Source: Paracoccaceae bacterium (lineage in GTDB: Bacteria; Pseudomonadota; Alphaproteobacteria; Rhodobacterales; Rhodobacteraceae). Taken from it: a DNA stretch of 45,383 nt. The stretch is from contig JAPOOS010000077.1 of assembly GCA_026713305.1 (NCBI GenBank), positions 1-45,383 of the forward strand, written 5' to 3'. The translations under genes were made by a program, and so were the position numbers. The notes below the pieces were generated by a model, which worked only from the letters and a program-made list of their open reading frames with translations, did not search any database and was not told the origin of the DNA. Shown one piece after another: positions 1 through 45,383 of the stretch (positions are counted from its first letter, which is position 1; each line of letters begins with the position of its first letter).

Positions 1-1
1 C

Positions 2-544
2 AATGCCAGCCACTCGCTTGGCTGTTTCACTCTGGACGAGAGCGCCGATCTCATTGCCGGCTGGGGCCGTCACTTCGGGCTGCCGGAAGGCGTTTGGCAG
101 GACGAGATGCGGTCGCTCGCCGCCGAGATGGACCACTGGCCGGTGCATGTGCAGAATGCGCTGATCGCCTTCGCCGAACAGGTGGTTGCGTACGACAGCG
201 TGGAGGATGTGGACTTCGCAGCCGTGCGCGAGCGCAGCGGCGAATTGCAGATCAACTACTATCACAGCCGCAGGAGCCCGGAAATGGAGCGCTCAAGTTT
301 CCTCGTAAGCGCCGTGATGAGCGAGCTTCGACCCGGCGACGACTCAGGTGCGATCATTGCACGGATAGAAATGCTGGCAGACTCAAAGCCGGACAGGAGA
401 TGACGGCTGCCCAAGGGAATGGATGCCGATGGCTTCTTCGAGCACCTGGTGCACCGAGGGGCTTTGCAGAAGCTGCCCGACGGCAGCGTGCACTGTCCGA
501 TTCCGAGTTTTCGCAGGTACATGATCGGTCTTGGCAAGCGGTAG
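2..544 (+). pseudogene. 3' part of an unrecognised (possibly ATPase-like) protein gene, 5' end outside the window, interrupted by an in-frame TGA at 401-403
   Basis: Frame 2 is open from base 2 (NASHSLGCFTLDESADLIAGWGRHFGLPEGVWQDEM...) to TGA 401-403. The same frame then continues RLPKGMDADGFFEHLVHRGALQKLPDGSVHCPIPSFRRYMIGLGKR to TAG 542-544, and the second part reads like a genuine protein C-terminus. Confidence 0.55.
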
Positions 545-1486
545 GGGTGCGGAACTGGCCTTCGTTCAATGGAGCGTTTCATCCACTTCCGCGCTTGCAC
601 CAGATCGGGCTGCAACTGCCAGCGGCTTGCAGCGATGGTTCTGGTACGCCCACGACCGACGAAGCGGTTGCGTCAACAGCTCCCATGAGGCGCTGAACCG
701 GCCTGAAATCAACGGCGCCTGGAGAGCAATGATCGACTGCCGGCCAGCCATGCTTCAACGCATTCCCGGAATGTTGGCTTCCAGGGGACAAAGCGCGTCC
801 TGCTGGATGAAACACACCCGACGCGCGAAAAGAGGACATTGGACCATGTTGAACGAATCAAGATCTCGGCAGGCCAACTCCGTTCTGCGAGGAAACCGGA
901 CCGCGCCATAGACACCTGGGCAAAGCGGTGCGAACCCGAATTCATGCAGCAACTGACCGGCCTTCCTGCAGGGTCAGACAAATGGCATGCATGGCTTCCG
1001 CTCTCCCGAACATCGACAACTTCATGATTCAGCACGAAGTGCGCAGCCGCTCAATTCCATTATGACGAGGCTGAACTGTGCAGGCTCCCGAAACGGCTCA
1101 CGTACTGCCCTCAACTCGATGCGGCTTCCGACGACGGCAATCCTTGAGAATTGCCGGGCCCACCACAGCGCCGCCGCGCACGACCTGCGGCATTGCGGAC
1201 CATTTGCGGCCTCAACTATCCAGGTGGGGGTTCACTTTCCTGAGTCCTGCTACGAATGGGCATTGAGACATGCGCCGAAACAAGGCGGAACTTCATCGCC
1301 AAGCTGCATGGGCTGTGTTTGCCAACTTGACGCCGACTCCGCGCCAGCGTCGGTCCGGGTTGGATCGAACGCTCGGCCTTTGGCCCTGGCTTTGACGAAT
1401 CAGGGCCTGTACGGAACAGTGGGATCTCGCTTCCGTGTGCTGCTCAACCCAATGCGCGCGCTTGCTCGCCAGCGGAAAGGACCCGC

Positions 1487-2176
1487 TCACTTGTTGAAAC
1501 TGAGTGCCAGTCGATTTGGCTTGATCGCCGACTTGGACCAGTGGTCAACTACCGACTGCATGAATTCCGGGCAAACAATCTTGGCCCTTTGAACCAACAG
1601 TCCTCCGCTGTCCGACCTTAGATAGAGTCCTTCGGCTGGCCGGTTCGTATAGGTGGAACCCCTCAGATGATCGATGATCGTCGTCAGGCTGTACCTTCCA
1701 CGAGCAATGACGGGCACCTGCACAATGCCCAGCTTGCTGCAAAACGCATCACGACCGGCAACCGACAGGAAGCGCTCCAACTGCCTGTCGTAGACATCGA
1801 ACCCAAGGAACCAGTCCGGCAGTCGGCTATAGGACACAGAGTGCCGGGCGTAGCACCACTCGCCGAACAGTATGTACCGGTCGATCAGCGCATCGAACAA
1901 TGCATCCTCTCGAGGGATGAGCCAATCGTACAGCGTCCGCCATTGTCCCGAATATGGGTGCCTCAGGTATTCGCCTCTGTTCTGAGCCTGCAGGTTCCCA
2001 TTCGAATCAAAGGAAATTCCCAGATTGGCGCCGTCCACCTTTTCCTCGAGCGTGATTTCCCGGTCAAGAAAGGCGAGGCGTTTGCTTGCCGTCAGGACCT
2101 TGTCCTCCCGGACGGTTGCTCCGGGGAGAACCACCAGGTGAGGCGTGGAGGGAAACTTGACGAAGCCGTCCTTCAC
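1487..2176 (-). CDS. RNA ligase family protein (covalent nucleotidyltransferase fold)
   Basis: Ligase motif series: EEKVDGAN (motif I, KxDG), QNRGEYL, ILFGEWCYARHSV (motif III), WFLGFDVYD (IIIa), RPAEGLYLR (IV), VQRAKIV (V). Probable GTG start at 2176 overlaps the upstream gene's TGA (GTGA). Confidence 0.85.
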   Translation of the reverse strand: MKDGFVKFPSTPHLVVLPGATVREDKVLTASKRLAFLDREITLEEKVDGANLGISFDSNGNLQAQNRGEYLRHPYSGQWRTLYDWLIPREDALFDALIDRYILFGEWCYARHSVSYSRLPDWFLGFDVYDRQLERFLSVAGRDAFCSKLGIVQVPVIARGRYSLTTIIDHLRGSTYTNRPAEGLYLRSDSGGLLVQRAKIVCPEFMQSVVDHWSKSAIKPNRLALSFNK

Positions 2177-2700
2177 TTGCCCATCTTGCTGGCGTACTTG
2201 GCTTCGACATACTCGGCACAAAGAAAGCAAACCTCTATGTCGACATCAGCCAGCGCCTCCTTCCATCCCCACCACTTGCTGTCGGTGGCCTGCAGAATGG
2301 GCGGCTTCTCTTCATGGGTGTTGGCCACCGCAACAAATTTGCGGTCGGAAATGTCGAAGTCTTCCAAATCGCGGTGCGACGGAAACTCAACGAACGTATC
2401 GTCCTTTGGATTGATTGGCACTCTTTGCGACTCATCCAGCATCCATCGATAGTCATGAACCCACTTGAAGAAACGATCGCCGATGCTTGGTCCCCAAGAA
2501 TTGAGCTTGTGGCTGTATTCACCATAGATCTCGTTGCCCGCGTCCAGAATCAAGCCTTGAGTATCAATGACGTGCTCGATCGCCTCTACGCATGCCAGTA
2601 TGCAGCAAGGCGGAAAATCGGCATTTGGGTCCGGTTTCATCGCATAGTTTGCCACAATGGGCACATTCGTGTCGACCAGGCACTTGGGCGGCAAGTTCAC
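2173..2700 (-). CDS. PIN-domain-like protein, putative ribonuclease
   Basis: N-terminal CLVDTNVPIVAN, then ILDAGNEIYGEYSHKL, DFDISDRKFVAVAN and ILQATDSKWWGW, which fits the spaced acidic residues of PIN nucleases. GTG start overlaps the ATPase TGA (GTGA at 2700-2697). Confidence 0.75.
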   Translation of the reverse strand: MNLPPKCLVDTNVPIVANYAMKPDPNADFPPCCILACVEAIEHVIDTQGLILDAGNEIYGEYSHKLNSWGPSIGDRFFKWVHDYRWMLDESQRVPINPKDDTFVEFPSHRDLEDFDISDRKFVAVANTHEEKPPILQATDSKWWGWKEALADVDIEVCFLCAEYVEAKYASKMGK

Positions 2701-4121
2701 GCTCCCGACTCCGCATTGGTCTCGCGCTGCATCCGCTTCTTCATGGCCGCCTTGGCCTGATTCAAGATGTCGCCCATCTCGTCACCGAAGAAATCTTTGG
2801 GCCAGTTCTTGATGTTCCCAAATTCGTCCAATTGCAGCGCTTCAAGCTTGGAGGTCGATCCCGAGACGTTGGCGAAGTAGGCGGCCACCTTCTCCGTAGG
2901 CACCCGGTCCTCGGCGATGCGGCGCTGCAGTCGCCGCAGAAAATGTTCCGAATGGGTTTCGATGATCAACTGAATGCCTCTGTCCTTTCCTCCCATTCTG
3001 GAATTGATGACATCGATCATGACGTCGGCCAGAGCAGATTGTGCACTCGGATGAAGATGAATTTCAGGTTGCTCCATGAAGATTATTGAACCTGAAGGTG
3101 CATAGAAACACTGTACCAGCACCGGCAGTACCTGCGATATCCCGAATCCGACGTCAGGGATGTCAGCCCATTTGTTGGAGCCTCTGGTGCGGACCCTGAC
3201 TTCGAACTCCTGTCGATGTTCGGATATTTGAGTGATCTTGAACTCGTCGATCAAGCCCATTTGCATGAGCTTCCGCGCGATGATCTCTTCGAACGGCCTT
3301 TTCACCATGTTGAATCCAAGATTGATTCGGCGGTCTCTTGCGCTAAGCATTGCCGCGACGGTGTTCTCTCCTGCGTATCCGACGCTGTCTGGTTCGAAAC
3401 CGCCCCAGGAATACAGTCTCTCCGCACGTGTCCGCAATGGTCCGAGATAGGAAATCTTGTGGAACAGCTTCTCATGCCACAGATTCAGGAAATGCACGAA
3501 ATCGGCATTCTCATAGTAGGCAAAGATCTCATCGGGAAACCCATAGAACCGGACTGGCGCTCCGACAGACTTGGTGCGACCATGGTAGCGCGTCAGCGGG
3601 TAAAGCTCCGTTTCCACCTCATAAGTGGACTTGGAGCTTGAATCGCGCATCATCCTGATGGCAAGCGAGTCCTCACCTTGGTCAACAAACCGGTACTGCA
3701 GGCGATCCACGATCAGCGAATGCCGCTTTGGATTCAATCCCGCCTGAGCGGCAAAGGCGAGAGTGTCGCCGCAAAACTCCTGTTCCGACAGCGGGTCCAC
3801 AATCTTCAACCTGTTTGGCAGTGACCAGCGATACTCGAAGGCCACCATCCGGTCCGGTTTGTTGCCAAAGACCATGTCGCGATAGGAACCAAGCCGAAAG
3901 GGAGAGTTCACGGTTCCCGGATGGAAAACCGCCTTTCTGTCCGATGATTCTATCGTTTGCTTCAGCATCAGGAGAAAATGGCCGATGCTTGACTTGCCGG
4001 AGCTGTTGGCGCCGAAAAACAACGTGATTGGAGCCATGCGAATGACGCCGGTATCCTGCCAGCCCTTGAAGTTCTGAATTCGCAGTTGGTCTAGCACAGC
4101 AAGTGTCCTCTCAATGAACAT
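2697..4121 (-). CDS. AAA family ATPase, DUF3696-like (OLD/RecF-like)
   Basis: LRIQNFKGWQDTG...ITLFFGANSSGKSS (Walker A), GSIIFMEQPEIHLHPSAQSALADVMID (Walker B), IETHSEHFLRRLQRRI, and a C-terminus LDEFGNIKNWPKDFFGDEMGDI typical of DUF3696 proteins. Start taken as ATG 4121; GTG 4097 is an alternative. Confidence 0.88.
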   Translation of the reverse strand: MFIERTLAVLDQLRIQNFKGWQDTGVIRMAPITLFFGANSSGKSSIGHFLLMLKQTIESSDRKAVFHPGTVNSPFRLGSYRDMVFGNKPDRMVAFEYRWSLPNRLKIVDPLSEQEFCGDTLAFAAQAGLNPKRHSLIVDRLQYRFVDQGEDSLAIRMMRDSSSKSTYEVETELYPLTRYHGRTKSVGAPVRFYGFPDEIFAYYENADFVHFLNLWHEKLFHKISYLGPLRTRAERLYSWGGFEPDSVGYAGENTVAAMLSARDRRINLGFNMVKRPFEEIIARKLMQMGLIDEFKITQISEHRQEFEVRVRTRGSNKWADIPDVGFGISQVLPVLVQCFYAPSGSIIFMEQPEIHLHPSAQSALADVMIDVINSRMGGKDRGIQLIIETHSEHFLRRLQRRIAEDRVPTEKVAAYFANVSGSTSKLEALQLDEFGNIKNWPKDFFGDEMGDILNQAKAAMKKRMQRETNAESGA

Positions 4122-4833
4122 GATGGGAAAGTCGAAATCGAAGGGATTTCTTTCGTGAACGGTCTGCAGGACACGGCATTCCATTGAATGTTGGTCTTCA
4201 AGGCAATGGAGACAGTCGTTCCCTGGTTCAGAGCCACTCGCCAACTGCATAAGCGTTTGGACGGCTGCTCGCAAACCGATCCGACCGTTGCCACCGTCCA
4301 CGTGCGGTCCACAGATTGCCAGCGGCGTGTTCGAGGGCATGCCGCCTTTCGAGAATCTGCAAATGCCGAGGTCAACAATGGCTTGCAAGGCAATTGGGGT
4401 GAACCGAACGCCGCACTCGCCCAACGACGCAGGAGCGCTGTCGCGGGCTCAAAGCTGTTCATGCAGGTTGCCCGCCTTTGTCCGGTCCAGTCGGAGCCGG
4501 CGAAGGTCCAATTGGTCACCATGTCCTTGCAGGTTCCGCCAGCAGCGCATTCTGTTCTCTTCCAATCCATTCAAACACCTTGCGCCACACGTCGGAATGC
4601 AGCCTGTCGGCTCTCCCATCACGGCGCCGTCGATCAAGTTGGCTGCCACCTTGAGACTTCGGCGCAATGGGCGCCCACTTTGCCTGCTCCAATGTTCCAT
4701 GTCAGAATCGGACTTCAATGCCGGCAGGGTCCATCCCACAATGCGGGTCCTGCCTTGAGAGCTGGTGCGAACTGAGGCGCTCAATGACGCCATACCATTG
4801 CGAATGCAAGTCACGGCTGTGGACAAGGGCCTG

Positions 4834-5487
4834 TCAACATCGCAATTCAGCGCATCTCATTGCAACTTTCCGGGCAGCATCCTCGACTTCCGCCCAACGA
4901 CGCTCCTGCATCACCCTGTCGCCGACCAGCCACGACCCGCCGACAGCGGCCACATTGTCGAGAAGCAGGTACTGTTCAAAGGTGGCGGCATGGATGCCGC
5001 CGGTTGGACAGAACAGGACACGCGGAAAGGGACCGGCCAATGCCCGCAGAGCGGCCGCCCCGCCGATGGCTGCAGCAGGGAAGAATTTCAGAAACCGATA
5101 GCCGTGTTCAGTCAGCCGCATGACTTCCGACGCTGTGGCGGCGCCGGGCAGCAGAGGCATTCCCGACTGGGTTGACGCTTCCAGCAGGGCGGTCGTCGCG
5201 CCGGGCGACACGGCGAAGCGAGCTCCGCACGCCTTGGCGTCGTGCAGCTGCTGCGACGACAGCACACTCCCTGCGGCGACCTCGCAGCCGGGAAGCGAAG
5301 AAAGAGCCGAAATCGCATCCAAGGCGAATTCGGTGCGCAACAGAACCTCTATGATGGGAAGCCCGGCATCAACCAGCGCCTGTCCCAACTGTTCAATCCC
5401 CTCCAGCCCATTGACGGTTAGCGTCGTGATGACAGGAGCGTTTGAGCACTTGCGGAGTATCCAGGAACTTGCCTGTTCTGGTGTCAC
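4834..5487 (-). CDS. eda: 2-dehydro-3-deoxyphosphogluconate (KDPG) aldolase
   Basis: Motifs GLPIIEVLLRT, FAVSPGATTALLEAS, LPGAATASEVM, FLKFFPAAAIGG, VLFCPTGGI; adjacent to edd. Confidence 0.93.
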   Translation of the reverse strand: MTPEQASSWILRKCSNAPVITTLTVNGLEGIEQLGQALVDAGLPIIEVLLRTEFALDAISALSSLPGCEVAAGSVLSSQQLHDAKACGARFAVSPGATTALLEASTQSGMPLLPGAATASEVMRLTEHGYRFLKFFPAAAIGGAAALRALAGPFPRVLFCPTGGIHAATFEQYLLLDNVAAVGGSWLVGDRVMQERRWAEVEDAARKVAMRCAELRC

Positions 5488-5496
5488 TTTCCGTAC

Positions 5497-7305
5497 CTAT
5501 GCAATTGCAGAAGCGCCGGAACTCGCCGACCCAACGTTGCTTCGGAAGTTCTCGAACAAATCCCGCCAAGGGAGATCGTGCGCTGGAAGAGGGGGCTTTG
5601 CATCGGCCCGCAACGCTGCGCCTGGCGATGTCACGTCAATTGTCCCGGCATCGCAATCGAGCCGAAGGATGTCGCCGTCCGCAAGCTTGGCGAGAAGTCC
5701 GCTCTCGGCAGCTTCCGGCGACACGTGGATTGCCGCCGGCACCTTGCCTGATGCCCCTGACATGCGCCCGTCGGTCACAAGGGCAACCTTGATGCCCCTG
5801 TCAAGCAGCGAGGAAAGCAATGGGGTCAGCGAATGCAGTTCCGGCATGCCGTTGAACTTGGGCCCCTGAAACCGCACAACGACAACGCAGTCCGAGCGAA
5901 ACTCGCCTGCGGCAAACGCTTCCTTGACGGCATTCTGGTCGGAAAACACACGCGCCGGCGCCTCGATCTTGCCGTGTTCCGGCTTGACGGCGGAAACCTT
6001 GATCAGGGCTCGGCCGAGATTGCCCTCCAACAGCCGAATGCCTCCATTTGCCGCAAAGGGCCTGTCGGCGGCGCGGACAATGGATTCGTTGAGGGAATCC
6101 CTGGCCGATGCCTCCCAATGAACGGCGCCATCCACAAGCCGCGGTTCCGTGGCATACTTTGCAAGCCCTCGCCCGTGCACCGTTTCGACGTCCTCGTGGA
6201 GCAAACCTTCCGACAGCAGCTCGGCAAAAACAAATCCGAGGCCGCCCGCGGCATGGAATTGATTCACGTCCGCCAGACCGTTTGGATAGACACGCGCCAG
6301 CAGCGGCACAACACCCGACAGATCGCTGAAATCCTCCAGCTCGATGCAGATGCCGGCCGCTCGGGCCATGGCGGTCATGTGAATGACCAGATTGGTGGAC
6401 CCGCCCGTGGCCATCAGCCCGACCATGCCGTTCACGAAGGCCCTTTCGCTCAACAACCTGCCAATCGGACGATATCGATTGCCAAGCGCCGTCAAGGACA
6501 GAACGCGCCTGACACCGACTGCGGTCAACTCACGGCGCAGCGGCGTGCCGGGATTGACGAAGGAAGTTCCGGGGAGATGCAGACCCATGAATTCCATCAG
6601 CATCTGGTTGGAATTCGCGGTGCCGTAGAAGGTGCATGTGCCGGGACCATGATAGGCCGCCATTTCAGCCTTCATCAGCTCGTCGCGGCCAATCTTGCCG
6701 GCAGCGAAGTCCTGTCGCTTGCGGGCCTTTTCGTCGTTCGTCATGCCCGACGTCATTGGGCCCGCCGGCAGAAATATGCCGGGCAGATGCCCAAACTTGG
6801 CCGCGGCGATGACCAATCCGGGAACAATCTTGTCGCAGACGCCCAGATAGGCAACGGCATCGTAGGTGTTGTGCGAAAGCGCGACGGCCGCCGCCAGGGC
6901 GATGACGTCTCTGGAAAACAGCGAAAGCTCCATGCCCGGCTGCCCCTGGGTTACACCGTCGCACATGGCGGGAACGCCGCCGGCAACCTGCGCCGTTGCA
7001 CCGAAGCCGCTGGCGGCTTCCCTTATCAGCTGGGGATAGTCTTCATATGGCTGGTGTGCGGAAAGCATGTCGTTGTAGGCCGTCACAATGCCCAGATTTG
7101 GCGCCGCTCCCTCCGCAAGCCGGAGTTTGGAGCTGCCGGAAGCGGCATAGGCATGCGCCTGATTGCCGCAAGCGAGGTGTGCCCTTGCCGGACGGGTTTC
7201 CGCCATCCGCTCAATGGAGTCGAGGTAGCGAGCGCGCGCCGGGAGACTGCGCCGGACAATGCGCGATGTCACAGCCGCGACGGTTTCGTTGAGCGGTGAA
7301 CTCAT
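5497..7305 (-). CDS. edd: Phosphogluconate dehydratase
   Basis: 602 aa of the IlvD/Edd family: NLGIVTAYNDMLSAHQPYEDYP, VPAMCDGVTQGQPGMELSLFSRD, GPGTCTFYGTANSNQM, LMATGGSTNLVIH, VALVTDGRMSGASGKVPAAIHVSPEA. Confidence 0.95.
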   Translation of the reverse strand: MSSPLNETVAAVTSRIVRRSLPARARYLDSIERMAETRPARAHLACGNQAHAYAASGSSKLRLAEGAAPNLGIVTAYNDMLSAHQPYEDYPQLIREAASGFGATAQVAGGVPAMCDGVTQGQPGMELSLFSRDVIALAAAVALSHNTYDAVAYLGVCDKIVPGLVIAAAKFGHLPGIFLPAGPMTSGMTNDEKARKRQDFAAGKIGRDELMKAEMAAYHGPGTCTFYGTANSNQMLMEFMGLHLPGTSFVNPGTPLRRELTAVGVRRVLSLTALGNRYRPIGRLLSERAFVNGMVGLMATGGSTNLVIHMTAMARAAGICIELEDFSDLSGVVPLLARVYPNGLADVNQFHAAGGLGFVFAELLSEGLLHEDVETVHGRGLAKYATEPRLVDGAVHWEASARDSLNESIVRAADRPFAANGGIRLLEGNLGRALIKVSAVKPEHGKIEAPARVFSDQNAVKEAFAAGEFRSDCVVVVRFQGPKFNGMPELHSLTPLLSSLLDRGIKVALVTDGRMSGASGKVPAAIHVSPEAAESGLLAKLADGDILRLDCDAGTIDVTSPGAALRADAKPPLPAHDLPWRDLFENFRSNVGSASSGASAIA

Positions 7306-7686
7306 GGGTTAGACTCTGAATTGGCCATTTGAATTCCGGAATCTCCTGTTTTCAAGCCAATGAGGAAGCTGTTGCGGCGACTCCCGCCACGCTTCGTGAA
7401 GTTGCAGGACGCTGGAAACTCCGAATTCGCATGTGAATGTGAAGATTTCGAGACACGACTTGCAGAAAAGTTGGAGCACAAGTTTATTTCCGTCCCTCAA
7501 TCGAATAAAGCTGCAGACGGTTGGGTCGCAGCCGACCCAAACTCGCCGATCGGTCGGCTCCGCGTCGGCCGACATGTCCTTCCGCGTTGCAGATTTCGCT
7601 GCCATCGCGGAATGCGAGAATTCGAAAGCCAGCGCCGCAAATTCGGCGCTGTCGTCACCAATCGCGCAGTTGAGGCGAAACGGGAT

Positions 7687-9435
7687 ATGGTCCAGGGTTC
7701 AAAGTCGCTCATCAGCATCGACGGTGGCTCCATCAAGCGGATTACCGCTCTTTCCTTGTGCGCCATAGTGATTGGACTGGTTTCAGCCTTGGCTGCAATT
7801 GCCTTTGTCGACGCGGTGGGCTTGCTAAACCGAATTCTTCTGATATCGCCCCGCGCCCGTGTCCAGTACGAGAGCATACCCTATCTCGTGGAAGCCGCAA
7901 CTCTCCTGGTCCCGACTGCCGGCGGCCTTGTGGTTGGGCTTCTCCTGCTGCGCGTGTCGCCGGAACGTCGGCCGGTGGGGCCGGCCGAGGTGATCAAGTC
8001 GACGCAGTTGGGCACGCCTCTGCCGGATTTGCGAACCGGGCTTGTATCGACGGCGGCGGCGATTCTTTCGCTTGGGGCCGGGGCCTCGGTTGGCCAGTTC
8101 GGTCCTGTCGTCTACCTTGGCGCGCTTGTGGGAAACTTTGCCCGCAAGCTGCAGATCGACGTAAAGGCGTTGCCGACAATGGCGGTGGCGTGCGGCGTGG
8201 CGGCAGCCATGTCGGCGGCGTTCAACGCGCCCATCGCCGGCTTGGTGTTTGCCCACGAAGTGGTGCTTCGTCACTACTCGCTAAGGGCCTTTTCGCTGAC
8301 CACAATTGCCGCCGCCATGGGCTATGTGGTGACCAACATCATATTCGACCGACCTGCCTTGTTCCTGGTGAGCTTTGAAGGCGTCGGTTTCGGGCACGAA
8401 TTCGCGCTGTTCGCCCTGCTGGGGGCGCTGTCCGCGGTGATCGCCATGGCGCTGATGAAGCTCGTCATGTTCAGCGGCCGCATTGCCGCATCCCTGCCGG
8501 TGTTCCCGCCGCTGCGCACGGCCTGCGCAGGGCTGGCGGTCGGGCTGACGGCCCTCTGGCTGCCGGACGTGCTGGGAATTGGCTCGGCGGCGCTGAGATT
8601 CGCCACGATTGAAGGCGCCTTCGAGGCGAACGAGCTTCTCGTCCTCGTGGTCGCCAAGATCGTGCTGACGGCAATTTGCCTGGGCTTTGGATTCGCAGGG
8701 GGGATTTTCAGTCCATCGCTGTTGATCGGCATCATGTTCGGCGCGTTCTTCTGGAGCGTTCTGGACTCGACCCAGTCGATCGCCAATTCGGGAGTGGTCG
8801 CCTACGCCATATGCGGAATGATGGCAATTGCCAGTCCGGTGATGGGGGCGCCCCTCACGGTCATTCTCATAGTGTTCGAACTGACGCGCAACTACGACCT
8901 GACCATCGGAGCCATGGTTGCCGTTGTGGCCTCGAATCTCATTTCGTTTCGAATCTTCGGGCGGTCGCTTTTCGACGTTGTGTTGAAGAAGCAGGGCATC
9001 GATCTTTCGCAGGGGCGGGAATTCGCGCGGCTGGCGGCAGTTCGGGTGGTCGAATACGCCAACGACGACTTTCCCCGGGCGCAGGAGGACGTCACCGCAG
9101 GGGAGTTGCGCCACAGGCTGACGTCGGGAAAGTGGAACGAGGCTTTCGTTGAGAACAGCGAGGGGCAATTCCTGGGAAAGATTTATGGCAGGGATCTACA
9201 CGCCGATTCGGCCTCGACATCACGCGACGTCCTGCACTCGGCGGGACTCGTGTACTCGGAGAAAACCACGATCTTTCAGGCCATGCAGTCGCTTGCCGAC
9301 TTTGTTGGCGACGCTGTGCCAATTGTGGATTCGAAGACCGGGAAACTGCTCGGCGTTGTCACCGAGTCGGCAATCATCGTGGCGTATCTTGAACTTGTCC
9401 ACGACATTCGGCGCGAAGAACATGCGCCTGTTTAG
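7687..9435 (+). CDS. CLC-family chloride channel/transporter with C-terminal CBS domains
   Basis: GAGASVGQFGPVVYLGA, AAMSAAFNAPIAGLVFAHEVV, GFGFAGGIFSPSLLIGIMFGA, SPVMGAPLTVILIVFELTRNYD; C-terminal CBS-like repeats. ORF opens at 7360, but the protein is recognisable from ATG 7687. Confidence 0.88.
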   Translation: MVQGSKSLISIDGGSIKRITALSLCAIVIGLVSALAAIAFVDAVGLLNRILLISPRARVQYESIPYLVEAATLLVPTAGGLVVGLLLLRVSPERRPVGPAEVIKSTQLGTPLPDLRTGLVSTAAAILSLGAGASVGQFGPVVYLGALVGNFARKLQIDVKALPTMAVACGVAAAMSAAFNAPIAGLVFAHEVVLRHYSLRAFSLTTIAAAMGYVVTNIIFDRPALFLVSFEGVGFGHEFALFALLGALSAVIAMALMKLVMFSGRIAASLPVFPPLRTACAGLAVGLTALWLPDVLGIGSAALRFATIEGAFEANELLVLVVAKIVLTAICLGFGFAGGIFSPSLLIGIMFGAFFWSVLDSTQSIANSGVVAYAICGMMAIASPVMGAPLTVILIVFELTRNYDLTIGAMVAVVASNLISFRIFGRSLFDVVLKKQGIDLSQGREFARLAAVRVVEYANDDFPRAQEDVTAGELRHRLTSGKWNEAFVENSEGQFLGKIYGRDLHADSASTSRDVLHSAGLVYSEKTTIFQAMQSLADFVGDAVPIVDSKTGKLLGVVTESAIIVAYLELVHDIRREEHAPV

Positions 9436-10525
9436 CGCATGGCTGCTTCTGCTGCTGGGCGCGGCGTCAGCCGTCGCGTCGTCGGAGCGGAAGCTCACGG
9501 TCGTGTCCTGGGGCGGCCCCTACGAGCAGGCTCAGCGACAGGCCATTCTGGATCCCTTCACGAAGGAAACCGGAATCGAGATATCGGTGCTGGAGTATGA
9601 CGGCACGCCGGCCTCGATTGCGGCCCGTGCCGAGGCCGAAGGCTGGGATCTGATCGACATGACCGAGTTCGACGCAATTTCGGCATGCGACGACGGCTTG
9701 CTCCTGCCCTTGAACGGGGAGGAAATCGTGATTCCCAGCCCCGGAATCGGCGTGCAGGAGGATTTCGTGAAACGGGCGTTCCGCAAGTGCACGGTCGCGC
9801 AAAACGTCTATGCATCGGTAATTGCGTTCAACGTGGAGATGTTTCCGGGAGTGAAGCCGAGCCGTGTCGAGGACCTGTTCAACATCGAGGCGTTTCCGGG
9901 CAAGCGGGCGATTCAGCGCAGCCCCAACGACATACTGGAATGGGTGCTGCTGGCGGAGGGCGTTCCTCCAGGGCAGGTCTATGACCTGCTGAGCACGGAC
10001 CGTGGCTTGCGGCTGGCCTTCAGGAGGCTTGACGAAATGCGCGAGCACATAGTGTGGTGGGACACCGTCGATGAACCGGCACGTCTTCTTGCCGAGCGAA
10101 AGGTGTCCATGGCAAGCGGTTTCAACGGCAGGTTTTTCGCTTCCGCCTACCAGGAGGGCCAACCCATCTCAATTATCTGGGACGGCCGCCTCATAGGCCA
10201 CGAGGTTTGGGGAATAGCCTGGAACTCCGACCAGGTTGAGGAGGCCAAGCAGCTTCTGGCATATGCGACCTCTCCCGAGCGCCTGGCGGCGCTCAGCGAA
10301 ATCATTCCATACGGGCCGACCCGTCGCTCCGCCATGATGCGGGTTGGATTGGGAGGCGAGGCCAACATTCCAATGCTTGATCACCTGCCGAATTCGCCGA
10401 AACACGGGCAACGCTCGCTGACGCTGGACAGCGGCTGGTACGCCAACACCGAGGCGCTGCGCAGCCGACGCTTCAATGCATGGCTCGAGGCGGGACAGGA
10501 GCAGGGAGCGGCGCCGCAGCAGTGA
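9422..10525 (+). CDS. ABC-type extracellular solute-binding protein (spermidine/putrescine-binding-like)
   Basis: Signal peptide MRLFSAWLLLLLGAASAVA followed by KLTVVSWGGPYEQAQRQAILDPFTKETGIEISVLEYDG; overlaps the 3' end of the CLC gene. Confidence 0.82.
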   Translation: MRLFSAWLLLLLGAASAVASSERKLTVVSWGGPYEQAQRQAILDPFTKETGIEISVLEYDGTPASIAARAEAEGWDLIDMTEFDAISACDDGLLLPLNGEEIVIPSPGIGVQEDFVKRAFRKCTVAQNVYASVIAFNVEMFPGVKPSRVEDLFNIEAFPGKRAIQRSPNDILEWVLLAEGVPPGQVYDLLSTDRGLRLAFRRLDEMREHIVWWDTVDEPARLLAERKVSMASGFNGRFFASAYQEGQPISIIWDGRLIGHEVWGIAWNSDQVEEAKQLLAYATSPERLAALSEIIPYGPTRRSAMMRVGLGGEANIPMLDHLPNSPKHGQRSLTLDSGWYANTEALRSRRFNAWLEAGQEQGAAPQQ

Positions 10526-10578
10526 TGCCGATGGCCGCCAGTCGGGGCGTCCCGTTTGGCCGCAACTCCGCAGCGTCG

Positions 10579-11997
10579 TCAGGAAACCAGTTCGCGGGCA
10601 ATCCGACCTGCGATTTCGTGGACTGACAGGACGTCGGGACGCGTGGTCGCAAACGTGCCGGCCGTTACCCTGATTGCCGTCCTTCCATCCACGACGGTCG
10701 GAGTCAGATAGACATGCCCGTCGTCGTTGATGCGCGCGGCAAGTTCCACCGTCAGGCGTTCGGCATGCTCGAAACTGTCGGCAAGGCGGAATCCGAACAG
10801 GGCCAGCTCGCTGCGAAAGGCCACGTCGAACAATGGGTCCGCAGCAAACAGCCTCTCAAGCTCGCCTATCCAGTCGACATGGTCGCGGATCAGTGATCTC
10901 AGTCCGGCCAACCCATGCGCCCGCATCGCAAACCACAGCTTCAACGCCCGAAAGCGTCTGCCAAGCGGAATCGTGAACTCGTTCAAATTGGTGATCTCTT
11001 CAAGGCCGGCTGTCTTCAGGTAGTCGGGCCGCAATCCCACCGTGGCCGCCTGCTGCTGAGGATCGGCACAAAACTGGATGGAGCAGTCGAACTGCACTCC
11101 GAGCCACTTGTGCGGATTGAAGACGACCGAATCGGCGTGCTCGATGCCCTTCCAGATGGTCCTGAACTCCTTGCAGATCATGGCCGACCCTGCCCAGGCC
11201 GCATCAACGTGGGAATAGAGATTGAACTCCCGTGCGATCTCGAGAATCTCGGACAGCCTGTCGCACGCGCCGGTTGCCGTGCCGCCAATGCACCCGACCA
11301 CGCCAACGGGAAGAAAGCCTCTGTCGAGGTCCTGCCTTATGCAGGCGTGCAAGCTCTCGGGGTCCAGAGAGCGGTCTTTCCGTGTGCCGGGCTTGACCAG
11401 GTTTTCCTGGCCGATGCCGGCGAGTCGCGCCGCCTTGTCGACCGACGAGTGATTCTCGGGAGACGCGTAGAGGCGCAGTTGCGGAGCGTTGTGCAGCCCG
11501 CTCTCGTTGCCTTTCCACGACAGCGCCCGCTCCCGCATCGTAAGCACGGCGCAAAGTGTCGCCGTTGTGGCCGAATCCTGAATCAGCCCGGTGAACCTGG
11601 ACGGCAGTCCGACGGCCTGTCGCAGCCAGTCGGTCATGCGCTGTTCCAGTTCCGTGGCGGCAGGCGAGGTCTGCCAAAGCATGCAGTTGCACGCCAGGGA
11701 GGTTGCGAGTTGCTCCGCGATCATGGACGGAAAGGAAGCGTTGGCAGCGAAATAGGCGAAGAACCGTGGATGTTGCCAGTGTGTCAAGCCCTGTGGAATG
11801 AGCAGGTCGAAGTCGCTGAAAATGTCTTCCCAGGCTTCCGCATGTTCGGGAGGAGCCGTCGGCAGCGCATTCAGCAGCTCGCCGGGCCTGGCCTGCGAGC
11901 GGACCGGCATTGCAGGCAGGCGTTCATGGTAGTCGCGGGCCCAGCGGGCAACGTGTTCGGACCACTTCAGAAAGTCGCTTGTGTCCATGAAAGCCAC
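10579..11997 (-). CDS. PLP-dependent group II decarboxylase (aromatic-L-amino-acid decarboxylase-like)
   Basis: THWQHPRFFAYF, SHVDAAWAGSAMICKEFR, VVFNPHKWLGVQFDCS (PLP lysine), FKLWFAMRAHGL-type motif (LKLWFAMRAHGLAGL). Confidence 0.9.
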   Translation of the reverse strand: MAFMDTSDFLKWSEHVARWARDYHERLPAMPVRSQARPGELLNALPTAPPEHAEAWEDIFSDFDLLIPQGLTHWQHPRFFAYFAANASFPSMIAEQLATSLACNCMLWQTSPAATELEQRMTDWLRQAVGLPSRFTGLIQDSATTATLCAVLTMRERALSWKGNESGLHNAPQLRLYASPENHSSVDKAARLAGIGQENLVKPGTRKDRSLDPESLHACIRQDLDRGFLPVGVVGCIGGTATGACDRLSEILEIAREFNLYSHVDAAWAGSAMICKEFRTIWKGIEHADSVVFNPHKWLGVQFDCSIQFCADPQQQAATVGLRPDYLKTAGLEEITNLNEFTIPLGRRFRALKLWFAMRAHGLAGLRSLIRDHVDWIGELERLFAADPLFDVAFRSELALFGFRLADSFEHAERLTVELAARINDDGHVYLTPTVVDGRTAIRVTAGTFATTRPDVLSVHEIAGRIARELVS

Positions 11998-12354
11998 CGA
12001 ATTCGCCTGATCGAGTCCCGCACCGCCCGCGAGGCTGCCAAGGGCGGCCTCGTTCCGCCGCCGGACGCCGGGCGCATTGCCGAAACCCTATACTGCATGC
12101 GGCATCCGCAAGCGAACAGGAGAAGCGGGGCGCGCCGGGGCATCCTTGGAGCGGAAGACGGAAGCAATGCTGGCCGCGGGGCGGTTTCTCGTTGCAATGC
12201 GTTCCGGTTTGCGGCATCTGTCTGTCCATGATGTCCACTGCACTCAATCGAGAATTCTGCATTGGCGGCTGACAATCGCTTGTCGGCCCGGCGTCATACT
12301 TCCGCGCAGAGCAGTTTCCGGGACCGTCGGCAAGGCGAGCCAACAGGTAGCGGC

Positions 12355-13782
12355 ATGAAGATTGCCCTTTGGAATTCCAGGACAGGCCGCAAGGAGGAGT
12401 TCGAGCCCCTCCGGCCGGACCGCGTCCGCATGTATGTGTGCGGACCGACGGTCTACGACAGGGCCCACATTGGAAATGCCCGTCCTGCGGTGGTCTTTGA
12501 CCTCCTGTTCAAGCTTCTGCGGCATTGTTTCGGCGAAGCGCAGGTTGTCTACGTTCGCAACATCACGGACATTGACGACAAGATCAACAACCGGGCGCGG
12601 GAGCTGGCGGACGGGTCAGGCGACTCGCTGCGAGCCACGATCCGCCGGGTGACCGACGAAACCATTGGGTGGTTCCATGAAGACATGGGCGCCCTTGGGG
12701 TCATGCTGCCAACCCACGAACCGCGCGCCACCGACTATGTTTCGGAAATGATCGAAATGATCAAGGCGCTGATTGCAGCCGGCCATGCCTACGTGGCGGA
12801 CGGCCACGTGCTGTTCGACACTCCGAGCTATCCGCAGTACGGCTCGCTGTCGAGACGGTCCCTCAAGGACATGCAGGCGGGAGCCAGAGTCGAGGTGGCG
12901 CCCTACAAGGCCAACGAGCTCGACTTTGTGCTGTGGAAGCCTTCGGACAGCACGCTGCCAGGCTGGGACAGCCCGTGGGGGCGAGGCAGGCCGGGCTGGC
13001 ACATTGAATGTTCCGCAATGAGCCTGAAACTGCTCGGAGAGAGCTTCGACATTCATGGAGGAGGGTCCGACCTGCTGTTTCCGCACCACGAAAACGAGGC
13101 GGCCCAAAGCTTCTGCGCACATCCCGACGCGTCGTTTGCCAGGCTCTGGATGCACAACGGAATGGTGCGGGTGAACGGACAGAAGATGTCCAAGAGCCTG
13201 GGGAACTTCCTGACGGTCAGCGAGCTGCTTGATCGGGGCATGGCAGGCGAGACAATGCGCTTCATACTGCTCGGAACGCACTACCGTCAGCAGCTGGACT
13301 GGACCGCCAGACGCGTGGAGGAGGCTCGTTCGGTGCTGGGCGAGTGGCGCCGCATCACCCGCGACGTCGCTGCGGACGACGCCGGCTGCCACCGAGATGT
13401 GCTGGACATGCTGGCGGACGATCTCAATACGCCGGGTGCGATGTCGGCGCTGCATCGACTGGCGGCACAGGGTTGCAGCGCCGAACTGGCGGCTTCCGCA
13501 AAGTTCATGGGTCTTCTCAACAGCGCTCTCCCCGACGGACTGGCAGGCCGAGTCTCTGAAATCCTGAAAGTGCGGGACCAGATGCGGAGTTGCCGGAATT
13601 TCGCCGTCTCGGACACAATACGTGACAGCCTGCAGGATGCGGGAATAGTTGTTCAGGACACTGCCGGCCGCTCGAAGTGCCACTTCGAGCCAATGGGCAG
13701 GTACGACGGGCAGCTTGCGAAAGTCGAGAAGGTCTTGGAGGAACTGGAAGTCATGGCGGCAAGCGAGGCGCGCGGCGGATGA
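12355..13782 (+). CDS. cysS: Cysteinyl-tRNA synthetase
   Basis: [19 protein letters not shown] (HIGH-like), [39 protein letters not shown] (KMSKS). Confidence 0.96.
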
Positions 13783-15440
13783 ACAAGGAGCGGCTTTACA
13801 TATACGACACGACGCTGCGCGACGGCGCCCAGACTTTGGGCGTGCAGTTCGGCGTCACCGAGAAGCGTGCGTTGTCCGACCTGCTCGACGACTTGAAGGT
13901 GGACTACATCGAGGGCGGATTCCCGGGGGCCAACGACACCGACGAAGAGTTCTTTTCCAGCCTTCCGGTCACACGGCATGCGAAGATGACGGCGTTTGGC
14001 ATGACAAAGCGCGTTGGCCGCTCGGCCGCCAACGATCCTGTTCTGTCGCAGGTTCTGGCGGCCAACACGCCGTCGGTGTGCCTTGTCGGCAAGGCCCATG
14101 ACTTTCACGTCCGGGAGGCCTTGCAGGTCACGCTTGAGGAAAATCTGGAGAGCATTGGCGATTCAATTGCTCGGGTGGTGGCTGCCGGCAGGGAGGCCAT
14201 ATTCGATGCCGAGCACTTCTTCGACGGCTATCGCGACAACCCCGAATACGCTCTGGCCTGCGTGCACGCGGCCTATGCACAGGGAGCCAGATGGATTGTC
14301 CTTTGCGACACCAATGGCGGGACGCTGCCCGGAGAAATCGAAGCCTCCACACGCGCCGTGATCGATTCCGGCATCCCCGGCGCCGATGTCGGGATACATA
14401 CGCACAATGACACGGAAAACGCCGTTGCCGGTTCGCTGGCGGCGGTTGACGCAGGCGCCAGGCAGGTGCAGGGGACGCTCAACGGCCTCGGCGAGCGCTG
14501 TGGAAACGCCAATCTCATCACGTTGATGGCCACATTGGCGCTCAAGGAGCCCTACCGTTCGAGATTTGTGCTTCAGTCGTCGTCAAGCGACATCTCCAAG
14601 CTTACCAGTGCATCCCGCATGCTCGACGAGATCCTGGATCGAAGACCCAACAAGCACGCTGCCTATGTCGGGGATTCGGCGTTCGCCCACAAGGGCGGAC
14701 TTCACGCATCCGCGGTGAATCGAAATGCCGCGACGTATGAACATGTGGAACCGGAGAGGGTTGGCAACAGCCGCAACATTCCGGTGTCGAACCAGGCCGG
14801 TCGTGCCAGCATCGATCCGTGGTTTGCCAGACTCGGAATAGAGGACGATTCCATACATCAGAACTGCAAGCGCGACATTCTGGCCGAGGTCAAGCGTCGA
14901 GAAAAGCTCGGCTATACCTACGACGTGGCACAGGCTTCCTTCATCCTGTTGGTCAAGCGCATGACGGGAAAGCTCCCGGAGTATTTCTCCATCAAGCGCT
15001 ATCGCGTGATTGTCGAACGGGACGGTTCCCTGACTTCGGGGCCAGTCACCTCCTCGGAAGCCGTTGTGGTCATGACGATCGGAGACGACCGAATGCTGTC
15101 GGCTTCGGAGGGACTCAACGACGGCCGCGACAGCGGCCCCGTTCACGCGATTTCGAAGGCTCTGAAGCGAGACCTTGGACCGTACCAGAAATACATCGAC
15201 GACATGAACCTGATCGACTTCAAGGTCAGGATCTACGGCACGGGCACCGAGGCGGTCACCCGCGTCATAATTGACTGTGCGGATTCGTCCGGCACGCAAT
15301 GGTCCACAGTCGGGGTTTCCCCGAACATCATCGATGCGTCGTTCGAAGCGCTGGTTGACGCGATAGTTTGGAAACTGAACCGCGAAGGCGCAGTTCCCGT
15401 CAAGGGACTGTCGGAGGCCGCTCCGCAGGACGCCTCCTGA
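13779..15440 (+). CDS. cimA: Citramalate synthase
   Basis: YIYDTTLRDGAQTLGVQF, VDYIEGGFPGAND, LCDTNGGTLPGEI, GIHTHNDTENAVA, GTLNGLGERCGNANL, FAHKGGLHASAV. ATGA overlap with cysS. Confidence 0.93.
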   Translation: MNKERLYIYDTTLRDGAQTLGVQFGVTEKRALSDLLDDLKVDYIEGGFPGANDTDEEFFSSLPVTRHAKMTAFGMTKRVGRSAANDPVLSQVLAANTPSVCLVGKAHDFHVREALQVTLEENLESIGDSIARVVAAGREAIFDAEHFFDGYRDNPEYALACVHAAYAQGARWIVLCDTNGGTLPGEIEASTRAVIDSGIPGADVGIHTHNDTENAVAGSLAAVDAGARQVQGTLNGLGERCGNANLITLMATLALKEPYRSRFVLQSSSSDISKLTSASRMLDEILDRRPNKHAAYVGDSAFAHKGGLHASAVNRNAATYEHVEPERVGNSRNIPVSNQAGRASIDPWFARLGIEDDSIHQNCKRDILAEVKRREKLGYTYDVAQASFILLVKRMTGKLPEYFSIKRYRVIVERDGSLTSGPVTSSEAVVVMTIGDDRMLSASEGLNDGRDSGPVHAISKALKRDLGPYQKYIDDMNLIDFKVRIYGTGTEAVTRVIIDCADSSGTQWSTVGVSPNIIDASFEALVDAIVWKLNREGAVPVKGLSEAAPQDAS

Positions 15441-15470
15441 CAACTGGCAGCGTCTCCGAAGGACACCCGG

Positions 15471-16700
15471 TCAGGCGCCGGGCGACGACCGGCGTCCAGG
15501 TCCGGCGCCCAGCCGCGAATGCCAAAGCAACGCCATTGAAGCGAGCAACAGGAACGGCACCATTGCCCAAATGACGGTGTTCCAACCGGTTTCCGGCGTG
15601 CCTCCGGTGCAGTTCATCAGCGTTCCCGAAGCAAGCGAGCCTACAGTCACCAACCCGAACACCATCATGTCGTTCATGCCCTGGGCTCGCCCTCGCTCAT
15701 GCGGCTCATGCGCCTCGACCAGCATGTTCGTGGCGCCGATGAAGCTGAAGTTCCAGCCAATTCCAAGCAGAATCAGGGACGCATAGAAATTGGGCAGTTC
15801 GACTCCTGAAAGTCCGGCAACGCCGGCCAGCGCCAGGAGGAAGAGACCGGCGGCAACGATCGCCGCAGCGCCGAATCGCGATATCAGGTGGCCGGTGAAA
15901 AAGGCAGGACCGAACATGGCGAGGACATGCAGCGACACAATGTCGGCGGCGTGGTTGGCGGTGAACCCGCACCCCACCACGGCCAGAGGAGCCGATGTCA
16001 TCACCAGGTTCATCAGCGCGTAGGAGACCATCGCGCAAACCACGGCAATCAGAATGCGAGGCTGAGCGATGAGTTCCCGATATGAGCGCGCCGGAAGGCT
16101 GTTCCTGTCCTTCGGCTTTGGAACCGGAATGTCCAGGAACCAGATCAGGACCATGGCGAGGGCATTCAACCCGAAGATGGCCAGGTAGGAACCAAGAAAC
16201 GGAATGGCAAACTGGTTGTGAGTCAGTTTTACAAGCTGCGGTCCTATCACTGCAGCCAGCAGTCCGCCTGCCAGAACGTAGGATATTGCCCGCGGTCGGA
16301 ACGCAGCGCTGGCCGTGTCTGCAGCTGCAAATCGGATCATGCCGTTTGCCGACATGTAGATGCCCGATGCGTAGGCAGCCAGGAGGAAGTACAGGAAGGA
16401 TCCCTCGAGCAGGGCAAACGAACCGATGCAGCCCCCAGCAACGCCTCCAAGGCAGCCAATCCAAAACCCCACGCGTCGGCCAAACCTCTGCATCAAGTTG
16501 CTCAGCCAGGGCGCTGTGGTCATCGACCCGAAGACCATGACCGAAATCGGCAGCGTGGCCCAGCAAACGTTTGGCGCCAGGGACTGCCCGGCAAGTCCCG
16601 CCACGATGAACACAATGGGCATTTGCGCGCCTGCCGTTGCCTGAAGCAGCACGAGCACAATCACGTTGTGCCTTTCCTGTGAAATGGCGGGATGCTTCAT
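15471..16700 (-). CDS. MFS transporter
   Basis: About 12 hydrophobic segments; internal GFGRRVGFWIG-like loop (MQRFGRRVGFWIGCLGG) and MLVEAHEPHERGRAQGMNDM. Confidence 0.85.
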   Translation of the reverse strand: MKHPAISQERHNVIVLVLLQATAGAQMPIVFIVAGLAGQSLAPNVCWATLPISVMVFGSMTTAPWLSNLMQRFGRRVGFWIGCLGGVAGGCIGSFALLEGSFLYFLLAAYASGIYMSANGMIRFAAADTASAAFRPRAISYVLAGGLLAAVIGPQLVKLTHNQFAIPFLGSYLAIFGLNALAMVLIWFLDIPVPKPKDRNSLPARSYRELIAQPRILIAVVCAMVSYALMNLVMTSAPLAVVGCGFTANHAADIVSLHVLAMFGPAFFTGHLISRFGAAAIVAAGLFLLALAGVAGLSGVELPNFYASLILLGIGWNFSFIGATNMLVEAHEPHERGRAQGMNDMMVFGLVTVGSLASGTLMNCTGGTPETGWNTVIWAMVPFLLLASMALLWHSRLGAGPGRRSSPGA

Positions 16701-16959
16701 GGAACCGTTGGCATGACAAGGAACAGGACTGGCAATTGACCATCCCGCCCGAATATGGGATCTGCCATAGCATGAGACAGGTCAATTGCAATCATCTACG
16801 CCAAAAACCGCCATGCACTTGCCCCTGACCGCGCAAGTCGTAGCCTTTGCGGCAGCCAGCCAATGATTCGTTCGGAATCCGGCCCGAATTCGCGCATGCC
16901 GCCGACAGCGTTTCCCTGGGCAGTTCATGGCTGCCACCGACACTTGAACGAGTTTGAGA

Positions 16960-17592
16960 ATGTTGCCTGAAACCGATTCCGCGCACCGGCTTGATCTGCA
17001 GGCCGCTGTGGATGCCTTGGTGACGATCGAGCCCAGATTTGCTCCGGTTGCCCGCCGGGCGGCTCCGCTTTCCATACGCATGCGCAAGGCCGGATTTGCG
17101 ACGCTTGCCGACATCATTGTGAGCCAGCAACTGTCGGTGGGCGCTGCCGATGCCATTGCAGGGCGGCTGCTGGACCAGAGCATTGTCAGTCGTCAGGACT
17201 ACCTGGATGCCTCCGACGAGGTGCTGAGGCAGTGCGGCCTGTCGCACCAGAAAATCGGGTACATCAGGGCTCTTGCACTAGGCGGCGTTGACTTCGACGC
17301 ACTGGAGAGCCTGCCCGATCGATCGGTGGTTGAGATCCTGACAGGCATCCGCGGCATTGGCCCATGGACCGCGAAAATCTATCTGATATTCTGCCTTGGC
17401 CGGCTGGACGTGATACCGGCGGGAGATCTTGCGGTGCGCGAGGCGGCCCGGGACCTCCTTCAGCTGGAGGATCGACCAACCGAACGGCAGCTTCTGGTCA
17501 TTGCCGAGGCCTGGACACCTTGGAGAACCGTTGCGGCGTGCCTACTTTGGGAGTGTTATCGAATGAAGAAGAAAAGGGTAGGAATTCGATGA
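16960..17592 (+). CDS. DNA-3-methyladenine glycosylase (AlkA-like, HhH-GPD family)
   Basis: FATLADIIVSQQLSVGAADAIAGRL, LTGIRGIGPWTAKIYLIFCLGRLDVIPAGDLAVREAA (HhH-GPD), WTPWRTVAACLLWECYR. Confidence 0.92.
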   Translation: MLPETDSAHRLDLQAAVDALVTIEPRFAPVARRAAPLSIRMRKAGFATLADIIVSQQLSVGAADAIAGRLLDQSIVSRQDYLDASDEVLRQCGLSHQKIGYIRALALGGVDFDALESLPDRSVVEILTGIRGIGPWTAKIYLIFCLGRLDVIPAGDLAVREAARDLLQLEDRPTERQLLVIAEAWTPWRTVAACLLWECYRMKKKRVGIR

Positions 17593-18248
17593 AGCAGTCC
17601 ATGACGGCCGAAAGAAGAGAGGCATTGTCGGGAACCACCGGGAGCATGGTGGTCTTCCTGCACGGATACGGCGCCAACGGAGCCGACCTGTTGGGTCTTG
17701 CCGACCATCTGGCCGAGACGATGCCCGACACGCTGTTTGTCTCACCCAACGCGCCGCATGCCTGTAGGTCATATCCGGGTGGGTACCAGTGGTTTCCGCT
17801 GCCGCCGTACGATGCTGCCACGCCGGTGCAATTCGGACTTGCACTGCAGGAGTCCATTCATCACTTGGAACTGTTGCTGAAGGCCGAAGCGGAGGATGCC
17901 GGAGTGGGATTGAACGATGTCGTTCTCTTCGGATTCTCGCAGGGCGCCATGATGGCCCTGGAAATGGCGCCGCGCATCAATCCCCGTTTGGCTGCGGTGG
18001 TCGGATTCGCCGGCGCCCTGTTCAATGACGTCCCGACGGATCCGGCGACGAGTTCCCGACCGCCCATAATGCTCGGGCACGACAAGGATGACCCGATTGT
18101 GCCCTACGCGGCGCTGGATGAAGCCGCCACGGCGCTGGAAAAGGCTGGTTTCAGGGTCTACACATACACTTCGAGCGGTTTCGAGCACGAACTTTCGCCG
18201 ATTGGAATTGGCGCGGCGCTGCATTTCATGGTACGCGAGCTTGGGTGA
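17589..18248 (+). CDS. Phospholipase/carboxylesterase family alpha/beta hydrolase
   Basis: MVVFLHGYGANGADLLGLA, LFVSPNAP, VVLFGFSQGAMMALEMA (GxSxG), GHDKDDPIVPYAAL; ATGA overlap with the upstream gene. Confidence 0.9.
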   Translation: MKQSMTAERREALSGTTGSMVVFLHGYGANGADLLGLADHLAETMPDTLFVSPNAPHACRSYPGGYQWFPLPPYDAATPVQFGLALQESIHHLELLLKAEAEDAGVGLNDVVLFGFSQGAMMALEMAPRINPRLAAVVGFAGALFNDVPTDPATSSRPPIMLGHDKDDPIVPYAALDEAATALEKAGFRVYTYTSSGFEHELSPIGIGAALHFMVRELG

Positions 18249-18285
18249 ATTGCCCTGGTTTGAAGGTACGAAGGAGACTCTTAAG

Positions 18286-18870
18286 TTGACGACATGGCAA
18301 CAGGTGCTGAAGTTCTGGTTCGAGGAACTAACGCCCGAACAGCATTTCAGGCAGGACGACGCTCTGGATGCAGAGATACGTGATCGCTTCGGATCTCTCT
18401 GGGAGCAGGCGCGCGTCGGCCGCAAGGACGCATGGCTGGAGGAGTGCCGGTCTTCACTGGCCCTGATAGTTGTTCTGGACCAGTTTCCCCGAAACATGTT
18501 TCGAGGTGACGGCAGATCGTTTGCATCCGACGACAAGGCGATTGAAGCGGCGGGCCTGTCCATTGGCAGGAAATTTGACGTCCAGTCTCCCAGCGAGAGG
18601 CGCATAAACTTTTACTTGCCGTACATGCATTCCGAGGTTCTGGAAGAACAGGACAAATGCATCGACCTGATCAGGACTGGGCTTGGCGAAAAGGGCGCGG
18701 AAAACCTGATTCACGCCAAGGCGCACAGGAACATCATCGCAAGATTCGGGCGTTTCCCGTTTCGCAACGATGCTCTCAACCGGCAATCGAGCGCCGCGGA
18801 AGTGGAATGGCTGGCCAACGTTGGCTACATGGGCGAGGTTGAGGCCACCAGGAAGCTCGAATCCGATTGA
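18286..18870 (+). CDS. DUF924 family protein
   Basis: VLKFWFEELTPEQHFRQDDALDAEIRDRFGSLWEQA, LIVVLDQFPRNMFRGDGRSFASDDKA, FYLPYMHSE, GRFPFRNDALNRQSS. Probable TTG start. Confidence 0.88.
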   Translation: MTTWQQVLKFWFEELTPEQHFRQDDALDAEIRDRFGSLWEQARVGRKDAWLEECRSSLALIVVLDQFPRNMFRGDGRSFASDDKAIEAAGLSIGRKFDVQSPSERRINFYLPYMHSEVLEEQDKCIDLIRTGLGEKGAENLIHAKAHRNIIARFGRFPFRNDALNRQSSAAEVEWLANVGYMGEVEATRKLESD

Positions 18871-19133
18871 CGGCCGCAGTCAGGCCCGCCATGGAGGCAG
18901 GCGGCGCTTCAGCCTGATCTGCCGTCGCCCGTTCCGTGCAGGGCCATTGGCTTGCACCGAACAGCCAGTCCACGTTGACAGGGCTGCGGCTGGAAACCGG
19001 ATTGGATGACGCGCCGTTGCAGCCGGCTGCGCGTCCGTGCCTGTCCCTTCTCCTTGCGGCCTCCGCATTGGGAGTGGGGGAATCGAGCCGGTTTGAAGCC
19101 CAGGCAAACTTGCCAAATTGGAGAAGGCGCCAA

Positions 19134-20528
19134 ATGGTTACCGAGAACTTTGACATGACAGTCGTCGGGGCAGGGCCCGGCGGATATGTTGCAGCCATCA
19201 GGGGAGCGCAGCTCGGACTCAAGGTGGCAATTGTCGAGCGTGAACACCTTGGGGGCATTTGCCTCAACTGGGGCTGCGTCCCAACCAAGGCCTTGCTAAG
19301 ATCCGCGGAGGTCTTTCACCTGGTCGAAAGAGCCTCCGAGTTCGGAGTCGCTGCATCTGCGCCGAGTCCTGACCTTGACGCAATGGTCGACAGATCCCGC
19401 AAGGTGGCGAACCAGCTGGCCTCCGGGGTCAAGTACCTGCTGCAAAAGAATGGCGTCTCGACCATCATGGGAGCGGCCAGACTGGAGGCTCCCGATCTCG
19501 TGCGCGTGTCGACGAACGAGGGCGACCGCGATCTTCGCAGTTCAAATGTCGTCATTGCCACAGGCGCCCGGGCGCGGGAGCTGCCTGAGCTTCCGGCCGA
19601 CGGAAACCTTGTCTGGAACTACAGGCACGCATTGAAGCCGCCCAGAATGCCTCGCAACCTGCTGGTTGTCGGTTCCGGCGCAATTGGCATCGAATTCGCC
19701 AGCTTCTTCAATTCCCTCGGGGCCAAGACCACGGTTGTGGAGGTGCTTGACCGAATCTTGCCGGTTGAAGATCAGGAAATCTCCGAATTTGCCAAGCGCC
19801 AGTTTGTCAAACAGGGAATGCGCATTCTCGAGTCCGCCAGGCTTTCGTCGATCAAGATCAACGCCGGCAGCGTGGACGCAACGATCGACACCGGAAAGGA
19901 CCAGGTCAAGGAAAGCTTCGACACGGTGGTTTCCGCAGTCGGAATCGTTGGCAATGTTGAAGGACTTGGCCTTGAGGAGGCAGGTGTCGAGGTGGACAGA
20001 ACACACATTCAGGTGGACGAACTCTGCGGAACGGCCGTTGCCGGAATTCATGCCATTGGCGACGTGGCAGGGCCGCCGTGGCTGGCGCACAAGGCCAGCC
20101 ATGAAGGCACAATGGTCGCCGAGAAGATCAGCGGCAGGGAAGTGCATCCCGTGCGGCAGGAGGCGATTCCAGGGTGCACCTACTGCATGCCGCAAGTCGC
20201 CTCGGTCGGCCTGACCGAACAGCAGGCGCTCGACAGCGGCCTCGAAGTTCGGGTTGGGCGTTTTCCGTACATTGGCAATGGCAAGGCGATCGCGCTGGGC
20301 GAACCGGAGGGTCTGATCAAGACGATATTCGATTCCTCAACCGGGGAGTTGCTCGGCGCCCACATGATCGGGGCCGAGGTCACCGAACTCATTCAGGGCT
20401 TCGTCGTTGCCCGCCAGCTTGAGACCACAGAGGAAGACCTCATGCATTCGGTGTTTCCACATCCGACCCTGTCGGAGATGATGCATGAAAGCGTCCTGAG
20501 CGCGTATGGCCGTGCCATCCACTTCTGA
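19134..20528 (+). CDS. lpdA: Dihydrolipoyl dehydrogenase
   Basis: DMTVVGAGPGGYVAAIRGAQLG, LGGICLNWGCVPTKALL (redox-active CxxxxC), GIHAIGDVAGPPWLAHKASHEG, HMIGAEVTELI, HPTLSEMMHE. Confidence 0.93.
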   Translation: MVTENFDMTVVGAGPGGYVAAIRGAQLGLKVAIVEREHLGGICLNWGCVPTKALLRSAEVFHLVERASEFGVAASAPSPDLDAMVDRSRKVANQLASGVKYLLQKNGVSTIMGAARLEAPDLVRVSTNEGDRDLRSSNVVIATGARARELPELPADGNLVWNYRHALKPPRMPRNLLVVGSGAIGIEFASFFNSLGAKTTVVEVLDRILPVEDQEISEFAKRQFVKQGMRILESARLSSIKINAGSVDATIDTGKDQVKESFDTVVSAVGIVGNVEGLGLEEAGVEVDRTHIQVDELCGTAVAGIHAIGDVAGPPWLAHKASHEGTMVAEKISGREVHPVRQEAIPGCTYCMPQVASVGLTEQQALDSGLEVRVGRFPYIGNGKAIALGEPEGLIKTIFDSSTGELLGAHMIGAEVTELIQGFVVARQLETTEEDLMHSVFPHPTLSEMMHESVLSAYGRAIHF

Positions 20529-20589
20529 AACCGCCAGGCTTGGGCGAAGGCCGGGGCCGATGGTTGCCGCCGGACGCGAGCGAGGCTGG

Positions 20590-21348
20590 CTAGGCCTTCC
20601 GAGCCGAGCATGCCTCGGCGATCTCTGCAAATGAAATGGGATTCAGCGAAGCGCCCCCTATCAATCCCCCATCCACGTTTGGGAGAGCCAGGATTTCCCT
20701 TGCGTTCCGTGGGTTGAGCGACCCGCCATAGAGTATCCTGACGTCCGCCGCCTCGTTCTCGCCCAACACGCGCGTGCACTGCTTGCGAAGAAAGCCATGA
20801 ACCTCCTCTATGTCCACTGGGGAAGCTGCCATTCCAGTTCCAATGGCCCAAACCGGTTCGTAGGCCAACGTCAACAATTCGGGCCTTGAGCGGTCGGCCG
20901 GCAAGCTGTGCGACAATTGTGCATCCAGTACTTCAAGCGTCCTCCCTTCGCTGTGCTGATCCAGACTCTCGCCAATGCACAGAATGACGCTCAAGCCCAC
21001 ACGCCATGCTGCCCGGACCTTGCGGGCGATGAGATCATCGGTCTCGCCATGGCCCTGACGCCGTTCGGAATGACCAACGATGACGTGCGTGGCGCCGCAC
21101 TGCAACAGTTGGACGGCTGATACGTCTCCGGTGAAGGCGCCTTCGAGTTCGTGGTGACAATCCTGACCGCCGACCAGTATCCCTGAATTGCGAAAGGCCT
21201 CGACGGTGGATTGCAGAAGTGTTGCCGGAGGACAGACAAGCGTGTCGCACGGAGCCGCGCGCAGTCTGCGGCGAGACTGATGGAAAGATTCCACCAGCGA
21301 ATCGTCACCGTTCATCTTCCAGTTTGCAGCGATGAGCTTGCGTCTCAT
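20590..21348 (-). CDS. tpiA: Triosephosphate isomerase
   Basis: MRRKLIAANWKMNG, VIVGHSERRQ, LTLAYEPVWAIGTG, ILYGGSLNPRNA, DGGLIGGASL. Confidence 0.95.
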   Translation of the reverse strand: MRRKLIAANWKMNGDDSLVESFHQSRRRLRAAPCDTLVCPPATLLQSTVEAFRNSGILVGGQDCHHELEGAFTGDVSAVQLLQCGATHVIVGHSERRQGHGETDDLIARKVRAAWRVGLSVILCIGESLDQHSEGRTLEVLDAQLSHSLPADRSRPELLTLAYEPVWAIGTGMAASPVDIEEVHGFLRKQCTRVLGENEAADVRILYGGSLNPRNAREILALPNVDGGLIGGASLNPISFAEIAEACSARKA

Positions 21349-21991
21349 GGACAAAACTCCAGCCTGTTTGCCCGTCAATTGCTGTCAAATGCGGTCGGAA
21401 TGCCGGCGCAGGGTCAATTGCGACCGCTTCGGCATACATCCATGCATCCTACGGAATGCGCCGGCAGGAACCGTGTCCCAATCGCCAAGGCAACAGGAAC
21501 CTACAACCTGTCGGGCCGAGAGTCGCCAGTTCCAAGCATGGTCACATTAGACCAGAACGGATGGAATTTGAATACCTTGGCAAGCGCAGGAATGTCGCCA
21601 CAGTCGAATGCGGACGACCGACCGCGGGGTCGAACTGCCGCACATGCGCAAGGACGCTCAGCCGCGTTCGAAGCCCAATCACGCTTTCACGTTCGGAGTC
21701 GCAGCGATGGTCGATGATGCCGAATGGCGCTGCGCCTTGCGCCAGGTGGAACGTCGGCTGCCGTCTCCTGGGCTTCCGTGCGGTCGTGCCCGGGACAGGA
21801 ACAACTTGATGATCGGTTCCGCAAGAGGCCTTGGTTGTGGCGCCGCAACTGTTCTCCCCGGAAGCGGAACAGGAGGAGAGGTTGCCAGGTTTGGTTTGAT
21901 TCAGGCGCCGAAATTCTCTTCAATTGCTGCTTGCAAACTGACAGTGCTTCGCGTTTGACTCCTCCAACAATTTCGTGGCATTCGATTCGGC

Positions 21992-24154
21992 ATGCAGGTA
22001 GGACTTCGACACTTCTCACCCGAAACCATCGATTGGTTGATTGGCGCCGCCAAGCGGCAGGACATGACACGCAGCGAGCTGGCCCGTGAGCTGTGCGAGC
22101 GTGAGGGATGGCACAACCCCCTTGGAAAGCCCTGCCTCGGTTCGGCCCGCAAATGCCTGCGCAAGCTCGCCGCCAAGTTGGGGATCGAGCTCCCTGCTCC
22201 CCGCTCCATATCTGGATATTCGACCATTCTCGACCTGACGCCGGTGCCCGACATCGAACTCGCCGCATCGCTGGCTGACATCGGTCCAGTCTCGCTGACC
22301 ATTGCCTCCACCGCCGAGGCCAAGCTGCAGTATCAGGCGCTGATGAACTCCTATCATCCCGAGGGATGGACGCGTCCGCCAGGCGGCCAGATCCGCTACT
22401 TGGCCACCATCCCGCGGCATGGCGTCATTGGCGGCATCGGATTCGTAGATGCCAGCTGGCATCAAGCGGCGCGTGACGAATGGATCGGCTGGTCACAGGA
22501 AGCGCGTGTCAACAACATTGGCCTGATCCTCAACAACCATCGCTTTCTGATCCTGCCGGGGCTGCGCGTGCGCAACCTCGCCTCGCACATTCTGGGAGCC
22601 GCCTGCCGCCGCGTGGCCGACGACTGGAACGAAGCCTACGGCCGGCGGCCGCTTCTCGCCTACACCTATGTCGGGCCACGCTGGCGCGGTACCTGCTACG
22701 GCGCCGCCGGATGGAAGCGCTGCGAGCGGCAGACTTCGGGCAGGACAGGCACGATTCGTTCCATTTGGATGCGGCCACTTGACGAAGATTGGAAGCGGCG
22801 GCTGTACAAGGTTCCCAGGCGCCGGCTCGGCAACATGCCCGAACGCAGGTTTGCGGAGGATGCGGACTGGGCCGATTTCGAGTTTGGAAGGTGCAGTCAT
22901 CCCGACAGCCGCATCCGCGTCCGCATCGTGGCGATGGGACGCGTCTGGGGCGAGCGGCCAAACGCTTCGATACCGAACCTTTTTCCCGACAGTGCGAGCC
23001 GCCAGGCTGCCTATCGGCTCCTGTCGAACCCGAGAGTGAAGATTGAGCACGTCTTGGAGAGTCATTGCGAGGCAACGGTGGCCCGTTGCCGTCTCGAGCG
23101 CGTGGTTCTTGCCGTTCAGGACACGACGGCGCTCAACTGCGGCACGCTTGACAACATCGGCGGCGGAGCGCAGGAGCTTCTGGCTCATGTCGGTCTTGCG
23201 GTCGCCGAGAGCGGCCGGCCGCTTGGCCTGTACAGCCTGGAGGCCGACTTCCGGCGCAAGCCGGGCAAGGACAGCGAGCGCTGGCAGCGCTGCATGGAGC
23301 GGGCCGGCGAGCTTGCCGAGGCCTGTCCGGACACGCGGGTGGTGTCGGTGTGCGACCGGGAGGACGACTTCTGGGACTTGACGACGATCGCCGAGGCCTC
23401 GCAGGCCGACCTTCTGGTGCAGGCCTCGCGCTCGACGCGGCGGCGGGTGTCGCTGCCTGGCGGCAGGAGCGAGTGCCTGTGGGAGCATGTGAAGACGCTG
23501 CCGGTTCTGGCGCGCCGCAAGTTGAAGATCGCCGCCCGCGGCGGTCGCGATGCGCGGCGGGCCCGCACGGCGACGATCGAGTTCCGCGCCGCCCGTCTGG
23601 ACATCGTGCCTCCCGAGGGCAAGGGGACGCAGCCGCGCCGGATGCTGGTTGTTTCGGCCCGCGAACGCACTGCCTCCGGCAGGAAGCCGCTGCACTGGCT
23701 GCTGATGGCGACCGTCGGCGAGGCCGATGCGAAGACCGCCCAGCGCCTGGTCGGCTGGTACCAGAAGCGCTGGGTCAGTGAGGAATATTTCAGAGCGTTG
23801 AAGAGCGGCACGCACATCAAGAACCGCAAGCTCAACGAGGCCGACGAACTGCGCAAGTGCCTCGCCTTCGACGCCATCACCGCCTGGCGGGTTGGCGAAC
23901 TGGAGTGGCAAGCCCGAAACAATCCCGACGAACCGGCTCGCAACGTGGACTCCTAGGACGAGACCGTCGTGCTCGACATGATGCTGCGGAGCCATGGCAT
24001 CCGACTTGCAAGGGGACCTCCCACGGTCAGCAGCTTCGTCTTCGAACTCGGCCGGATGGCCGGGTTCGGGAAACCGTGGCAGGGCTGCGCAAGGTTGCAA
24101 ATGGCAATGCGCTTCCACAGGGGCAGGAAGGCATTGACGCGGCAATTTGGGTGA
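21992..24154 (+). pseudogene. DUF4338-containing IS4/Tn5-like transposase, interrupted by in-frame TAG at 23954-23956
   Basis: N-terminal DUF4338-like block (IRYLATIPRHGVIGGIGFVDASWHQAARDEWIGWS...NNIGLILNNHRFLILPGLRVRNLASHIL...GTCYGAAGW). Then a Tn5-like region with DDE-type blocks VLAVQDTTALN, VVSVCDREDDFWD and RWVSEEYFRALKSG. The same frame continues after TAG with LARGPPTVSSFVFELGRMAGFGKPWQGCARLQMAMRF, matching the C-terminal region of this family. Confidence 0.8.
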
Positions 24155-24884
24155 TGAGAGCGTTAACAGAACAGGCGGCAGCAAAGCTTGAAGCGAGCCA
24201 ATTGAGCCAGAATGATGAACCCGCGGCTTCCACTCCACGGCAAACTGGATCAATGTCCCGACAAAACTTCGTCGTGCCATGGACAAATGCCTCAAAGAGG
24301 ATCAAGCGCGCACCCCAAGTCGAAAGCATGATCGCGGCCCGAAGATCAGTCGCCGAGGCCGCAGCGGGAAGCGACCGGTCCAACCGGCTGTCTTCCCTTT
24401 CAACCTCTTGAAGACTCAAGTGAAACGACACCCGTCTGCAAGCGCTCGTGAGGGTTGCCAGGGCATTGACGTTTCCGTGCAAGCAAGGCAATGACGACCA
24501 ATCCTGATTGCCATTGCAGTCTGCCTCAACGGCCCTTGACGTCAACGCCCTGAATGCCAACTCCGCTATGAGCGTGTCCGCAAATGTTCGAAACCGGATT
24601 CATGCGCGCGACGAATCCGGGAGCCTGCTACCCGACAGTCTCCGCCAAGATCGATTGCCACTGACAGGCAAGCCAACTGAGAGGGAGTTCAGCAATACTC
24701 GGACCCGACGCGTTTGCGGCGTTGAGTGTCCGGAAGCGACCGTGCATGTAGCCGAAAGCAACCCCATGCAAGCCCTTGAGGCATCGAGGCACGTTCCAGG
24801 AGCCGAAATTGATGCGGCTCTCGATGCGTCCGAAGACCGGTGTCCTGGCTCGCGACCGATTGAGCGCGGGCAGCGGCAAGCCGG

Positions 24885-25235
24885 CTAGGACTCCTTGAAC
24901 TTGATTGATTCTCCGCAGCCGCACGAATCGACCACATTCGGATTCTCAAAATGAAATCCCGACTCAAGCAGCGATGTGCGGTAGTCGATGCGTGTCCCGA
25001 AGAGGAACATCTGCGCCATAGGCTCGATGATAACCCTGGCGCCATCCTGCTCGATGACTTCGTCGTGGCGCCCGACCTGGTCAACGAAGTCCATTGTATA
25101 CTCCATGCCGGCGCACCCACCCTTCTTGACGCCGATCTTGAGCCCGTAGTTGCCGGACTTCCGCATGAGACCGGCAATCCGGTCGACCGCGCTGTCGGTG
25201 AGTGTAAGAGCCTGCTTGCCTGGTATCGAGAACAC
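24885..25235 (-). CDS. IscA/SufA/ErpA-type iron-sulfur cluster assembly protein
   Basis: GLKIGVKKGGCAGMEYTMDF and DSCGCGESIKF (conserved Cys residues). RBS-like AAAGGAG upstream of the GTG start at 25235. Confidence 0.9.
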   Translation of the reverse strand: MFSIPGKQALTLTDSAVDRIAGLMRKSGNYGLKIGVKKGGCAGMEYTMDFVDQVGRHDEVIEQDGARVIIEPMAQMFLFGTRIDYRTSLLESGFHFENPNVVDSCGCGESIKFKES

Positions 25236-25484
25236 CTGTCTGGCTCCTTTCAAAATTCCCTGTTGGGTTGTTGTGGGCAGTTCAATCCTTCTGGCCAAGT
25301 GACGACCAGTCCGGCTACTTGATGCAACTCCAAACCGCCGTCCGGGAACGGGACCGAATCCTGATCCTGCTGAAGGGAACTGCGGCCGGCACAGCTTGCG
25401 GTCGAAGTCCTGCCTTCGATTCGACCAGTCACTTTCAATTCAGAGCGTCCAATCACGTGTCTCTGCCACCATGGGTCGTTCACG

Positions 25485-25850
25485 CTAAATGAATCCGAGC
25501 TCAAGTCGGGCTTCCTCTGACAACATCTCCATTCCCCATGGTGGGTCCCAGGTCATTTCCACGTTGACCGTGCGAACGCCCTGCAGGGGCGCAATCGCGT
25601 CGGCCAGCCAACCTGGCATGTCCTCGGCAACCGGGCAGCCTGCGGTGGTTAGCGTCATCACAACGTTGACGTCGTTGTCGTTGTTGATGTCGATGGTATA
25701 GACCAAGCCCAGATCGTAGATGTTGACCGGGATTTCAGGGTCGTAGACCGAACGGCAGGCAGCGACGACTGTTTCGTACAACGGATGGTCGACGCTCGAT
25801 GGCCTGATCAAAGGACGTCCTTCGACATGACCGAATTCGCCTGGGATCAT
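25485..25850 (-). CDS. SUF system protein of the DUF59/MIP18 family (SufT-like)
   Basis: CRSVYDPEIPVNIYDLGLVYTIDI, VVMTLTTAGCPVAEDMPGWLADAI, VEMTWDPPWGMEMLSEEARLELG; RBS AAGGAAG before ATG 25850. Confidence 0.92.
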   Translation of the reverse strand: MIPGEFGHVEGRPLIRPSSVDHPLYETVVAACRSVYDPEIPVNIYDLGLVYTIDINNDNDVNVVMTLTTAGCPVAEDMPGWLADAIAPLQGVRTVNVEMTWDPPWGMEMLSEEARLELGFI

Positions 25851-25991
25851 TTGTTCTTCCTTAGCCGAGCGCCCGAATGTATTTAATATGGTAGGCAATT
25901 CAGTTTACTCAAGTTGGGACGGGCACGCAATTTCCTGTGCGCACCCAATCGAAGCGACTTTTGGCGACCTGTGCCTTCAACCGTCATCGAC

Positions 25992-27095
25992 ATGACCGAA
26001 TTTACGATACATGCCCGCGACGGACTTGCCCGAGTCGGCTGCATCCACCTGCCACGCGGCAAAATCGACACACCGGCATTCATGCCGGTTGGCACCGCAG
26101 CGACAGTGAAGGCCATGCTGCCGGAAAGCGTTCAGGCCACCGGCGCGCAGATTCTGCTGGGCAACACCTACCACCTCATGCTCCGGCCCACGGCCGAGCG
26201 CATAGCCAGGTTGGGCGGTCTGCATCGCTTCATGAACTGGCGCCGTCCCATTCTGACGGATTCCGGCGGATTTCAAGTAATGAGCCTGCGGCAGCTTCGC
26301 AAGCTTTCCGAAGAGGGAGTCGAATTTCGCTCGCACATCGACGGTTCATGCCATTTCCTGTCGCCGGAACGTTCTGTCGAAATTCAGCAGGCGATGGGTT
26401 CCGACATAGTCATGTGCCTTGACGAGTGCACGAGTTTCCCGGCCACAAGGGCCGATGCTGAACGCTCGATGAAGCTGTCCATGAGATGGGCGAAGCGGTG
26501 CCGTGCCGCGTTCGACCGGAATCCCTCCGGAATGTTGTTCGGCATACAGCAGGGATCAATGTACCGCGACCTGCGGGCCCGCAGCTCCGAAAAGCTGAGG
26601 AGAGCTTCGTTCGACGGATACGCAGTGGGCGGGCTGGCCGTCGGCGAAGGACAGGAGACAATGTTCGAGGTGCTGGACTATGCGGCCGGCTTCCTGCCCG
26701 AGGACAGGCCGCGCTACCTGATGGGAGTGGGCAAACCCGGGGACATGGTGGGAGCGGTGGCCCGCGGCATGGACATGTTTGACTGCGTCCTGCCGACCAG
26801 GTCGGGACGAACCGGACAGGCGTTCACCAGCCATGGAAGCGTGAACATCAAGAACGCCCGCCACGCAGACGACCCGGCTCCGTTGGAGGATGGTTGTCAT
26901 TGCCCCGCATGTTCGCAATACTCGCGGGCGTATCTGCATCACCTTTTCAAGTGCAGGGAAATACTTTCGTCGATGTTGCTTACCTGGCACAACCTGACCT
27001 ACTACCAGAGGCTGATGGCGGCCATCAGGCGAGCGGTGTCGCGCGGAGAGTTTGCCGAGTTTCAGCGCCAGTTCGCGTTGAAGACGGAGAATTGA
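25992..27095 (+). CDS. tgt: tRNA-guanine(34) transglycosylase
   Basis: [30 protein letters not shown] (catalytic Asp), [61 protein letters not shown] (zinc site). Confidence 0.95.
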
Positions 27096-27097
27096 AC

Positions 27098-27232
27098 ATG
27101 ATTGGCAGCGATCAACCTGACGGGAATCCCATTGACGGTGTTGAAATCGCCTGCAAAGCGCACACATTGATTGTCGGAGGGCATCCGAACTGCGCAATCA
27201 AGCCGGAGTGGCTCGGAATCGAGGAGACATGA
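27098..27232 (+). CDS. Possible 44-aa small protein between tgt and lon
   Basis: ATG-initiated ORF MIGSDQPDGNPIDGVEIACKAHTLIVGGHPNCAIKPEWLGIEET ends directly before the lon ATG. No recognised family; may be chance. Confidence 0.25.
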   Translation: MIGSDQPDGNPIDGVEIACKAHTLIVGGHPNCAIKPEWLGIEET

Positions 27233-29635
27233 ATGAGTGAAGAAAAATCCTATGCCCTGTTGCCGCTGCGGGACATTGTCGTGTTTCCAAATATGGTGGT
27301 GCCGCTCTACGTCGGGCGGGAACTTTCAGTGCGCGCTCTCAGCAGCGTTGTCAACGGAAGCAAGGAGTTGGTGCTCTGTGCGCAGGTCGACGAGAACATA
27401 GACGACCCAGTGGAGGAAGAGATTCACGCTGTCGGCGTGATAGCCAACGTTCTGCAGTTTCTGAAGATTCCGGGAGGCACGATCAAGGTGCTGGTTGAGG
27501 GAACACAGCGGGTCAGGATTGACGGCTGGGTCGAAAACGATTCCTTCCTGGAGGTGAAGGTTGAGGAGCTGCAGGAGACATTCGAGGACACGAAACGCTC
27601 GCGCGCCTACTTCAAGGCCGTGAAGAAGATTTTTCTCAAGTACGCGTCCGCCAAGAAGGCTCTGACCAAGGAACTCGAAAGCGACGTCGAAAGCGAGACC
27701 GATCAGGGACGTTTGGCCGACATGGTCGCCGGAACAATCGTCACAAGCGTTTCCGTGAAGCAGAAGATTCTGGCCATGGACGACGTAACCGAGCGTCTGA
27801 GCGCAGTTCTTGATCTCCTGCAGACGGAGCTGCAGATCATCGATCTGGAAAAGAACGTCAAGAAGCGAGTGAAAACCCAGCTCGAAAAGAACCAGAGGGA
27901 ACACATTCTCACCGAGCAGATGAAGGCCATCCAGCGCGAGCTGGGAGACAAGGAGGAACTGTCCGAACTGGATGAGCTCGAACAGAGGATCGGGGACACC
28001 AAGTTTTCCGAGGAGGCCCGTTCCAAGGCATTGTCGGAACTCAAGAAGGTGCGCTCGATGAGCCCCAACAGTCCCGAGGTACAGGTCTCGCGCAACTACC
28101 TGGACTGGCTGCTCGACATACCCTGGGGAGTGAAGCAGGACATTCAGAGCGACATCAAGCTGGCCGAGAAGATTCTTGACGACGATCATTTCGGGTTGCG
28201 ACGGGTCAAGGAGCGCATTGTCGAGTTCATCGCCGTGCAACAGCGCACCGGCAGCGTTGGCGGCACAATTCTCTGCCTTGTCGGGCCCCCGGGGGTCGGC
28301 AAGACATCGCTGGGACAGTCGGTTGCGCGGGCAACTGGCCGGGAATTCGTGCGAATCGCACTTGGCGGCATTCACGATGAATCGGAAATCCGAGGGCATC
28401 GCCGCACCTATGTGGGGGCGATGCCGGGGAGGATCATCAAGTCCTTCCGAAAGGGAAAGTCGATCAATCCACTGATCCTGCTCGACGAAATCGACAAGGT
28501 TGCAGGCGGCAGGGGCGATCCTGCGAGCGCGCTGCTCGAAGTTTTGGATCCAGAACAGAACAGCAAGTTCTACGACAACTATCTGGATGTGGACTACGAC
28601 CTGTCGGAGGTGATGTTCATCACCACGGCCAACTATCTGCACGACATTCCGACGCCGCTTCGGGACCGCATGGAAATCGTGCAGCTCGATGGCTACACCG
28701 AATACGAAAAGCTGGAGATCGCAAAGCGCCATCTTATGCCCGAACTGCTTGAAAGGACGGGCATCAAGAAGAAGGAGTTCAGGCTTCCCGATGAAGTCAT
28801 TCAGGACATCATCCGAACACACACGCAGGAGGCCGGAGTCCGCAATCTGAAACGTGAGATTGCCCGGCTGATGCGCAAGGCTGTAACCAAGATTGTCAAG
28901 GGCGAGGCCAAGCGTGTTCAATTGACCAGCAAGAACCTCGAATCCTACCTTGGAATGGCTCGCTACCACTATGGGTCGGCTGAAAAGACCGATCAGGTTG
29001 GAGTGGCCACGGGTCTCGCCTGGACGCAGGCCGGGGGCGACCTTCTGTCGATTGAGGCGTCAGCCATTCCCGGCAAGGGCAGAATGCGCACTACAGGCAC
29101 ATTGGGCGATGTCATGAAGGAATCGATATCCGCAGCCTCGACATTCGTAAGGTCGATCGCATCCGAAATCGGCGTGACGGCGGAGACGTTCGAAAGGACT
29201 GACATCCATGTTCATGTGCCGGAAGGCGCCACGCCCAAGGAAGGACCGTCCGCAGGAGTCGGGATGGTCACCGCGATTGTCTCGGTGTTGACAGGCATCA
29301 AGGTTCGCAAGGAAGTGGCAATGACCGGCGAGGTTACGTTGCGCGGAACAGTGTTGCGCATTGGCGGCCTCAAGGCAAAACTGCTTGCTGCGATTCGCGG
29401 AGGCATCGAGTTGGTTCTCATTCCCAAGGACAACGTCAGGGATCTTGCGGAAATCCCCGACGCCATCAAGAACCAGATTGAAATTCGACCGATCAGAAAC
29501 GTGTCGGAAGTGCTTGAAGTGGCGCTTGTGCGAAGGCCCACGCCGTTGATCGAGGACGACGTTGTTGAAGGCGATGTCATTGCTCCCACGGCAGTCTTGG
29601 GTCAAGAGGAGCCACCTAGCGTTGCCAAGCATTAG
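27233..29635 (+). CDS. lon: ATP-dependent protease Lon
   Basis: YALLPLRDIVVFPNMVVPLYVGR, CLVGPPGVGKTSLGQSVARATGREF, VPEGATPKEGPSAGVGMVTA (catalytic Ser), TGEVTLRGTVLRIGGLKAKLLAA (catalytic Lys). Confidence 0.97.
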   Translation: MSEEKSYALLPLRDIVVFPNMVVPLYVGRELSVRALSSVVNGSKELVLCAQVDENIDDPVEEEIHAVGVIANVLQFLKIPGGTIKVLVEGTQRVRIDGWVENDSFLEVKVEELQETFEDTKRSRAYFKAVKKIFLKYASAKKALTKELESDVESETDQGRLADMVAGTIVTSVSVKQKILAMDDVTERLSAVLDLLQTELQIIDLEKNVKKRVKTQLEKNQREHILTEQMKAIQRELGDKEELSELDELEQRIGDTKFSEEARSKALSELKKVRSMSPNSPEVQVSRNYLDWLLDIPWGVKQDIQSDIKLAEKILDDDHFGLRRVKERIVEFIAVQQRTGSVGGTILCLVGPPGVGKTSLGQSVARATGREFVRIALGGIHDESEIRGHRRTYVGAMPGRIIKSFRKGKSINPLILLDEIDKVAGGRGDPASALLEVLDPEQNSKFYDNYLDVDYDLSEVMFITTANYLHDIPTPLRDRMEIVQLDGYTEYEKLEIAKRHLMPELLERTGIKKKEFRLPDEVIQDIIRTHTQEAGVRNLKREIARLMRKAVTKIVKGEAKRVQLTSKNLESYLGMARYHYGSAEKTDQVGVATGLAWTQAGGDLLSIEASAIPGKGRMRTTGTLGDVMKESISAASTFVRSIASEIGVTAETFERTDIHVHVPEGATPKEGPSAGVGMVTAIVSVLTGIKVRKEVAMTGEVTLRGTVLRIGGLKAKLLAAIRGGIELVLIPKDNVRDLAEIPDAIKNQIEIRPIRNVSEVLEVALVRRPTPLIEDDVVEGDVIAPTAVLGQEEPPSVAKH

Positions 29636-29695
29636 GGCGTAAAGCGCGAACAGGCGCCACATGATGGGGCAATGGCGCAAGTTGTTGAACAGGCG

Positions 29696-29770
29696 GGGTG
29701 ATTAGCTCAGTGGTAGAGCGCTTCGTTCACACCGAAGAGGTCGGGAGTTCGAACCTCTCATCACCCACCA
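29696..29770 (+). tRNA. tRNA-Val (anticodon CAC)
   Basis: GGGTGAT/ATCACCC acceptor stem, CTTCG-TTCACAC-CGAAG anticodon arm, GGTTCGAA-type T arm (GAGTTCGAACCTC), encoded CCA. Confidence 0.95.
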
Positions 29771-29941
29771 TTTCCCTGTTCGATTGCCGGTCCCGACGCT
29801 GCAACGGCAGACGCCCGGTTTCGGGAGAAGTTCGAAGCGGCCCGTTGTTCCTGGCATGCAGCTGAAAGTCGGCCATGGGATGAAACGGGAATTGCCAAGT
29901 CTCGCAATTGCTTGCCTTGGTTGTGGCGTTACGCCTTTAGG

Positions 29942-30016
29942 GGGTGATTAGCTCAGCGGTAGAGCACTTCGTTTACACCGAAGGGGTCGGGAGTTCGAGC
30001 CTCTCATCACCCACCA
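29942..30016 (+). tRNA. tRNA-Val (anticodon TAC)
   Basis: GGGTGAT/ATCACCC acceptor stem, CTTCG-TTTACAC-CGAAG anticodon arm, T arm GAGTTCGAGCCTC, encoded CCA. Five differences from the preceding tRNA-Val. Confidence 0.95.
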
Positions 30017-30029
30017 TTTTCCCTCGCGG

Positions 30030-30074
30030 CAGTTTGGACGGCTCCACGCCGAATGCAATCCTTTGTCCATGCCG
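30030..30074 (-). repeat. 45-bp near-identical copy of a segment of the ABC ATPase gene at 40369-40413
   Basis: CAGTTTGGACGGCTCCACGCCGAATGCAATCC[T/G]TTGTCCATGCCG occurs at both sites with one mismatch. The minus-strand reading is RHGQRIAFGVEPSKL in both. Confidence 0.9.
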
Positions 30075-30116
30075 TTCTGCTCGCCTTGGCGCGACATGCT
30101 GTCGCAAGCGACATTG

Positions 30117-32996
30117 CTACCCTTGCACGGACGGCTCGTTGCACAAGTGTCTGCACCATTCGCTCAAGTCGTCGCGGGTCTGCTGCGGCAAGCCCAGCAT
30201 GTCGCAGACATGGGCGTCCAGCTGCGACCGCACCGGGTCGTCGTTGGCGTGGACAATGCGCCTCAGCGGCCGTTCGCACAATGCGTCGAAACACTCGGCG
30301 CTGCGTTCGAGCTGTTCCTCGGACAGCGCGTCGAATCTCGGCGCCGGCATGCGCTTGACAGCGGTGATTTGCGTGGGCGCACGTCCTGGGTCGGTGCGCT
30401 GGCCACGCGTCCAATGAACGACAATTCCCGGCGTCGAATTGAACCAGAGTGCCGCCGCCTTCAGCACATTCGGATTGTCATGTCTCAGCGACACCCATGA
30501 TCTGCCGCCCATGGTTGGCCGGGCAGCGCTCGCGGCAACGAGCTTCTGCGTGTTCCAACGCAGATTGCGGGCATAGAACAGTGTGCTTGCGGTCTCTCGA
30601 ATTCGCGCAATGTCCTGGCCATCCCGTGGCGTTCCGCTATGCGTTGGGGTCACCAGCAGGCTGGTCTGGCTGGCGTGGTTGTGGGACCAAAGCATGCCGT
30701 CGAGGCCTGCCATCTGATTGTCGGGCAAGGCATCAACGACAAAGCTTCCGCGCGGGGATCTGCTGCCGCGGGGACAACCAATCAAGTCATGCGATGGTCC
30801 GACTTTGAAAAGTTCGCTGATTGTGGTCATCGGCACGGCGAACGCATGGGTGCGCCAGTCCTGAGCGAGCAGTCGGCCCTGAACAAGGTGTCTGGCGACC
30901 ATGCTAAGTGTGGCGCTTTGAACGCCCAGCGGAAACCATGGGTCTCCTCTACCCGTTTCCGCATGCCGAACTGCCGTTCCGACGCTTGCGTTGGCAAGAA
31001 TGACCGGCGTGGCCCGCGTGTCGTCGTCGACGCCTTCCAGTTCGCCAGCGGCTTGGGCGACCGCCCTGGCCAGCTCTCCTGCAATCCCGTTGCGCGTCGG
31101 CGCCACATTCAACGTCACGCAGCTCACAGGCTCCGCTGCAACCCCGTTGTCCGCCCTTCGTGTGGCGAACAGCATCATTTCGCTTATGCCCGTGTCCTCA
31201 GACTGCGGTCCGGCGTGGTGGTCTCCCCCGATCGTGACCGCCACTATGTCGGTGAAGCCGTTCTCGATCATGGCGCGGGTTTTGGCCCAGCTCTCGGCAA
31301 AGGCAGCCGTCAGCGGCAGCACGAAGCCGAGGCGTCCGTGGCAACGCAGCTTCTGGCAGGCCAACATCAGGAAGCTGGCTGCCATGCCGGCGGTCTTGTT
31401 GGCAGGTCTTCTCTTGACAAGGGCGCGCCACCGCTTCTGGAACTGCCGGCGCTGACAGTCATTCAGGCCGGCAATGTCGAACGCCGTCTGCCCGCCGCGG
31501 GTTCGGTTGTAGGGCGGGTTCATGAGAATCCAGTCGATGCTCTCGTCCTCGACCACGATCAGCTCATGCGGGGCTTCCTGGCCGGCGGCCCGACCGTGTC
31601 CCTCTCCGTACAGATTTGCGGTTTCGTTCGAGGCGAGATACTCTAGCGAGCCGGTGGTTGCCTGGCCAGCTTCCTGAACGGGGCGACCAACGTCGACCCA
31701 ACCGATGTTGGTATGGCCGTAGGGCTCTTGGTCGCCAAGTCCGGCCAGGGACGAGGCGGTCAGATGCGTGGCAAGCGGCGACACGTCAACGCCTACAATC
31801 CCCTGTTCCATGGCCATCCTGTGCATGGCGGCATCTGGACGCCCGCCATGTCGCCGACTCAAAGAGCCAATGCGGTGATAGCCGGCCAGAAGCAGCGAAC
31901 CCGTGCCGCAGGCGAGGTCCGCCAGCCGATGTCGTCCGTACAGGTCCCGCCTGCGCCATTCGGACGCCGGCAGGTCGACATCGCGGATGGCCAAGCGCGC
32001 AAGAAACTCGGCGGTTCCAGCCGTGGTGTAGAAGGCAGCCGCCTCCTTGCGGTCCTCGCTCAGCAGGGGAAACAGCTCAGCTCCAACATTGACATGCCGG
32101 CCGAGCCGGGCCGTGTCAAGTTCGCGGGCAGCGTCGTTCAGCAGTTCCATCACCGTCCGCATCTCGTATTCGTAGTTGCAAGCGATTTCGAGAGCCTGCA
32201 CGGCCGGCAGGAATATGGCGTTCCAGTTGACCTCCAGAATCCGTCGCCACTGCGTCAGGTACTCGGCGCTGACCGGCTGCAGCGCAGGCTCGAAATGAAT
32301 CGGACCCACATCGGCCACACCACTCCGATGCAGCTGGTGCTGCGCCATCAGCGCATTGAACCACATCAGCGTCACGACGCGCAGCCCGTCGATCACGCTG
32401 TGCTGCACCGTTGCGGCAATCTGCCGGCGCATGCGTTCCGGAATCGTGACGAAGTTGTTTGCCGCCTGCCGGATGCGAAGCGCAACCTGTTGTGTAAGAG
32501 AGTTGACGCGTTCGTCCGTCACGGCGGCAGCTGCAAGCAGGTCGGAAAGGTTGTCAAGCCGTGCCACGATGTGACCGCCGCCTTCGGGAAAGCGCTCAAA
32601 CCCGTCGCTGCGCCGCTGGAACAAGGCCATGCCAAAGGTCGTGCCTGCGCAAAGGGCCCGACTGGCCAGCGACTGTCGCAGGTTTCGAAACTCCTCCGGA
32701 ATGACGACGGCAATGGCGGCGTCAAAGGGGGCGTCAATGCGACGTGCAGTCTCTACCAGCGTCAGCTCAAGTCGGTCCTGCGCGTCCCTGTCGGCATCGC
32801 TGGCGACATAGGAACACTCGATTGCCACCGGCGGCGCAGTTGGCTCGGTGATGAGAACATCCAGCCTCAGCTGCCGGCCCGCTTCAAGCATGCCGATTAT
32901 CTCGGGGCGGCACACATGCTCGTCCCAATGCGGGTTTATGGAACGAAGCGCGTCGGCAAGCGCCCGGTTGAACGTGCCTTCAGCTTGAGTCTGCAT
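30117..32996 (-). CDS. Class I SAM-dependent N6-adenine DNA methyltransferase (large standalone; possibly type IIG-like)
   Basis: RLADLACGTGSLLLAGYHRI (motif I), DWILMNPPYNRTRGG (motif IV NPPY), GRLGFVLPLTAAFAESWAKTRAMIENGF. Start ATG 32996; ORF extends upstream to 33365 but the recognisable protein begins MQTQAEGTFNRALADALRSINPHWDEHVCRPEIIG. Confidence 0.87.
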   Translation of the reverse strand: MQTQAEGTFNRALADALRSINPHWDEHVCRPEIIGMLEAGRQLRLDVLITEPTAPPVAIECSYVASDADRDAQDRLELTLVETARRIDAPFDAAIAVVIPEEFRNLRQSLASRALCAGTTFGMALFQRRSDGFERFPEGGGHIVARLDNLSDLLAAAAVTDERVNSLTQQVALRIRQAANNFVTIPERMRRQIAATVQHSVIDGLRVVTLMWFNALMAQHQLHRSGVADVGPIHFEPALQPVSAEYLTQWRRILEVNWNAIFLPAVQALEIACNYEYEMRTVMELLNDAARELDTARLGRHVNVGAELFPLLSEDRKEAAAFYTTAGTAEFLARLAIRDVDLPASEWRRRDLYGRHRLADLACGTGSLLLAGYHRIGSLSRRHGGRPDAAMHRMAMEQGIVGVDVSPLATHLTASSLAGLGDQEPYGHTNIGWVDVGRPVQEAGQATTGSLEYLASNETANLYGEGHGRAAGQEAPHELIVVEDESIDWILMNPPYNRTRGGQTAFDIAGLNDCQRRQFQKRWRALVKRRPANKTAGMAASFLMLACQKLRCHGRLGFVLPLTAAFAESWAKTRAMIENGFTDIVAVTIGGDHHAGPQSEDTGISEMMLFATRRADNGVAAEPVSCVTLNVAPTRNGIAGELARAVAQAAGELEGVDDDTRATPVILANASVGTAVRHAETGRGDPWFPLGVQSATLSMVARHLVQGRLLAQDWRTHAFAVPMTTISELFKVGPSHDLIGCPRGSRSPRGSFVVDALPDNQMAGLDGMLWSHNHASQTSLLVTPTHSGTPRDGQDIARIRETASTLFYARNLRWNTQKLVAASAARPTMGGRSWVSLRHDNPNVLKAAALWFNSTPGIVVHWTRGQRTDPGRAPTQITAVKRMPAPRFDALSEEQLERSAECFDALCERPLRRIVHANDDPVRSQLDAHVCDMLGLPQQTRDDLSEWCRHLCNEPSVQG

Positions 32997-33041
32997 GATA
33001 AACTGTCCTGTCGTTCCGGATTGGACATCGGTTGTAGTGCG

Positions 33042-33078
33042 GGATCCCCATATATTGACATAGTGGCAATCAAAACAA
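33042..33078 (-). promoter_or_regulatory. Possible sigma70-like promoter for the methyltransferase gene
   Basis: AT-rich island in GC-rich sequence; minus strand reads TTGTTT - 18 nt - TATATG, about 50 bp upstream of ATG 32996. Confidence 0.3.
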
Positions 33079-33802
33079 AAAACAAAAACGCTGGCACGCA
33101 ATGGGAAGATCTGTGATGGGAAGCCAACCGTTGGTTTCGGGAACAGCAGATGCATTCGATTGGTCCTGCATTGGTCGCTGCGCGAGATGTGCCCCAACCA
33201 TCGATTGCGCTGTGACTGGTCCTCTCTTGCTGTCGTCAACTGCTCCCAACGAATGCAAGGCCGGCGCAGGACGGCAAGACAAGCTGGCAGGACATGGTCC
33301 CTTCCTGCCCAATCCGGCACAACGCAGTTCTTCGTCTCCTGATGAAACTGAACACATTCAGGCAATCCTGCTCAAGCGGGAGCGCTTGAACGACCTGACG
33401 GTTGGCCTCTGAAACAAAACCATTCGCGTGAACAAACGCGCATTTGGCGAATTGTGGGCCGAAGAAGGAGACGATGGAACAGCTCGATTGTTGCACCCAA
33501 AGCGCTGGATTGCTTGGACACCGACGACGCCCGGCAGGGAATTCGCCTTGGCGGGAGACGGGAGCGCGCAAAGGTTGCCCTCATGAATTGGCCGCTCGCT
33601 GACGACGACAGTGCAACCAAGGCCGATTGGCCGCCTTTGCAGCGCATCCGGGCCAGCCTGTTGCTCCCATTGTTTCGTCAGGTCATTCGACAATCAATGG
33701 ACATTGATGGCAAAATGGCATCATCAAGGGGCCTAACCCGACAATGCATTGTTGGTGGCCAAAATGCACTGTCCCAATCTGCGCGCAGAAGGAGACACTG
33801 AG

Positions 33803-35017
33803 ATGCTGTTCAGAGTCGAGATCGAAAACTTTTACTCATTTGGCACACAACAGGAAATTGACCTCCGTGTTCCGAAATCGGTTAGGGACGGATTGGGGCG
33901 CCTTTCGCCAACCTTTTCGGGTTCCAGTTACCGTGCTCCGAATGTGGTTGCCTTGTTGGGCCCGAATGCCGCGGGAAAGTCCACTGTGCTTCGCGCGATA
34001 GCTTTCGCTGCTTGGTTCGCAACCGAGAGTTTTGGGCACAGGTTCAACCGACCTCTTCCCTACATGAAATTCGGAAGCGTGGCACGAAATGCCGAACCAA
34101 CGCGATTGTCGTTCTCGTTCTCGGGGCCTGCCGACTTTCAAGACATGTCCAATGAGGGTCCCACATGCCCATACACATATGAACTCGTTCTTTCTCCAAG
34201 AGGCACCGAGCCGGACTCGGTCATTCGAGAAAAGCTCAGTTACCAGCCAGGAGGCTCGGGAAAGCCAACCACGATTGTCGAGCGCTTGGGCAGCAAACAG
34301 TTTAGGTCAGCAAGATTCTTCATGACTGTCCATCAAGACAGGGCGCTTAAGGAGGTGCTTCGCAGCAATGCGAGCGCAATCTGCACCTTGGCTCAACTCA
34401 ATCATGAAATCTCGGCGACGTTCGTCAAATGGATATCTTGCAATGCAACGAACATGTCAATTGATCGTACTGAGAATGACGAAGGCGGTGCAGTGCAGTG
34501 GTATGCTTCCAATATTGATGCATTCAGTCAACTTCAGCGTATCGTAAAGCGCATTGACCTAGGCATTGAACAAATTGAGCTTGATGTATCTTCATCGAAG
34601 CCTCAACTGCGGTTCCATCACCCCGGCCTTGACTGTGGGCTGCCACTTGAACTGGAAAGCCATGGGACTCGCCAGCTCATCAAATTGTTGCCGTTAATTC
34701 AAAGCGCTCTCAAGACCGGTGGCGTTGCTGTCATTGACGACATGGATTCGGTTGTTCATCCCATGCTGCTGCCTGAGATCATGCGTTGGTTTGGCGACGA
34801 AGAATTGAATCCTCGGGGCGCCCAGCTTTGGACAACCTGCCATGCAACAAGCCTTCTCATGGAGTTGACCATGGACGAAGTGATGTTCTGCAGCAAGAAC
34901 TCGAATGGTCAATCGACCGTCTTCAAACTGGCGGATGTGAAAGGAGTTCGGCGCACCAAGAACTTGTTCGGGAAGTACATGGGCGGTGAATATGGCGCTG
35001 TTCCGACTATTGGTTGA
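33803..35017 (+). CDS. AAA15-family ATPase (AbiLi/AriA-like)
   Basis: MLFRVEIENFYSFGTQQEIDL, VVALLGPNAAGKSTVLRAIAF (Walker A), GTRQLIKLLPLIQSALKTGGVAVIDDMDSVVHPMLLPEIMRWF (Walker B), QLWTTCHATSLL; RBS AAGGAGA before ATG. Confidence 0.88.
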   Translation: MLFRVEIENFYSFGTQQEIDLRVPKSVRDGLGRLSPTFSGSSYRAPNVVALLGPNAAGKSTVLRAIAFAAWFATESFGHRFNRPLPYMKFGSVARNAEPTRLSFSFSGPADFQDMSNEGPTCPYTYELVLSPRGTEPDSVIREKLSYQPGGSGKPTTIVERLGSKQFRSARFFMTVHQDRALKEVLRSNASAICTLAQLNHEISATFVKWISCNATNMSIDRTENDEGGAVQWYASNIDAFSQLQRIVKRIDLGIEQIELDVSSSKPQLRFHHPGLDCGLPLELESHGTRQLIKLLPLIQSALKTGGVAVIDDMDSVVHPMLLPEIMRWFGDEELNPRGAQLWTTCHATSLLMELTMDEVMFCSKNSNGQSTVFKLADVKGVRRTKNLFGKYMGGEYGAVPTIG

Positions 35018-35577
35018 TGGCCAATCAACGGCAAGTGTCGCAACGAGGACGCTCGTTCAATGGTTGTGAGGGCGCAAGCAAAATTGGCCATGTGACAATT
35101 CTGCGGAAGTTTGCTGAAGAAGGTCGGGCTGTTCATGTTGAGGGAAGGATTCTGGGAAAGACGGGTGACCCGTTGTCATTGGTGCAAAGGGCGATCAGTG
35201 CGGCGAAGCAATGAGCGCTCAAGCCAAGACATCCGCATGTCCAGCGATTTGTGATCCTCGACTCCGCATTGCTTGGCAGAAATTCCGATCTCGATGCAAG
35301 AATGTGGCAATTGCCCGCAAAGGCAGATTTACCCTGATCCGGCAACGTGTTTGCCTTGAGTCGGTTGCCCTGCGACACTTTGCCGGTGACGAGAATGATC
35401 ACCCCTCAACCAGCATGGGTGCGCTTCGACGTCTTGAGGCGGGTCTGGCCTGAGCACAGGAAGGGCAGCTCTGCACTTGACCTGTCCAAGCGCATGCAAC
35501 TTGCTGATGCTCGAAGAGCAGCAGCCAATCCGCCGAAATCCGATTTCGCCAAGTTGCTTGGGGAAGTGGGATTGTAG
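35017..35577 (+). pseudogene. Decayed RloB-like partner of the AAA15 ATPase
   Basis: ATG overlaps the ATPase stop (TGATG). Frame 1: CEGASKIGHVTILRKFAEEGRAVHVEGRILGKTGDPLSLVQRAISAAKQ, TGA 35212-35214, then FVILDSALLGRNSDLDARMW. Frame 3: ARKGRFTLIRQRVCLESVALRHFAGDENDHPSTSMGALRRL. Frame 1 again: LRRVWPEHRKGSSALDLSKRMQLADARRAAANPPKSDFAKLLGEVGL, stop at 35575-35577. Confidence 0.8.
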
Positions 35578-36605
35578 GATGGCAGAATCGACGGGCATTA
35601 CCTTGCCAATGCCTGGCAAGGAGCAACAGCGGCAGGTCGTGCCAATGAGGGACTGTTTGAAGAAGTCAGACTCTTCCACTGCAGTGAAATTGCCACCGGA
35701 CAGCTGAGCATGTGCCTTGGCGGGGCGGATCGAGAGCCCAGGCAACGATCGGTTCGCAATCATTGGCGTTGAAGCCGGCATTGCAGCGTCAGCTCTCCAG
35801 CCAGGAAATCGCACATGAGAGTCTGGTCCGTAATTTCTCTCCAATCCAAGAAGGAATGCACAATGGTCCAGTCTCTTCAAACAGCAGCGGCGACTGCAGT
35901 GGCCGGAATCTGAATGGCGGCGAAACTGAATCTTGAGCGGCCTTGGCGGACAGTTCCCCCATTCTGTCCAAGGTCTGTCTTGTCGCTCAAGGCAAATGAA
36001 AATGCGCCTATCCAGCGAGGGGATTTCTGAACGGCCCGAGCTCAGTGCCGTTCAGATGGCGGAATTCTGCCAAAGTGGCAGACCACCATCCCGCCAAAAT
36101 CATGGCCTTCCTCAGAGTTGTCCAATGTTGGATTCCTCCAAGCTGCGTTTCGAAGCATTCGCGAGGCGCTGTGTCCGAATGACGCTACACATGAATTGCA
36201 GGACAGTGTCCTTTGTTGCAACGCGCGGCGTGTCACATATGCGGCGCTTGGTGTTGCGCCAGCCGGTCTCCAATAAAGTGGAATGAAACAGCAGGGCGAG
36301 TGGAACGGAGACTTGCGAGATCCTGAGCCAAATCCTCCAAGTTCAAGACTTCGTCATTTGCCCAAGCGTGCCTCTTTTGGAACCTGGACGTGAGCCTCCC
36401 TCGAACTGAATGCTTGATCCAACGCCAATTGGCGCCATGCAGATCAAGAGCGCTGATCCGTGAATTCCCGCCTGGGTGCCGTTGCGGTCCGGTTCGTGCT
36501 CGCACCCGCGGCGTGCCATCCGTCAGCATGAAAGCCAAGCATCGGCGCAGAACTTGAAGGCCTGTCGGACACGCCCGCAAGGTGAAGTGTCGCGAGCTCC
36601 GTTGG

Positions 36606-37304
36606 TTAGAGCACACCAAACTCCTCGAAGACGTCCTCCAACATCCTTCCCGCCATCAAGGCTTCGACGGTCTTGTGTTCTGCCGCGAGCTTTTCCCGGC
36701 CTGCCGCAACCACCGCGTCTTCAAGTTCCCGAGGAATGACGATGCAACCGTCTGCGTCGCCGAACACGAGATCACCGGGAGATACAGGAACGCCGCCAAC
36801 TTCAACGGTTACATCGGTTTCAATCACCTTGCCTCGGCCATTGCTGTCGAGGGGAGCGATTCCCGCGGCAAAGACGGGGAATTTCAAGCTCCGAATGTGC
36901 AATATGTCTCGGACATAGCCGTCCATCAATGCACCGGATGCGCCCCGCGCAATTGAAGCTGTGCTAAGCAACCCGCCCCAAGGTGCGATCCGGCCGGTTC
37001 GGCCGCACGCCGCCACCGCAATTTCGCCTGGCCGCAAGCTGTCCACGAGACGGATTTCCAGTTCGTAGTGGTTTTCGTCGGAACCGGGCGGCGAGTAGAC
37101 ATCGGCGTACAGCATTGTTCTGGCGCGTCCCACCATCTTCAGGCTCTCGTCAAGCGGACGAATTCCGGCGGGAAGAGCAAGGCGCGTGTGTCCCAGGGAA
37201 TCAAGAACATCGGACACCAGTGACACAAAGAAGGAATCCCGCATCTCGGCAACGATTGGATCGGACTCTTCCTGTCCGCTCGCGGGCAAGGTTGATTTGG
37301 CCAT
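36606..37304 (-). CDS. RraA-like family protein (possible 4-hydroxy-4-methyl-2-oxoglutarate aldolase-type)
   Basis: SLVSDVLDSLGHTR, PGEIAVAACGRTGRIAPWGGLLSTASIARGASGALMDGYVRDI, FPVFAAGIAPLDSNGRGKV, VSPGDLVFGDADGCIVIPRE. Confidence 0.88.
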   Translation of the reverse strand: MAKSTLPASGQEESDPIVAEMRDSFFVSLVSDVLDSLGHTRLALPAGIRPLDESLKMVGRARTMLYADVYSPPGSDENHYELEIRLVDSLRPGEIAVAACGRTGRIAPWGGLLSTASIARGASGALMDGYVRDILHIRSLKFPVFAAGIAPLDSNGRGKVIETDVTVEVGGVPVSPGDLVFGDADGCIVIPRELEDAVVAAGREKLAAEHKTVEALMAGRMLEDVFEEFGVL

Positions 37305-37882
37305 GTTTCGAAGGTTCTCCTGTCGCTTGACATGCTTGCAGGAACAAAACCTCAAATGTTTTCGAGAGTCAACGCCACGGACAGTAGCATTGCAGTGACT
37401 TCCCGACGGATCGACCAAGCCAGAGGCGCCAAGGAGGAGCTGCAGGATCCCGCCTGTTGCAGAAATCTGCGAAATGCGCTCCTGCAAGTTCAATTCGCTT
37501 GTGGACCCACAACCAGCCAGGGGTTTCGCGACCGGCTGGCGGCAACCTTGCGTGCGGCCGGCCGCGATGTTGATCCCGGATGGAAAGACAGCGTTGGACG
37601 AGCGGCACACATGACCAACCTTGATCGGGAAGTGTGGATTGGAAGTCTGCCAGCCTTGGATGTAGCCTTCGAACGATGTGCGTGCGGGGCCTGTCGCCAC
37701 TTGCCGCTGCGGGGCAACCGCTATCCTGACCGGCCTTGGGCAAATGGTTGCCGGAAAGGGAGGCAGCCAGGAACGCAGTGTTGAACATGGCTGTACAATG
37801 CCGTGGAAGGCCATTAGGCCCCGCGTGGCGGAAACCTGCTTCCGGCTGGAGGCGCCCTGGACAGGCATGCAACCACGGGAGG

Positions 37883-39283
37883 ATGATCTTGAAGGAAAAG
37901 TTCCAAATTCAGCCATATGCCCTGAACGAGTTCCAGGGACGGATCGGAGTGGCGCGTGCCGAAATCAACCCGCCCGAAGGAATGTACGCCCGAACCTGGG
38001 GTTGCGCCAAACACGACATTGCGGATGGCTTGCACTCGCCGCTCTATGCCACCTGCATGGCAATGGCCCCTCGCGACGGCGGGCAGGAGGTTTTCCTGGT
38101 GACGCTCGACCTGATGGTTTGGCTGTCGAAGACTGACGAAGAGGGAATTCGACTGAAGCTGGAGAATGAATTCAATGTGCCGCCGGGGGCATTGATCGTG
38201 CACCTCTCCCACAGCCACGGCGCGCCCTTCACTGATCCTGCCCGGGCTTCCGCTCCTGGCGGCCACCTGATCGTTCCGTTTCGAAAAAAGATTGCTGCCG
38301 CCTGTCGCCAGGTGATGATGCAGGCGCTCAAGGGCATGAGGAAGGCGACGCTGACTTGGGCGGCCGGACGATGCGGACTGGCATATGATCGAGACCTGGT
38401 GATTCCTGAATCCGGCGAAATCGTTTGCGGCTTCAATCCGAGCAAGGTGGTTGACGACACGCTGACAGTGGGGCGTGTTGTCGACGAAGGCGGGAAAGTC
38501 CTTGGCACTCTGGTCAACTATGCTGCGCATCCCACTTCGCTTGGCGGTGGAAACCGCTTGATCTCGCCGGACTATGTCGGCGCCATGAGAAGCCTTGTCG
38601 AGCGGGAGACAGGCGGTGCGATTTGCACCTTCCTGCACGGGGCGGACGGCGACCTGACGCCGCGCCGCAGTTTCGAGGACGAAGTGGAGGCAGCCGACCA
38701 GAACGGGCGCGAACTCGGATATGCGGCGTTGTCTGTCCTTGCGGGGATGCTTCCGCCGGGACACCGCATGGAGTTTGCCGGACGCGAGGAATCCGGCGCC
38801 ACACTTGGCCGATGGAGGCTGGCGGCATGCCAGCCGGACAAGGCATTCGCATTCCTGCAACGGACAGTTGGTCTCAACATTGCCGAGCTGCCTTCGATTG
38901 CCGAATGCAGGAACGCGGCGGCAACCGCTTCGGACGGCTTTGAAAGGGAACGTGCCGAGCGCAGACTGGCAATTCGGGAGAAGCTCGGCGACGGGGATCG
39001 TTTTGAACTGCCAATCTATGCCTGGCGACTTGGTTCGTCGGTGATGGTGGGCGCCCCCGTTGAATTCTACAGCGACGTCCAGGTGGATCTTCGCGCCCGC
39101 TTTCCCGGCATCACCATTGCAGTGCTCGACGTCTGCAACGGCTTTCTGAACTATCTCCCGAGGGAAGCCGACTATGAACGAAACACCTATCCGGTGAAGA
39201 TTGCACTGTTTGCCCGCGGGAGCATGGAAAGGGCGCGCGACCGGATTGCCGAAGTGATTGCCGAACTCGCAGGCACACCGTGA
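37883..39283 (+). CDS. Neutral/alkaline non-lysosomal ceramidase N-terminal domain-like protein
   Basis: IGVARAEINPPEGMYARTWG, LIVHLSHSHGAPF, LVNYAAHPTSLGGGNRLISPDYVGAMR, CTFLHGADGDLTPRR, GAPVEFYSDVQVDLR. Confidence 0.82.
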   Translation: MILKEKFQIQPYALNEFQGRIGVARAEINPPEGMYARTWGCAKHDIADGLHSPLYATCMAMAPRDGGQEVFLVTLDLMVWLSKTDEEGIRLKLENEFNVPPGALIVHLSHSHGAPFTDPARASAPGGHLIVPFRKKIAAACRQVMMQALKGMRKATLTWAAGRCGLAYDRDLVIPESGEIVCGFNPSKVVDDTLTVGRVVDEGGKVLGTLVNYAAHPTSLGGGNRLISPDYVGAMRSLVERETGGAICTFLHGADGDLTPRRSFEDEVEAADQNGRELGYAALSVLAGMLPPGHRMEFAGREESGATLGRWRLAACQPDKAFAFLQRTVGLNIAELPSIAECRNAAATASDGFERERAERRLAIREKLGDGDRFELPIYAWRLGSSVMVGAPVEFYSDVQVDLRARFPGITIAVLDVCNGFLNYLPREADYERNTYPVKIALFARGSMERARDRIAEVIAELAGTP

Positions 39284-39298
39284 AGGTCCGCCACTGTC

Positions 39299-40288
39299 CT
39301 AATGGCCGCCGGCGACGGCCGCCTCGATGATTCTGTGGATGTCCCAACGTGGCGAGTATCCGAGAATTGATCGCGCTTTGGAAATGTCATGCGCAATTCG
39401 GATCGGCTCCCCCGGGATCCTTGCATCCACAAAGGGCATTCCGGTTTGCGCGCTGAGTGTCTCGACGGCTGTCTGGTACGAAAACGGCGCCGGCCCGCTC
39501 AGGTTGAAAGCCTGGCCAATCGCCGATGGGCTTGTCAGCATCAGTTCAATGCCGTCCACAATGTCGGCCACGTCGCACATGTGGAACCCATAGGGCACTC
39601 CGTCTTCGTCGCGGGCAAGAACGAGTGTCTTTCGGGGATCGGTCGAGCAGGCGACGTCAAGCGCCTCGGCAGCTTCGGGCCGGCCGAGAGCCAAGAACAG
39701 ATCACGCATGGGAGCAACGAACAGAAACCGTCCGGACCAACCATCCGGGCGCAGGATTTCCTCGCTGCGGGCAGTCAAGGCAAAGCGCGCAACGGTGACA
39801 GGAATGCCGTGGGCTCGGTGGTAGTAGAATGCAAAGCGCTCGTTTGTTTCCTTGGTCAAGCCGTAGAAGCTGTACGGGTTGCAGGGGTGGTTTTCGTCGA
39901 TCGGGGAATATCGCGCCATGAGCGACGGATACACTTCGTCGCTGCTGGCCAGAAAAAATCGGTCCAGCTTGACCTCTTGTTGGGCAGCTGCGTCAAGCAG
40001 CTCGAAAGTTCCAGCGACATTGTGTCTGAACAGTTCATGGTCGACATCGTCACCCCACAACATGGTCGCGGCGAGATGGGCGATCCGCCTGACTCCAGCG
40101 ACGGCTTCTTGAACCGCTCCGCGGTCGGTCAACGACCCCGTGACGACTTCGATGCCTCCGCGCCGAAGCTCCTCGAGAGCTGGGTCGTCCGGAAGAACAA
40201 GCGCCCGAATGCGATGGCCCTTGCTGCCGAGCCGGGCGGCAAGCCTGCGGCCAATCCGGCCGGATGCACCGGTAATCAAAGTGGGCAT
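39299..40288 (-). CDS. NAD-dependent epimerase/dehydratase (extended SDR)
   Basis: LITGASGRIGRRLAARL (Rossmann glycine motif), HLAATMLWGDD, FFLASSDEVYP, YSFYGLTKETNERF (YxxxK). Confidence 0.9.
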   Translation of the reverse strand: MPTLITGASGRIGRRLAARLGSKGHRIRALVLPDDPALEELRRGGIEVVTGSLTDRGAVQEAVAGVRRIAHLAATMLWGDDVDHELFRHNVAGTFELLDAAAQQEVKLDRFFLASSDEVYPSLMARYSPIDENHPCNPYSFYGLTKETNERFAFYYHRAHGIPVTVARFALTARSEEILRPDGWSGRFLFVAPMRDLFLALGRPEAAEALDVACSTDPRKTLVLARDEDGVPYGFHMCDVADIVDGIELMLTSPSAIGQAFNLSGPAPFSYQTAVETLSAQTGMPFVDARIPGEPIRIAHDISKARSILGYSPRWDIHRIIEAAVAGGH

Positions 40289-41421
40289 GATCCGTGTCTC
40301 CTGACTGGTTCAAGGGATTCATCAAGGGGAAAGGCTACAGCCGCTCCTTTCCGGCCATCGAAAAAGCGCAGTTTGGACGGCTCCACGCCGAATGCAATCC
40401 GTTGTCCATGCCGGATTTGTTCCGCCCTTGCAGGCGGCAGCCTTGCAATGAACTGGGCATTTCCCGCCGAGACGGTTACCAGCGCTTCGTGGCCGAGGTC
40501 CTCGACTGCAACAACCTGTCCAAAGAATCCGGCGCCTGTGTTGCTTCCGGAAATCACCGCGTCTTCAGGACGGAAGCCAACTCGAAACCCTTGCCCGACA
40601 GCCTCGAGCGCCTCAACCGCGCTCTCAGGGCAGGGAATCCGCACGCCGCCGCCTGTCAGGCGGTCGACAGAGCCCGAACGGTCCAGGCGGACCGAAAGCA
40701 AGTTCATGGGTGGCGTGCCGACAAACTCGGCAACAAAGGAATTGGCAGGATTGCGGTAGAGATCTCGGGGAACCGCAATCTGCAGTATTTTGCCGTCATT
40801 CATGACCGCAATTCTGCTGCCCATTGTCATTGCCTCGCTCTGGTCATGGGTAACGTACACCGTCGTGACCCCCAACCTGCGCTGCAGCCGCGTTATCTCG
40901 GTGCGCGTCTGCACTCGCAGCTTGGCATCCAGATTGCTTAGCGGTTCGTCCATGAGAAACAGCTTGGGCTCGCGAATGATCGCGCGTCCCAGAGCAACCC
41001 GCTGACGCTGCCCGCCCGACAGTTGAACCGGCTTCCTGTTCAGCAGCGGCGAAAGATCAAGCGTTGCGGCCACCTGGTTGACAAGCGTTTCGATTCGTTC
41101 GCGGGGCACGCGTCGAAGGCGAAGCGAATAGGACAGATTCATGAAGACGTTCATGTGCGGATAGAGGGCGTAGTTCTGAAAGACCATGGCCACATCGCGA
41201 TCCCGCGGCGACACGTCATTGACACGCCTGTCTCCGACCCAAATGTTTCCCTCCGTAACGTGCTCCAAGCCGGCAATCATGCGAAGCGTGGTCGATTTCC
41301 CGCAGCCGGAGGGACCTACGAGCACCAGAAACTCTCCATCCTCAATGCTGAGATTTATCCGGTCGACCGCCAGGTGGCCCGGATACCGCTTGGTTACATT
41401 CTCCAGTCGGGCAGTGGCCAT
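40276..41421 (-). CDS. Sugar ABC transporter ATP-binding protein (UgpC/MsmX-like)
   Basis: LVLVGPSGCGKSTTLRMIAGLE, LSGGQRQRVALGRAI, LFLMDEPLSNLDAKLR, VTHDQSEAMTMG, C-terminal TOBE-like domain. Confidence 0.93.
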   Translation of the reverse strand: MATARLENVTKRYPGHLAVDRINLSIEDGEFLVLVGPSGCGKSTTLRMIAGLEHVTEGNIWVGDRRVNDVSPRDRDVAMVFQNYALYPHMNVFMNLSYSLRLRRVPRERIETLVNQVAATLDLSPLLNRKPVQLSGGQRQRVALGRAIIREPKLFLMDEPLSNLDAKLRVQTRTEITRLQRRLGVTTVYVTHDQSEAMTMGSRIAVMNDGKILQIAVPRDLYRNPANSFVAEFVGTPPMNLLSVRLDRSGSVDRLTGGGVRIPCPESAVEALEAVGQGFRVGFRPEDAVISGSNTGAGFFGQVVAVEDLGHEALVTVSAGNAQFIARLPPARAEQIRHGQRIAFGVEPSKLRFFDGRKGAAVAFPLDESLEPVRRHGSCPL

Positions 41422-41432
41422 GTCCTTCTCCG

Positions 41433-42311
41433 TCAGCCCTTTACGCCGCCTGAGGTCAGTCCGCGAACCAGGTATCGCTGCAACGCCAGAAATATGACAG
41501 CCACGGGAAGCGTGATGATCGTGGCGGCCGCCATCACTTGGTCCCAGGGAGTCACGAATTCGCCGGAAAACGACGCAAGTCCCAGCGAAACCGTCCAATT
41601 GTCGGGCTGGCGGATGAACATGCGTGCAAAGAGGAACTCGTCCCATGAAATGATGAAGCAGAAGAGAAAGGTTGAAGCGAGGCCCGGCAGCGAAAGCGGA
41701 AGGGTTATCCGGAAAAGCGTTCCGATGCGCGAGGCTCCGTCAATCAGCGAGGCCTCCTCCAACTCGACCGGGATTGCGTCGAAGAACGCCTTCAGGAGGA
41801 CGGCGGCAACGGGAATGAGAAATGCAAGATAGGCGAGCGAAAGCCCGAACAGGCTGTTCAACAAGCCAAGCCGCGAGAAGAAGACGAACATGGGAAGCGC
41901 AAGCAGAATGGCCGGAAACATCTGCGTCATCAACAGCACGACTTGAGAGGTTTCGCGGCCGGAAAATCGAAAGCGCGAAAGCGCATAGGCGGCCATCGCG
42001 CCAAACAGGCAGGCGAAGAACGCCGTGGCTGCCGACACGCCGGTTGAATTCAGAAGCCACTGCGCAAGGTCGGTTTCCTCAAAGAGCGTCAGGTACGGCG
42101 AAAACACCGAGTCGGCGCTGGGCAGAACCCGCGGTGGAAACTCGAAGATCTCCGTGCTGGGGCGAATTGAAGTGACAAACATCCAATAGAACGGGAAGAC
42201 CCCGATCGAGCAAAGAAACACGGCGGTCGCTGCAATTGCCAGCTTGCCGGCTGCTCTTGATATCCGTGGAACGACATTCTCGAAGATTGGCGTGTTGCGG
42301 ACTTCAGTCAT
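41433..42311 (-). CDS. Carbohydrate ABC transporter permease
   Basis: Multiple transmembrane segments; EAA-like loop DAIPVELEEASLIDGASRIGTLFRITLPLSLPG. Confidence 0.92.
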   Translation of the reverse strand: MTEVRNTPIFENVVPRISRAAGKLAIAATAVFLCSIGVFPFYWMFVTSIRPSTEIFEFPPRVLPSADSVFSPYLTLFEETDLAQWLLNSTGVSAATAFFACLFGAMAAYALSRFRFSGRETSQVVLLMTQMFPAILLALPMFVFFSRLGLLNSLFGLSLAYLAFLIPVAAVLLKAFFDAIPVELEEASLIDGASRIGTLFRITLPLSLPGLASTFLFCFIISWDEFLFARMFIRQPDNWTVSLGLASFSGEFVTPWDQVMAAATIITLPVAVIFLALQRYLVRGLTSGGVKG

Positions 42312-43200
42312 TGTCCTGCCCGCGCAGCATGATGATGTAGATTGATGTCAGGACAATTGACATGGCGAGCAGGAGTGCGCCCATGGCAAAGGCGGAGCCT
42401 GCCCGAAAGAACCGGAAAGTTTCGAAATAGATGTGGACCACCAATGCATTTGTCGCTCCGGCCGGCCCTCCCTGGGTCATGAGGAATATGAAGACGAAAT
42501 TGCCGAAACTCCAAATCAGGAGCAACAGAACGACAATGGCCAGAACACGCTTCAACCCCGGCAAGGTTATGTCGAGAAAGCGCCTTGCAGGGCCTGCTCC
42601 GTCGATCGCGGAAGCTTCGTAGAGATCATCGCTGATGGTCTGAATCCCGGCGAGCAGCAACAGGGCCGCGAACGGGTATGTCTTCCAGACATTGACGATA
42701 ATGATGGCAAGAAGCGCAAATTGAGGGTCGCTTAGCCACTTTGGCGTCGCTGAAACCCAGGGCAGCAACAGCAATCCGTAGTTCAGGATGCCGAAGTCGG
42801 GATTGTACATCCACTGCCAGACCAGGGCGGCAACCACATGGGGAACTGCCCATGGGAGAATCACTAGCACGCGGACGATGCCCCTGCCGGGGAAGTCACG
42901 ATCAAGCACCAATGCCGCTGCGATTCCCAGCAGCACGCTGCCAATGACCGTTCCGCCGGAAAAGACAATTGTGACCCAAACGGCATTCCAGGTGTCTGGG
43001 TCCGACAGGATGGTTTGAAAGTTTTCAAGGGTGAAGCCCTTTCTGTAGCCCAGCCCGATCATGCGGCTGTCAGTCAGGCTTATCCGCAAGCCCCAAAGCA
43101 GCGGAGCGATTACAAGGACAAAGATGCAGACCAGCACCGGCCCGAGCATAACTGTCGGAAACCACCGATCCTGTCTGTCGGCGTGATCTATGGGTCGCAC
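42304..43200 (-). CDS. Sugar ABC transporter permease
   Basis: Multiple transmembrane segments; EAA-like loop DDLYEASAIDGAGPARRFLDITLPGLK; 8-nt overlap with the next permease gene. Confidence 0.92.
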   Translation of the reverse strand: MRPIDHADRQDRWFPTVMLGPVLVCIFVLVIAPLLWGLRISLTDSRMIGLGYRKGFTLENFQTILSDPDTWNAVWVTIVFSGGTVIGSVLLGIAAALVLDRDFPGRGIVRVLVILPWAVPHVVAALVWQWMYNPDFGILNYGLLLLPWVSATPKWLSDPQFALLAIIIVNVWKTYPFAALLLLAGIQTISDDLYEASAIDGAGPARRFLDITLPGLKRVLAIVVLLLLIWSFGNFVFIFLMTQGGPAGATNALVVHIYFETFRFFRAGSAFAMGALLLAMSIVLTSIYIIMLRGQDND

Positions 43201-43309
43201 AGCGGATCCGCGAAGGGTGAATGGAACGCTGCCGCCTTCGACTGGCAGCTACATGTGTGCAGGTTGTTCCGGGGCGGTCGCACGGCCCGCCCCGAAAGTG
43301 TGTTGATGG

Positions 43310-44584
43310 CTATCCGCTGATCAATGCCTCGACCTCGCTTTGGGCTTCGTTCAGAGATGCCTCGATGTCGGCGTCCCTGTAGAGAATCAGCTCGATCTTG
43401 TCGGCGATTATCTTGAGGATTTCGTTGCCGTAGGCCTCAAGTCCTTCGGGCATGATCGAAACAGCATACTTGTCCGAGGCCTCCTGGAAGCTGTGGAACC
43501 AGGGATTTTCGTCCAGGTAGCCTTCCGGCAAGCTGCCGAACCTCGGCGAAACGGTGTTTGTGATGGAAACCATTTTCACCTGTTGTTCCGGGCTCTGCAT
43601 GAATTCGATCAACTTGAACGCCGCTTCGGGATTGGGAGCTCCGCGTGGCACCGACCAGATCTGGAAGGCCGAAGCCGTAAGATGGCCAGGCCAGGGCATC
43701 AACGCCGTCCTGAGCTTGGGCGTTATGTCGGGGTTCTCCGCGCGTGCAAATCCCATCATCCACGAACCATCGAAAAGAACGGCGACCTTGCCCTGCCACC
43801 ACATCTGCCGATAGGTCGACTTGTCGACGTCCCGCGGCATCACGCCAGCGTCGAACAGCGACTTGAACTGCTCGATGGCCGCTATGTTTGCCGGAGCGTT
43901 GATCGTGGGCTTGCCGTCCACGGCAAAGCTGCCGCCGCCGGCGATCACCCATTGTGCAACGTCCATGTATGTTTCAACATAGCTGCCTGGCTTGACCATC
44001 GCCGCGTAACCGAAACTCTCGGGTGGGTTGGACAAGGCTTGAGCCATGGCCAGGAAGTCGGCGGGATTGTCGGGGAACTCCTCGAATCCGGCTTCGGCAA
44101 GAAGGTCGGCATTGTAGAACGGGATGTAGTTGGCCACCATGTGGATGACGCCATAGGTTTGGCCGTCGGTGACAATTGGCGACGCGAACTGGGCAGGCGT
44201 AAAGGTTTCAGCGCTGATGTCCGATTCGGCCATGAATTCGTCGAGCGGCAACAGCAGGTCGTTGCGCAGATAGTCGCCGATGTTGAGATTGGTTAGATGG
44301 ATGACGTCGGGTGGCGTGCCGGAACTCATCTCCATCAACATCTGGTCCGCATAGCTGCCGTAGGGCAGATTGTAGCCGTCGACCTTGATGCCTGGGTTGG
44401 CGTCCATGAAGTCCTGGACAACCTGATTCATCCAGATTTCATTGCCCGGCTCGCCGAACCACCAGCTTGGCAGTCTGAGAGTGATGTCCTCCGCCTTCAC
44501 CGCAATCGCAGGCACAACTGCCATGCTCAACGCAAGAAGGATAGATGTGGCAGCGGTTCCAATCGCTTGCAAGTGTCTTTTCAT
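43310..44584 (-). CDS. Sugar ABC transporter extracellular solute-binding protein
   Basis: Signal peptide MKRHLQAIGTAATSILLALSMAVVPAIAVKA, then ITLRLPSWWFGEPGNEIWMNQVVQDFMDANPGIKVDGYNLPY; RBS AGGAGGAAC upstream of ATG 44584. Confidence 0.93.
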   Translation of the reverse strand: MKRHLQAIGTAATSILLALSMAVVPAIAVKAEDITLRLPSWWFGEPGNEIWMNQVVQDFMDANPGIKVDGYNLPYGSYADQMLMEMSSGTPPDVIHLTNLNIGDYLRNDLLLPLDEFMAESDISAETFTPAQFASPIVTDGQTYGVIHMVANYIPFYNADLLAEAGFEEFPDNPADFLAMAQALSNPPESFGYAAMVKPGSYVETYMDVAQWVIAGGGSFAVDGKPTINAPANIAAIEQFKSLFDAGVMPRDVDKSTYRQMWWQGKVAVLFDGSWMMGFARAENPDITPKLRTALMPWPGHLTASAFQIWSVPRGAPNPEAAFKLIEFMQSPEQQVKMVSITNTVSPRFGSLPEGYLDENPWFHSFQEASDKYAVSIMPEGLEAYGNEILKIIADKIELILYRDADIEASLNEAQSEVEALISG

Positions 44585-45383
44585 TAGTTCCTCCTGATCC
44601 TTGCTTGATTCACGGTGCGCCTCACCAATGCCAATGCACAATTCAGCCTGCACATCCTGACAACTCCGATGGAATGGAGTTCAGTGCATCGTAAATCGAT
44701 TTCGCAAGTTGACTACAACCTTTTGTTGCAGAGTTACAGCAGGCAAGATTCGGGGGGAGGACAGCGCACCAAGCTCGCATCCGTCAGCTTACCGACATGG
44801 GCATGCCGGAGGGCTCTGGGTGGTCAAGGGCCCACCTTCATGTCCATTGTTCCGCAGGATTCAATGGCAGTCAGCACACAGGCCAACAGTTGAACGGAAT
44901 GGCACTGGAAATGCCGCCTCTCGGCATTCCACGGATCCCTGATGCAGGAAATGGCATTTCCGAACTTGCGACATAGTCCAGCGGTCCGTGGCTCAAGTAG
45001 TCGTGCCAACGAGCAAACCGTTGTGCTGCAACGCCCAAAACCCCTTCGTTGAATCCTGCGTTCGGAAGCTCGGGCGGGTCCATGGACCTCCAGTCTCGCT
45101 CCACGCGCTCAAGCGCCTCGCCGGCCAACGCTTCGCAACTGCCGCATTCAGCTGTATCTCACGGCTCAAGGAGCGATGCCTGTCTGGCGCAACCACACCG
45201 CCCTGACGGCGCTTTGCGCCTCCTTGCCGAAACGATCCGCAGCAGGGGAGGCTCGGAAACGTCAGCGCCGCAAACGCATATGAGCCGCCCAGCGCAGTCG
45301 TCCAATGTGGTCTCGGTTCAGCATCGATTCGGAGTTCCGCCCATTCGGCGCCGAAACTGTTCGCAATGAAGCCAACCCTTGGG

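Follow-up and report, generated by a model that had tools for sequence, protein, structure and literature searches.

The window, the whole stretch of 45,383 nucleotides that was analyzed, was found to contain an operon of three genes in tandem, coding for an OLD/ABC-type ATPase, a PIN-like protein, and an RNA ligase (Table 1). The sequence-only reading of this DNA had described three tightly packed minus-strand ORFs, and these were confirmed, with GTGA overlaps at both junctions: the GTG start codon of the PIN gene at 2700 lies within the stop of the ATPase gene, and that of the ligase gene at 2176 overlaps the PIN stop. The gene products named in that reading were likewise recovered. In the ATPase, described there as a DUF3696-like AAA protein, both Walker A (GANSSGKSS) and Walker B (IIFMEQPEIH) were found, followed by an ETHSE switch, and Pfam matches were obtained to AAA_15 (E = 4e-24), AAA_21 (5e-20), and DUF3696 (3.2e-9, above the cut-off). 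A promoter scan gave nothing above chance.

Table 1. Coordinates of the operon, its genes, and a tRNA gene pair in the window
Feature	Coordinates	Strand	Remarks
ATPase, OLD/ABC-type with DUF3696 tail, 474 aa	4121-2697	minus	start ATG; PADLOC HEC-03B
Probable PIN-like nuclease, divergent, 175 aa	2700-2173	minus	start GTG; PADLOC HEC-03A
RNA ligase, nucleotidyltransferase (NTase)-only, 229 aa	2176-1487	minus	start GTG; PF09414
Operon, three genes in tandem (ATPase, PIN, ligase)	1487-4121	minus	
Two tRNA-Val genes, 171 bases apart	29696-30016		anticodons cac, tac

The RNA ligase, first noticed by its KVDGAN motif, matched PF09414 (E = 1.4e-31) and contains the motifs EEKxDGAN (I; EEKVDGAN in the window), FGEW (III), FDVYD (IIIa), EG (IV), and RAK (V). 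Residues E45, K46, D48, G49, G105, E106, D127, E182, G183, and K199 were invariant across 42 sequences. The AlphaFold model (pLDDT 93.1) ends shortly past motif V, and its Foldseek neighbors were archaeal PAB1020, REL1, T4 Rnl2, and a Naegleria ligase (E of about 1e-7). By NTase motifs and fold, the protein is therefore a member of the ATP-dependent RNA ligases (PF09414). It shares these motifs and this fold with T4 RNA ligase 2, the RNA editing ligase, and the archaeal and Naegleria RNA ligases, but is only 229 aa long, has no accessory domain, and is about 13 to 22% identical to solved RNA ligases. The C-terminal domain of the T4 Rnl2 family proper was not found in it; in T4 Rnl2, this domain is needed to seal 5'-phosphate ends. 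Because the domain is absent, the ligase, in its model a nucleotidyltransferase domain alone, may seal only pre-adenylated ends or may need a partner.

The PIN-like protein of the window gave no significant Pfam match, and PIN_3 was matched weakly by 4 of 55 relatives. CLVDTNVPI and DISDRK, on which the original assignment was based, were both found. The AlphaFold model had a pLDDT of 96.9, and its top PDB neighbors in Foldseek were mostly PIN or VapC proteins (1y82, VapC11, the Rrp44 PIN domain, and Shigella VapC) at weak E values of 0.15 to 0.5. With this structural model, assignment of the HEC-03A-like protein to the PIN superfamily is probable. The acidic residues D10, E61, D116, D119, and D140 (window numbering) were kept in almost all of 93 relatives, the exceptions being L018, L007, L096, and the incomplete L048, and the full set of D10, E61, D119, and D140 was present in 52 of the 53 loci with a ligase and in nearly all of the remaining ones. 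On a divergent branch (G311, G340, G353, and G357), DTN, E-Y, D-RK, and the later D were still present. Loci of this branch (L144 to L147, L168, and L169), scoring 53 to 76 bits, kept the ATPase and, in all except L146, the close ligase; evolution therefore seems to be more rapid in PIN than in the ligase.

Two of the three proteins matched an already-named candidate system in PADLOC-DB 2.0.0 (copy of 2023). By hmmscan, the ATPase matched HEC-03B (E = 6.4e-126, profile positions 2 to 456 of 458), with PDC-M55A (2e-56) and NsnB (6e-56) as runners-up, and the PIN-like protein matched HEC-03A (E = 8.3e-25, positions 3 to 154 of 159), as did 55 of 55 aligned PIN relatives. Both features of HEC-03, an HEC-03B ATPase and an adjoining HEC-03A protein, were thus present, and no PADLOC model matched the RNA ligase at E up to 1. 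HECs are Hma-embedded candidates discovered via guilt-by-embedding; several, including HEC-06, were reported to be active, and HEC-03 was not named in that connection (PMC12988326). A 2026 survey of BREX found OLD-ABC proteins paired with HNH, PD-(D/E)XK, or PIN nucleases inside BREX (PMC12839542). Its OLD-ABC and PIN-endoRNase modules are the same class of pair, set within BREX operons, and the word ligase is absent from its text. The trio differs from HEC-03 by the added RNA ligase, and its relatives are embedded also in BREX and upstream of a type III restriction-modification (RM) pair. Judged by sequence similarity, the operon would be a version of HEC-03, a candidate anti-phage system, to which a ligase has been added, and HEC-03 would thereby gain a third component unlisted in its PADLOC 2.0.0 annotation. 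The earlier suggestion that the trio was undescribed did not hold for the ATPase and PIN pair. The ligase appears in neither source: as far as PADLOC 2.0.0 and PMC12839542 show, the pair is an already-named candidate and what is new is its third gene, a dedicated RNA ligase, with earlier notice elsewhere possible.

The G+C content of the operon was ~53 to 57%, compared with 58 to 63% in adjacent bins, consistent with horizontal acquisition. No ATPase homologue was found in a same-genus genome (G711), and an HEC-03-like ATPase adjoining a PIN gene occurred in 3 of 101 genomes of the family (the window's own, G444, and G744), a patchy presence typical of acquired defense genes. The trio lay among PglX, BrxH, and/or PglZ of BREX in L020, L024, L027, L029, and L035, and BrxH followed it in G360 and G371. 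In L019, the ATPase and PIN genes were followed by BrxH without a ligase, and in L094, a type III RM pair, methyltransferase and then restriction enzyme, lay downstream of the trio. On the Acinetobacter soli plasmid pAS843-2 (L015, positions 5627 to 8284), the ATPase gene, annotated as two ORFs, and the PIN gene were accompanied by an HNH_2 gene at the place taken elsewhere by the ligase; this pair lay downstream of an annotated helicase and N-6 DNA methylase, consistent with Hma. The embedding in other defense loci supports an association of the trio with anti-phage defense and bears out the proximity to defense genes that had been proposed as a check.

To define the linkage of the ligase, PIN loci from 80 genome loci, three viral contigs, and plasmid and whole-genome PIN matches were assembled and their neighbors classified. 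The 80 genome loci were chosen by PIN-profile similarity, and the ligase-bearing share of 57% is therefore no census figure. Across L018 to L100, ATPase, PIN, and ligase were found together in 40 loci, ATPase and PIN in 35, PIN and ligase in 7, and PIN alone in 1 (L048, lacking the active-site residues). On the PIN tree, a rapid reconstruction in which several branches are weak, 54 of 94 loci carried the ligase, all within one clade of 66 that included 12 loci without it; 10 changes of ligase state were needed, against 29.4 in shuffles. In an unbiased sample of 399 genomes of the phylum, PIN was found in 15 and the ligase subfamily (profile score of at least 258 bits, all other ligases found scoring at most 185) in 11, the window's genome included, and the ligase stood directly behind PIN in 11/11 of these (10/10 without the window's own). 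Among 289 genomes of the class, the subfamily was found in 5 besides the window's own: 4, of which three belong to a single genus, have it as part of the trio, and 1 has it as an orphan (G210). Apart from this orphan, every subfamily ligase was adjoined by a PIN gene, with a median distance of -1 nt from PIN stop to ligase start. The orphan (L114, positions 6703 to 7386) has intact motifs and lies between RsmB-like and hydrolase-like genes, with no PIN or ATPase nearby.

Pairwise distances computed for PIN, for the ligase, and for the ATPase were correlated with one another (Mantel rho 0.74, 0.82, and 0.73; permutation maxima 0.32, 0.24, and 0.32), indicating that the operon moves as a unit, and the three-gene arrangement recurs in many phyla and is therefore not due to chance. 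Confinement to one clade, together with PIN adjacency in the 399-genome sample, ruled out the ligase as a chance neighbor. The ligase is a dedicated component of the PIN setting and nearly exclusive to it. The ligase nearly always adjoins PIN, whereas about 40% of PIN loci (38 of 92 classifiable) have no ligase.

These ligase-less loci, and the HNH gene in the A. soli plasmid, would fit a modular third slot in which the ligase is an accessory, the ATPase and PIN defending alone and the ligase having a side role, for example, in resisting phage counter-measures. However, HNH was encountered in no more than a single plasmid type, and the position of the ligase behind PIN in many phyla, the co-varying distances, and its near exclusivity to this setting make this quite unlikely. 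A universal alternative third gene was also rejected, the downstream ORFs of ligase-less loci being mostly unrelated (e.g., NIPSNAP in a Poribacterium). In Poribacteria (L064, L066, L073, L080, L082, and L091), a 217-aa ORF lay 3' of the two-gene form on several contigs at near-constant spacing; in L064, the contig tested, this ORF is a NIPSNAP gene and probably a chromosomal neighbor. The trio was present on three IMG/VR contigs. A phage-borne origin was rejected, with phage ligases merely 25 to 30% identical and no PIN homologue among 50,697 phage records. The Pantoea copy (L040, from Pantoea piersonii) had no match in E. coli genomes.

The best explanation of the operon appears to be an RNase that is gated by the ATPase and comes with its own resealing enzyme, that is, a reversible RNA-cleaving immunity, which we consider about equally prone to be right or wrong. 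It builds on the gene identities, the conservation of the active sites, the dedication of the ligase, and the embedding in defense loci; from there we infer the trigger, the RNA target, the activity of PIN, and the action of the ligase on PIN products. The OLD-type ATPase would serve as sensor and gate and, upon infection, would license or release PIN, which would then cut an RNA, most likely tRNA or another RNA of translation. The co-encoded ligase would reseal these cuts, which could limit leak damage in uninfected cells or permit recovery once the alarm ends. PIN enzymes are expected to leave 5'-phosphate and 3'-OH ends via a two-metal mechanism, and these are the ends joined by this ligase class. 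The expected chemistry yields a sharp prediction, namely, products with 5'-phosphate and 3'-OH ends. RNA-cleaving immunity is usually seen as one-way and abortive; bacteria may carry an immune system able to cut RNA and mend the cut, and a widespread, dedicated ligase behind an immune RNase would render host-encoded reversal of immune RNA damage directly testable.

The mechanism, with the ATPase gating PIN and the ligase resealing, is suggested by analogy with PARIS (AriA/AriB), which likewise combines an ABC/OLD-type ATPase with a nuclease and in which tRNA is cut under ATPase control by AriB, a metal-dependent enzyme whose products have 3'-OH and 5'-phosphate ends (PMC12409363). The window nuclease is PIN-like rather than Toprim, however, and the trio adds a ligase; the match of the window ATPase to AriA (E = 4.5e-26) was far weaker than that to HEC-03B, and no Toprim nuclease of the AriB type was found in the trio with Pfam, PADLOC, or Foldseek. 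For VapC PIN toxins, the products were treated as 5'-OH in one paper (PMC6459853), and such ends would count against resealing because joining them would require a kinase besides the ligase. The trio also did not conform to a VapBC type II toxin-antitoxin, there being no PIN Pfam match and the upstream gene coding for a 474-aa ATPase and not a small VapB. Nor did it qualify as Septu or as the PtuA of retron Ec78, for which the ATPase scored 22 bits against a curated cut-off of 500 and a PtuB-type HNH partner was absent from the trio. As with PrrC and T4 Pnkp-Rnl1, a defense nuclease would cut RNA and an RNA ligase would reseal it; there, however, the repair enzymes are owned by the phage, whereas here the ligase lies in the operon of the nuclease itself and without an end-healing enzyme.

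The sequence-only reading had gone on to suggest a toxin encoded with its own repair or immunity enzyme. As a strict antidote, the ligase was rejected: about 40% of the loci keep PIN, nearly always with intact residues, without it, and no ligase remnants were found by tblastn in the ligase-less loci checked, among them each of the 12 that fall within the ligase clade. Since it is missing from so many loci, one of them BREX-associated (L019), the ligase is dispensable and not an obligatory antidote, and because ligase-less forms thrive, it is read as a moderator or recovery factor. A toxin plus repair remains a plausible hypothesis. It was also considered that the ligase might be offensive, misjoining PIN-cut ends (tRNA halves to other RNAs, or into circles) so that damage becomes irreversible or phage repair futile. 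Unusual substrate use of this kind would fit the tight PIN-ligase linkage and the absent C-terminal domain, but we know of no precedent for such an RNA ligase, and the persistence of ligase-less systems suggests that cleavage alone is enough, leaving this reading very improbable.

Seven Aquabacterium-like Burkholderiales loci (L061, L067, L069, L077, L083, L089, and L092) contained PIN and ligase without the ATPase, with the acidic residues of PIN kept. In L067 and L089, read ORF by ORF, the immediate neighbor of the pair is a GspA-like gene, with a cyanophycin-synthetase-like gene and an amidohydrolase-like ORF close by. A search of four of these genomes in full gave no ATPase match in two and only distant matches in two (E = 1e-10 and 6e-4). 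A vertical core function in Burkholderiales was ruled out by the sporadic occurrence of the intact ligase subfamily, in 5 of 151 genomes of the family. The pair looks like a domesticated derivative, and its retention without the ATPase in seven loci argues that PIN and ligase share a substrate.

The maintenance of this pair at a single position on the chromosome, surrounded by housekeeping genes, along with the orphan ligase, could also point to an RNA-repair system. RNA-repair systems were reportedly surveyed by Burroughs and Aravind in 2016, and this setting of the ligase may already have been noted there. In a repair system, the ATPase would sense damaged RNA or the arrival of an anticodon nuclease, PIN would trim or open the damaged RNA, and the ligase would rejoin it, so that translation is protected while phages attack or toxins act, much as T4 ligases mend anticodon-nuclease damage (cited in PMC12409363). 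Against this, ATPase and PIN without ligase are common, with PIN active-site residues mostly intact, which makes little sense for repair only; the trio showed neither a kinase nor a phosphatase for end healing; and the loci are embedded in defense systems. Repair alone is therefore considered unlikely. A tentative extension of reversible cut-and-mend immunity, put at somewhat below even likelihood, is a bacterial immune module that combines an RNA-cutting effector with its own resealing ligase and whose PIN-ligase pair is usable even without the sensor ATPase. On plasmids of Pseudomonas, Variovorax, and Bosea (L110, L112, and L113), an AAA-family ATPase gene comes after a more distant ligase (about 31 to 34% identity), and the two may constitute a separate RNA-repair pair.
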